A stretch of DNA of 64,000 bases from Bedellia somnulentella (taxonomy: Eukaryota > Arthropoda > Insecta > Lepidoptera > Bedelliidae), in contig OY755171.1 in assembly GCA_963576735.1 (NCBI GenBank), forward strand, positions 14,074,001 to 14,138,000, read 5' to 3'. The translations under genes and the position numbers were made by a program. The notes under the pieces were generated by a model that searched no databases, was not told the DNA's origin, and saw only the letters and a list, made by a program, of their open reading frames with translations. Shown here piece by piece: positions 1-64,000 of this stretch. Each line of letters opens with the position of its first letter. Within the stretch, counting starts at the first letter, position 1.

Positions 1-198
1 TTTACACGTTCAAGTAGTGTTTGCGTTTCCTACCTCCGAATTTTTAACTAATTCGGACGGCCATTTGTCGACCTTTTCAGATAGAATGAAAATGTTGGAA
101 ACGCCTAACTCACATAATTCAATGTTTTTGACATGAATTCCTCATGTGGGGATTATTACTTATAAATAAAAGATGTTATTAAAGGAAAGAAAAATTTC

Positions 199-271
199 GA
201 CACTGGCGGGGTTCGAACCCGCGACCTTCGGGTATACGCCCCCGTCGCTCTGCCAACTGAGCTACAGTGTC
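199..271 (-). other. tRNA-like sequence, trl array unit 1
   Basis: Read on the minus strand this 73-mer has a perfect 7-bp acceptor pairing (GACACTG/CAGTGTC), a D arm GCTC/GAGC with an A-box-like TAGCTCAGTTGGCAGAGC, and a T arm GCGGG/CCCGC around TTCGAAC. The anticodon stem is only 4 bp (CGGG/CCCG) with an 8-nt loop GGCGTATA, so no standard anticodon position can be assigned. It is better regarded as the tRNA-derived head of a repeat than as a working tRNA gene. Confidence 0.75.
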
Positions 272-516
272 AGTTGGCATCCAGCGCGAAATTCCTCTAT
301 CCTTTGTTTCTTTTTTTTTACACGTTCAAGTAGTGTTTGCGTTTCCTACCTCCGAATTTTTAACTAATTCGGACGGCCATTTGTCTACCTTTTCAGATAG
401 AATGCAAATGTTGGAAACGCCTAACTATCACATAATTCAATGTTTTTGACATGAATTCCTCATGTGGGGATTATTACTTATAAATAAAAGATGTTATTAA
501 AGGAAAGAAAAATTTC

Positions 517-589
517 GACACTGGCGGGGTTCGAACCCGCGACCTTCGGGTATACGCCCCCGTCGCTCTGCCAACTGAGCTACAGAGTC
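517..589 (-). other. tRNA-like sequence, trl array unit 2
   Basis: Same 73-nt tRNA-like core as unit 1, with one substitution in the acceptor strand (CAGAGTC on the plus strand in place of CAGTGTC), which breaks one acceptor base pair. Confidence 0.72.
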
Positions 590-833
590 AGTTGGCATCC
601 AGCGCGAAATTCCTCTATCCTTTGTTTTTTTTTTTTACACGTTCAAGTAGTGTTTGCGTTTCCTACCTCCGAATTTTTAACTAATTCGGACGGCCATTTG
701 TCTACCTTTTCAGATAGAATGCAAATGTTGGAAACGCCTAACTATCACATAATTCAATGGTTTTGACAAGAATTCCTCATGTGGGGATTATTACTTATAA
801 ATAAAAGATGTTATTAAAGGAAAGAAAAATTTC

Positions 834-906
834 GACACTGGCGGGGTTCGAACCCGCGACCTTCGGGTATACGCCCCCGTCGCTCTGCCAACTGAGCTAC
901 AGTGTC
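834..906 (-). other. tRNA-like sequence, trl array unit 3
   Basis: Identical in structure to unit 1, with intact acceptor, D and T stems and the same irregular 8-nt anticodon loop. Confidence 0.75.
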
Positions 907-1151
907 AGTTGGCATCCAGCGCGAAATTCCTCTATCCTTTGTTTCTTTTTTTTTACACGTTCAAGTAGTGTTTGCGTTTCCTACCTCCGAATTTTTAATT
1001 AATTCGGACGGCCATTTGTCTACCTTTTCAGATAGAATGCAAATGTTGGAAACGCCTAACTATCACATAATTCAATGTTTTTGACATGAATTCCTCATGT
1101 GGGGATTATTACTTATAAATAAAAGATGTTATTAAAGGAAAGAAAAATTTC

Positions 1152-1224
1152 GTCACTGGCGGGGTTCGAACCCGCGACCTTCAGGTATACGCCCCCGTCG
1201 CTCTGCCAACTGAGCTACAGTGTC
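1152..1224 (-). other. tRNA-like sequence, trl array unit 4
   Basis: Same core. One acceptor base is changed (GTCACTG on the plus strand) and one variable-loop base differs (CTTCAGG for CTTCGGG). Confidence 0.72.
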
Positions 1225-1360
1225 AGTTGGCATCCAGCGCGAAATTCCTCTATCCTTTGTTTCTTTTTTTTTTACACGTTCAAGTAGTGTTTGCGTTTCC
1301 TACCTCCGAATTTTTAACTAATTCGGACGGCCATTTGTCTACCTTTTCAGATAGAATGCA

Positions 1361-2080
1361 AAACCTTGTCCTGTCTTGTTTTTTCTTTATGTGAGCGTTA
1401 AAATCTACCTCTGTACCAAATTTCAGCTCTCTAGGTCTATGGGAAGTACTAGTTCTATTTTGATGATCAGTGAGTCAGTCAGTGTCGAAAATGCGAAACT
1501 TTGCATTAGCTTAACTTCGGAATTAATTGATTTACCGACTTGAAATTTTGGATTTCAAGTGTGTGATTACGAATTTGAAGGTGACATAAATTTCAGCATT
1601 TTAATCCTATCCAGAGGTTCTCGAATGGGGCCCTGAAAATGCGGCGAAACGGTTCCAGAAGAGGATGGTACGGCAGTGTTTGCTTCGCGCTCGACTTGGC
1701 GGGGCGGGGGCACGGCAGTGCGTAGATTTATATCACCCTGGTACTCGTATGTCACGGAAACGGATAAAAATCGACAACATTTTGTACCAAATTTCTAAGT
1801 TTTTTTACCACTAGATGTTTTTATACTAACGAAAATTTTACAACTGCTTACCAACCCTTTATAAAGATTAGTTGGTCCATGGGTCACACCAAGTAGTCAA
1901 ACTTAATCATTCCCCACCGACCAACTATATAGTTGGTCGGCGGGGAACAGTTTAGTTGGTCGGTTTTGAGTTGCACGGATTAAGTTGGTCGGTGGGGTAT
2001 TCCCCACATATTTATTTTAGCACAGATCAAAGCTAAGTGGAGCTGAGCAATTATTAAAAGTCCGTATTTCTTATATTTAC
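1361..2080. other. Intron or spacer with dispersed repeat and a small palindrome
   Basis: Region 1375-1560 (CTCTAGGTCTATGGGAAGT, then AGTGAGTCAGTCAGTG) has the look of a dispersed insect repeat; I cannot classify it. At about 1910-1948 lies a palindrome CCCCACCGACCAACT/AGTTGGTCGGCGGGG around TATA, and GTTGGTCGG recurs near 1958 and 1984. No exon is supported before 2083. Confidence 0.4.
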
Positions 2081-2082
2081 AG

Positions 2083-5000
2083 ACAAGTGATTCGCCGTAC
2101 CAATCGGATAAAGAAAAGCAACCACCAAAATGTGGCAGACCAAGAAGTGTGTCAATGTTCAATGAGTTTATAGCGAAACCCAAATTAAAACCAGCTTCCT
2201 GGCACCAGTTCAAGCCCCTACCTCCCCCTCCTAAGTAAATAATAAATTATATTATTGCTGTTAGCTATGACCCCACAATCTCTATACTATCAACTCATTT
2301 TATTGATTGCAGGATTTTATCAGACAATAGGCAAAAAACACAACCTTCAGAACTCCAAGTGAAATTATCTTGTTTAAAAAAAAGTATTTGGACAGGAGTA
2401 AGTTCTGATGAAAAAGGACCATTGTCTTGGGGAATATCTAAATTTGCAATGAACTCTTATTTTACGGATAGTGAGGCATTGTTAAGGTAATGAAAAAATA
2501 ATTTAATATTCAAAAGTATAATGAAGTACTGAACTAATATAACATACTTTATGTTAAACAGATCTTGCTCCAAGAAATTGGAGGAGCTAGAATGTGAAAA
2601 ACTGAAAGACAAAAAGGAGAAAAAGAAAAAAAAGACTAAAACTAAAAACAAAATAACCTTAAAGGTGCCAAACTCTATTGAAGGTGCTTTAGAGCCTATT
2701 AACAAATTACCAAAGCCTTGGAAGAAAAAAGGAAAGTAAGTTGATTTAATGTTTCTCTAAACTCCGTGAGCTTAATGTATATTTATTTTTTGCATACATA
2801 CATACTTATGGGTATACCAATGGTTATTAAATCCCTAGAAGGCTTTGGAATAAGAAGTTCCTCAGCCACTTTTTGAGTTGTGTGCAGATAAGATTTAAAA
2901 ACAAAGGTTTTCAGTGGTGGGACTCCAACTGTACATATACATACATACATATACTCACGGCTATAATTCCCTAGAAGGGGTAGCCAGAGCCAAGGAATTA
3001 TAAATACCTCAGCCAATTTTGGAAGTTGAGTGGGGAAAGGCGGTAAAATAAAGGTTTTTGGTGATGGGTCTCCAACTGCATCGCCCAAAAAATCCAATAA
3101 AAAGTCCCAATACCCTTAGTCGCCTCTTACGACACCCGTGGGTAGAAAGGGGTAGCGACATTCTAAGCCGGCACTACACGGCAAACTGTATGACTCCAAC
3201 TGTATTGTTTAAAAATCACTTAAAAAAGCCCTAATACCCTTAAATGCCATTTATGAACACTCATGGGAAGAAAGGGGGCAGTGCTATTCTAAACCAAATC
3301 TACACAGTAAATTATTAATTATTTCATACATACTGTTTTAAGTTTTGACTTCATTTCAGACACCTGCACTCTCTCTTTTTGATAAAAATGTTTTGTTAGT
3401 AGTTGTCCTCATGAGTGATATTACCATTCACATTGCTCTATATATATAAAAATTTCTATGTTTATTGACCTCTTTGAACTTTTGAAACTGTCTTTTATAC
3501 TTTGGGAAACCCTTTTGGAAACTGGGTCAGATTTTTTTTGTGAATTTTTTATCTGCGCCAATAAAAGCTTAAGTTTTTCTATAATTCTTGGTATAATCAT
3601 GTTAACATTCCCTCTTCTACTAACACCATTTCTCACTCAATCACAGAAGCTTATGTAACTCTGAGGGACCTCATTTCTACTGCATTAACTCTGCTCTAAT
3701 GGGTATTTCTCACATATGAAAAAAATAATAAAATTTTTGTAAACATGTTTTTTTCAAAAAAGTATATTGTTTTTCTTATAGATTAGACCAAATGAAGTTC
3801 CCTAAAAATAGTGGCTTAGCTTAATGAAAATGGGAAAAGGGGGAAAAAGGGAGAAAAAGCTACGGTCGCGACTTTTGTAACTACGGTCGCGACTGATTTG
3901 TTAAGAGTTTCATACACGTATGAATACAAATTGTATTGTTTTATGTGTTTGGTTTGTTTAATGCACCGATGTTATATTATAAATAACCTACTTATTTATG
4001 CATTGAAACCTAATGATTTTTAGGCTGCATGAAGTTTATTAGGTACGGTCGCGACAATATCATCTACGGTCTTGAAAATAACAGATACGGTCGCCTAAAT
4101 GGCATGCACGGTCGTGACATTAACAAACAATCCTGACACACAGGTTGTTGTGTTACTATTAAATTCTGTGACAGTAATAAGCCTGTCGCATGGCCACTCT
4201 GGACAAAGTCTTTCCTCACTGATCTACATAACGCTTCTTTGAATTGAGCAATGGCTTGTGGTCTTTACCTGTGTAGTGAACAGAGTAATTCTGAATTATT
4301 TTAATAAAACTACCAATTACATGTATTTTTTTATTATTGCAGTCTGTAAGGTAATATAATCATTCAAAGTATATCATATCATCCATCGTATTTTTTTCTT
4401 GTCTCCTCTTGCGACTTGTATTTGCTTCTTGCTCTACGTTTACGAGCATCTTCTCGTTTTATTCTTCGTTTCTAAAAAAAGATAAGGCATTGTTGTCAGT
4501 AATATAAGTATCATAAAAATAATGAACTAATAAATGCTTCAAAAAGTGTAAAAATAGTATATATAGGTTGTAAAAAAATAGCATGTGAATTGTGTAAATA
4601 TAAAACTTGATGTGAAAACTCTATTTTTCTTTAAATTTATATTGATAAGTAACTCAACTGAAAAATAACTAAGTTTATCAATACCAAAAAAAAATTATTT
4701 AAATATTTTTTTTGTTCATGAAAACCTCATGTGGGGATTATTACTATTCTTTGTTTATTACCAAAAACAATATTAAATATCACCATGACCGTAGGCGTAT
4801 GGCCTAAAACCTAAATGTCTCGACCGTGTTTGTTTTTGTCGCGACCGTAGCAAAAAATTATTGAAAAACCTGCGGTCGAGACACCTATGGTCGCGAAAAT
4901 TTTCGACCATTCCCATCAAAACCTCAAAAAACATGAAGCAAAAGCAACAAAAAAAATTATGCAGTAAGTATACTGCTTTTGACAACATATTACAAAAATT

Positions 5001-8000
5001 TATAAGTAAAACATAAGAACTTACCTTTAAATCCGAAACTACGGTCCACACACGGTATGCTTGACGGATTAAAATATATTACATTTAAATTGAAAAAAAG
5101 TCAGTCAATACAGGATCCCTGCTATCAACGAAAAGACGAATAGATTGGTGATGCCGGGCTAAATAATTAAAAAAAAAGAATACCAGGCAACGACTAATAG
5201 TTTTGATTTACGGGATTTTTTTATCCAGTTCTACGGTCGAGACGCAAAACCTTGCGGACAAAGTTGATGCTGAAATTTTAGTGATATACATAAGAAATAG
5301 CTTAAATATCTATATTAAATAAAGATAAACAACTACAAAAGAAACTATAAGGAAAATAATTTAGCAAAAATGTTATTTTTTTTAATATAAACCTTCATAT
5401 ACACACAATATTTTGGAAAACGGACACGCCACGGTCATGACATTTTGCGTATATTTTTTTTTAAATAAAATAATCTACTATATTTACCATAATATTATTT
5501 ACTGAGCAAAGAAATTTAAATAAGTACGAAACCCTATCAGCAGATACAATTTAAGATTGCTCAGAAAACAAATGCTATTCTTACGCGGACATAGAAAACA
5601 TGTAAGAATAAGAAATACCCTAATGCTTCTTCTGCCACACCCAACATTCCCCGCCACAAATACTCATAAGAGTAAGAACTAAAACACCATAATGCACAAC
5701 AATTTAAAATTTTTGGGGCACTGACTAACTGGCAATCATACCTCATGCACATTTTTAAGTTACAAATAAAATAACTGCCCATTAATGCTGAAATTTATTT
5801 ATTTTCAATAATACCATATTCAATTTTTATACAGTAATATAATACATAATAAACAATAACATATATATATATATATATATACATACATACATACATATAC
5901 TCACGCCATTAATTCCCATTGGGGTAGGCAGAGACTATCGATCGCCACTTCGTACGATCCTGACAAACCTCTCTAGCTTCGTTTACATCCATCAATCTTT
6001 TCATACATGCTCTTTTATTCTTCATACTTCGGACGCCAGCCTTTTTGAGCACACTCTCAATTTGGTCCAAGTGTGTTCTCCGTGGTCGTCCTCTACTAAC
6101 ATTACCATCCACACTAGCTCTATAGATCCCTTTTACCAATTTTCTATCATCCATCCTCTCTATGTGCCCAAACCATCTCAACATTCCTTTTTCTATCTTT
6201 CTTACAATATCATCTTTCACACCACACTTTTCACGAATAACGCTATTTCTCACTCGGTCACACAATCTAACATTACAAATTTTTCTGAGGGACCTCATTT
6301 CTACTGCATTCACTCTGCTCTCATGCTTCTTCTGCCACACCCAACATTCGCTTCCATACATAAGCGTAGGAACAAGAACAGCATCATGCACAGCCATTCG
6401 GGCCTTTTCAGACACCGATTGACTGATCATTAGGCTATTCATTGCTCCATTTACCGCATTACCCTTTTTCACTCTTCTTTCAATGTCTTCATCACATTTT
6501 CCATCCCTTGTAAACAAACTTCCCAGATATACAAACTCCTTCACCTGTTCCACATCCTTACCATCAATCGCAATCACGCATTCTGTCACATCTTCCTGTC
6601 TCTCAAAAACCATCGTTTTGGTCTTATCCACATTCACCCTCATTCCCTTTCTTACAAAAGACTCACATGCAATATTCATCATCTCTTGCAACTCTTCTGC
6701 CGATGATGCAAGTAGCACTTGATCGTCAGCATACAAGAGGCATTTAATGATGAATCCACCCATCCTTAGTCCATAATCACTTTCACGCAACTCTGTCAAA
6801 CAGTCATCCATGAACAAATTGAAGAGCCACGGAGAAGCTACACATCCCTGTCGGACACCCCTAGAGATTCCGAACCAGTCAGTGTTTTCCCCGTTTACTC
6901 TTACACATGCACTAGAATCCTCATAGAGTGATACCAATGCACGTATAAGTTGACTCCCCAAACCGAACTTGGATAACACCTCCCATAAACACTTTCTTAC
7001 CACCCTATCATACGCCTTCTCTAAATCAATGAAGGAGCAATACACCTTTTGGTTCTTAGCTAAGAACTTTTCAGTGATGCTCCTTAGAGAGAAGATTTGA
7101 TCCATACATCCCATTCCTTTCCTAAATCCCGCTTGCACATCCCATATTTTCTCATCAGTTTCATTCATCACTCTTTCAATCAGTACCTTAGCATACAATT
7201 TACCAACAATGCTGAGTAAGCTGATGCCGCGGTAGTTTTTAGCCTCTTGGTGTGACCCCTTTCCTTTATATAGAGGCACAATCACCGCCTTGCACCAGTC
7301 TCGAGGAACTTTGCCACTCGACCAGCATTTTTGGAAAAGGAAGTACAACCAAGAAGCCACCAACCCTTTACCAGCCCTCAGCATTTCGATAGTAATCCTA
7401 TCATACCCTGCCGCCTTCCCTACTTTTCATTGCTTTCATTATTTCTTCCATACTAATCTCACTGTCACTGAAATCACCCATCTCTTCGTTCCAATCAACA
7501 TTACTGTCGATTGGCGAAGAAATGGATGCATCCTCTTTTTCAAACAGTCCCTCAAAATAATTCTTCCATACCCGTTTCATGCTACTTTCATCCGTCGCCA
7601 ATTCACCCTGTTCATCTCTTATTACACTCACTCTCGTGTTTTGGGAAACTCCCTTTTCCTTCCGGATATACTTCCAGAATAACTTTTGGTTATTATATAT
7701 ATATATATATATATATATAATAAAATACAGTAACTACTTCAGCACCTAGTTCAACACATTGTTATTGAATTAAAACATAGCATTACACATTGTTTTAAAA
7801 TAAAGTATGTACATGATGTCTTTAGATCCTATAAACTGTCAATATTTTAGACTGTTTATAAAGTTTTAAGTTAAAATATAGCATTACAGATTAGTATGCA
7901 CACAATTTTTTTAGATCATATAAGGACAGTTAAAATTTTAGATTGCTTTTTAAGTGTTTATTTTTTTTAATATATCTTTTGTATGTGTAATTAAGAGTTT

Positions 8001-8369
8001 TTTTTTCTATTCTATAGTTTTCTGATATACTATATGCAATAACTATCACATATTGTTCAAAGGTTAAAGCACACAAAATCAGAAAGTTCTACTTATTTCA
8101 ATAATACAAGTTTCACTGAGATACCAAGGAACACTCAAACAGCACAGAAAATAAGTTCAAAAGAACTGAGGAAAGAAAAGTTTCAGCGAAAATCAGCATA
8201 TCAAGTTTCCAGATCTCAAAATAAAAAAAACAAACATGCATCAGATGACAGTGATTCGGAAGAATCATTGATTTCATCCAAAAAGACAAAGGGTCAAAAT
8301 AAAACAACAAAAATAAAGCTGAAGAAAAGTATATCAGATGCCAAATCCAAGACTAAAGGGATCCTGTAA
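2083..8369 (+). CDS. Unidentified lysine-rich protein, 3' exons
   Basis: Four exons fit in one frame: 2083-2234, 2313-2486, 2562-2735 and 8063-8369 (stop TAA 8367-8369). Each junction is phase 2 and uses GT/AG borders. The encoded 224-residue C-terminal part starts TSDSPYQSDKEKQPP and contains RPRSVSMFNEFIAKPK, a Trp-bearing segment (SIWTGVSSDEKGPLSWGISK), a Lys-rich tract (residues about 118-140), a conserved-looking ALEPINKLPKPWKKKGK, then a Ser/Lys-rich basic tail ending KSKTKGIL. No known domain is recognised; the basic, low-complexity tail suggests a nuclear protein, which is inference. The 5' exons are outside the window or unrecognised. The last intron (2736-8062) is full of transposons, and the acceptor at 8061-8062 has a weak pyrimidine tract, so exons may be missing there. 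An AATAAA at 8525-8530 is a plausible poly(A) signal. Confidence 0.62.
2793..3310 (-). mobile_element. SINE-A copy split by a second SINE-A
   Basis: An older, diverged SINE-A in minus orientation occupies 2793-2933 and 3192-3310. Its body is interrupted between GACTCCAACTGTA and the copy of that same 13-mer at 3192-3204 by the younger element at 2934-3191. Confidence 0.8.
2934..3191 (-). mobile_element. SINE-A, nested, with 13-bp TSD
   Basis: Full-length SINE-A in minus orientation. The tail (CATA)n TACTCACGGC is at the left and the head TAAGCCGGCACTACACGGCA at the right. The flanking 13-bp direct repeat GACTCCAACTGTA (2921-2933 and 3192-3204) is the target-site duplication and fixes the boundaries. 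Confidence 0.9.
4382..4476 (-). CDS. Possible basic terminal exon inside the transposon
   Basis: On the minus strand TTTTTTTAG is followed by an open frame starting KRRIKREDARKRRARSKYK and ending KKYDG-stop, about 30 codons and highly basic. It lies inside the 3701-5620 element, so if it is real it is more likely the end of a transposase than host coding sequence. No upstream exon could be joined with confidence. Confidence 0.25.
4713..4746. repeat. trl-family end fragment
   Basis: TGTTCATGAAAACCTCATG followed by TGGGGATTATTACT is the outer end of the trl repeat, here without the tRNA-like part and inside the 3701-5620 element. Confidence 0.6.
5861..5905. repeat. (TA)n then (CATA)n microsatellite
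   Basis: A run of TA dinucleotides followed by the (TATG)n tail of the adjacent RTE element on the minus strand. A second (TA)n run flanks the other end at 7695-7722, so the RTE appears to have inserted into an AT repeat. Confidence 0.8.
5885..7690 (-). mobile_element. RTE-clade LINE, 5'-truncated
   Basis: Minus-strand non-LTR retrotransposon ending 3' in GGCGTGAGTATATGTATG. The main frame (7384-5909, 491 aa) is the reverse transcriptase. It has the NYRGISLLS entry region, FIDLEKAYDRV (motif A Asp), GVRQGCVASP (motif B) and LLYADDQVLL (catalytic YADD), then the RTE-type C-terminus with MYGSECWVWQKK, MLRWFGHIERMDD and GRPRRTHLDQIE. The preceding piece (7631-7401, 76 aa) is in another frame. 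One extra A near 7428 separates them, so this copy is broken. The apurinic endonuclease domain expected at the N-terminus is absent; the element stops in an AT repeat near 7690. It sits in the last intron of the lysine-rich gene, antisense to it. Confidence 0.92.
7695..7722. repeat. (AT)n microsatellite
   Basis: AT dinucleotide run at the 5' truncation point of the RTE copy; probably the other half of the AT-repeat target site. Confidence 0.85.
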
Positions 8370-8530
8370 ATTCAAAACTACACTAAAACATGTATATTAT
8401 TATGTGACCAACTTATTAATAATGATAAAAGATTAAAATTTAGGGAAGTATTTGGTAGGATAAAAAATATGATAATGATTGAATACTGATGTTAGATTAC
8501 GCATTTTTTGTAATATATGAATTAAATAAA

Positions 8531-9359
8531 AACTGCAAACAATAATTGTTGTTCATTTTATACACACTTATGAATTTATGATATTGGGTGTCATACCCGT
8601 GATAAGACAAAATTTCTTGAATGGTTCTCAACACCTTTGGGGGTCAAGGCCAATATGTTGGTCATAAAATGGATGCACCCAGAAACAAGTTAATTTACAG
8701 CCATTTAGCATTTTACCAACTTATGACAAGCACGTGCAACCACTTTTGTATATGTCATTAGAATATTGGTAAAGAAATACTTCTTAATACTTAAGTACTT
8801 GAGTAGAAAATAAAGACAGAAGTGATAAAGTGAGGTTATGTTATGATTGTAATACATTTTTTTATTCAAAACTAATTAAAAACTTACCACAGTTTTCAAA
8901 GAATTTCCGCAGCGGCTTTGACTTGGGGTTCTGTATATAGAATGAAAAACACTGGAAATGTTTAAACTTAAAACTAGTATTTAAAAATAAAGTAAAAAAC
9001 TAAGAGAGTAAATTACGCACAGACGGAAAACGATTCAAAACAAATCATCTGTTTTGTTTCGTTTTTGGCAACTTTAAGTGGATGTACCAATGTCCCCTAT
9101 TTTACGAAGAGGTTAGAAAATTAAACCATTATGAATTAGAATAGAAATCCCTTTATTGTACATCTTAAAAAAAAAAATATTTACAAACAACAAATTTTAT
9201 AATCAAATACATCGGCGGTCTCATCACTAAAAGCGCTTCCAAACAACTTTTGGAGATAAGGAAAGACTATAAAATCAAATCATAGTCATGATAGGTAGAT
9301 GTTCATTGTGAAATAATCAATTTATCTTACATGTATTAAACTACATCTCTTGTTTTAAT
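8531..9359. other. Spacer without a supported gene
   Basis: AT-rich. A minus-strand stretch at about 8889-8931 is bounded by AG and GTAAG and could be a 43-nt exon, but no neighbouring exon or start codon supports it. Nothing else recognisable. Confidence 0.35.
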
Positions 9360-9935
9360 TGCAAACTCACAAGATGGAAAATTATGATATAAACAAATTA
9401 AGATGAAAAATTTATTATTTTAATACATTTTTACCATATCCTGAAAATGGATCAAAATGTATATACCAAATGCACATGAATCTTTAGTATATACCATGTA
9501 CATTACAATAGTTTTTAATTCACGTCAATACATGCAGTATTTCCGATGCAGCGACCTCGAGAAGTTCAACCCCGTTTTCAAATCTTCATATATCGCGCGT
9601 ATTTTAATTTTACGTCACAACCCGTGAGCCGGCCGGTCATTGCCACCGCGCAAAGTCGGTCCGTTGGGAATGGTGCGATTGTTTCTTGATTTATTCCTTT
9701 TATATGCTCGTTTACAATACAGTAATATAAATGATAGGTACTTCTGCCAACCCTTACGGGGGTAACTGTGTGAACGTTTGAGTTTTGAGAGTTGAGTTGT
9801 TACAAAAACTTTCTGCCTGATAGCTGAAGTAAAAGCTAAAAACCACTTATTGAAATTGAGAAGAATTAATTTTACAGAGGATTATTGTTGTTGATAATTG
9901 TTTTATATTTTATGGTACTGTCGGCACAGAATAGC
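9360..9935 (+). repeat. Repeat X (second copy at 49490-50022)
   Basis: Long similarity to 49490-50022, for example GTCAATACATGCAGTATTTC, GCAGCGACCTCGAGAAGTT, GAGCCGGCCGGTCATTGCCA and GTTTGAGTTTTGAGAGTTGA occur in order in both. The class is unknown. Near 9735-9785 a short CTGCCAACCCTTACGGGGG stretch recalls the SINE-B 3' end. Confidence 0.7.
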
Positions 9936-10158
9936 TCTAAATCGTTTCTTCACAACGGTAAAAAACGTGACTTAGCAAATTGGTCGCTTTTTCTAGGAGA
10001 ATATTTGACGATGCGCCTGGAGACCCATCACCAATCAACAACAACCTATATTATTCAATCTTTTCCCAACTCAAGTTCCAAATGTAGCTAACAAATGTCT
10101 AATACTGAAGCATTGGCCACCCTTATTTCAGTTTTATAGCCGTGATTATATTTTTATT
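9912..10158 (+). mobile_element. Diverged SINE-A copy
   Basis: Plus orientation. It retains CGGCACAGAATAGC, GGAGACCCATCACCA, a CCCAACTCAAGTTCC block and ends TATAGCCGTGATTATAT. The matching second copy is split between 50022-50066 and 51716-51905. Confidence 0.65.
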
Positions 10159-10413
10159 GCTGTGTAGTGTCAGCTTAGAATAGCACTACCCCATTTTTTC
10201 CGGTGGGTGTACGTAAAAGGCGACTAACGGTAATGGGGCTTTTATATGATTTTTGGGCGATGTGGTTGGAGACCCATCACCGACAACCTTTATTTGACTA
10301 TATTTTCCATACTCAACTTTCCAAAAGTGGTTGAGGAATTTCTTATTCCTCAGCTCTGGCTACCCCTTCTAGGGATTTATAGCCGTATTGGCCGTGATTA
10401 TATGTATGTATGA
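10159..10413 (+). mobile_element. SINE-A copy
   Basis: Starts GCTGTGTAGTGTCAGCTTAG and ends with GGCCGTGATTATATGTATGT; joined directly to the preceding diverged copy. Confidence 0.85.
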
Positions 10414-10551
10414 TTAAACTTTTATTTTTATATTTTAGTGGCTTTTGATAGTCTCTTTTCTTCCTTTGATAATCTCCTAACTTTTATTTTTATATTTCAG
10501 TGGCTTTAGATAATAGTTAAGAATAATAGACACATACAAAAACTTTGATAA

Positions 10552-10789
10552 TTACATATTCTCACGGCTATAAATCCCTAGACGGGGTAGCCAGAGCTAA
10601 GGAATTAGAAATTCCTCAGCCACTTTTGGAAATATAAGTGAGGAAAAGATAGTTAAATAAAGGTAGTTGGTGATGGGCCTCAAACCTCATCACCCAAAAA
10701 TCCCATAAAAGCCCCAATACCGTTAGTCGCCTCTTACGAACACCCACCGGAAGAGGGGTAGTGCTATTCTATGCCAACACTACACAGCA
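10552..10789 (-). mobile_element. SINE-A copy
   Basis: Minus orientation: tail ATTCTCACGGCTATAAATCC at the left, head end CACTACACAGCA at the right. Confidence 0.88.
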
Positions 10790-10799
10790 AGGAAAAAGA

Positions 10800-11075
10800 T
10801 TTATCTAGTGTTTTAACTGCAGAGTTGAAACACTGGGGCACAATACTGCATTTATTTGCCATTTTGCATTACAAAACTATAAAAACTCCATGCGTCCGCA
10901 AGCGTGAGCGGGGCGAATGGCGGGGCTGTGACGTCACATCGTCACTTTGCCCACGCCAACCGCATTTAACTCCGTCGGCCAAAAAGCGCACTTTGAACCT
11001 AAATATTTCAGTAACTTTTCAAGTTCTGATTAGCGTATAAAATAAAAAAAACGTCGGTCAGGTCCATTGTTGGAT
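10800..11075. repeat. Repeat Y (second copy at 52075-52370)
   Basis: Shares, in order with 52075-52370, GTTGAAACACTG, CGTAAGCGTGAGCG-like, GGGGCTGTGACGTCACATCG, AACCTAAATATTTCAG and ACGT(C/T)GGTCAGG. It includes a TGACGTCA palindrome (CRE-like), present in both copies. The class is unknown. Confidence 0.65.
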
Positions 11076-11483
11076 ATTTGGCTAGTCGCACCTCTACGGG
11101 AAGTGCTTTCCAGAATTGAACAGCTGCACATTGAAGGATGAACCGCAGGTTATAAAATAAGATAAGATAAGAGCGCAGATTAAGTTCGTGTGAAGAATGG
11201 AGGTACTGGAAACGCTCTGTTAGATAAGAGGGGGTAGCTGGATGTACTAGGTGGGCATGAATACTTCGCATGCCGAAATTTGGAGCTAAGGCAGACAAAA
11301 TCAAACGTGTGTTGTTTTAAGTTGTTTTATTGTTTCGTTGCATTGGATCAATGAAAAATTCTTTAAGTGCGTGCGAGTTGTGTTTACACTCGTTTCCCAT
11401 AGACTAACACGGGAAACTTTCAAATGTGATTATTCCTCAATAGTAACATCTATCTAAATTTTCTCTTCGTAATAACCTTGTAA

Positions 11484-11503
11484 GAAAGAAAGAAAGAAAG
11501 AAA
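11484..11503. repeat. (GAAA)n microsatellite
   Basis: Short AAAG/GAAA run next to AAACGTTTATTCGCC; probably the tail of a LINE 3' end inserted in the older LINE. Confidence 0.7.
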
Positions 11504-11851
11504 AACGTTTATTCGCCATTTGTAGGCACAAGAAGAACAAGTAACATAATACAAAAAATAATTTACAACTTAATCTTAACAACATTTAAAATAAATTAGA
11601 TATAAAATAAAAATTAATAAAAAACAAAAAAAGAGAATCAATAAAAAACATACAAAAATTTGTCATGCACTTCCCGTGCCACCCGAACAGCGAATTGGTG
11701 CTGTCTCAGCATTTTCTGTGAGCTTTTGACTCACAGAACTGATTTTCAGACAACACCATGGCAGAGTGACATCAGAGGCATCTCACGAAACAGAAATGGC
11801 AGTATTACCTTAATAAACAATTACAAAATAATAATAAAACAATAATATATA

Positions 11852-11854
<3 letters not shown>

Positions 11855-11891
<37 letters not shown>
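11855..11891. repeat. (AT)n microsatellite
   Basis: Alternating AT run between the two LINE remnants. Confidence 0.85.
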
Positions 11892-11894
<3 letters not shown>

Positions 11895-13223
11895 TTATAC
11901 ATCGATCTCACAATATATGATGTCCTTGATGTCTTGAAACATCGTGCAAAATTTGGCTGTGATCGGATCAACCGTTTACACAAGCCTAATACTAAAGTCG
12001 GGGTAAATGGAGCTTCGCTCCAATAAGAGAATGAAGAAGAGAAGTATGGGCGTTTCGGCGGAGTCTAATAGGAAGCCACTTAAGTTTGATACGATAGGCA
12101 GAATCATATTTACGCAATCCAAAAATAAACCGAATGCAGAAGTTTTGTAAGCGCTCCAGTTTGTTAAATTGCTCTTCAGTTAGGTCAAGATAGTAGGTGT
12201 CAGCATAATCGAGAATTGGTAATGTAAGAGATTGTGCTAACGCAATTTGGTCGTAGTGGGGAGTAAATTGCGCAGTCTCCTGACAGAGGGAGCCCGCTGA
12301 TTCAAACATCTTCCGGCATTTAATTTCTAGTTGCTGCACCCAGGAGAAAGTTATATCTATCATTATGCTATGCCTAGATTTCTTATCGTAAGTCTGAGAG
12401 GAATAGTTCTTCCGTCAAATTTCACGGGGGCATAAATTGGTAGTCAATCCTAGAGACAGTGGCGGCGTTAGGGTAGGGCGCGGGTGGGCGACCACCCAGG
12501 GGCGCCGGACAAAACGCGCCGCCGCAGGCCGCGGCGCTGCGCCCCTTTTCGTCCGGCGTCTCTTTCTGATTCTCTATAATTTACCGCAGGCGCCCCCTTA
12601 TAGTTCGCTCGCTCATTGAGCATGGCTTACTGGTGTTTAATTCGAGGTTTTCCGTATTTAAAACTACATACACCTATCGAGAATTTTCCATATTTAAGCA
12701 GAGTTTTACTTTAGGAGATCAATTTAAAAAATATTATACCTGGTAACAGTCATTCAACTTAACCACAAAATATATTAACTTGTTAAAATCATTTTCCCTA
12801 AATTTAGGTACAAATTGTAAAGTTAGCAGCTCTAGAATAGAACGTAGTGTTCAATCGGTTTAATTTCTCGGGAATCCCCGACTTCCCGATCTAAAGAAAC
12901 AATGTGTTTTTCTTTGGTCGGGGATTACCGCGATCTATCTTTTATTGATTTTTGAGGGAGCAGAAACATTACAGAACACAATCATCTTATTGCTTAACAT
13001 AAGTGGACGCTCTTAAATCAATTATTCGATTGTTTTAAAACAAACAAACACAGTAATCATTTAACGTTTTATTTAAAAAGTAGACCAGAAATAGTGTTTA
13101 TGTTTAAGCAACTGCCGTTTAATTTTTGACTGATCACGTCATTGAGTAAGTACAAATTCATTTTTACTACTGTATACTACACACTCCCCTGATAAATAAA
13201 GTACTATGAGATTCAAACGCTAT

Positions 13224-13350
13224 TAGGATAATTCATAATACCTTTTGGAATGAAGCGAAAAATTAGGTCAACTTCGTGATGACTTACAATGCCATCGGTT
13301 GCTGCGGAGTTGACGTAATTTTTCGTTCCATTCCAAAAGGTATTATCCTA
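13224..13350. mobile_element. Short foldback MITE
   Basis: About 45-bp inverted arms: AATACCTTTTGGAATGAAGC and AAAAATTAGGTCAACT at the left pair with AGTTGACGTAATTTTTCGTT and CCATTCCAAAAGGTATT at the right. No coding content. The left arm has a 6-bp insertion near 13231. Confidence 0.75.
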
Positions 13351-13447
13351 AAAGCATCTGAACCGGATAGTTTAAAATATATTAAAATAACAGATAATTA
13401 TTGAAATTGGCTCCAGGCTCTCTACCCTTGTAACAATATAATTGTTA

Positions 13448-13871
13448 TACAGGGTGGAAATTTGTAATAGAATCAATCGTTAGGGTCAATTATAAGGATG
13501 AAATCTCTCTTACAAACTCCATAAATTAAATGAAAGGAAAACAATAAAATCTTAAATTATTTTAAATATTTACAAAAAATGGTATACTAACTAATGAGTA
13601 AAAGTGCTTGACCCATTAAATTAAAAATAGAAGTTTGTTAGAGATATTTCATCCTTATAATTGACCCTAACGATCGATGCAAAGAAAGTACAGGGTGCAA
13701 CTTTTACAGACTTTAGTCGGTTCTATCACAGGGAACGGCAAGCGAATTTTTAAAATGTTTGAAAGTAGTTTTCTTTCTGTTCAAAAATAAATGAATGTTT
13801 TCTTTGAGCAAACTATCTACAGTATTAAGAGTAATTTCACTTCAGGTGGCGTTACAAAATTCCACCCTGTA
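13448..13871. mobile_element. Tc1/mariner-type MITE, TA TSD
   Basis: Termini TACAGGGTGGAAATTTGTAA and TTACAAAATTCCACCCTGTA are inverted copies, flanked by TA on both sides (13446-13447, 13872-13873). A second inner inverted pair (GTTAGGGTCAATTATAAGGA with TCCTTATAATTGACCCTAAC) lies at about 13480-13500 and 13650-13670. No transposase. Confidence 0.85.
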
Positions 13872-13927
13872 TATAACTTTGTGTAATTGTTGTAACTTGG
13901 TGGCGTGCAATGTAAATAAATAAATAA

Positions 13928-14172
13928 CATACATACATATACTCACGGCTATAAATCCTCTGAAGGGGTAGCCAGAGCTAGGGAATTTAAAATTCCTCAC
14001 CCACTTTTGGAAGTTTCGTGGGAAAAAGATGGTGAAATAAAGGTTGTTGGTAATGGGTCTCCAACCTCATCGCCCAAAAATCCCTTAAGAGCCCCAATAC
14101 CGTTAGTCGCCTCTTAAATACACCCTCCAGAAGAAATGGGGTAGTGTTATTTTAAGCCGACACTACACAGCT
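13928..14172 (-). mobile_element. SINE-A copy inside the hAT
   Basis: Minus orientation: ACATACATATACTCACGGCT at the left and GACACTACACAGCT at the right. Flanks are AAATAAATA-like on both sides, a probable but imprecise TSD. Confidence 0.88.
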
Positions 14173-14381
14173 ACAAATAAATATAAGTAGCAAAATATAA
14201 ATAAATAAATACTATATTTTTCGCTCTCTGCTATCTATCTATTAATATTTATAACATTTGTTCATATGTTTAAACGTTTAGGCAGCATAATTTCTGGAAT
14301 GTGAATAGTAACTAAGTTTTATTGTAATCAATATATTTTAAGAAATGTTTCGACTGAACCGTTGACACATATTTCATTTTT

Positions 14382-16978
14382 TTGCAGTGTTTATTGATAA
14401 CTACTACTTGGTACAAAATGTCTGAACACTGTGATCTCATGAAAAGAAAACCATCTGGGTCAGAATACAGGAAACGGAAAGCAGAAAAAGAAAAGAATTT
14501 TCAGAAAACAAAGAAGTTTATGAATATAGATAAATATATAACAACAACAAATCAAGACTTGAATGTGGCATCGACATGTGCAATACAAACGAATGCATCG
14601 CCAGTGGAGCCTCTGTCTGGCATGTCAGATGGAAAAGCTACTCAAGATATTGTGGATGAAAAATCCCCAAGTGATGGAGCAAGTTGTACTACGATTGGAT
14701 GGATAGGATTGGATAGGATGAATCTGTTATTTATGTACAGCAAATACATGTAGATGATTGATACTGTTGTCCCGAATATAGCGGATCCAGCTAATTGGCC
14801 TCTTATTCGAAATAGCAAAATAATCGATTATATAATAACTAGTGGCCAACTGCAAACTCACTGTGATGATTATCCGAAAAATGATACAGGACGACATTTC
14901 TCTAATTCTCATTTCATGAAAAAACTAGCAAACAATGAAACAATTCAGCGTCGTTGGTTAGTATACTCCATTTCCAAGGATCGAGTTTATTGTTTTTGTT
15001 GCCGGCTTTTTAATAGTAGCTCAACGTTGAGTTTAGTCTATGAAGGATATAACGACTGGAAACACTTGTCTGATCAGTTAAAAACTCACGAGAATAGCAC
15101 TTCACATAAAAAGTTTTACCTTTCATGGATTGAAACTAAACTACGTTTAAAAATAGGCAAAACAATAGATGAGCAAGAGCAACATTTAATCAAAAAGGAA
15201 ACTACAAGATGGAATAATGTTTTGTCGCGATTGATGCACATTACACTTTATTTAGCTGAAAATAATATTGCGTTCAGAGGTAGTTCTGAAAAATTATATA
15301 CGCCAAATAACGGAAAGTTTTTCGGCTTAGTACAATTACTAGCCAAATTTGATCCAGTTATGCAGGAGCACTTGCGATTAGCTATGAAGGGTGATACAGA
15401 CCATTACTGAATGAATTAATAGAGCTGATGGGTGAAAAAGTGAAGTCGGAAATCATATCACGCGCGAAGAAATCAAAATATTATTCTATTATGGCTGTCT
15501 GTACACCAGACATTAGTCACGTAGAACAACTTTCACTGACAATACGATTCGTTGACTTATCATCAAATGATGATAAAATATCAGTAAAAGAGTATTTCGT
15601 CGAATTTTTACCTGTAAATGAGTCGACTGGTGAAAAACTAACTGAAGTGATTATTGATGTTTTAAATAAACACGGACTTGAATTAAACGACTGTAGGGGT
15701 CAGGGTTATGACAACGGGGCAAATATGAAAGGGAAAAATGTTGGTGTTCAAAAGAGAATTCTAGACATAAATCCTTTAGCTGTTTATGTACCTTGTGGCT
15801 GTCATAGCTATAATCTCGTACTATGCGATGCCGCTAAGACTTCCGTAAAATCAGTTACTTTGTTTGGGGTACTTCAGAGGTTGTTCACATTGTTTTCAGC
15901 TTCTGTTCATCGATGGAAAATTCTAACTGATAGCCTGGGATTATATACTATAAAAAAGCTCAGTGACACACGTTGGGAAGCTAGAATAAGCAGTGTCAAA
16001 GCAGTTCGTTATCAAATTAGTGCGATCTATGACGCTTTAATTATTTTGGCAATTGAAACTCAGAAAACTGATGTTCAAGTCTCTCATGAGGCTACTACTC
16101 TAGCTGAACAATTAAAAGATTACAGTTTCATAGTTTCATTGGTTATTAGGTATGACATACTTTTTCAAATTAACGTCGTTAGTAAATCTCTACAATCACC
16201 AGATATAAATATCAGTCAATGCACAGAAATGTTGAAAAAATGCTGCACTTTCTTGGAAGAATATAGAAATACGGGCTTTAAAAGCGCTATTTTAACTGCA
16301 AAAGAATTGGCTGAAGAACTGGAAGTAGAACCTGTTTTTAGAGCCACAAAAAGAGTTCGATTTGTTAAGCGTCAAGCTGATGAAACTGCCCGCGACGAGC
16401 CTATTGTTTTTCCTGAAAAGAAATTTGAGCTAGAATTTTTTAACTCTCTCTTGGACGCTACATTAATTTCAGTTAAAGAACGTTTTGAACAGTTAAATGA
16501 GTGCTCGGATTGCTGGTCTTTTTTATACAATATTAAACAGATTCCTGAAAAACCTGACCTTGTGAAACTCTGTAGTGATCTTCAATTAAAATTAACTGTT
16601 GATGCTAAATCAGATATAGATGGTTGTATGTTGTGTGATGAACTGATAAGCCTGAAATCTTTTTTGCTTGGTCAGAATGTGGCTTCCCCTGCTTATGTTT
16701 TAAATTGTATTTAAGATCGCAACTTACAGGAATTGTATCCAAATATATGGATAGCATTGCGAATATTACTGACTATACCTGTAACGATTGCCAGTGGGGA
16801 AAGGAGTTTTTCTAAGCTGAAGCTGATTAAAACATATCTGCGATCGACAATTTCTCAATCTAGATTAACAAACCTAGCAACTTTGTCAATCGAAAATGAA
16901 ATTGCAGAAAACATAGACTTTGAATGTCTAATAAAAGAGTTTGCCGATAGAAAGGCCAGAAAAGTGAAATTTTATTAG
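14382..16978 (+). pseudogene. hAT transposase (ZMYM/TTF zinc-finger type), broken
   Basis: Coding remnants of a DNA transposase. The basic N-terminus (14382-14753) is followed by an in-frame TAG. 14754-15410 carries the TTF-type zinc-finger region (DPANWPLIRN, YCFCCRLFNSS, WKHLSDQLKTHENS with the expected Cys/His). After a frameshift with lost codons near 15410-15428, 15428-16714 carries the RNase-H-like catalytic region (GQGYDNGANMKGKNVGVQ, CGCHSYNLVLCDAAK, LSDTRWEARISSVKA). A stop TAA at 16712-16714 precedes the C-terminal hAT dimerisation domain (IPVTIASGERSFSKLKLIKT, SRLTNLATLSIE; 16733-16978). Two stops and one frameshift make it non-functional as read. Order and motifs fit hAT transposases related to the ZMYM1-like group. 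Confidence 0.9.
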
Positions 16979-17121
16979 TTTATTATACGATTTTTTTTAA
17001 TAGATGGTTATTTCATTGTACTCATTGTCTTTTTTCGTAAGTGATTAAATTGCAGTTAGGGGGCGCCGAAGAAATCTCGCCCAAGGACGCTATTAGTGCT
17101 AAAACCGGCACTGCCTAGAGA

Positions 17122-17560
17122 CATAACGAGTACAAGAGCTACCGACTAAAATTCTATGTGTTTTATTAGGATTGAACTTCAGCTCATATACCGCACTCCA
17201 TTGCAAAATTTGTTCTAAATCTTTATCAGTCTAACTAATGGATATATTTCATTGGTCAATATTACCCTGTGTACAGATTTGAAGATCATCTGATAAAGGT
17301 GGTAGGAAGAAGTGAGTTTATGAGAAATATTGTTAATGAAAAATGCAAATAGGAGAACAGACAGTACACCACCTTGCGGAACACCGGCAGTTATCTCCAT
17401 ATATTGTAATCTGTGGTTAACTCACGCCAAGGAGAGAACGAATCGTCAATGCGAATGCGCTGCTGGCGCACTAGTAAATAACTACGAAACCAGTCAATCC
17501 CCTTAGGAGATATGTTAGGAGAACCAATATCATAATATGCAGAGTAAAAAAATCTACCTA
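17122..17560 (-). pseudogene. Degenerate LINE, 5' half
   Basis: Minus strand: ITAGVPQGGVLSVLLFAFF (RT motif B) then a decayed YADD region and KFNPNKTHRILVGSS. It runs into the hAT TSD at 17121 and resumes at 12448. Further 5' sequence fades out near 17560. Confidence 0.8.
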
Positions 17561-18600
17561 ATATTTGAAGCGTAAATTTATGTTTAAGAAATTGATGACG
17601 ATGATGTTAATATACTTTTTTTTAAATGTAGCCCTAATTTTTATTCTACATTATAAACAATGAGTACCAAGTACCTACATGGTAGTAGAGCATGCAACTA
17701 TTCTACCTAAAGAATTTATAAAACAACAGGAAATAATTCATTCATAATCGAGGAGGTTATGATGCCATAATTGATCTTTTCACAAACACCTTTATAGGAT
17801 ACAGGTGTTACTAGGCCTTTCAGAGCAGAAATGTCCACCCTGGAGATACATCAAATCCATACTAAAACACACTGCCCCTGGTACTGGTAAACAAAGGCCC
17901 ACTGAGCTTATTACAGTAAAAAAAACGTTTTTTAGTTTATTAACTACATACATACATACATATTCTCACGCCGTTAGTTCCCATTGGGGTAGGCAGAGAC
18001 TATCGATCGCCACTTTATTAACTAGTTTGTCAAAAATAACGCTAGGGGATTGAAATGCAATTTAAATTACCTAAAAATGTAATAAAGTGATGAATAGCAG
18101 ACAAAACAAACTTATAATTATATGCCAACATTATAATTATTTTTTGTAAAATCCCTTCTTTACGGCCCCCAAACCAATATTTAAACGGGGCCTCTCCAAG
18201 GCACGCTACATCACTGAAATTAGAATAACCTATGGTGCACCTACAATGCAACTTAGGAAAATTGGTTTGCCTCAACAAACGTATAAAACGTTATAATTAT
18301 AAAAATTAAAATTAAAATGGTTATTCTTTTTAATTCGTTCTTAATTAATTATTTTCGTGTACATTTTTCTAGAATAAGTTCGTTTTATATTAATAAATAT
18401 ATTTCAACGTTACTATAGGTTAAATTGAAAAGAGCTCAAGACATTCATACGGTCGGCTCGTAATAAAATAGTATATAATAAATATTAGGTGTGGATTGGT
18501 CAATAAGAGTAAAAAACTTCCCAATATTTTATTGTATGTATTCATTATTATATTATTGAATAACTTACCTATAACTTATTTTAAAATAAACTAATTTACT
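17561..18600. other. Spacer, mostly unrecognised
   Basis: Apart from the 68-bp RTE tail at 17946-18013, I see only AT-rich sequence without a supported exon. Confidence 0.4.
17946..18013 (-). mobile_element. 68-bp RTE 3' end with 10-bp TSD
   Basis: Only the last ~68 bp of an RTE: tail ACATACATACATATTCTCAC, CGCCGTTAGTTCCCATTGGG, CAGAGACTATCGATCGCCAC. The TSD TTTATTAACT lies at 17936-17945 and 18014-18023. An extreme 5' truncation. Confidence 0.85.
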
Positions 18601-18690
18601 ATTTTATATGATGTGAAAAGCAGTTTTTTTTTATTATGGCTCATTTTTTAAAATGACCGCTTTGTCTTCACTTGCATTTTCAACAACAAA

Positions 18691-21600
18691 TTAGCAAGTG
18701 TTTGTCAGCCAGCTTGTTTGAGTTAAGTTCGTTGTTGTAGAACAAAACGAAGTTGCAACTGGAGTAATCGCAGGAAAGGCGACAATTCTTAGATCTCCAG
18801 CTGAAGACATTTGAAGTGCGTTGCTGACTCTTATCCCGGACAAAGTATAACCTGGAACCTGCGTATCACCAGTTATTGGGTTACTGGTGGAGCACCGAGC
18901 CTTGGCCAAAATACACGACGTAACGTTTTCATAAAACCTAACATTATCTTCATCTATTGTTAGATTGATTCCGGTCCTAGCTTCTCTGGTACATTGAGTG
19001 ATCTGAAAATAAATAAAAACAGAGAAATAATACTGATGTGTAGTATCGGCTTAGCAATATTCTATTCCTTTGTGAGTTCTTAAGAGGTGCCTTAGGGTAT
19101 AGGGGCATTTAAAGAAATTTTGGGCGATGCTGTTAGAGACACCAACGAACTTCATTTTACAATTTTGCCGCTACTCAAATTCCAAAAGTAGCTAATTAAT
19201 GTTTTTTTCTGTAGCTCTGGCTACCACTTCTAGGGATTTATAGCCTTGATTATATGTATCTATGTAATTAAACTGATATTTATATACAGGATGGCCCATT
19301 AAGATCGGTCAGAATGGTTGTTGAAACCAGAAGGCCTAGGCTAACAGATCGGTTATTTATTTAAGTCTTAAATTTTAAGACATCATTTTACACAGTAAAA
19401 TTTATTAAATATAAACTACACAATGTAAAAGTAAATCAATAGCTCCAGTTTAGATAACTCAAATAAGTACAAGATTTTCTTTATACTTAATTCAATGACA
19501 GTCAAATAAAATAGCTTTTATGAGTTTTAGTTTCAGATTTTCACATACCGACCTCTCTAAAAAGGCCAACCGGTATATGTACTTTTACATGTCAAAAAAA
19601 ACTGATTAACGTAAAATTAAATAAACCCATAAAATAAATTATTAAACATTTACGATAATTTTACATAGATCAAGTTAGCCCAAAAGTGCGATGTATTGAC
19701 TTGTGGTATGGGATACTATACTGGATACCAAGACTAGTGGCAGACGTAGAAATCAAATGGTCTTTTTCGAGAGCGCATCTACTATTTGCCACAACTGAAT
19801 TCAGCTGCAAGGACCCGGAAGCTGCTGCACCAGATCGCGGAAAGTGGAGATCTCTTCTTCGGGCCCTATATCCCTGCTGAGGCATAACAGGACTACATCA
19901 TCATCACCTGCCACAAGTCTTTAGTTACAGTATATCTAAGTTAAGAAAGTTTCTCCCCTCCCTTTTACAATATCGAAACGAAATAAAAGACCTTTAACTT
20001 GAAGACATTTGGATAACTATTGTACAACATTCCTAGAGTACCTTAGCATATAACGTAAACTTTATTTTATTACTTGCCAAATTCACGGAGTTAACTCGCC
20101 GTAAACATCTAACAAAATCGCAATAGCCCATATAGCATCCCGCTGTTAGGACATTCAATGCGGATGATGCTAATGCCTGAAATTTAAAAATTATCTATCA
20201 AAATCACTGTTCAAGAAGACCAACTGGGAACTAAAGCTTATTAAAAAAATGTAGGAGATGGCCGATATGTTAGCAGAGCAACCTATAAGTAACACGTATT
20301 TAGTTCACCGCCTTTTCACCATGCTGCTACCAGAAGTATATGAAACTTTGTTGCCGAATTAGTTTTAATTGCTATTTTATATTTACCTATGTGTATTAGT
20401 GTATGTGATTTGTAAACTTAGGTAATAATACCGATTTGAATCAGTAATTAATTGGAAGTTTACATGAAGTTTCTCAAAAATATTTGTATTTCTGGGAATA
20501 GTTCGTATATATTTACCGCCAAACTTCTTGCACATGTAGCGTAAGAAGTGTTTTCAAAATACTGTTGTGCGCAAACACTCAAACCAGTCAACTCTTGAGG
20601 ACCCTGTAACGAAATATTGGGTACTTGTGATCATTGGGATAAACAAAAATTTAAAAACACAAATCATTGCAAGATACGCTTAGCTGTGTAGTGTCGGCTT
20701 AGAGTATCACTACCCCACTTCTTCCCATGGATGTACATAAGAGGTATCTGAGGGTATTGGGGCTTTTTAAGGGATTTAGGGCCATGCGGCTGGAGACCTA
20801 TCACCAAGAACCTTTATTTTACAATCTTTTCCTTACTTAACTTCCAAAAGTGGCTGAAAAAATTCCAATTTCATAACTCGGTTTACCCATTATAGCGATT
20901 TATAGCCGTGAGTATGTGTAAACCTGTATCCTAGAATCTAAAATCCCGCGTTAGAAGTACACATTATTTGAAAATCTACACGGAACTGTACAATGAATAA
21001 ATACATGTTATCATCAAATTTGTCTACGTGGTTATTGGGAATGGTTGTCAATTCCTTGAGGCATTTATTCTACCAATGATTTATAAAATTATGTATATTG
21101 ATAAATAAAAGATGTTATTAAAGGAAAGAAAAATTTCGACACTGGCGAGAAACACGTCGAAGCCGCATATCAGCCAAATCAAGGCATTGCTGTATCCTTT
21201 AAGCATTTTGAACTGGTTGTGTAAAAGGCATATATACGGCTATACGGCTACTATACGGCTTATTTGGGCACAAATTTTACGGCTTTAGAACGTACATTGG
21301 CATTTGCATGAGTTAATTACGGCTAACGGCCGTAAAAAAACATTATATTGGACAATGAAAAGGCGAATGGCCGTAAAAGAGCATTTTTTGCTTCAAACAA
21401 CATGCCAAAGGCCGCAAAAAAGCACTGCTGTTGTCAAAATACGGGCCAACGGCATTAGAAAAGACTCATAATGGTCATTCAAAGGGCCAATAGCATTGTA
21501 TCTGTCAAATATACGGCCAACGGCATGAAACTATTTTTACAGTGTCATTGCAAAATTATCTCTAACACCACGGCAAAGGTGATATTGTCAATTAAACGTT

Positions 21601-23549
21601 ATTCATTTATGTCAATGGATGAACGACGATGGCAGTGAGAGTGAAGTGACTTGACAACCATTTTTATTTTATAAAAATATAAATTATAAAGTGTTAGTAT
21701 TAGTTTAACTATAATTCTGTGCTTAAATTACTGCGCATTGATTTTTACTGTGAATGTCTGTATAGTTTCCATTGAAAATTTTCACGCGCCTTCGATTTAT
21801 TGTAGTTTTTGAGGAAAAAATGTGTGAAATGATAAAATAATTGTACATTCCGAGCATAATTTGAGTTTTGTTGGCTTATTATAAGTAGTTATAGTTGTTT
21901 GAGGAGTTTAAATTTAAGTGCCAGCATAACGCAAAGGATTATTTCTCTTAGAGGAAATAGATTAGAATGTTGATCTTTATGCATAATAAAATATTAACGA
22001 AATGGTGCCACCATTATTACAATTTGGAGATCCTTGAAGTTGAAAAAAAACCCTCGCTTTCCAAATAATATTTGATATGTGAATATTATAAAGGTATTAA
22101 AAAATATATATAATTTATATGTTGTTGAATTCCTTTTTGCATACTATTTTTCTGTTAAAACTTTTTCCTTTTTTTTTTCTTTTCTTAATGAAAACTTTAT
22201 ATTTAGTAATATCCCTCTCCAATCAGGGACCATTCAAACTTTTTTTAGTTAGCACAAAAAAAATTAAGTCAGATTTTAAAAAACATGATAGGTGACATCG
22301 TACGGAACCCTCTTCACGTGAATTCAACTCGCACTTATCCCCTTTTTTTAGAAATAATAAGATAACCTCAAATATTTTCATTCTCATGGCTGCCTAATGG
22401 TTGACAATATAAAGCCTTAAGACGTGTGGCAAACTTATATACGAGCTTTTACGGGCTTTAAGCTCTGCGTAGGTATAGAAAAAGATAGTTAGAGGGCTTT
22501 TCGTGTTACTTGGAGGGGTTCGAACCCACGACCTTTGGGTATACGCCCCCGTCGCTCTGCCAACTGAGCTACAGTGTCAGTTGGCTTCCAGCGCGAAATT
22601 TCTCTATCCTTTGTTTCTTTTTTACACGTTCAAGTAGTGTTTGCGTTTCCTACCTCCGAATTTGTAACTAATTCGGACGGCCACTTGTCTACCTTTTCAG
22701 ATAGAATGCAAATGTTGGAAACGCCTAACTATCACATAATTTAATGTTTTTTGACATGAATTCCTCATGTGGGGATTATTACTCATAAATAAAAGATGTT
22801 ATTAAAGGAAAGAAAAAAAATATTTCTTTCCTTTAATAACATCTTCGGAACGATTAACTAGAAGTTAAACAATGGATTTCTTAGTAGATTACTATAGTTT
22901 CATAATGTTGTTTAAATTGTAAAAATTTAATACTTGTTATTTTATTATTAAACAAAACTTAGATTTTAATTACCTCAGGAATCGATGTTACTCTTGAAAA
23001 ACATGTTATACACGAATCCCTGGCTGTTGTATTCGTAGGTTGTGCTGTACTGCAAACTATATTGAGTAACCTTTGAAGTTGCGCCCTATAAAATATTTTT
23101 TTAATTATTAACACATCATTTATTTCGAAAGATCCTATCACGACATTACTTACGCATTTCTGGGGCAAAAAGATGTTAGCTTTTGTTGTTTCCATTGTAA
23201 AAACTTATTTTTCAAGTCGGATAAGTCAAAAATTCCATTTCCTAAGGCTGCGGCCTGAAAAGGGATTCAGGTTAGTGTCCGAATTAAATTTACAAATTAA
23301 AAACAACAGCTTAATGTCACATAGTCAAGTCAGAGTCTAACCTCGGTCATGTTATGAAAATTAAAGTCCTTCCATTGCAAAACCTGTTTCTTGAGATGAT
23401 CTAAATCGATAAAAGACCTGGTACTGTGTACCTGTAGAATGTTTTTAAAGTACATTAATTTTATATTAATATACACTCATATTTACATAACCCTAACTGT
23501 AACTTACCGTGATCATAGTAAGAAAAAATAATGTGTTGAGTTTTTCCAT
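18691..23549 (-). CDS. Secreted cysteine-containing protein, unknown function
   Basis: Seven exons on the minus strand: 23549-23508, 23431-23342, 23254-23154, 23085-22974, 20603-20517, 20176-20087 (or to 20042) and 19002-18691 (stop). Phases agree throughout; only the donor of exon 6 is uncertain (GTGAAT at 20086 or GTACTC at 20041). The product is about 277-292 aa. It starts MEKLNTLFFLTMITVHSTRS, a good signal peptide, so it is probably secreted. Exons 2 and 3 both contain an L-K-(x)n-LQWK pattern (DLDHLKKQVLQWKD, LSDLKNKFLQWKQ), suggesting an internal repeat. Later exons carry spaced cysteines (SCITC, SVCAQQ...ATC, GCYMGYCDFVRC, QC...SC, ARC, final TNTC). I recognise no family. Introns hold SINE-A copies and trl sequence. 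Rc AATAAA at about 18629-18634 could be its poly(A) signal. Confidence 0.72.
19035..19264 (+). mobile_element. SINE-A copy, intronic
   Basis: Starts GATGTGTAGTATCGGCTTAG and ends with TATAGCCTTGATTATATGTA; diverged. It lies in the last intron of the secreted-protein gene, antisense to it. Confidence 0.78.
20683..20920 (+). mobile_element. SINE-A copy, intronic
   Basis: GCTGTGTAGTGTCGGCTTAG head, GATTTATAGCCGTGAGTATG tail; in intron 4 of the secreted-protein gene. Confidence 0.85.
21105..21152. repeat. trl-family fragment
   Basis: ATAAATAAAAGATGTTATTA, AAGGAAAGAAAAATTTCGAC and ACTGGCGAG; the repeat is cut off at the start of the tRNA-like part. Confidence 0.75.
21226..21560. repeat. Degenerate ACGGC/GGCCGTAAAA minisatellite
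   Basis: Irregular units of about 40-60 bp around a core like AACGGCCGTAAAAAAGCATT, recurring as AATGGCCGTAAAAGAGCATT, AAAGGCCGCAAAAAAGCACT, GCCAACGGCATTAGAAAAG and GGCCAACGGCATGAAA. Starts with three short TACGGCT repeats. No coding potential. Confidence 0.6.
21561..22505. other. Intron sequence without recognised content
   Basis: AT-rich part of intron 4 of the secreted-protein gene. I see no exon or known repeat. Confidence 0.4.
22506..22852 (-). repeat. trl solo copy with inverted end
   Basis: One trl unit on the minus strand. The tRNA-like part is 22506-22578, damaged in one acceptor arm (GTTACTTGGAGG on the plus strand). The rest of the unit follows. At 22795-22852 ATGTTATTAAAGGAAAGAAA is followed by its inverted copy TTTCTTTCCTTTAATAACAT, a foldback end. 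Confidence 0.82.
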
Positions 23550-23963
23550 AATAAATCAGTTTAATAAATTAAAACATGTGTGGACAACTTCACAAACGGT
23601 CGTCCACTAAATACATTTTGAGAGAAATGCCGCGTGAAAATCACGCACGATTTTAATATAGCAATTACTATGTTACTATTGTCATACTTTCGAACAATTT
23701 CGCTTCCGTTTATCACAAATTATTGTGCACTAAATAATCGTGCTTTGTCATTGTGACAGTGGGGGTGTATTCTCTATCAATTGTATATTTTTATAAGGAT
23801 TGCAGTTTATCTTACCAATTTAAAGTCACAAATCGAATTGGTGAGTTATCCCGTGCAATCGTGCAATATATCGACACGACTCACGAAGAATCAATAACGA
23901 CGTTATAGAATCTCTGGAAAATCTACCAATAAACACGAATCATCTGCAAAAAATATCAACTCA

Positions 23964-24397
23964 AACGTTTACGCCGTATAGCCCCAGAAGGGGATGGCGG
24001 AGGTACTAATACTTCTAAACGTCACGTGAAATTGTCACCTGTAGCTCTACCATGAGCTGCTATAGTAAACTATATTTCGTTTACAATAGCCGATATCGAG
24101 TAAACGTGCTTCGGATAGTTTACTGTTGTTCAGAGTACCCATGTTTTGCTTGGATAGTGTACCTACTCAGGTTATAGGGGGTAGGCCTATCGCCGTTTTG
24201 TATGCATACACTGTCATATTACAAAGTAAAACTTAGCCATGTGGGTTTCCTCACGATTTTTGCCTCACCGTTGACAATCATGGAAAACTAACCACTCATA
24301 TGACTTTAGAAAAGACAAATTGGTGTAAGCTCGACCCAGGATTTGAACCCTCATCGCCAGCATGATAAGCGGTGTTCTGCCCACTTATCACGGTTGC
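23964..24397 (-). mobile_element. SINE-B copy with internal insertion
   Basis: Minus orientation. Left end AACGTTTACGCCG, then GAGGTACTAATACTTCTAAA; right end is the tRNA-like head (CCAGGATTTGAACCC, CCCACTTATCACGGTTGC). About 85 bp of foreign sequence at roughly 24047-24130 interrupts the CCTG-GTTCAGAGTACCC stretch. Confidence 0.8.
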
Positions 24398-24747
24398 ACA
24401 AATAATTTCATCATATTTCTTTCTTTCTTTTTACTTTTCGGGGGTAGATTCATATCGATCGACATTGCATTTGTGCTCTCTCATATTTTTTAATTTATAA
24501 TACGCATAAAAACCAGTACTAAAACCTTTATAGTGTTAGTAATTAAAAACGTAATTCATCCATACAAGTACAAGTTTAATCCTTGGAATATATTAAGCGA
24601 TAATAAAAGTGATAGCCAAGTGATAGTAACCGAGAAAACCAGCTAAGTGCTTTTATGAATTTTGTTTTTTTTTTATTATTTCAATAAAATTGCATAATCG
24701 GTGCTAAAAACATCACAACACGTTTGAGTTAATTGATAGCTACTACT
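24398..24747. other. Spacer
   Basis: AT-rich, no recognised gene or repeat, up to the TSD of the hAT element at 24748. Confidence 0.4.
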
Positions 24748-25061
24748 AAGTAGGTCAGGGCCGCGCCGCTCTTGTGTGCGAAGTGTGCGGCGCACACAGG
24801 CGCCAGGACTATAGGGGCGCCGCGCCCGCGCCACCTAAATTATTTTTGTTACCTTAAAGATTTTTTTCATATAAGTAAGTAGGTAAAATAGGCCCAACAT
24901 AGGCCTTGTAAACAACAAAACATCTATTACGCTTATTGAACAAGTCTCTCAATATTCAATGTTTATTATTATTCACGTTTATGGTTTCATTTTACGCTTA
25001 GTGTTTTAGTTTACATTACTTACGAGCTCTTGAGTCTTGAACAACTTACAAAAAGAAATTA

Positions 25062-25316
25062 AATCCCACCAAAAACGTTTTCTCTCGACTCGCACTGTCA
25101 AAAAGTTATCAGATCTCGTGTAGAGCCAAGCTTCTAACACTACCTAACCTATCCTTAACTCTACAAGGCCTAATTTCGCAAACTCTACACCTTGTAGAGT
25201 TAGGGCGTGTAGTGTTAGAAGCTTGGCTCTACACGAGATCTGATAACTTTTTGACAGTGCGAGTCATATGGGCTCTTCATGGCAACATTTTACATGAAAA
25301 TGTTTTTGGTGGGATG
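25062..25316. mobile_element. Large palindromic MITE
   Basis: Outer arms ATCCCACCAAAAACGTTTT and AAAATGTTTTTGGTGGGAT; inner arms of about 57 bp, from GACTCGCACTGTCAAAAAGT (25087) to its near-perfect complement ending at about 25265. A short central loop of about 65 bp holds CTCTACAAGG and its complement. No coding content. Confidence 0.85.
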
Positions 25317-25603
25317 TACTTTTTACCAAATACTTACACCTTATTTAGTTAAAGCTGTTATTTAAATATTACAAATTAATATCGGACATAATTTACAATT
25401 AAAAATATTCATTAAAAATCTAAATTCGTTAAATAAGCTGCCAAGTGCGAGTCGACTCACGCACGAAGGGTTCCGCTCTATCATCTATAATAGAAAATTA
25501 CGTTTTTGTATGGGAGCCCCCCTTTAATACTTACTTTACTGTTATTTAATTATTTGTTTTGAAAGTTGATATACAAGTAAATATTATGTGAAAACTTTAA
25601 GCG

Positions 25604-25605
<2 letters not shown>

Positions 25606-25651
<46 letters not shown>
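25606..25651. repeat. (AC)n microsatellite
   Basis: About 23 AC dinucleotides within the hAT element. Confidence 0.95.
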
Positions 25652-25653
<2 letters not shown>

Positions 25654-26135
25654 AAAACACCTTTATTGTATGCAATAAATTAATAATATTTTTTTCCACT
25701 TTTTATTATTTTTTATTATAGCGCCAACAGAAATAAATCAGTTGTGAAAATTCCAGCATTAATTGAGCAAAAAATACGAAAATAACACGTTTATTGTATG
25801 GGGACCCTACTTTATAATTATTTTTAAAATTTTTAGTATTTGTTGTTATAACCGCTGCAGAAATACGAGTACATCATTTGTAAAAAATTCAAATCTTTAG
25901 CTATCACGGTTTATGAGATATAGCCTGGAGACAGACAGACAGACAAAAAGCAAAGTCTTAGCAATAGTGTCCTGTTTTACCTTTCGGTAGGGAACCCTAA
26001 AAAGAAGCGCTTCAGAGGTTCCGCACACAGGCGCTGCCTGGGGTCGGCGCGGCCCTGAAGTAGGTACTTAGTATGAGACATCTGCAACTATTACCAAACT
26101 TACTGCAAACTTAATACTAAAATAATGGTTCGACT

Positions 26136-26625
26136 TATTTCATCATTCTCCTGCCCTTATCGCACTAGGTGGGTTCGGCACAACATGTGTTTCTCTTCCA
26201 TTCGTCACTGTCATACGCCATTTCGGAGCTTACACCTTTTATTCCCATATCATCGTTCACACAGTTCATCCACACTTTCTTTGGTCTTCCTCTTCCCTTG
26301 TATCCATCTACACTCATATTCATCACTTTTTTAGTCACATGCATTTCATCCCTTCTCATTACATGACCATACCACCGTGACCTATTACTTCTAATCTTTT
26401 CTGTCACTGGAGCCACTTTCACACTTCCTCTTATAAACTCGTTTCTAATCTTATCCATTCTTGTCACACCACACATCCATCTCAACATCCTCATTTCTGC
26501 TACGTGCATTTTGCTTTAATCCGTCTTTTTCATTGCCCAACATTCACTTCCATACATCATGACAGGTCTTATCACGGACTTGTAGATTTTCCCTTTTAAT
26601 GTCAGGGGCATCCTTCTGTCGCATC
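26136..26625 (-). mobile_element. Second RTE family, 5'-truncated, 15-bp TSD
   Basis: Minus-strand C-terminal part of an RTE-like protein: YGSECWAMKK, MRMLRWMCGVTRMDKIRN, RWYGHVMRRDE, GRGRPKKVWMNC and the end NTCCAEPT. The family differs from that of 5885-7690. One stop after MKKTD (about 26518) breaks the frame. The TSD AATAATGGTTCGACT lies at 26121-26135 and 26626-26640. Confidence 0.9.
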
Positions 26626-26640
26626 AATAATGGTTCGACT

Positions 26641-27658
26641 CCCATACTTTTTTCTTATTTTTGTGTTCTTATTATACCTGAATGTATATCCTGTGTGTAT
26701 ATAGGGCTTAAGTGTATTTTGTAATTGAGCCAGATATATTTCGTTAATTTGTACTAGATAGCCAAGATAGTTGGGCAGTTCCGCCGAATGTTGTACATTT
26801 ATTTAAAAGTAAGGAAAAATATAAATTGTTCAGAAATTCAAATTTTTTAATGTAGATAGTTCATAAATATATTTGATCTTAACTGGATTGTATTAGTTTT
26901 TGATTTATTTGTTATTTACCTTCAATAAATTATTATTTTTGTGTAACGGGCGAAAACCTGACGGTCATACCGTTACTAAAAATCTTAATGTAATTCAGTA
27001 ATAAAACTCAGTTCAACTTTAAATACTTGTTTAATTTATAAAGATAGATGTTACAAACATATTACAGAATATAAGTTCACCGTGGCAATAATAACTCAAT
27101 AAATATACCACACGAAACAATTTATGTTACGTTTTCTGTAAAATCTTGTTAAACATTTACATTTTAATACTGAAATTTGTTCTTTTTGGGATGTAATCAC
27201 AGTTCACAAGGTAGCATTTATTACAAAGAAGATATGAAACATAAATTTAGACGCTTAGGTATTAAAAAATAAAAATAATAATATATATCTATCGAAAACA
27301 TAGCGGGACAATTACTGACCCTGACAATTACGTAACAGGCTGACAAGTTTAAGTTGAGATCACACTGAGATAATAGTTTGTACTCTGGTAAGTAACAACC
27401 GTAAATTCTTTAAACTTAATAATATATAAACAAGTTATACTTTTTTAAATAACTAGTCTACTATCACAGGTAAATGTTTTTTATTTATAGTGAACTTCAA
27501 TTCTCTTTGGACTAATGCGGTAATATTTTTTACGTGAGAAAAACAAATATCAAAGAACTAAATTCAAAGTGATATGATAATAGGTTTATGATTAATACAT
27601 TATTGTAAAAACCTAATATAATAAAAAGCTAATAATGAATCGAGGATAACAAATGAGA
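26641..27658. other. Spacer without recognised content
   Basis: AT-rich, no supported exon or known repeat; could include 3' UTR of the minus-strand exon at 27659-27825. Confidence 0.35.
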
Positions 27659-27825
27659 TCATTCATCACTATAATCAGCACCAAGACAAACATTACAAAG
27701 ATAATCAGTTGAGATTTGACCACTGCTACACTCCCAACAGAACCATTGTTTGCACACAATACATTTTGAGATCTGGTTAAGTATCAAAGGTGCTTTGCAT
27801 TTTTCACCGAAAATTATCAACCATA
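27659..27825 (-). CDS. Orphan terminal exon with CxxC zinc-binding pattern
   Basis: After a plausible acceptor (TTTTTATGAG) the frame runs 54 codons to TGA: KCKAPLILN, then SKCIVCKQWFCWECSSGQ, TDYLCNVCLGADYSDE-stop. The cysteines fall as C-x2-C, C-x2-C, C-x2-C, typical of a small treble-clef, PHD- or RING-like zinc site. The rest of the gene was not found upstream on the minus strand (28-33 kb, rich in transposons). It may be a host gene end or the cysteine-rich tail of a DNA transposase such as a piggyBac-like one; I cannot decide. Confidence 0.4.
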
Positions 27826-27981
27826 CTCATAAAAACATCGAAATTCCAATTTAGCACCAGTCAATGAGTTTCCGGATCCGAGCCATTGTGCAGCGGATTA
27901 TAAAGAAAATTTTTTGACTGTAAATCTCCGTGCCTCACTCATCAAGAAGAAAAAAATAGCACTTATTATTACAATGTACTT

Positions 27982-28245
27982 TGCCGTGTAGTGACGGCTT
28001 AGAGTTGCCGTGTAGTGTCGGCTCAGAATGTCGCTACATCTTCCTATCCACGGGTGTCGTAAGAAGCGACTAAGGGTATTGGGGCTTTTTTTGGATTTTC
28101 GGGCGATGCGGTTGGAGACCCATCACCAAAAACCTTTATTTTACTATCTTTTCCCCACTCAACTTCCAAAAGTAGCCGAGGAATTTATAATTCCTTGGCT
28201 CTGGCTACCCCTTCTAGGGAATTACAGCCGTGAGTATATGTATTA
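27982..28245 (+). mobile_element. SINE-A copy with duplicated head
   Basis: A 23-bp head fragment (TGCCGTGTAGTGACGGCTTA...) precedes a complete copy starting TTGCCGTGTAGTGTCGGCTC at 28005 and ending ACAGCCGTGAGTATATGTAT. Confidence 0.85.
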
Positions 28246-29343
28246 CAATGTGTGTATGTATCTTCAACTTTAGGCTGTCAGACCGTTACGATTATAAGTC
28301 AGGCTATACGTTATTAACAAAATCGTAACATTCCTGACGTAACGCTATGGGGCCTATGCCTAAACTTTATTCGATTATTTATTTCAATGAGGACCTAAGG
28401 AAATTATTCTTTCAATATCATGAACAAGACAAAATAAAGATTGCCTCACAATAATCTAACGTGTTGCACCCTAAACCATTTTTGTAAAAATGGCGTAACT
28501 TTGTGGACATAAAGAGAGGGAAAAACTAACATTAGATGACCGCCGCTCACAAAGACCCGTCCACCACTGATGTAACAGAATGGTGGACCGAGTTTAGTTA
28601 ATCTGTGATCAAAGTGTTACCGTGCCTAACGAAAAATCCCCGAAATTAGGCGATAATTCGACTAAAACCTAGTAAAATCACCGTAACAGCCTTGACATGT
28701 CAGGATGAGCGCAAAAGCTCGGACAAACTATTTAAATTAATTAAAAATAGAAACAATCTACTATCTATGCATATTTATTAATTTTAAGATAGCGCATATC
28801 TGAATTAGTAAAAATAAATCCCCAAATTATAGGTCGTAGACCATAAATACTGAGCTACAACGTGCTAAATACGAAAAAAAATATTAGGGACAGTATGGAA
28901 ACGAAATTTGGCCCCTTTTGAAAGTGAAATATATATAGTTTTTATAATAAAATCATATTTTTTTATTATTTTGCCTGGTGGGCCAGTAATTAGGCAATAT
29001 ATTTTAATAGGTGTATTAAATAATATTTGTACATCGGATTTACAAAATAATAATAAACTTCAGGACATCTTGAAAACGTCAATGTACAACTTTCGCCGGA
29101 ACTGCCCAGTTAGAAAATTAATAGAAGATAATCAATAGTCCCTTATTAAATGCATATGAAGTATAAGTTCGCTTGTGGGGATCATTGAAATATATTATGT
29201 GTATCTTAGTCATTACTGCGCTACAGTAATTTTTAGGCACCTTGTAATCCATCACTTATATTTCCAATATATTCTATAAATTGCTGTTACTTTTTAATTA
29301 ATTAACTAGCATCTATACCGTATCATTATTGTTCATAACATAA
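28246..29343. other. Spacer
   Basis: AT-rich; no supported gene. The open frame near 28908 has low-complexity hydrophobic content and no homology I recognise. Confidence 0.35.
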
Positions 29344-29580
29344 CATATACTCACGGCTATAAATCCCATGAAGGGGTAGCCAGAGCTAGGGAATTAAAAA
29401 TTCCTCAGCCACTTTTGGAAGTTGCGTGGGGAAAAGATGGTGAAATAAAGATTTTTGGTGATGGGTCTCCAACCGCATTGCCCAAAAATCCCTTAAAAGC
29501 CCCAATACCGTTAGTCGCCTATTACGTACACCCACCGGAAGAAATGGGGTAGTGCTATTCTAAGCCGGCACTACACAGCA
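29344..29580 (-). mobile_element. SINE-A copy
   Basis: Minus orientation, complete: ACATATACTCACGGCTATAA to GCCGGCACTACACAGCA. Confidence 0.9.
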
Positions 29581-29594
29581 AACTTGTTCGTGAA

Positions 29595-29787
29595 CATATA
29601 TATACTCACGGCTTCAAATCCCTAGAAAGGGTAGCCAGAGCTTCAGAATAGCTTACTCGGCCACTTTTGGAAGTTGAGTGGGGAAAAGATTATAAGATAA
29701 AAGTTGTTGAAAAATCACTGAGTTGCCACTCACGAATACCCACGGGAAGAAATGGGGTAGTTGTATTCTAAGCCGATACTACCCAGT
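29595..29787 (-). mobile_element. SINE-A copy, internally deleted
   Basis: Minus orientation, ATATATACTCACGGCTTCAA to AAGCCGATACTACCCAG, missing part of the middle. Lies head-to-tail after the preceding copy. Confidence 0.82.
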
Positions 29788-29811
29788 TATTTCATAATTA
29801 AGCTTTGTTTT

Positions 29812-30147
29812 GAATGAAAACTTCATGTGGGGATTATTATTATTTATGTATACCGTCGGTCGGAGTCAGGGACTCAGGTTCAAGAACCGACAGACGATAC
29901 GAGTCGTATCGAGCAGCACCGCTTTCTACATTTGTGCTCAAATTATAATAATTATTATAGATTATTATTACTATTTTGTAATGCCAATTCGGTAATTCGG
30001 CAATAGATGACGCTAACTATCACTAGTAAAGGTGTAAAGAAACAAGCAAATACAAATTTTCGCGAATGGGTCACTTATACCATAGCTCAGTAGGCAGAGC
30101 GACGGGGGCGTATACCCGGATGTCGTGGTTTTGAGTCCCGCTGGTGT
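29812..30147 (+). repeat. trl-family pieces incl. tRNA-like core
   Basis: 29812-29842 carries the outer-end motif AAAACTTCATGTGGGGATTA. 30073-30147 is a plus-strand tRNA-like copy (CATAGCTCAGTAGGCAGAGC, GACGGGGGCGTATACCC) with a decayed T arm (GTGGTTTTGAGTCCC for GCGGGTTCGAACCCC). The two parts are separated by about 230 bp of other sequence. Confidence 0.65.
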
Positions 30148-30744
30148 CGAAAATTTTTATTTGCTTACCTGATTACATAGTTATTTGTTTATGAATTAAT
30201 TTAGTATGAAAAGTTTTATAAAGTGATGTTGATTACAAAACCATTTCGAGATATTATGGTCGTAGTAGTTATCTGTTATGGTCTGTGGTCGTAGTAGTGG
30301 ATTGGGGAGTCTAGTAACCAGGGCCGTAAACCCATTTATAAAAAAAATTGATTGTGGAGATCAGGGATCCTGTAAACGTATCTACGTCAGATTTCTTTGA
30401 AGTGAACCCTGATTGTCATGGGCTCGTGGGTTCAAAGACTCTGTGGAGATCATAGCTTTTTATAATCCAAGGTGCCCTGAACTCTTGCGCATCAATCTAT
30501 TCTCTATCACCTAGAGGAGGGTGTATCAGGCCCTTTTTGGTTTTTGGGAACGCAACTCTACCGTACAAGAGTACTTAACGTACACATAGTTTGTAATAGT
30601 GTAACTTTCTGTCGTAGTGAAAATTAACTAGGAGCACAAACTATCGGTAGAAACGTGAGTGGATTCAGACAGTCCATCAAGTTATTATGTACTCTTTGGT
30701 CCTCTCGCTGTCACCCTCGGACTGGCTCAAAAGGTTGAGAAACT
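30148..30744. other. Spacer
   Basis: No supported gene or known repeat. Confidence 0.35.
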
Positions 30745-31221
30745 AAAGCGCCCAGTACACAATGGCCGACGATGGCCCACTGCACGCCATCGCCACTGTG
30801 TACAGGGGGCAATGGTGCATGATGGCGGACAGTTGCCGATCGTGGCGCGCAATGGCGAAGTTGTCGGTTTTTCGGGCCAACTTCAAAGGAATCGTGGCGT
30901 AGCGTGGCCGGTGGTGTTTCCACAGTGGGCCATTGTTTAGTTCGTCACCGGTCGTTCATAGATACTTACACTTTTTTGGAATATTTTATTGCAAAATGTA
31001 TTTATAATCACTATATGACGTAAAAATAACATAAATAGCGCCATAAATAAAATAAATTACATACATAATAATAAATAAATAGCTGCAACCATAATTACTT
31101 CGACGTCTGTCTCAAGTGGATTGCTAGGCAGTAATGAGCAATGGGCCATTGTGTGATCGTGGCCTACAATTGTGCATTGCGGATCGTGGCCCATCACTGG
31201 TCATTGTGTACTGGCCGCTTT
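30745..31221. mobile_element. GC-rich foldback MITE with CAATGGCC repeats
   Basis: The ends are inverted copies of each other over about 20 bp (AAAGCGCCCAGTACACAATG at the left; AAAGCGGCCAGTACACAATG reading inward from the right). Next to both ends are many short repeats of the type ACAATGGCC, GATGGCCCA and GTGGCC in both orientations. No coding content; no clear TSD seen. Confidence 0.7.
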
Positions 31222-33622
31222 ACAACGACGAGTGACGGCCACAACTGGTACTACCATCGCCATTTTGAAATTTCAGTCTGTCATTGTCAGTTAGCACTAC
31301 TAAATGAAACTTATAGGGTGACCTACATATATAATAAATTATCATACATACATACATACATATACTCACGCCATTAGTTCCCATTGAGGTAGGCAGAGAC
31401 TATTGATTGCCACTTCGCACGATCCTGACAAACCTCTCTAGCTTCGTTTACATCCATCAATCTTTTCATACATGCTCTTTTATTCTTTATACTTCGGACG
31501 CCAGCCTTTTTGAGCACACTCTCAATTTGGTCCAAGTGTGTTCTCCGTGGTCGTCCTCTACTAACATTACCATCCACACTAGCTCTATAGATCCCTTTTA
31601 CCAATTTTCTATCATCCATCCTCTCTATGTGCCCAAGCCATCTCAACATTCCTTTTTCTATTTTTCTTACAACATAATCTTTCACACCACACTTTTCACG
31701 AATAACACTATTTCTCACTCGGTCACATAATCTAACATTACAATTTTTTCTGAGGGACCTCATCTCTACTGCATTCACTCTGCTCTCATGCTTCTTCTGC
31801 CACACCCAACATTCGCTTCCATACATAAGCGTAGGAACAAGAACAGCATCATGCACAGCCATTCGGGCCTTTTCAGACACCGATTGACTGGTCATTAGGC
31901 TATTCATTGCTCCATTTACCACATTACCCTTTTTCACTCTTCTTTCAATATCTTCATCACATTTTCCATCCCTTGTAAACAAACTTCTCAGATATACAAA
32001 CTCCTTCACCTGTTCCACATCCTTACCATCTATCACAATCACGCATTCTGTCACATCTTCATTACTCTCAAAAACCATCGTTTTGGTCTTATCCACATTC
32101 ACCCTCATTCCCTTTCTTACAAAAGACTCACATGCAATATTCATCATCTCTTGCAACTCTTCTGCCGACGATGCAAGTAGCACTTGATCGTCAGCATACA
32201 AGAGGCATTTAATGATGAATCCACTCATTCTTAGTCCATAATCACTTTCACGCAACTCTGTCAAGCAGTCATCCATGAACAAATTGAAGAGCCACGGAGA
32301 AGCTACACATCCCTGTCGGACACCCCTAGAGATTCCGAACCAGTCAGTGTTTTCCCCGTTTACTCTTACACATGCACTAGACTCCTCATAGAGTGATACC
32401 AATGCACGTATAAGTTGACTCCCCAAACCGAACTTGGATAACACCTCCCATAAACACTTTCTTACCACCCTATCATACGCCTTCTCTAAATCAATGAAGG
32501 AGCAATACACATTTTGGTTCTTAGCTAAGAACTTTTCGGTGATGCTCCTTAGAGAGAAGATTTGATCCATACATCCCATTCCTTTTCTAAATCCCGCTTG
32601 CACAACCCATATTTCCTCATCAGTTACATTCATCACTCTTTCAATCAGTACCTTAGCATAGCAATAAATTATCATTTACATTAATACTTTTTGTAGTGGA
32701 AAGTTTTTTTTAAAGACAATTATTTATCATATATTTGTTTGCTTATTAATAAACGCTTTTCTTTCCAGTATTCAATATAAAAATTAATGAAAATTATTAT
32801 TTATTTTGCTAAAATTATCTAAGTAGGCTGACTCCGTCCGCAAAGTTGTGCGCACATGACTATAGCGGCGCGGGTGACGGGAAGTGGAGAAATGTTTCCT
32901 AATAAGATTTCACTTCGTATACGCTGATGCGTGGGTTCTGATTCTAATGCGGGGATGTACCATGCATGTGTCATTTTTTAAATCATAATTGTCTGACCTA
33001 AATATAAAAATACAAGGTTGTTAACAGCAATAGAAAAGTGCCCATAAATCCACTAACCCAGTAAAATGAATGACCCAAACGATATCTGATGTTTAGAATT
33101 ATTTTTTCTGTGCCACTTTTTTAGGGGATCTATGTGTGAATATTAAATGTAAGACAGTACACGATAAGGTCTTTAGGCCTCAGATTTACAGGATGAAAAA
33201 AAATGTAGGTACACACTTTTTTACTCTAAGTGTCACAAAAAACAAATTCTTGAGTGTAAAATAATGAAACAGTTTACAGAGAAGTACAATTGGCAGTGTT
33301 GTAGCAGTATCTTCCAGACAACATTTGGAAGGTAAGATCAGTAAATTCAGGCTACACAGTCATTTGGGTAGACATACAAGACAAGGGCAAAAATAAGCAA
33401 ATATAATTAGCTTATATTCAAAAGAACTTATTTACTTACAACAATATATTAATTAAATTAATATTACATAAATTGTTTTATTAAGACATTTCAATACATA
33501 AATAAATTAGCCTGTATGATTTAAAATTATTCCTCATATAATGATATTTTTTTATTTACTGGCAATAACAATATCGATGACAGCGACGCCTTAACCGGCC
33601 AAGAAAAGTTTGTGAATCTGTA
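31219..33622 (-). mobile_element. Tc1/mariner-type element, copy 1, split by an RTE
   Basis: Inverted similarity to 46807-48613: CGCCATTTTGAAATTTC, GACAATGACAGTC-like, TTATAGGGTG, AAAAATTAATGAAAATTATT, GTGCCCATAAAT, GGGTCATTCATT-type blocks and the terminal CCGGCCAAGAAAAG. The right terminal repeat is at 33595-33622; the left one is lost or replaced next to the MITE ending at 31221. An RTE LINE sits at 31346-32662. The 3' end is about 155 bp upstream of the VMA21 start codon. Confidence 0.8.
31346..32662 (-). mobile_element. RTE-clade LINE copy 2, 13-bp TSD
   Basis: 5'-truncated copy with one open frame (32675-31374, 433 aa). The first few residues come from flanking DNA, then KVLIERVMNVTDEEIWVVQA through motif A (FIDLEKAYDRV), motif B (GVRQGCVASP), YADD (LLYADDQVLL) and the RTE C-terminus. 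No internal stop; very similar to the copy at 5885-7690. TSD AATAAATTATCAT at 31333-31345 and 32663-32675. It lacks the endonuclease domain and most of the N-terminus. Confidence 0.93.
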
Positions 33623-33777
33623 CTCTAACTCAAATGTTCTCGATCTTGATTCTCGTTCGTTTATTGAGTTCATTTCATTCCATTCATTCACTTAATTTTT
33701 ATTCATGTGATTGATGGCTGCGGTGCGCTTTCAGTACTAAAGTTTAATTTTTCTTTTGGTTTTATTTCTATATTATA

Positions 33778-34124
33778 ATGATTGAAGGTCGCGCTAATGT
33801 ATGTACATATATTATTTTTATGAACTATGTGTTAGAATAAAACTTAAGGGTATCAACATTAATTCATATTTTCAGGAATTGCCAGACTTCCAGGTGTTTC
33901 GGACAGTAATAAAATACTGTATGTGCATTATAATAATTCCAGTATTGGCATTCTTTGTATCGAAAATAGTGGTATTCGATTATATTTTAAGCTTAGGATC
34001 TGTCTCAAGCAGTGTTTATTCAGCGGCTGTAGCAGTTATTGTACTCCATGTCACATTAGGCATGTACATCTATAGAGCATATAATGAAGCTGAAAAACCA
34101 TCTAAGCCAATTAAAAAGGACTAA
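33778..34124 (+). CDS. Vma21: VMA21, V-ATPase assembly factor
   Basis: Two exons: 33778-33798 (MIEGRAN) and 33876-34124, phase 0, giving 89 aa, close to the usual length of metazoan VMA21. The protein is a two-pass membrane chaperone of the endoplasmic reticulum that assists assembly of the V0 sector of the proton pump. Seen here: FRTVIKYCMCIIIIPVLAFF (first membrane segment), KIVVFDYIL, then SVYSAAVAVIVLHVTLGMYI (second segment) and the conserved YIYRAYNE. It ends KPSKPIKKD, so the C-terminal signal is lysine-rich. A longer reading frame with an upstream ATG at 33801 is intronic. A transposon end lies about 155 bp before the start codon, so it may contribute promoter sequence. EXD1 begins 69 bp after the stop. 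Confidence 0.93.
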
Positions 34125-34193
34125 GTTCTTTTAGTATAGAGATAGAGATAACGACAAGTGTATTTATTACTAATTAAGCATTAAAATATCAAG
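34125..34193 (+). promoter_or_regulatory. 69-bp VMA21-EXD1 intergenic gap
   Basis: Contains no AATAAA; the only near match is ATTAAA at 34180-34185, 9 bases before the EXD1 ATG. VMA21 3' end formation therefore probably occurs inside EXD1, or the two frames share a transcript. Confidence 0.5.
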
Positions 34194-36574
34194 ATGGACA
34201 ACATTTATTCAAAGGGAGAACTAGTTCAAGTATGCACAAAAAATGATGAAGTAGTCGAAGGCCGATTTTTTGATATGAATTCAGATAAGACCAGGATATC
34301 TTTATATAATGTTAAAGAGTCTCCCAAAAGTTTACCAGAGGATGGTCTTCAACACTATTACGATTCAGAAGTACGGAAAATAACTAAGTTGAAGGATACT
34401 GAGAGTTTAGCTGAAAACTTGGTAAAAATTAAAATATCGCAAAAAGACTGTGAGGATATTATGAAAGTATCTAAGAAGTACATAGTCATAAATCAAGTTG
34501 ATAGTAGTTTCCATGAGGCTTTAGATAATCTAAAGCAATATAGTTATGTCGGGGTCAGTACTGATGGAGCATCTATGGGAAGAAAATGCAAGCTACCATT
34601 CCTTGTTATGTCAACCCCTTTTCAGATCTACATTTTTGATATTGTAGCTATGCAGCATTCAGCCTTTGAGGCTGGGCTGAAAGACATTCTGGAGAGTAAT
34701 CATCCTAAAAAGATAGTCCATGATTGTAGAAAGCTATCTGACTGTCTTTATCATAAACATTTTGTCCAACTCAATTCTGTATTTGATACTCAAGTAAGTA
34801 TTGTTGTTTTTATTAAAATGAAGATAAAAATAAGCAGCAATTTCTTGGTAAAGGAGAACACCCAGATTCTACCTACTTTTGCCATTTTGAATAAGGGTTT
34901 AAAATTACAATCTCTTGTTAATCTTGACTGCTGCAGTAGTCCAAAATTGTGAAATACACTGTACAGTCTTTTTTTAAATACCCTAATGAGCATAAAGGAC
35001 TAAGGCTCAAATCAATTTACTTAAGGTGTCAAATTTTTTCAGAACAGACTTGACAGTGATTTTTTATAGGTGTTTTTCTGTGATAATCTTCATTATCCGT
35101 ATATATTTTTTGTAAATGCTGTCCTAAAAAAAATATGTTGTCCTCTCTAAAAGACTCAAACAAACCTTAAATCAAAGCAAACAATAAATCCATTATTATG
35201 ACTTAAACCACAAAGGTATAGTTGAAGAGCTGTCTTGCAAAAAAAGTTTATAATATGATAAGATAACATACCCTGAATCCTGATGACTGCCATGTAGCCC
35301 TCCTGTATCCTTTGCAATAATATAGGCCCCATGCATGGGGCACTAAAACCATAACTGCTAAATCAAGTCCATTACTTGTGGTAAATTTTAAAGTATCAAT
35401 TATATTTTAGGTCGGTGATCTCATCATCACAAAAAACAAATGTGGACGTTTACCTGTTACAGTCAGAACCTTAAAACAGTGCTTAAACCATTATTTGGGA
35501 CTACCATTAAATTCAGTTGAAGAGAAGGTATGTTGTTTTGTTATTTAACACACTATGAACAATATGTATAGTATATTTCATGCTTTGATTTATGTGTGCA
35601 TGCAATGATTTTAGCATGTTCACATATGCAAATCACATTTGTATACAGTTAACTACATGTAAGGTATGTGTCACTTTGTGTGATAAAAATGCTGTATTGG
35701 CCATGGTCATGTATGATATGTGGAGAAAAAATAAAGTTCTTGCAGTCACCCAATTCTATATTGTGTATAAATTTGTAATCATTCAAAAGCCTGGTTCAGT
35801 AATACACTTTCAAGCAGAATATCTTGGAGTCATCCAAATGGCCCAGGCTATGATGAAAAGAGATATTTTGGAAATTACTAATATTATTGCTGAAAGTACT
35901 TATACTTATATAGCAACATGATAGTCCAGTGGGTAGAACACCCACCCAAAAAACAGAAGGGCGTGAGTTCCTATCCTGGGTCGGGCCTACACCAATTTGT
36001 CTTTTCTAAAGTCATATGTGTGGTTAATTTATCATGGTTGTTATCGGTGAGGGAAAACATCGTGAGGAAACCCACATGGCTGAGTTGTACTTAGTCATGT
36101 GACAGTGTATTCGTACAAAACGGCGATAGGCCTGCCCCCTATCACGTGAGTACACTGTCTAAGCAAAACGTGGGTACCTTCTCTGGACACTAGATGGCAC
36201 TGCCATGTGAGTTCAGAAGTATTGGTACCTCTGCCAACCCCTTCGGGGATAAACGGCGTGAACGTTTATGTTTATGTTATGTTACTTATACTTGATTATA
36301 ATGACTTCTTAATATTACTTTTTGTTTACAGTTTGATATAGTGCAATGCACTGAACGCCCATTACCTTCAACTTTAAAGGAAACACTCTCCAAAAATATA
36401 TCATATCTACATCGATTGTCTGAAATAATAAATGATGAAATGGCAATGCCTTTTATAAGAGGTGTGGATTGTTATATTGAAAACCTGCGATCGTGTGATG
36501 ACTTCAAAGCCTGGGAATTATGTGGAAATATTAATCAAGCACCAAAGGAATTCAAAAATGCTATTGAATATTGA
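34194..36574 (+). CDS. Exd1: EXD1-like piRNA biogenesis factor
   Basis: Three exons, all phase 0: 34194-34793, 35411-35527, 36332-36574; 319 aa. Residues 1-75 form an Lsm/Sm-like domain (MDNIYSKGELVQVCTKNDEV, VEGRFFDMNSDKTRISLYNV). The rest is a 3'-5' exonuclease (RNase D-like) fold: YSYVGVSTDGASMGRK, PFQIYIFDIVAM, KKIVHDCRKLSDCLYHK, VFDTQVGDLI and ERPLPSTLKE. In active DEDD enzymes the first motif is D-x-E; here it reads D-G-A, so the catalytic Glu is missing, matching the known inactivity of EXD1. In mouse and silkworm EXD1 works with TDRD12 as an RNA adaptor in piRNA production (family knowledge). Intron 1 is 617 bp. Intron 2 holds a SINE-B copy. AATAAA at 36989-36994 is a likely poly(A) signal. 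Confidence 0.88.
35913..36276 (+). mobile_element. SINE-B copy in EXD1 intron 2
   Basis: tRNA-derived head ATGATAGTCCAGTGGGTAG (A-box-like), GTGAGTTCCTATCC (decayed B box), GGTCGGGCCTACACCAATTT, and 3' end CTGCCAACCCCTTCGGGGAT, GGCGTGAACGTTTATG. Same orientation as EXD1. Confidence 0.9.
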
Positions 36575-37312
36575 ACTTCAAAGAAAAAAAAATTCACATT
36601 CCATTCACCTGTTTGTAATTAGGGTTATTGTTTCACTATCATGCAAGTACTATTGACAAATATCTTAAGTCAAATAGGAAAGCAACATGACAAAAGTATT
36701 ATATTTTCACTTGGTAGATGCAAAGTCATTGTGCTGAAAGTAAATATAGAAGAAAATGCTAAATATGCTTAAGAAAATTTAAACTTTGATAATGTTTAGT
36801 CCTAAGCAAAGCCAGCTATTATTTTGAATCTTAGATCAAATTCCAGAAAGCTTTCATAAAGCTTTTCCTAATTTAATGAATCACAAAATTGCTTAGCAAA
36901 TTACTCCCTTTTATAAGTGTGTTGTGTAATGTAATAGACTAAGATGGAAATGAGTTGGTATAGAACAATAATTTAATTAAGGTTTTATAATAAAATCAAG
37001 TTTCAAAACATCCTTTTAGGAACAATACAAAATATTATGTGTAATCACTTTTTCTAATACTTAATCTCCAAAGCTTGTTGTGACGAAAAAAGCTGTGCTT
37101 AAATAAATTATATGTGATAAAATTTGTTTCAATAATTTATCTCACTCAATAATTAAAAACATATAGGTGCGTTTAATTAAGCATGGCTACCATCTGACAT
37201 CAGTCATCATCGCAAAGTAACTTATAAAATTGGAACCATGCTTTAGTGATGTTCATCATATACTAAAATGTTATGTGGTGGCACTATAATCACAAAGAAT
37301 ATAGCTAATCTA

Positions 37313-37640
37313 ATACTGTGATAGCTGAATGGATAAGAACTTACTACTGTCCAGACAGGCATGGGTTCAAATCCCGGGTCGGGCCTACACCAATTTGTCT
37401 TTTCTGAAGATATATGTGTGATTAATTTGTCATGGTTATTAACGGTGAGGAAAAACCCACATGGCTGAGTTATGCTTAGCATGTGACAGTGTCGTACAAA
37501 ACGGCGATAGGTCTGCCCCGATCACGTGAGTACACTGAATCAAAACGTGGGTACTCTGAACACCAGATGATAATTATATGTGATGTTCAGAAGTATTAGT
37601 GCCTCTGCCAACCCCTTCGGGGATATTCGGCGTATCCGAC
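37313..37640 (+). mobile_element. SINE-B copy, then RTE-type tail
   Basis: Head TGTGATAGCTGAATGGATAAG and GGGTTCAAATCCCGGGTCGG; runs to CTTCGGGGATATTCGGCGTA. Confidence 0.82.
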
Positions 37641-37850
37641 GTATTTGCCCTTTTGATAATTTCGAAGGGACGAAAATTTTCCGTATTTTCTATATTTGTG
37701 AAAGAGATAGATAACGCCAACGGGGATGGCAACAGGCATCCGAAATATGAAGAATTACAGAGAATGTATGAGGTTTGCCAGGAACTTACAGTGGCGATCG
37801 ATAGTCTATGCCTACCCCAATGGGAACTAACGGCGTGAGTATACGTATAT
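37641..37850 (+). mobile_element. RTE-family 3' end
   Basis: GTATGAGGTTTGCCAGGAAC, GTGGCGATCGATAGTCTATG and CTACCCCAATGGGAACTAAC, then GGCGTGAGTATACG: the end of the RTE in plus orientation. The first ~90 bp are not clearly RTE. Confidence 0.7.
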
Positions 37851-38793
37851 ATTAAAGTTTTATGAGTTCAAAATCGTTTTTACTCTACGTGTCTTAGCCT
37901 ACAGGGGTATGGAGTTTAGTTTTCAATGTATGGTATGGCGGATCCGTAGCGGTGATTGTTCACAGCACCTGCTAGTCGAGTATTAAAATTATAAGGAGTA
38001 AGGGTTTCGTGACGAATACTTTTAGAGCATTCGATCGGTTGGTGGCTTGGGATAAGACGTTGATTCATCACTAATGCCTTGATGGTAAACGAGAGTGCAT
38101 AATGCAATGGCTTAAAAAGGGTGCAGAGATCCTTAAGAAATTTATACAATAACTTTATTGCACACCAAGATATTAACACATACAAAATAGTTTACTGTAA
38201 ACATTATAGCTACGGTTTTTTCATAGATATATATAAACAATGCATTCATGGACACAACCAAATATACTACGAGTTGATCACAATGAACGACCCTACTATG
38301 TCAATTTAGATTTCGATTGTACAGTCAACAAACAGAGAACATAAAACTATTTTAAACCCCCAGATATAGATGAGTTTGTACTTGGATATCTTACGACGAT
38401 TGGGTTCACTTTTTCATTCTACATCGAGAATATGTTGAACGTCTCTCGTAGATAATACAGCAAATTAGGAAGTCTGAGGCTTTCACAGTATATTGAGACT
38501 TAGACTTTCCAAAACCAGAGCCCTCAACAAAAACTTAGTTTTGACATGCCGAGATGTACTCTACCCAATGAGCATGTAAAAGGTGAATACGAGTAAAATA
38601 ATTACTGCTCATATGAAGGGGATTTTCCAGAACATCCTGAGTACGACTTGTATTTGTTTACATTTCGAAGTTTTGATTAGTATATCTACTACTAAAAAAG
38701 ACGAATAAAACAAAATTTTATTGGTGATATTTAATTCATTAACTGTGAAAATAACAATGAGTATAAAAAAGCAATTTGTAATATGACATTAAT
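37851..38793. other. Spacer with a possible LINE 3' end
   Basis: About 37900-38220 ends in AATAACTTTATTGCACACC, resembling a LINE 3' UTR on the minus strand. The rest shows nothing I can support. Confidence 0.3.
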
Positions 38794-38805
38794 ATCATCC
38801 TATTT

Positions 38806-38998
38806 ACTCATAAATAAAAGATGTTATTAAAGGAAAGAAACATTTCGACACTGGCGGGGTTCGGGGTACGGGGGCGTATACCCGAAGGTCGCGGGTTCGA
38901 ACCCCGCCAGTGTCGAAATTTTTCTTTCCTTTAATAACATCTTTTATTTATGAGTAATAATCCCCACATGAGGAATTCATGTCAAAAAACATTAAATT
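38806..38998. mobile_element. Palindromic trl copy, 12-bp TSD
   Basis: Left arm: ATAAATAAAAGATGTTATTA, AAGGAAAGAAACATTTCGAC, ACTGGCGGGGTTCG. It switches strand near 38865 and then reads the complete tRNA-like sequence and the same block inverted, ending CATGAGGAATTCATGTC. TSD ATCATCCTATTT at 38794-38805 and 38999-39010. Confidence 0.88.
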
Positions 38999-39010
38999 AT
39001 CATCCTATTT

Positions 39011-39700
39011 GTTTTCTTTTATTAGTGGACAGACAGCACAAGTGATGTTAAAATTTTGTATATCCACGTTTAGTAACTTGAACATGGTTAGTTTAATATA
39101 TGGGCCCACTAGCTGACCCGAAGGACTTCGTACTGTAAATTTGCGTATGCCAAACTTTAGGCGGTTTTCCCGATACTCTAAGTTCAATCAGGCGTGAGTA
39201 TTTTATTAGTTTTTTTTTCGGGATAAACAGTATTCTATTTGATAATTCGGGTCATTATATAGCATTCTGCTAAATTTCATTCATATCTATTCTGTAATTG
39301 AGAAGCCTTTTCACCTCAAACATCTAAACTTCCACATTTATAATATTAATAGGATTTCATTTTAAAATAATGCATACTTGAGAAAGTTGATGCAATCGAT
39401 TAATAATCTAAAGATAAGCATCTACATTAGGTTGTCTTAGTCCTTAGTCAATAAAGCCCTAAAGGGGTCTGTAATAGCTGGGACTCCACACACAATTCAC
39501 AAGCCTTTGTACGTTGAGTTTGTTTTTTTAATTGTTAAAATGTCCATGGCTTGCTGAACTTCTTACATCCTTGTCTCTTTGTAATATAGAATACAATAGT
39601 GGTTGAAACTACAACTCTGATGCTTTGACTAACCTTTCATTAGTTGTGATTGTACGTATGTACGCCATAGTTAAGTAAATAAAGGCACACTGACAATAAA
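39011..39700. other. Spacer; distal VPS36 3' region
   Basis: No supported exon; a fragment CCCACTAGCTGACCCGAAGG (39109) looks like a dispersed repeat. Rc AATAAA near 39712 may be the VPS36 poly(A) signal. Confidence 0.35.
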
Positions 39701-40378
39701 AAAAAGTTGTGTTTATTTTATTGCACAATGGTCATTAACTCTAAATTGCATAACATAATATATAATACAGAAAGGCAATTATTAATTATGGCAAATTTTT
39801 CATGCCTTCAGCACATGGTTCAGTCCCTCCATTGCCTAACACCACCGTGATACTTAGAAAGCAAACCGGTGAAGTTGTACATATTTGAAAGCTGACATTT
39901 ATACTATTTATGGCTTTAAACCAGATTCACTTTAAGGTTGAATCGGTAAACAATACTCGAGGTACTAGATCTTCTAAACATCCATATTATTTACTTGCAC
40001 TATTTATATAGCAATAAAAAACAGTGTTCAGAATACATAAGCATTGTTTCGAATATTGAATTAACAGGGTTCCATTATAATTTTTCGGCTTCATTCATAT
40101 TCATTTCATTCGGGAAGTTCGATGATTTGACAAAATGTAGCTAATGCTGTGCACTGCACTAGATTTCTTGTAAAAAAGAACCATAAGTCCACTTTGAATA
40201 TCCTAAGCTAATCCACTCAGCGTCCATACCTCAAAGCTTACTCTATACCTTGGTTATTTTCAATCAACAACAGTTTTAGAAGCACCAATAACAACTTTAA
40301 AACATATTTCTCTTCCTCCATGCCATTTTAACTTTCAGGCTTTTTCAAATTTCGTTCCGCTAACATATGACTTTAGTG

Positions 40379-43300
40379 TTATGATTCGTTTTTAAGGAAA
40401 AGATTGGGATAGAATGTCAAGCCTTCAATTGATTCGTCTCTACACGCAAGTCCTAATCTTTCTGTTGTGAAAAGTCGTTCCCGGGCCAGCAGGATTGATA
40501 CGTTGGCTATTTGAGATAACTTTTCTGGTGTTAATGCTTTGTGCTCTGCCACCTGGGAAGAAATGAAAATATATAAAATTACATTGGATTAGTATAAGCT
40601 TATTTACTTTTTACAGTATGATACATCGTAATTCTTTCAAATCCCTTCTTACTTAAATGGACAATCCCTTAATCAAAAGTCAAATTGTTGATTTCTCTCA
40701 TTTCAGTATTACGGTCACAAATTCGTCCTAGATTTACAATCGTAAACTTTATTTATTAAATCGTTGAACCATTACTAATTTATCTTGAAATCCATGAAAG
40801 CACCAGTTCTTATTAACTTGTGAGAATATAATACTAACCAATTCCGAGGTCGTTCTAGCAATTTCTTCATCTCTATGTGAATTCAATTGTAAGACGCACG
40901 CACCACTCGGAAACTTTCTAAGTGACATTGGAGCTCCAATAGTTTGCAATAATCTGAAATAATGTAAAAAATAAAGTGAATTACTGAAAGAATGGTCCCA
41001 GAGAAAGTAACTGTAATAAGTATTTTAGGTAAAGCAGCGGATTTAAAACAACATACATACACTCACGCCATTGGTTTTAAATAAGGCAGGCAGAGACTAT
41101 CGATTGCCACTTAAATATGTTCCTGGCAAATCACACTCGATTCGCCTACACTCTTGCAATAATCAGAAACAAATCTCAACTCAATTTTAAAGGTAAGGGT
41201 ATATACTGAGTTACCTATGTAATTGTATTTCCTTACTCGGGGCTATAGGCTGGATGTATAATATCTTACATACTCACGGCTATAAATCCTTAGAAAGGAT
41301 AGCCAGAGCTAAGGAATCAGGAATTCCTCAGCCACTTTTGGAAGTTGCGTGCGGAAAAGAAGGTAAAATAAAGGTTGTTGGTGATGGGTCTCCAACCGCA
41401 TCGCCCAAAAAAGCCCTTAAAAGCAATATACCATTAGTCGCCTTTTACGTAAACCCACCAGAAGAAATGGGGTAGTGCTATTCTAAGCCGACACTACACA
41501 GCAGTATAATATCAATCATAATCTAAAGTGATTCACGAAAGTTTAACTTGGTAAAGTTTTTCCGATATAGTAAAGCGCTGCCATATTTATTGCGTAGGCG
41601 CATTAACTGCAACTTTCTCGATTGAACCCACCCGTTGCTTCCCTATCTTAGCAAAATTATTGATCCTAGATATCATTCAATATATATCAAACAACCGTGA
41701 TAGCTCAATAGGTAGAACACCGGTTGTCGTGAAAACGACTAGAGTTCAAATCCCGGGTCGGGCCTACACCAATTTGTCGTTTCTAAAGACATATGTGTGG
41801 TTTGTTTATGATGGTTGTTAACGGTGAGGGAAAACATCGTGAGGAAACCCTACATAACTGAGTTGTACTTAGTCATGTGACAGTGTATTCGTACAAAACG
41901 GCGATAGGCCTGCCCCGATCACGTGAGTACACTGTGCAATCAAAACGTGGGTTCTCTGAACACCAGGTGACAAAGTCACGTGATGTTTGTGATGTGATGT
42001 TCAGAAGTTCTGGCAACCCCTTCGGGGATATTCGGCGTGAACGTTTATGTTTATGTAGATATCATTATAGATCTAAGTATTGATTATTAACAACGATAAT
42101 CGTAATGAAAGTAAAACCACGCCACTGTGCGTGATAGCGGTGGTGGTGCATTCAACGGAATTATCACGGTAATTTTTCGTCCATTCGTCACCTTCAAACA
42201 TTATATTTATCAAAACGTCTTTTAAAAAGCTACTCACTTGCAAGCGTTTAATAAATCTTCCGGTGAGACAAGCTCAAGTCCTCTAGCTCTATTCACTCGG
42301 CACCAAACATCTGCTAACGACATGATACCTCCATTATCCTGTAAATGAAATAATAAAAAATATTTACATCACACCCAGATACTGATTAAAATAAGGTGGG
42401 CATTAATGCTTCGCGATAAGAAATCGGAGCGAAGTGGCGAGTGATTGTCGAGTAATTGCTAGGGCTCCCATAGACTTTTGATGTGTGATTGATTATTAGT
42501 CCATGGTAAGTCCGATCTGGATGTTGTTACTGTCTCAAAACTTGTCATCAGTGTGGGTGACCATTGTGCAAATTTGATCTGATATTCTAAGCCGACACTA
42601 CACAGCAAAAATCACGTATGAAGAATTGAAAACTATGAGGATAACAAACAATATTGGTGCGCCTTTCCCAATTTGATACATTTAATGAATAAAACTAATT
42701 ATAACACATGTGGAATTCTTACTTATGCTGCATAAAATACTTCAGAAAATTCTGATACCGTGCTTTTCCCACGGATTAATTACCAATTATAAAACTAACA
42801 CCATATTTTCATACAACCCAGTTGCGGTGCGGGCAAACAAAAATAAGTAATAAATCTTTATAGTGTAGTGCCGGCTTAGCATAGCACTACCCCATTTCTT
42901 CCGGTGGGTGTACGTAAGAGGCGACTAACGGTATTGGGGCTGTAAAGGGATTTTTGGGCGATGCGGTTGGAGACCCATCACTAAACAACCTTTATTTTAC
43001 CATCTTTTCCCCACGCAACTTCCAAAAGTGGCTGAGGAATTTTTAATTCCCTAGCTCTGGCTACCCCTTCATGGGATTAATAGCCGTGAGTATATATTAT
43101 GTTATGTAAATCTTTATACCAGATTTACTTCCCAACTTATACACTCCCCATAAATTAAATACCCATTTAGGTAAGCAGAAATTTGTGATTGCTTTATTGT
43201 ACGATCACGAAAAGCTTTCCTCACATTCGTCATTTGATTCTTATTCTTATTGCTTCAGACTCTCATTGTTGCTAAAACTTTTTAATCTGGTCCACAAACT

Positions 43301-46098
43301 AAACATAAATAATGCAAAACAACTCACCATTAAAACAGCAACCATCATATCTGAGATCTCCTGCGCTAACCCCATATAATAGTCGGAGTCTGATCTGAAG
43401 GCGTCTCTAGTCACCGGATCGTCTATACCTAAGCTCATTAGGTACGCTTTAAACCTAACTGTGTCGTCTTCTGAGATATCACCTTGTTTGTCCTGAAAGA
43501 AAATGGGATCAATAAATAATAAAAGAATTGGTTATTTAGTAGGATAATTATATTCAATGTACAGTTTACAAGATCCCCCTGATATTTGTGGCTTGTTGTC
43601 ACTGCAAGTACTGTGGATCCGGGAGCTTGTCGAGGGTTGTGCTACTCACATGATGGGGCATAGTACATAATTATATTGTGTTCCAATTAGGAAGACATAA
43701 AGCTGTACAATACTTTGGAAGGGTAAAAGAGATAGTTGTTTCAAACCATAAGATTTTAGTTAGAGAACCAGTGTGGTACCATGCAGGATGGTACTGTATC
43801 TGCTATGTTACATTTTACAAGGTTAGGTCAGTAGCCACCTTATTTTTGTTGTTTGTGATGGGCTGCCTTAAGTAATGACCAACAAAAACTAGAATATTTG
43901 TTTCTGCTTAGTCTCCTTGTACAATGTATATGAATGTGGTACTGGGTACTATATGAGCTGACTGCTTATAGATAAATTATTGCTTTATAGAGGGAAGCAA
44001 TAATTTCATTCTGAAAATACTATTTCAGAGAAAAGTATATTGGAAGTAATTTAGTAGATTAGTTCAAACTTATCATTATTTATTTTGATATTATTGCTAA
44101 GATTAAACAAAATTTCATGTATGGAGGAAATATATAAATGTTTTATTATAATGAACAAAACATACCCTTATTCTAGTAGAAATATTTTTAGATATAGCCA
44201 CCATATCTTTTGCCTTTTCCATAAGTTTTGTCAGATCTTGAAATGCTACACTAATACTTGCATCAGTTGCTCTATGATGTTCTTCAATACTTCTTTCAAT
44301 TCCAACAATGCCAGACCTCATTTTTGAAGTCACAGGAACAATAGGTTTTGGACTAATACTAGAACTTGTTGGACTAGTTTGTGCAGAGACATTTTGTTTT
44401 TCCCAAGCTTTGTTGGCTACAGCTTCACTAAGTGCTTTGAAAAACGCAGAATCTATTCCATCTTTAAATGAAAACTTTATAAAGTGAAATGTGCTGACCA
44501 TAGCTGGGCCAGGTCTTTTTCCTACAACAAAAAAGAACATGTTAAAACTTATTATTGATTTCTAATCCTCAATGCTCAACCAAAGAAAAGACATATACTG
44601 CAAAAATAACATAACATAAACGTTCACGCTGAATATCCCCGAAGGGATTGGCAGAGGTACTAATACTTCTGAACATCACGTGACTTTGTCACCTGGTGTT
44701 CAGAGTACCCACATTTTGCATGGACAGTGTACTCACGTGATAGGGGGCAGGCCTATCGCCGTTTTGTACGAATACACTGTCACATGACTAAGTACAACTC
44801 AGCCATGTGGGTTTCCTCACGATGTTTTCCCTCACCGTTAACAACCATGATAAATTAACCACACATATGTCTTTAGAAAAGACAAATTGGTGTAGGCCCG
44901 ACCCAGGATTTGAACACTAGTCGTTTGCACGATAACCGAGTGTTCTACCCACTGGGCTATCATGTTTGCTTTGCACACTGCAAAAATCTTTGAAATAAAA
45001 AAAATTTTAATATGGAACATTTCAATGCCAAGTGTATGTTAGACATAATGGAACATTGAATTATTTGATAAGATATTTACCATATAGTATGGAGATAGGG
45101 TAGGGAAAACTTTGCAAGTAGCAAGCGGTGACTTAAGGTTTTGGGACATTTTTTAAGTTTAATTTTTGGGTGATGTGCCTCAATTCCAATCATCAACCAT
45201 CCTTCAAATTACAAGCCTTTGTCGCTACTTAAATTTCACCATTTACTTATTTATTCCCTGGGCATTGTATGAACTTATTTACAGAGAAAACATCCCTTAA
45301 TTGAACCTATAGGTTAGTATATGAGTTTGATATCTGTATCTACTGGACCAGTAGCTTTTTACATGTGATACTGCAGCTCTTTAGAATATATAAAGATGAA
45401 TACAAGTATTATGTATTGCTAATTATAATAAAATTAAGGCCTTTTGAAAAGTAGTAACTTTCAAATAATTGCTATTTTGACCCATAAGGTAGCCAAAATC
45501 TGTACTAAAACAATTTTACTATCATTTATGAAAATCCAACACAGCCACAAATATAACAGCACATATTTTTTAATAAAAACAATATTTTAATTGAAAGAGA
45601 AATAATTTGTTTCAGAGACTAGATTACTGTGATATGAACTTAATAATTTAAAAAAATAGGCGCAAGACTAAGACATTTTAAATCTAATGAAGGTATAATC
45701 TCTAACAAAGAATAGAGAAAAGTTTACAAGAGCTCACCTGGTAGAGATGGTCCTAAGTGGAGAATGATTCGTTTTGGCCCACCAAGTCCAAAAACTCCAC
45801 TACTTTCTTCCTCAATACAGAAAACATAGTATAAATGTAAAGATAAACAAGTCAGTCCTTTAGGAATATCACCTGGTTTGCCCCACAATATCCTGTGTGA
45901 GGTTAGAACGACTTCGCCATCAATAAACTGAGTCTGCAAAGACATACTTAGTTTATAAAAATTTAAACGACTTTATTTTTTAATTTAATTAGTATGGCAA
46001 ACCTTATCATCTCCATCATAAATTTTAACATTTTTATTTCGTTTCAAATAAGCTTCTCCTTCAAACAACCGTGCCTCCATGTACTCAAAACGATCCAT
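40379..46098 (-). CDS. Vps36: VPS36, ESCRT-II subunit
   Basis: Seven exons on the minus strand: 46098-46003, 45933-45738, 44521-44166, 43492-43328, 42338-42238, 40953-40839 and 40552-40379 (stop TAA). All phases match; 400 aa, near the usual metazoan length. The N-terminus is the GLUE (split PH-like) domain, about residues 1-135: [56 protein letters not shown] linker and helix follow ([28 protein letters not shown]). The rest is the winged-helix EAP30/SNF8-like part: [60 protein letters not shown] and [10 protein letters not shown]. The protein binds ubiquitin and phosphoinositide and works with VPS22 and VPS25 on endosomes to build multivesicular bodies (family knowledge). No NZF finger is present, as in other animals. 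Introns carry SINE-A, SINE-B and RTE pieces. Confidence 0.95.
41053..41145 (-). mobile_element. RTE 3' end fragment
   Basis: ATACATACACTCACGCCATT, CAGGCAGAGACTATCGATTG and CCTGGCAAATCACACTC; last ~90 bp of the RTE. In VPS36 intron 5. Confidence 0.75.
41267..41502 (-). mobile_element. SINE-A copy
   Basis: Minus orientation, complete, TTACATACTCACGGCTATAA to GCCGACACTACACAGCA; in VPS36 intron 5. Confidence 0.9.
41692..42055 (+). mobile_element. SINE-B copy
   Basis: Head CCGTGATAGCTCAATAGGTA, GAGTTCAAATCCCGGGTCGG; end CCCCTTCGGGGATATTCGGC, GTGAACGTTTATG. Antisense to VPS36, intron 5. Confidence 0.9.
42582..42608 (-). mobile_element. SINE-A head fragment
   Basis: TATTCTAAGCCGACACTACA then CAGCA; only about 27 bp of the SINE-A head is left. 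Confidence 0.6.
42862..43097 (+). mobile_element. SINE-A copy
   Basis: TAGTGTAGTGCCGGCTTAGC head, ATAGCCGTGAGTATATAT tail; antisense to VPS36, intron 4. Confidence 0.88.
44616..44969 (-). mobile_element. SINE-B copy
   Basis: Minus orientation, complete, from CATAAACGTTCACGCTGAAT to the tRNA-like head at 44905-44969 (ATTTGAACACTAGTCG, CCCACTGGGCTATCAT). In VPS36 intron 2. Confidence 0.9.
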
Positions 46099-46109
46099 TT
46101 TTTATTTAA

Positions 46110-46480
46110 CAAATATTTGCTACTAAGTTACGAAGTATAGCATGGTTCGTTCCCCGTACGTTTCAAAAATATCAAGAACCAAATCAACAAAAAAAATGTG
46201 TGAAGTGAATAAAATAGAATGTTTGTTTTGACAGTTGTGGTTGTGATATGATATGACATGACATGACAATGACAAGTCTATTTTATTATTATACAAGTTT
46301 TTTTTTTTAAATCATTTATTCGCCGGAAACAAGTCCATAGGCATTATTAAACAAGTTAATAGTCGCTTACACAGATTACAATATAGATACTACGTATAAT
46401 CGGTCGCTTAATAATAGTTGCTGATAAAAAAAAATATTATTATGTGTGACCAGCTATACCACAAAGGACTTTTTTACTGC
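46110..46480. other. VPS36 upstream region and a LINE-like 3' end
   Basis: 46110-46290 is the likely VPS36 promoter/5' UTR. 46300-46420 (TTTATTCGCCGGAAACAAGT after a T run) resembles a LINE 3' end with poly-A on the other strand. Confidence 0.4.
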
Positions 46481-46482
46481 AA

Positions 46483-46804
46483 TGAGGGGTTTTCCAACTG
46501 TCAGTTTTAGTTCAAAAAATCTCGTGAGATGGCGCTATACGTACATATGGTAACATGATGAATTTTATGACTCATGACCCAAAATGTCTGGAAAATTAGT
46601 AATTATAGCATTATGCTATACAACGAAGATGGAATTAACAATTATCAAACAACCAAAAACCCTTAAAATGATTTGGTTTGCCTAATAACTCAGTGCAGTC
46701 AGTCAACTTGATTGGCCGCATTTTGACATATTAATGCTGAGGGGTTCTAGCCATCTGTTGCATTTTTAGTGAAACTCGTTGAACTGTCAGATTGAAAACC
46801 CCTC
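46483..46804. mobile_element. Foldback MITE (GAGGGGTTTTC ends)
   Basis: GAGGGGTTTTCCAACTGTCAG at the left end is inverted at the right as CTGTCAGATTGAAAACCCCTC, with AT on both sides. About 320 bp, no coding content. It abuts the Tc1/mariner-type element starting at 46807. Confidence 0.72.
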
Positions 46805-46968
46805 ATTACAGATCCACAATCTTTTCTTGGCCGGTAAGGGCGTCGCTGTTATCAATATTAGTATTGCCAGTAAATAAAAATAACCGTTATAAGGGAAATA
46901 ATTTTACATCATACAGGCTAATTTATTTATGTATTGAAAAGTCTTAATAAAATAATTAATAACTAGTT

Positions 46969-47196
46969 GCTGTGTAGTGTCGGCTTAGAATAGCACTACC
47001 CCATTAGATTTAGTATTAAGAGGCGACTAATGGTATTAAGGCTTTTAAGATACTTTTGGGCGATGCGGTTGGAGACCCATCCCCTTTATTTTACCATCTT
47101 TACCCCACTCAACTTTCCAAAAGTGGCTGAGGAGTTTCTAATTCTTAAACTCTGGCTACCCCTTCTAGCGATTTACAGCCGTGAGTATATGTATGT
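46969..47196 (+). mobile_element. SINE-A copy
   Basis: GCTGTGTAGTGTCGGCTTAG to CAGCCGTGAGTATATGTATG. TAATAACTA on both sides is a probable TSD. Confidence 0.88.
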
Positions 47197-47385
47197 AATA
47201 ACTATTATTGTAAGTAAACAAGTTCGTTTTAATGTTAGCTAATTATAGACACACATAGATCCCCTAAAAAGGTGGCACAGAAAAAATAATTCTAAACATC
47301 AGTTATCGTTTGGGTCATTCATTTTGCTGGGTCTCATGAATTTATGGGCACTTTTTTATTGCTGTTAACAGCCTTGTAACATATA

Positions 47386-47889
47386 ACATAACATAATCGT
47401 TCACAACGAATACCCCCGAAGGGGTTTGGCAGAGGTACCAATACTTCTGAACATCACGTGTCTTTGTCACCTGGTGTTCAGAGTACCCACGTTTTGCATG
47501 GACAGTGTACTCACGTGATAGGGGGCAGGCCTACCGCCGTTTAGTACGATTACACTTAATTTAAATTTTTTTGTTCATGAAAACCTCATGTGAGGATTAT
47601 TACTAATAAATAAAGAATAAATAAAGGAAAGAAAAATTTCGACACAGGCGGGATTCGAACCCGCGACCTCGGGTATACGCCCCCTTCGCTCTTGCCAATT
47701 GAGCTACCGTGTCGAATACACTGTCACACGACTAAGTACAACTCAGCCATGTGGGTTTCCTCACGATGTTTTCCCTCACTGTTAACAACCGTGATCAATT
47801 AACCACACATATGTCTCTAGAAAAGACAAATTGGTGTAGGCCCGATCCGGGATTTTAACACTAGTCTTCTACCCATTAAGCTATCACGT
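47386..47889 (-). mobile_element. SINE-B copy split by a trl element
   Basis: Minus orientation: ATAATCGTTCACAACGAATA through CTACCGCCGTTTAGTACGAT, then the trl insert (about 47558-47712), then ACACTGTCACACGACTAAGT to the tRNA-like head ending TAAGCTATCACGTC. Confidence 0.9.
47558..47712 (-). mobile_element. trl element with tRNA-like core, inside SINE-B
   Basis: TGTTCATGAAAACCTCATGT, AATAAAGGAAAGAAAAATTT then a tRNA-like sequence at about 47641-47713. A near-identical 10-mer flanks it (CGATTACACT at 47548-47557 and CGAATACACT at 47713-47722), the likely TSD. Confidence 0.85.
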
Positions 47890-47929
47890 CGTATTTGCCT
47901 TGCATTTTTATATATATGTCAGACAGTTT

Positions 47930-48180
47930 GCTGTGTAGTGTCGGCTTAGAATAACACTACCCCATTTCTACCCGTGGGTGATCGTAAGAGGCGACTAAGG
48001 GTATAGGGGCTTTTCAAGTGATTTTTGGGCGATGTGGTTGGAAACCCGTCACCAAAAGCATTTATCTTTAACATCTTTTCCCCACTCAACTTCCAAAAGT
48101 GGCTGAGGAATTTCTCATTCCAAAGCTCTGGCTACCCCGTTTTGGGAATTATAGCCGTGAGTATATGTATGTATGTATGT
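47930..48180 (+). mobile_element. SINE-A copy
   Basis: GCTGTGTAGTGTCGGCTTAG to ATAGCCGTGAGTATATGTAT with (GTAT)n tail. Confidence 0.9.
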
Positions 48181-48613
48181 ACAGTTATGACTTAAGAAAT
48201 GACAGATTATCCCCGCATTAGGATTAAAACCCACGTATCGAGGTGAAATCTTATTCGGGAGCATTTCCTCACTTTCCGTAACCTGCACCGCTATAATCAT
48301 GCGCGCACAACTTTTCGGACGGTGTTAGCCTAGTTAGATAAAATTTAACAAAATAAATAATAATTTTCATAAATTTTTATATTGAATACTGGAAATAAAA
48401 GCGTTTATTAATAAACATCATAAAAATAATTGTCTTTAAAAAAAAGTTTCCACTACAAAAAATATTAATGAAAGTGATAATTTATTATATACGTAGGCCA
48501 CCCTATAATTTTTATTTAGTTGAGAACTAACTGACAATGACAGGCCGAAATTTCAAAATGGCGACACTAGTACCAGTAGTCGCCGCCGGCCAAGAAAAGA
48601 TTGTGGGTCTGTA

Positions 48614-49003
48614 AACACTTTTTGTGGGACAGAATCCAGGATTATATTATTATTGCATAAAATTAACACCATACTATTTCTTTATTTGATTATTTTATTT
48701 TATTAGGGACATCAACAGCACATAAACATATTAGTTAAAAAGACATAACATAACCTTGTAATCACTTATGAGTTCTTAATGAATTAATTAAAAAATAATA
48801 ATATTAAAAAGTATTTAATAATAATATCGGTGATGGTTTTCCTATGGGTGTGTCAGTGACCTTCACACTAGGCTAGGCCTGTATCGTGAGCAATCTGATA
48901 TTAAAGAATATATAATAATAATATTATATAGGTACTACTATTAATACTAAAAAATAAAGTAAATTGAATGAAGATAGTTAAAATATATAAGTACGTGATT
49001 AAA
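48614..49003. other. Spacer
   Basis: AT-rich, no gene seen; possibly a LINE 3' end near 48700 (ATTTTATTAGGGACATCAAC). Confidence 0.35.
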
Positions 49004-49233
49004 ATAAATATTAGTGTTGCACCGAATGTGGGTTCTGCCGAATGTCGAATTCGGCCGAATGTTCGGTATGAATACATGCCGTAGCCGACTTTCGGCCGAA
49101 CTTCGGCCGAAGTTCGGTTAAATTTCGCGCATTTTTGATCAATGAAGAATTATAAGTATTTGACAGTATGTTGTTGCTTTGTTACATAAATAAAGACTTA
49201 AAATAAGTCAGAAAGGAATATAAGATAAGTACT

Positions 49234-49473
49234 TACATATACTCACGACCATAAATCCCAAAAACGGGTAACCAGAACTTCAGAGCTACAAACTCTTCAT
49301 TTACATTTAGAAGTCGATAGGGGACAAGATGGTAGAAATAAAGTATCCTTGGTTATGGGTCTCCAACCGCATCGCCCAAAAACCACTTAAAAAAGTCCCA
49401 CACCCTTAGTCGCCTCTTACGACACCCGTGGGTAGCAAGGGGTAGTAAAATTCTAAGCCGGCACTACACGGCA
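49234..49473 (-). mobile_element. SINE-A copy
   Basis: Minus orientation, ACATATACTCACGACCATAA to GCCGGCACTACACGGCA. Confidence 0.87.
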
Positions 49474-49489
49474 ACGTATCAGATAAGTA

Positions 49490-50022
49490 TTTGATTTATA
49501 AAAATATTTTTTTAATATATATTATATAACAACAATGGAGAACACAAATTGGTCTAAATATCTGTACCAAATGCACTTGAAACTTTAGTTTGTATCATTT
49601 ATATTACAATCGTTTTTATTTCACGTCAATACATGCAGTATTTCCGAAGCAGCGACCTCGAGAAGTTTAACACCGTTTTCAAATCTTCAGATTTCGCGCG
49701 CTTTTTAATTTTACGTCACGTCACAACCCGTGAGCCGGCCGGTCATTGCCACTGCGCGAAGTCGGTCCGTGGGAATGGTGCGATTGTTTTTTTTATTTAT
49801 TCCTTTTATATGCTTGTTTACAATAAAGTAACATAAATAATAGCTATTTTTGCCGACCCCTACGGGGATAACTGGGCAAAAGTTTGAGTTTTGAGAGTTG
49901 AATTAAATACAAATACTTCCTGCCCGGTAGCTGAAGTAACAACTTTAAACCACCTTTAGAAATTAAGAATAACTGAATGGCATAGAGGATTATTGTTGTT
50001 GGTGATTGTTTTATATTATCTC
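49490..50022 (+). repeat. Repeat X, second copy
   Basis: Collinear with 9360-9935 (see that entry); followed by the start of the same diverged SINE-A (TATCGGCACAGAATAGCACT). Confidence 0.7.
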
Positions 50023-50129
50023 TATCGGCACAGAATAGCACTACCTCGATTCTTCACAAGGATAATAAAATTTGAATGTTTTTGTTCATGAAAACCTCTT
50101 GTACATTTAATACTTATATTACTATACTA

Positions 50130-51010
50130 GTGGATCGTCCCAGCTTCGCACGGGTAGCGTTGTTTTTTAAATATCTGAGGTTTCTTTCTTCAGTCACTGC
50201 TCAAGCATTGTGAAATTCAGCGCAATGTTTTCAATTTATTAAATTTATAGCACTCCCTAAACAGTGTAGTTTGGTGATTTTGAATGCGCTTTAGTGAACG
50301 GTTCAGTTTTTCCGTTTAATAGCAAATTTTGGAATAAAACGCTATGAAGTATTTATAAAAATCTAAAAAATAAATCATTACGTGTTGTAGGATGCAACTA
50401 CTGGCGCCATCTAGTATTTTATAAGTAAATTAGTAACGAACGATTCGGTTTTGGTCACGGGCGCGATGGTTTTGGTCACGGGCGCGATGGTATGTATATT
50501 ATATGTATAATTTCGGTGTTTCTCTACCGATTTCTATGATTTTTTTAATGAATAGGTAATAATGTTACCTTATTTAAATTAGGGATGAGTGAGAGGTTTA
50601 CAAACGTAAGAGTAAACAATTACAATCAGAATGTTCCGAACTGCTAAGCTATCAGGAATTACACGTGTCATTGTGAGTCAACTGTAAAAGATAGACATAA
50701 ACTGTTACGGACTTTTTTTTAGATAACTTTATGCAGAATATTTCCGTCATACATAATTTCTATGTAAGTTTAACCATTAAGTCTGCACACGCGACGGAAG
50801 CTTAAAAAATGGAGTAACTTCTCCCGTTTTCCCAAATTTTTCCCAAAATTCCCCTTTACTACTCTGCTGGAAAGTATACAAAAACCTGCGCAGGAGTGTG
50901 AAGAATAATTGCACCAAGTTTCGTTAAAATCCGTCGAGTAGTTTTTGTTTCCATAAGGAACATACAAACCGACAGACAGACAGACAGACAGACAAAAATT
51001 TTACTGATTG
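50130..51010 (-). repeat. Dispersed repeat with GACAGACA run
   Basis: From ACTAGTGGATCGTCCCAGCT and TCGCACGGGTAGCG to CCGACAGACAGACAGACAGA. This layout (CCCGTGCGAAGC-type start, GACAGACA block) is common in insect introns; the class is unknown to me. A tandem GGTTTTGGTCACGGGCGCGAT lies at 50449-50490. Confidence 0.55.
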
Positions 51011-51117
51011 CATTTTTGGCATCAGTATCGATCCCTAATCACCACCTGATAGTTATTTTGAAAATATATTTCATGTACAGAATTGACCTCTCTACAGATT
51101 TATTATAAGCATAATAA

Positions 51118-51484
51118 ATAAACATAAACATAAACGTTCACGCCGAATATCCCCGAAGGGGTTGGCAGAGGTACTAATACTTCTGAACATCACGTGACTT
51201 TGTCACCTGGTGTTCAGAGTACCCACGTTTTGCATGGACAGTGTACTCACGTGATAGGGGGCAGGCCTATCGCCGTTTTGTACGAATACACTGTCACATG
51301 ACTAAGTACAACTCAGCCATGTGGGTTTCCTCACGATGTTTTCCCTCACCGTTAACAACCATGATAAATTAACCACACATATGTCTTTAGAAAAGACAAA
51401 TTTGTGTAGGCCCCGACCCAGGATTTGAACACTAGTCGTTTGCACGATAACCGAGTGTTCTACCCACTGGTCTATCACGGTTGC
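51118..51484 (-). mobile_element. SINE-B copy
   Basis: Minus orientation, complete: AACATAAACGTTCACGCCGA to the tRNA-like head ACCCACTGGTCTATCACGGT. Confidence 0.92.
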
Positions 51485-51552
51485 TATATATTTATTATTA
51501 TATTATTATTATAGATTTATTATAAGTATAGATAGATAATATATAATAAAGT

Positions 51553-51712
51553 TTGAATGTTTTTGTTCATGAAAACCTCTTGTACATTTAATACTTATAC
51601 TTATATTACCATATAATACATATTACTAATAAATAAAGGAAAGTTTTTTTTTCGTTTGTTTTATCCCCGCTGGTGTAGAAATATTTTTTTTCCTTTATTT
51701 ATTAGTAAGGGT
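51553..51712. repeat. trl-family foldback piece
   Basis: TGTTCATGAAAACCTCTTGT, then ATTACTAATAAATAAAGGAA and an inverted TTTCCTTTATTTATTAGTAA around a remnant CCCGCTGGTGTAG of the tRNA-like part. Confidence 0.7.
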
Positions 51713-51913
51713 AATAAAAGGTGACTTTCGAAATTAGGCGCTTTTTTTCTAGGAGAATATTAGACCAACCATCACCACCATCACCAACAACCTTCCTTGT
51801 TTTAATCTTGTCCCCACTCAAGTTCCAAAAGTAGCTAACAAATTGCTAATTCTGAAGCTTTGTCTACCTTTTTTCAGTTTTATAGTCGTGATCGTGATTA
51901 TATTTTTGTATTA

Positions 51914-52063
51914 AAGTTGCCGTGTAGTGTCGGCTTAGAATAGATGTGACTGACGATATTGGGGCTTTTAAGGGATATTTTTTTTAAGAAACTTTATTTC
52001 ACCATGTTTTGCCATAGCTCTGGTTACCCCTTCAAGGGATTTATAGCCGTGAATATATGTATG
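51914..52063 (+). mobile_element. SINE-A copy, internally deleted
   Basis: TGCCGTGTAGTGTCGGCTTA at the left and ATAGCCGTGAATATATGTAT at the right; the middle is shortened. Confidence 0.82.
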
Positions 52064-52074
52064 TTGCAGTATGT

Positions 52075-52370
52075 AGTTGAAACACTGAGGCACACTACAG
52101 TATTAATTTGCTATTTTGTGTCACAAAGCTACAAAAAATCCATGTGTACGTAAGCGTGAGCGACTAATGGCCGGGGCTGTGACGTCACATCGCTACTTTC
52201 CCACGCCAAACGCAATTAAATAAGTCGGCCGAAAATGCGCGCTTTAAACCTAAATATTTCAGCCATTTTTTAAGCAATGAAAAAAGTAATAAAATAACAC
52301 AGTTTTTCTCGTAATTTTTTGTAGAGTTATTTTATATATAAAACTAAAAACGTTGGTCAGGCCCATTATG
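52075..52370. repeat. Repeat Y, second copy
   Basis: Collinear with 10800-11075 and follows a SINE-A in both loci; includes GGGGCTGTGACGTCACATCG. Confidence 0.65.
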
Positions 52371-52618
52371 TTAAGTTGCTTTATGTTTGAATATTTTATT
52401 AATGCGTTTCTTTTAAAACACCAAAACTCGACTCACACAGCTATTTATTTACTTTTCAGTACATTTTATTATTTATATATATCTACAGAATTTAGGCCGA
52501 ACTTCAGTTATATCTGCCAAATCTAACCGAAATTCGGCCGAATACAAACTTCGGTAAATCTGCCGAACTTCGGTAATACCGAATGTTTAACGAATTTCGG
52601 TGCATCTCTAATAAATAT

Positions 52619-53792
52619 ATATCCATTGCATATTGTCAATACAGGAGTTTATTGAATAATGCACAATATAGTTTGTACATCATTGTAATCCATACTTTTT
52701 AGCCAAATTTGTGTTGTAATCTTAGCTTCTTTCACTGATAGGGGTTGTCGTTCGCATTCTTTGACTGCTTTATTATTTGCCGACAGATATATGAATGCAG
52801 AAAATTAGGTAATTTTTGACCGAAAGATGTGTTAGCAGTGGCTGGTATTGAAAAGTATTGATTGGTAGCAGTTACAATACAACAATGCACCAAGAAACGC
52901 TATTACAAGGTAGTATAAAATAAATTAAATTACACGATTATCCGGTTTTTCTTCATTAAACATCGGTTCGAAATCTAATCTATACTATTCCAGTATTTTG
53001 TACTTTTTCTATGATCGAGTTCCATACATTTGAATGAAATCAATCCATATATTTGTCTCTTTTACTGCTGATATTAAAGTAAAGTAAACGATTCGATAAA
53101 ACTCGCAATACGCCTACTGATACTGATTAGGCTTGGGTAGATCCAGCTGCGAGAGGTGATTCGAATTCGGGTCGGTTAGGCCAATCAGGCTCACGCAGAG
53201 ATTCGAATCATTTGAATCCACCGAGCCGGACCTACACACTGCTACTACTGATGTATGGAACTCAATAATTCTGATTTCGGATCGAAAACGAAATGTAGAT
53301 TGAAACTCGCAATCAGGTGGATTATTCGAGCCCTATCCAAACTAGTCATCTTCGAAGGTTTTGTTACTGGTTTACTTACTTACTTACTTTTACTCTTTAA
53401 GTTTAAGTACTACGGTGCGGTAGTGTTAAGTAGGTAATATGTACCTAGGTACCTAAACGAAAAAACTTGGTAAAACTTGCAATCCGCTTAAACTGTACTT
53501 CCTTCCATCTATATCTATTGATGTGATTGATATTAATTATTCCATCAGTCAATCAATCACACCAATGTTCAAAATCACTCACACTTCAACTTCAACACGT
53601 TTTACGAAGGCAAAAAGTAATCGCAAATATTGCGATGCGAGTATTGCGACAGCCTTGTTGAAAATGAAAGGTTCGGTTGAGTTGATTGATTAGAAAGGCT
53701 ATAATTATTTTCATAAGCTACTTCAGTTCTCGGAAGTCTCTTTACACTGTTGTTACTAGTTTTTTTTTCAAATCTTTACTTTGTAGTGCACA
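52619..53792 (+). promoter_or_regulatory. HARS upstream region
   Basis: No other gene seen. The 5' UTR/promoter of HARS should lie here; no TATA box at a convincing distance was picked out. Confidence 0.35.
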
Positions 53793-56700
53793 ATGACTGA
53801 TTCCAAAGACTTAATTCTTCAGAAAATTCAAGAACAGGGTGATTTAGTTAGAAAACTTAAAGCAGCTAAAGAGTCTAAAGAAAAGGTTGGTATGATCACA
53901 CAACATTACATCTATTCATTCAAAATATAGTTTAGTTTGTTTTTAGCTATATTTGTAATAAACATCACATTTTTGCAGTACTATTGCCAAAAAATTCTGG
54001 GTTCCTTCCCTATCTAAAACATGACTTAGTAAACCCTTCACTCTCCTATCAGTATGGAATTAAATAAATAAAGCCATTTGGCCTTTTAGGGTAGCAACTT
54101 AAATGTAGCTACAGAAATATAAAGGGATGAGCTGGCTATGTATTTACAAGAACCCTTAAAGCTAAATGATGACAAACAGTGGTATTATACCTACGGATCA
54201 TTGGATATATTAATTTTATTTGATAGACAATTCTATTGGGTTGTCGAAACATTATTGAAAGATGTCCTGCAACTTAGCAGCTATTGTACTCTTATGTCAA
54301 ACTCACTGAGAGTGGCATGGAAAGAGGAAATATGTATGCCATTAAAAGCCATTTTAATATAATTACTATTGTATTAAAATAAATAGTATCTAAATTATTG
54401 TGTTTCAAGAGAGTTTAACCTACTCAATACTTTATTTGCGCTCCACAATGGTTGTTAAAGTTATAAAATATTTTCTTAGTATCACATTATGGACCTGATT
54501 AATAAAGTAATAAAAAAGAAATAGAACTGTTTTGGTTCAGCATTTCTAAAGCCAAATACCTATCAATTTATTTATACAATGTTATTTTAATTAAAAAAAA
54601 AAGGAAACATTTTCGCTTCTATTAGTTTTTGTATTTTTCCATTGGAATTAGTATTAAATATTATTTTATAACCAATATGAAACAAAATTGAAACATTTGC
54701 TTATTTATAGGATCCAAATTGTGGCATGGATTTAAATCTCAGCGAGTTAAATACTCACTTATCAAATTTTAGTTACATTTGTGGTTATGAGCCAACTAAA
54801 ACTGACACAATTTATAGAAATAAATTATCTGAAAAAAGAGTTAATATAAATCCATATAGTCATATCATGAGATGGTGGTACCATATGCGGAGTTTCACAG
54901 ATGATGAAGAGTCAAACTTTTCTAGTTCTGATATCCCAGAGTTTCTAACTAAACAAACCAAAAAGTGTTTGGATACTCAGGTGAGATGCCAGTGGAACCA
55001 TTCATTTCTCACCTGCTGTGCATATGGCATGCAATTGTAAATATATAACTCTTATAGAAACATTTACTTTGTCTGTAGTACTTCAAGCCTGAGTAAGGTG
55101 ATTTATGCTTATGAGATATTTTATTTTATGATATTTGTTTTGGACTGTAAAAAAAATATAATTTATCTTATTTCTTAGCTTTTTTCTTTTTCAATTGAAG
55201 TTGTTTGACTAAAAGACATGATTTTAACCTTAGAATACTTAAACACATTTGCATTGTTGTGCTATTTGGTTGCCGTTGATGCTGATAAAAATCCAAAGAT
55301 CCTTATTACTCTGGAAAGTTCAAGATCTGCTTGACTCTCTGTGCCATAGTTTTATTCAGTGTGTAGCTAGTATTTTAACTATATTTTCGGAATATCTGTA
55401 AATGATTGTAAATAAATATGAGATAACTCTAAATATGGTATTCCATCATCACCTAGTAAAATATTAATGTAAATTATGAATAACATTATTTTGTTTTTGT
55501 TCTGGGTAATTCATCAGTGGTGATGGAATCCTGTATTTGGTTTTAACTATCAAAGAAACAGTTAGCCAATATGTTTGCTTTCAAATTATTTGGTATTCTC
55601 AAAAGTAGATCAACTACAAGCTTGTTGCGTAACAACTGTCACAAGCATTGTGTAAAAAGTATTGCAACAACATCTTGTAATCAACAGGTAGGTTATGCTT
55701 GGTGTTGGTCAAAAAATTGATGTAGTAGTTTTAGATTTTCCAAGATGTTTATATTGTTAAGTTATGATTACTTGTATGTATTGTTTAGTCACATAAATTA
55801 TAAATCTTGTATATCCTTGGAATGTTAGTGTTTTTTTTTAAAAGTTCTTTTTCTGTCATAAAACAAGAAACATTATTGAAACATTAGTTTTTTTTATTAC
55901 AGATACAAGAGGAAGTATCAAAGTTATTAGAACTTAAGGCTCAATTAGCTGGAGAAGATGCTGCCGCCGGGCCACAAAAATTCATTCTCAAGACGCCAAA
56001 AGGCACTCGAGATTATAACCCTCAACAAATGGCTATTAGGAATGGAGTGTTAGACAAAATTGTAGAAGTCTTCAAAAGACATGGAGCAGAATGTATTGAT
56101 ACACCTGTTTTTGAATTGAAGGTTTGTCTTATATTTATGATGGTTTATGTATTCCCTCTTTTTGTTGATTTAAGTTAAATACTTAAATCTGCTTTATAAT
56201 AGATTGGAGTCTAACTAAGCTATTGTCATACAAATTAATAAAGTATTTTTTTGCGTGTTATATAATTCATCTGGTTTCTTTATTAAAAACTGAAACTTTT
56301 TATTTTATTTTCTTGACTAAATAGCTGGTCTCAACTTTTGCCCTCTTAGCTTTACGATGATATTGGATTTAAATAACTTGGTGGGAAGATAATGAATTAA
56401 AATAATTATTTAATACCTTTGACAAATTATTGAAATATTAGCATGATTTTATATTATACAGGCATGAGATGCTCAGCAACCTATTTAAAAGTGGTTCACT
56501 TGCTAGTTAATTGGTTTTTTTTTCTTTACTTTGATGGTCTTTGCCTAAACAACTACTTTTTCTTTTAAGAGTTTGAATTTACTTTACCAGGTGGTCTGCT
56601 CATTTGCCAAAAGCTTATGAGAAATATACTATTTTCCATTATTTATAAGATTTAATATTGAGAGGTTTATATTAACAGTTGTTATATTTTTATATCCATA

Positions 56701-59700
56701 AATTAATCTCTTTTAATTTTGATGATTTTATTAATAATTCAACTATAAGTGATATTTATCAATTTGTGATCTGTTTTCCAATCTATTTTAACATCAAGCA
56801 TTTTTTTCTTTGTAGTGTTTGAATGGAAATAATTTTAAACTTATTTGTGTTGCCGTTTTCCGCATTGATTTCAGAAAGTTCCAACTCAGGCATTAGGAGT
56901 AATTTTCAGTTGATAATTTTCTTGTTAAATCATTTTCCCTACAAAACCTATAATCATGCACTACCACACTACTACTACTCTAATACAATCATTGCTATTT
57001 CCAGGAAGTACTAACTGGAAAATATGGTGAAGATTCAAAGCTAATATATGATTTGAAAGACCAAGGAGGTGAGATATTAGCACTGCGGTACGACTTAACA
57101 GTTCCGTTAGCGCGCTACCTGGCTATGAGCAAGATAAGCAACTTGAAACGATACCACATTGCTAAAGTTTATAGGAGAGATAACCCCTCTATGAGCCGAG
57201 GAAGATATAGGGAGTTTTATCAATGTGTAAGTTGGTGCTTTTTTGACTAAATAATGTTGTATAATAAATATCTACTGTTGTATTGGAGGACCATTTGTGA
57301 TCTAGATTGATTTTGTATATCTTTTTGTAAAATTTAATTAATTGAACACAATATTTGTACACTGTCCAAGCAAAACGTGTGTACTCTGAATACAGGGTGA
57401 CAATAATGTCACTATATGTTTAAAAGTACAGTGAATGTTTGAGTTCAAGACATTATTTATTTAAACACTTTATTGCATACACAAAAACACACAAACAGTA
57501 TATTACACAATAGTTACAACAGTACATGTACACAAAGGCGGACTTATCGCCTTAACGCGATTTCTTCCAGTCAACCTTTATGGTGAGGAACAAATTAGAC
57601 AACTCTTTAAAACATTATGGTCAAGTATATATGCAACTTAAATAGAACTTAACTAAACATAACTTATTTACAACCTGTATATTAATTATATATATAATAA
57701 TTATTATATCAAATACACTATACAATATCTTAATAAATATACATGTATATACATACTTATATAATATAATATAATAAATACAAATAAATACATATACCTA
57801 ACTTTATAAAATCTACCAACCTAAGGTTTTAAAAAAATGGGATTTCAGTTTATTTTTAAATATATTTAGTGATGATGACAGCCGTATGTCAACTGGTAGT
57901 GAGTTCCATAAATTAACTGCTCTGGCTGCAAAGGAATCACCATATGTAGCACTGTTATGAGAAGGTACACTCAACATCTTATTCTCCTGTGATCGCAAGG
58001 CACGGCCGTGGGAGCACAAGTATGTGAACTTGGAACGAAGATAATGGGGGGCAGCAGGATTATTAAGGGCATTATATAAAATACAGAGAATATGAGTATT
58101 CCTCCGAAGTCGAATTGGGAGCCACTTTAGTTGAGCGCGGTACTCAGAAATATGATCATATTTACGTAATCCAAAAATAAATCGGATACATAAATTCTGG
58201 AGAAGTTCGAGTTTGTTAAGTAGCTCCTCTGTGAGGTCAAGATAGCTTACATCTGCGTAATCGAGAATCGGAAGCAGTAGAGACTGCGCCAGCGTAATCT
58301 TAGTGTGGTGAGGCAGGAAAAATTGCAAGCGCTTAAGTGAGTGACAGGATGCAAAGACTTTTTTACTTACGGCTTCCACTTGGGGCAACCACGAAAATGT
58401 ACTGTCCATAATAACTCCCAAATTCTTGACAGAATTGACGAAGCGAATATCAGTGCCATCATAGGTCAACTTCTTATCTAGAGCAATATTTGCTTTGTTC
58501 AACAACCTCGAACTGCCAAAAATAATTGCCTGTGACTTATCAGGATTCAGCAGAAGTCCAAACTTCTTCACCCATTTCGATATTATCTCCAGGTTATTAT
58601 TTATGACATCAACTGCCGAGTTTATATCTTCCGGAAGAGCACTTGTGTAGATTTGAAGGTCGTCTGCATATAGGTATTATTGATACAAAATAATAATAAA
58701 TTGTATATTATGAAAAATAATGAAAATAGCATGCACGCACACTAAATTTTGAATAACTTTTAAATAAAATCTTTTATTCCAGGATTTTGATATAGCTGGC
58801 CAATACGACCCCATGGTACCAGATGCAGAATGTTTGAAAGTGGTCACAGAAATTTTGGACACATTAAATATTGGTAAATATGTGTTGAAAGTGAACCACA
58901 GAAGATTATTAGATGGGATGTTCGAAGCTTGCGGTGTGCCAGCTGACCAGTTTAGAACTACTTGCTCTTCAGTGGATAAGTTGGACAAGGTAATTGGACT
59001 AAGTAGAGAGAAAGTATTTAATTTGTGGACCAAAAGAAAAGATCCTTGTTAAGTTGAAGTATAATAACCTGGAAATCGAAATTATAGTATGTATCGCATA
59101 AACTTCGATTGCACAATGTTTGATTTCTGTGGAGGCTTTATATCGTGACGTTAATATCGAGTTGTTACGTGTTTAATTGTGGAATGAGAATCTTTTTGCA
59201 ATGTATCGCGTTTTAGCGATACTTGACCTATTTTCAGTAATGTTGAAAAAAAGAATCACTCTTTGTCTTATTAGTTTATCGTGTCTTCATAATATATCAA
59301 ACATTTTCAGTGATAAGGAATTTTTGCGTTTTGACTTGTAGAATGTGAGTCTTTTTGCAATGCTTTTCTTTCTTTACTTTGATGGTCCTTCGGATGACAC
59401 CGTTTTCTTAGGGATAACTCTAGACTCCAAGCTCCAATGGGGACCCCACATTAGCTCACTAGCTGGCAGGCTAAGTAGTGCTGCATATGCCGTTAGGAAA
59501 ATAAGACATTTGACAGATGTACAGACAGCTCGATTTATTTATTACAGCTATTTTCATAGTGTAATGTCTTACGGTATTTTGCTCTGGGGCAGAGCAGCTG
59601 ATGTTGGTTCCATATTTATTCTTCAAAAGAGAGCAATAAGAGCTATTTATAATTTGAGATCACGAGATTTCCTGACCTGAGAAAATTGTTTAAAACCATA

Positions 59701-62700
59701 AATATAATGACGCTGCCATGTCAATATATTTATGAAAATATTATGTATGTAAGAAAAAATCAGGCGTTTTTTGTAAAAAATAGTGACAGACATATTCGAA
59801 ATCTGAAAGACAACAATAAAATTTCAATACCTAAATACAGATTGTCAAAAGTAAATACATCTTTCATGGGGTTATGCGTGAAAATGTATAATAAAATAAC
59901 TGAGGACATTTTAAATTTATCAGAAACAAAATTCAAAGCAGTAGTTAAAAGAAATCTTAGTTCGAAAGCCTATTACAATGTCAATGATTACATTAATGAT
60001 GAAGTGGCTTGGTGTCATCAGGGCTCTGTGCAGGATGTTTCCGGGCTAACACCAAAATTGTAATGGACGTAAAAAAAGATGTGTGTTGACGAGTTTCTTA
60101 TGGGTTCTTCTCTCAACAAAACACCTTCGGAATCCGAAGTAAACTTAGCATTAAGTCGGAATTTGACTTTCAAAAAACAAAGATTTATCTTTTTACTTTC
60201 ATATAAATGATTATTTTATTTTAAAAGAAAAAAAAATGTTACAAGTCGCATCGCGTTTTAGCGAAACATTACCCATATTCAGTGAGGTTGAAAAATAAAA
60301 TCACTCATTGTCTTAGTAAATTTAATCGTGTTAACGCAAACATAACAACGATTTTGAGTGATATAAAATTGTTGCGTGATGAATTGTGGAATGTTAATAT
60401 ATTTGCAATGATACGAGTGGCATCGTCGCGTTTCTTGAAAACATTGCTTATTTTCAGTAAGGTTGATAAATAAAATCACTCAGTGTGATTGTTATAACTC
60501 AACAATTTTCGCACAAAATAAAACTGTCGAATCAGTCTGCATCACAATTTATGATGATGGATTGAAAAGCTATCAGACTATTCAGATAAGTAAATAAGAT
60601 TTTGTCGGCTAATAAAGACAATATTTTATTATATCTCAAAGTTTTCTATACATTTAAATTTATGATAACATGGAGAAGAACATACAGTAGCATAGTGTAA
60701 TAATTACTTTTAAAAGCATTGAAAAAGCTTAATTTTACATATTAACTATGTGCAACTTTTTTTTTTGTAGTCCCCGTGGGAAGAAGTAAGGAACGAAATA
60801 ATAAATGAAAAGGGCATAACTCCCGAGGCGGCGGACAAAATAGGCGAATATGTACGACTAAATGGCGGAATAGAGTTGGCAGAAAAACTACTCAGTGATG
60901 AGAAGTTATCCAAAACTAAAGCTGCTGTAGAAGGCCTTGATGGCATCAAACTGTTGCTCCACTATTGTGAACTTTATGGGATAAAGGATAAGATCGTTTT
61001 TGATCTGAGTTTGGCTCGAGGACTGGATTACTACACGGGATTGATTTATGAAGCTGTTTTTACTGGTAAGTTTTGATTTTATCTTAATTTCTTATTAGTT
61101 AAGTGGCGGTCCATAGTTAGCTTGGCCCAATGAGAATTAAATGGCGTGACTATGTGTATATGTGCTTGTTGTAACAGACAAGGTTACTCTTGTAATCGTA
61201 GCTACTACGATTCTCAGAAGTATAGTCATCTTACTAAAACTACAACACACTGGCTTAAAAAACGTTTATTTTAGAACAACTCCATTCATTAATATGCAAC
61301 GGATATAATGTAGGGTCTCGAATTTAATCTTGAAAAAGCATCATAAAAAGTTGTTGAGGCTGATTTTTAGGCGATGCGATAGGAGCATCCATCACCAATA
61401 TCCTCTATTATAAAATCTCCACTTCCAAAAGTTGCTGCGGAATTCCTGCGTCTGAATTATTCACTTTACTTTCCGCTGCCCAGCTTGGCGTTCTCACAGC
61501 TACCGAATAAATACTTGATACAATATATACAATTTCCCATCCAATTACGCTGAATTAATTAAACATACAAAACATCTAATTCAAGGTTTATTAAATATGA
61601 ATTGGCTTCTATCGTGTTTCTAATAAATAAAGAATAAATAAAGGAAAGAAAAATTTCGACACAGGTACCCAAAAAATTTTTCTTTCCTTTATTTATTAGT
61701 AATAATCCCCACATGAGGTTTTCATGAACAAAAAGATTAAATTTCTATCGTGTTTGCCACAATAATTTCACCAGTATTGAGTGAATAATTTCGCGCGCAT
61801 ATAATAAAGACAACTAATAATCAATATAGTAATTAAATAATGTAAATTTCAGAGCCATTGAAGCTTGGCGGAGAAGAGTTATCAGTCGGATCCATAGCTG
61901 GAGGAGGTCGTTACGATAATCTCGTCGGCATGTTTGACTCTAAGAACAAGCAGGTATGATTATGTGTATTAGTTTCGAGTTTTTAATGCCACTTGAATGT
62001 TAAGTGATGCACATTATTAGCTGGGTAGTTTTGGGTGCGAATAGCACTCACCCATTCCTTCTCGCGGTTGTCGATGCGGTTAGAGAGCCATCACCAACAG
62101 CCTTTATTTTTAATTTTTTTCTGCTCTCAACTTCCATAAGTGGTTTTTAGTTTGTAGGAATTTCTTATTATGAAGCTCTTGCTACCAACATAGCTAGCTA
62201 GGGATATCAACCAGTGAGCATATGTATGTAGAACGTTGAAAAACCACAGCTCTACTAAATTTCCTCTTAACCCTCAGGTACCCTGTGTCGGTGTAAGTGT
62301 AGGCGTAGAGCGAATATTCTCGGTGATGGAAGCGAAATTGGCCGCTGGTGAAATGAAGGTCCGCACGAATGATGTCGAAGTGTATGTCGCTTCTGCACAG
62401 AAAAACTTCCTTGAAGAGCGCATGAAGATCTGTACGGAACTGTGGAATGCAGGGATTAAGGTCAGTTATCATCATCATTATATTATACATACATATACTC
62501 ACGGCTATAACTCCCTAGAAGGGGTAGCCAGAGCCAAGGAATTATAAATTCCTCAGCCACTTTTGGAAGTTGAGTGGGGAAAAGGTGGTAAAATAAAGGT
62601 TGTTGGTGATGGGTCTCCAGCCGCATCGCCTAAAAATCCCTTAAAAGCCCAAATACCGTTAGTCGCCTCTTACGTACATCCACCGGAAGAAATGGGGTAG

Positions 62701-63593
62701 TGCCATTCTAAGCCGACACTACACAGCTAAAGTAAGACATTATGAGTAAAATATTGTCCGTTCTGATTTTATCTTAAATAGTGGTTTTGCATTACAAAAC
62801 CAACACTGATTGATGAATTAGCTAATACAAACGAGTACATGTAGAATTGCACCAAAAGTTCCATTTCTTTAGTCACCTTTCACGAGATTATGCAAAGAGA
62901 TCTGTTGGGACATTTGAACGAAGGTCAGTGTGTTTAACCAGCTCATTTGCTAGTTCAATAGTCTGGTGTGATAACAAATTCTCTGAAACTAGAAAAGACA
63001 CCGTGGAACAGCAAATTTATTTGTTTTAAGAAATATTATTTTCCGCATTTTTAGTAGTATTTTTTTAATTCCTATATTTTGTGGCAAAATTTTTTTATTA
63101 TGAGTTTCCTAGCATCACAATATGTAACATTGTTATGTTTGGTTTGGAACATAATGGTATTCCAATGAAGAGCCCATTTATTTATTTGTAGATAAGTTAA
63201 AAGAAAAATTTTGAATTTTTAAAAATATGTTAATAAAAATTTTAATGACTAAAAAGAACCAAAACTACCCTAGACCTAGACATGAAAACTTCCTTATTAT
63301 TATCTTGTAGCTAATAATGCCTTTAACTAATTCCTAATGTATTAATTTTCCATATGCAGACGGAACAATCCTACAAGAAGAACCCAAAAATGCTGAACCA
63401 ATTGCAGCATTGTGAAGACACTGGTATTCCCTTAGCTGTCGTACTTGGCGAGTCAGAACTTAAAAGAGGAATTGTGAAAATTCGAGATATTACCACGAGA
63501 GAAGAGACAGATGTTCCTAAAGAAAATCTTGTGGACGAACTCAAAATAAGAATTAAACAGCTAAATCTAAAAAAAGTTAACGGAACATCATAG
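53793..63593 (+). CDS. HisRS: Histidyl-tRNA synthetase (HARS)
   Basis: Cytosolic form, eight exons: 53793-53885, 55903-56121, 57005-57226, 58783-58989, 60771-61065, 61853-61953, 62278-62460, 63360-63593. Phases agree at all junctions (phase 1 after exon 5, otherwise 0); 517 aa, the usual metazoan size. It charges tRNA-His with histidine. Residues about 8-50 form the WHEP helical hairpin ([32 protein letters not shown]). The class II catalytic core follows: motif 1 region [13 protein letters not shown], motif 2 [20 protein letters not shown], HisA signature [20 protein letters not shown] and motif 3 [11 protein letters not shown]. The anticodon-binding domain is [20 protein letters not shown] to EELVDELK-like end and NGTS-stop. 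AATAAA lies at 63806-63811. Two further in-frame exons (54711-54980, 55571-55687) predict alternative forms and are listed separately. Introns hold LINE, satellite, SINE-A and trl sequences. Confidence 0.96.
54711..54980 (+). CDS. HisRS: HARS cassette exon: GST-C/eEF1B-like domain
   Basis: An open 90-codon block bounded by TTATTTATAG and GTGAGATG, phase 0 at both ends, so it can be included or skipped without shifting HARS. The peptide has [20 protein letters not shown] (like the SYI-GY-P motif of eEF1B and CARS N-terminal GST-C domains), [10 protein letters not shown], and [12 protein letters not shown] (like HALRWYNHIKSY of eEF1B), then an acidic FTDDEESN linker. It would sit between the two WHEP helices; the product would be about 607 aa. 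In eEF1B and aminoacyl-tRNA synthetases such domains mediate complex assembly. Its use in HARS is inferred only from sequence. Confidence 0.72.
55571..55687 (+). CDS. HisRS: HARS alternative first exon: mitochondrial presequence
   Basis: ATG at 55571 opens 39 codons ending at a GTAGGT donor (55688), phase 0, fitting directly onto the exon at 55903. The peptide [20 protein letters not shown] continues with several Lys/His and no Asp or Glu, as expected for a matrix-targeting presequence. Animals need HisRS in both cytosol and mitochondria, and several make both from one gene (family knowledge). The predicted mitochondrial form is 525 aa and lacks exon 1, hence the first WHEP helix. Confidence 0.78.
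57356..57430 (+). mobile_element. SINE-B internal fragment
   Basis: ACACTGTCCAAGCAAAACGT, GTACTCTGAATACAGGGTGA; middle part of SINE-B only, in HARS intron after exon 57005-57226. Confidence 0.6.
57450..58675 (-). mobile_element. LINE (jockey/CR1-like), 5'-truncated, in HARS intron
   Basis: Minus strand, antisense to HARS. The open frame runs from about 58675 ([18 protein letters not shown], the YADD box) through [80 protein letters not shown] and [20 protein letters not shown] to the stop at 57813, without internal stops. A 3' UTR of about 350 bp follows, with TTTATTGCATACAC on the plus strand. Same family as the decayed copy around the hAT element at 11-17.5 kb. N-terminal RT and endonuclease parts are missing. 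Confidence 0.9.
59088..60480 (+). repeat. Satellite-like units (~112-172 bp) split by a LINE
   Basis: In the HARS intron after exon 58783-58989. Repeated blocks: ATCGCGTTTTAGCGA with ATTTTCAGTAA and GAATCACTC at about 59202-59280, 60250-60310 and 60425-60485, and a GGAATG...TTTGCAATG end at about 59178, 59340 and 60388. About two units lie before, and nearly two after, a LINE inserted at about 59362-60235. Confidence 0.65.
59362..60235 (+). mobile_element. LINE RT remnant (jockey-like)
   Basis: Plus strand. [47 protein letters not shown] and [12 protein letters not shown] to a stop near 59680, then a frameshift and [20 protein letters not shown] to a stop at 60061-60063. Followed by a 3' UTR (CGGAATCCGAAGTAAACTTA). 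5'-truncated and broken. Confidence 0.85.
61340..61500 (+). mobile_element. Strongly diverged SINE-A
   Basis: GATTTTTAGGCGATGCGATA, CATCACCAATATCCT, CTTCCAAAAGTTGC; ends lost. HARS intron. Confidence 0.5.
61620..61742. mobile_element. Palindromic trl copy, 13-bp TSD
   Basis: AATAAATAAAGGAAAGAAAA and TTTCGACACAGG, then after a few bases the inverse, AATTTTTCTTTCCTTTATTT to CATGAGGTTTTCATGAAC. TSD TTCTATCGTGTTT at 61607-61619 and 61743-61755. The tRNA-like part is nearly all missing. HARS intron. Confidence 0.88.
62022..62228 (+). mobile_element. Diverged SINE-A in HARS intron
   Basis: AGCTGGGTAGTTTTGGGTGC head, GAGCCATCACCAACAGCCTT, and CAGTGAGCATATGTATG tail, ending about 50 bp before the exon at 62278. 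Confidence 0.75.
62487..62728 (-). mobile_element. SINE-A copy in HARS last intron
   Basis: Minus orientation, complete, ATACATATACTCACGGCTAT to GCCGACACTACACAGC, starting 27 bp after the exon end at 62460. Confidence 0.92.
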
Positions 63594-63805
63594 ATCAATG
63601 TTATAGATCAGTTTTGTGTTTTTTAGGACATGCTTAATTTATTTGAATTAATGTTCTTGGCAATGAATATAAGATTAATAGAGGTATAAGATGTTCCTGT
63701 TTGATCTTCAAATATATGTATTAATAATTATGTACAAAAGTAATATTTATAATATAACATCTTTGTTGTACTTGATGTCAAACACGAAATCTACTCTAAA
63801 TATAA

Positions 63806-63811
63806 AATAAA
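63806..63811 (+). terminator. HARS poly(A) signal
   Basis: AATAAA about 215 bp after the HARS stop codon, followed by AT-rich sequence. No gene is seen from here to 64000. Confidence 0.6.
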
Positions 63812-64000
63812 AGATGAATACACAAAAACAATAACATGATTTGAAGTAATTAGTTTGCTAAGATTATTTTTGTTATTTTTAGTAGAATAGTGATTTATTT
63901 ATGTTTCACAGATTTGAATTACAATTTTCTTTCTTAGATAATTTCATACACTGAGCTGAGCTCCTTATATCTTTAAAAGACTTTGCGAAAGTATAGATAA

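Follow-up and report, generated by a model that had tools for sequence, protein, structure and literature searches.

Does the gene for histidyl-tRNA synthetase (HARS) of the moth Bedellia somnulentella carry an exon for an eEF1B-type domain in the middle of its WHEP hairpin, and what would such an exon do for the enzyme? The window analysed here is a stretch of 64,000 nucleotides (contig OY755171.1, positions 14,074,001 to 14,138,000). On its + strand lies a HARS gene of eight exons with AG/GT at all intron borders, which reads as 517 residues when the block at 54711-54980 is skipped and as a single chain of 607 residues when the block is included. The chain shows 77% identity to Heliothis HARS over the whole length. 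The exon chain, together with Pfam searches of ten relatives, corresponds to a cytosolic HARS with WHEP, in which the catalytic and anticodon parts follow the hairpin. The features of the locus are as follows.

53793..53885, + strand: HARS exon 1, with the start codon and the first helix of the WHEP hairpin, 31 codons, donor AAG/GTTGGT (aligned with insect HARS)
54711..54980, + strand: GST exon, predicted optional, 90 codons, eEF1B-type GST-C domain, phase 0 at both ends (borders, frame, profile and fold comparison)
54738..54908, + strand: part of the GST exon that aligns to the human eEF1B-alpha N domain (own-genome search, E 0.088, 31% identity; the profile match is far stronger)
55571..55687, + strand: putative alternative first exon encoding a leader of mitochondrial type (continues in frame into exon 2; isoforms listed for other Lepidoptera have counterpart leaders)
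55903..56121, + strand: HARS exon 2, second WHEP helix and beginning of the catalytic part (exon chain; insect HARS alignment)
57005..57226, + strand: HARS exon 3 (exon chain in frame)
58783..58989, + strand: HARS exon 4 (exon chain in frame)
60771..61065, + strand: HARS exon 5 (exon chain in frame)
61853..61953, + strand: HARS exon 6 (exon chain in frame)
62278..62460, + strand: HARS exon 7 (exon chain in frame)
63360..63593, + strand: HARS exon 8, ending with the stop codon (exon chain in frame)

Two long open frames elsewhere in the window (5912-7384 and 31377-32675, both on the - strand) contain a reverse transcriptase domain (RVT_1) and are likely retroelement remains. In the HARS introns that precede exons 4 and 5, two open stretches (57813-58571, - strand; 59345-60063, + strand) look reverse-transcriptase-like by eye, with no Pfam family at E <= 0.001. 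A frame with EAP30/Vps36 homology (44118-44540, - strand; PF04157) likely belongs to an adjacent ESCRT-II gene. Two further frames have a zinc finger of the C17orf113 type, scoring below its cut-off, with DUF4371 (14754-16714, + strand), and a 3′-5′ exonuclease domain (34194-34949, + strand).

The original prediction described a 90-codon open block with AG/GT borders and phase 0 at both ends, lying between the two exons for the WHEP halves. Its coordinates and phase were exactly as claimed, and the spliced reading frame bears out its position. The block comprises 270 bases without a stop and connects 53885 and 55903 in frame. Its acceptor reads TTATTTATAG up to the border and GATCCAAAT after it, the first exon base being G, and its 3′ end is GATACTCAG with the donor CAG/GTGAGA. 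Open length was rejected as evidence for an exon, as a phase-0 AG..GT open block of at least 90 codons arose in 21 of 1000 dinucleotide-preserving shuffles of the intron. The block was therefore counted as above chance for its homology and not for its length. A profile of 37 insect HARS inserts, built with the window omitted from inserts that had originally been gathered by comparison with the window exon, gave a single match among 2048 six-frame stretches of the window, namely the frame of the GST exon (E 5e-27). When the exon was compared with the moth's own genome of 549 Mb (486 contigs, the window being on contig C1), the sole match at E <= 0.001 was the exon itself.

What kind of domain the 90 residues form was approached through families, solved structures and predicted folds. 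They reached 27.0 bits against the Pfam family Arc1p_N_like, whose cut-off is 27, and among PDB sequences they matched human eEF1B-alpha at E 6e-4. Profile comparison placed the eEF1B-alpha N domain (5dqs_D) first with 56 bits (E 2.2e-14), the next family having 31 bits and the lead over AIMP3 being 25 bits. On this measure, closest kinship to the GST domains of AIMP3, EPRS, MARS or Arc1p was rejected. The listed elements of the predicted exon model are helices only, giving a small all-helical fold like that of the nearest solved structure, the human eEF1B-alpha N domain (PDB 5dqs chain D). The same domain came out on top in fold comparison (Z 8.1, 1.7 Z above the next fold), a score that helical models can reach through a common arrangement, and Foldseek with the predicted exon model returned nothing at E <= 0.001 (best E 0.031). 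The predicted structure thus also points to eEF1B, as weaker evidence than the profile. Individual residues are in line with the assignment: the Anabrus insert and the human eEF1B-alpha N domain agree at 30 of 52 residues, the human domain has 11 of the 12 conserved positions of the inserts, and S21, D32, R54, W55 and S61 are kept in all 38 aligned inserts. The Pfam scan of the exon and of the 38 inserts detected neither a thioredoxin nor a GST_N family. A catalytic glutathione transferase was rejected as an identity for a 90-residue exon with helices only and no thioredoxin-like N half. The eEF1B-type GST-C identity that had been read from the peptide is thus upheld by the sequence profile, by the weaker fold comparison and by occurrence in five insect orders, and we regard it as almost certain.

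The range of the exon was examined in HARS proteins. A search with the 607-residue form scored 7994 candidates, and the best 120 of 6620 relatives were compared, so that absence from the set is uninformative; with P0122 the set comprised 121 proteins. The GST domain was detected in 49 of them with the 37-insert profile (window omitted), and these came from 47 other insect species. We take these species to be 26 Lepidoptera, seven Coleoptera, one Neuroptera, ten Hymenoptera and three Orthoptera. Lack of conservation of the frame in related species had been named as grounds for refuting the exon; checked at the protein level, the frame is kept in all five orders, and the exon was not refuted. 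Direct searches with single inserts yielded little: the window exon as query (residues 30-124) had no protein at E <= 10 among 201 candidates, and the Anabrus insert (residues 40-162) found three proteins among 323 candidates, two of which were Anabrus itself. The insert is absent from the single Bradysia (fly) protein and from the single pseudoscorpion model (P0004) among the 121.

The exon had also been expected to split the WHEP hairpin. The domain sits between the two WHEP halves in 46 of the 49 proteins and in 45 of the 47 species; a script pattern counted 45, and the 46th (P0109) failed only on a variant catalytic start motif. Pfam likewise reported WHEP as two separate stretches in nine of ten full-length forms scanned. 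The three proteins without complete flanks are an annotated Manduca form of 547 residues (P0032), which starts at an internal methionine inside the GST exon, a Molorchus protein (P0097), in which the first WHEP half is missing before the GST domain, and the Schistocerca piceifrons HARS (P0107, 18 member sequences), in which the insert is present and neither WHEP half is recognisable, as if WHEP had decayed while the GST domain persisted. On sequence grounds, the block is a genuine GST-C exon of the eEF1B type that is conserved in insect HARS, and its range is wider than Lepidoptera, extending from Orthoptera to Lepidoptera. As a separate observation, two ladybird HARS models (P0006, Harmonia, 975 residues; P0007, Coccinella, 966 residues) start with the WHEP hairpin and KTPKGSRD and contain another TPKGT motif close to residue 536, as though the bodies of two HARS proteins had been fused.

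The exon is already inside public gene models, 25 of the 49 domain-bearing proteins carrying the label ‘isoform X1’. Among the 72 proteins that lack the domain, there are plain cytosolic forms with the two WHEP halves directly adjoining, as well as forms that begin with a leader of mitochondrial type. Annotations of eight species (Manduca, Heliothis, Epargyreus, Choristoneura, Achroia, Leptidea, Amyelois and Anabrus) list both a domain form and a cytosolic domain-free form, and a leader form is additionally listed for Manduca, Epargyreus and Leptidea. The Manduca forms P0010, P0035 and P0046 have one gene tag, O3G_MSEX005706. Based on the isoforms listed for these eight other species, the GST exon is very probably an optional exon, with both forms being made. 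Seven proteins come from short contigs, six of source ‘lgn’ (1,686-3,926 bases) and one of ‘jgi’ (2,005 bases), and none of them has the domain. These entries are probably transcripts, because the contigs are so short for a gene with long introns, and inclusion may therefore be rare and not the main form. Since the GST exon precedes the putative mitochondrial first exon, transcripts that begin at the latter cannot carry the GST domain.

Where the insert came from was considered in relation to the moth's own eEF1B-alpha gene. The human eEF1B-alpha domain, compared with the own genome at E <= 10, found the HARS exon and two places, both on contig C18; the HARS exon itself had only E 0.088 in this search, so that further diverged copies could escape. 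The two places belong to one gene.

L002 1302-1381, 1512-1752 and 2178-2522 (C18): exons 1, 2 and 3 of the moth eEF1B-alpha gene, the two domain matches being in exons 1 and 2

This gene is complete on C18, and its third exon encodes the exchange-factor domain. A phase-2 intron after 80 coding bases cuts its GST-C domain within the SYISGY stretch, whereas the HARS copy is a single exon. A second exchange-factor (EF1_GNE) locus was seen at C5:10462151-10462363. The HARS exon and the moth's eEF1B-alpha are identical at 22 of 67 residues. A recent copy of eEF1B-alpha was rejected as the origin of the HARS exon on this low identity and on the grouping of the moth eEF1B-alpha with human eEF1B-alpha (97/90), and not with the inserts.

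The alignment used for the structure and profile comparisons (A1) comprised, besides the window, 37 of the 46 remaining segments, near-duplicates being omitted; P0032, P0075 and P0097 were left unaligned. Two trees of the domain were built. In the first, which included human eEF1B-alpha, Lepidoptera (98% bootstrap), Hymenoptera (100%), Coleoptera (92%) and Orthoptera (52%) each formed one side of a branch, and the six groups needed five changes, the least possible. The second tree had the moth eEF1B-alpha and AIMP3 added and 44 inserts, three near-duplicates of the first tree being dropped; it contained the pairing of human and moth eEF1B-alpha mentioned above, and its AIMP3 row was very long and unsure in placement. 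In its best topology the 44 inserts were not united to the exclusion of eEF1B and AIMP3, a grouping seen in 0% of 200 bootstrap trees, but a tree uniting them was not rejected (p-AU 0.473). Orthoptera and eEF1B formed one side of a branch with support 99/97. This grouping fits a root at eEF1B with Orthoptera branching first, and a separate orthopteran capture is possible as well. The simplest reading is one capture before the split of Orthoptera and Holometabola, followed by vertical inheritance. The insert has diverged rapidly: the window insert has a mean identity of 36% to 23 lepidopteran inserts, compared with 84% for the protein behind WHEP. Such fast evolution means that a docking surface could have drifted.

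We propose that inclusion of the eEF1B-type GST-C exon, itself predicted to be optional, would dock the cytosolic enzyme on eEF1B-gamma, which we consider reasonably probable by analogy. The analogy draws on three systems: the 5DQS structure, a complex of the N domains of eEF1B-alpha and eEF1B-gamma as given in the excerpts of PMC10452860 and PMC7160314; a splice variant of CARS1, bearing an insert at the GST domain, that inhibits EEF1G, according to a passage of PMC9166799; and the link of VARS to the eEF1 complex. In the Bombyx HARS model (pLDDT 77.3, pTM 0.60), a WHEP helix (2-31), the insert helices (41-96) and a second WHEP helix (112-132) form separate sets, and the insert is therefore predicted as a separate unit in the WHEP turn. 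The inserted domain would fold independently between the two WHEP helices and could take, on eEF1B-gamma, the kind of site used by the eEF1B-alpha N domain. The part of the HARS pool made with the exon would then attach to the elongation-factor-1 complex, and docked HARS might pass His-tRNA to eEF1A by a more direct route. Docking would be confined to the cytosolic enzyme, because transcripts with the mitochondrial leader cannot carry the domain. A caution applies to any such proposal, for PMC4394549 warns that the membership of synthetases in complexes cannot be predicted from their sequence alone. The wider statement, that insects link HARS to the eEF1B complex by an optional exon whose docking domain was captured once, in the WHEP turn, before Orthoptera and Holometabola parted, is put forward tentatively, at a little under an even chance.

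Docking could instead be directed at the multi-synthetase complex, through a GST-type scaffold such as AIMP3, AIMP2, EPRS or MARS and not through eEF1B. We consider this unlikely, given the lead of eEF1B-alpha over AIMP3 in the profile comparison and, by 1.7 Z, over the next fold. To our knowledge, HARS is also not one of the nine synthetases in that complex. The Drosophila complex is said to comprise the same nine as in mammals in the excerpts of PMC4394549. Another possibility is that the insertion acts without a partner protein, as a splice-controlled switch that parts the WHEP helices and so alters tRNA binding or activity. The location of the insert in the WHEP turn and the split WHEP matches in nine of ten forms agree with such a switch, and WHEP is thought to serve both protein contacts and tRNA binding (in a passage of PMC9956352). 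However, a plain spacer need not keep five residues in 38 of 38 inserts, and Schistocerca retains the GST domain without recognisable WHEP halves, which makes this explanation rather improbable. The exon might also be a decaying, seldom used relic that gene predictors retain because it is open, as its rapid divergence, its absence from all seven short-contig proteins and the Bradysia protein listed without the insert could suggest; a relic would not be expected to stay open and keep invariant residues across 47 species in five orders, and we hold this to be more improbable still. That the block, having its own fold and a family different from HARS, belongs to another gene lying within the HARS intron is scarcely credible, as the insert profile matches no other frame of the window, the moth's eEF1B-alpha gene is complete on another contig (C18), and the domain is joined to both HARS WHEP halves in nearly all of the proteins that bear it.

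The preferred reading, an optional exon through which HARS may dock on the eEF1B complex, can be set beside systems already known. Kim et al. reportedly described an optional N-terminal exon of human CARS1 with elongation-factor association. In both CARS1 and, as predicted, HARS, a synthetase gains by alternative splicing a stretch that associates with elongation factors. CARS1, compared here by description, is a class I enzyme, whereas HARS is a class II enzyme in which the exon parts the WHEP hairpin. No description of a GST domain in HARS was found among the titles and abstract openings listed for the HARS, eEF1B or CARS literature, and reports beyond these could exist. The AARS Online table, as excerpted from PMC11580382, gives the GST superfamily for CysRS, GluRS-E, MetRS and ValRS, all of class I, and has HisRS in the class II list with WHEP only. 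A Drosophila synthetase paper (PMC4826098) has a HisRS row with an entry 3, and the term GST is absent from its main text. The original prediction that no such domain was known in HARS therefore stands for the literature searched, and does not hold for public gene models, in which the exon was already annotated. A domain in the gene models of dozens of species can remain unnamed, and this one was below the Pfam cut-off in all ten full-length forms scanned.

The closest counterpart of the insert is the eEF1B-alpha N domain (EEF1B2; PDB 5dqs chain D), which is likewise small and helical, with no thioredoxin half found, and was the best match in both profile and fold. In eEF1B-alpha this domain heads a nucleotide-exchange factor, whereas the HARS copy is an insertion in a synthetase. 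The GST-type domains of AIMP3, EPRS, AIMP2, MARS and Arc1p belong to the same superfamily; they were lower-ranked matches, and their profile scores put them further from the insert than eEF1B-alpha. According to PMC4394549, a GST-like domain brings VARS into the eEF1 complex, a link that could be confined to Deuterostomia; the restriction may not be strict, since the title of one paper in its reference list concerns VARS of Artemia and elongation factor 1. In vertebrate VARS1, a GST-like N domain connects the synthetase with the eEF1 complex, as is proposed for the HARS insert; VARS1 has a predicted full cGST fold at its N end, whereas the insert of insect HARS is a C-half only, internal and predicted to be optional. 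A synthetase that borrows an elongation-factor-associating domain by splicing is thus of a known kind, while the carrier, the insertion point and the taxon appear new to us. If inclusion and binding are true, tRNA channelling could be tested in silkworm or flour beetle with a natural pair of forms, with and without the domain, that a single gene provides, and why histidine among all amino acids would become a question. The exon would then be an insect answer to the vertebrate links through VARS and CARS, placing the channelling of one aminoacyl-tRNA under the control of splicing.
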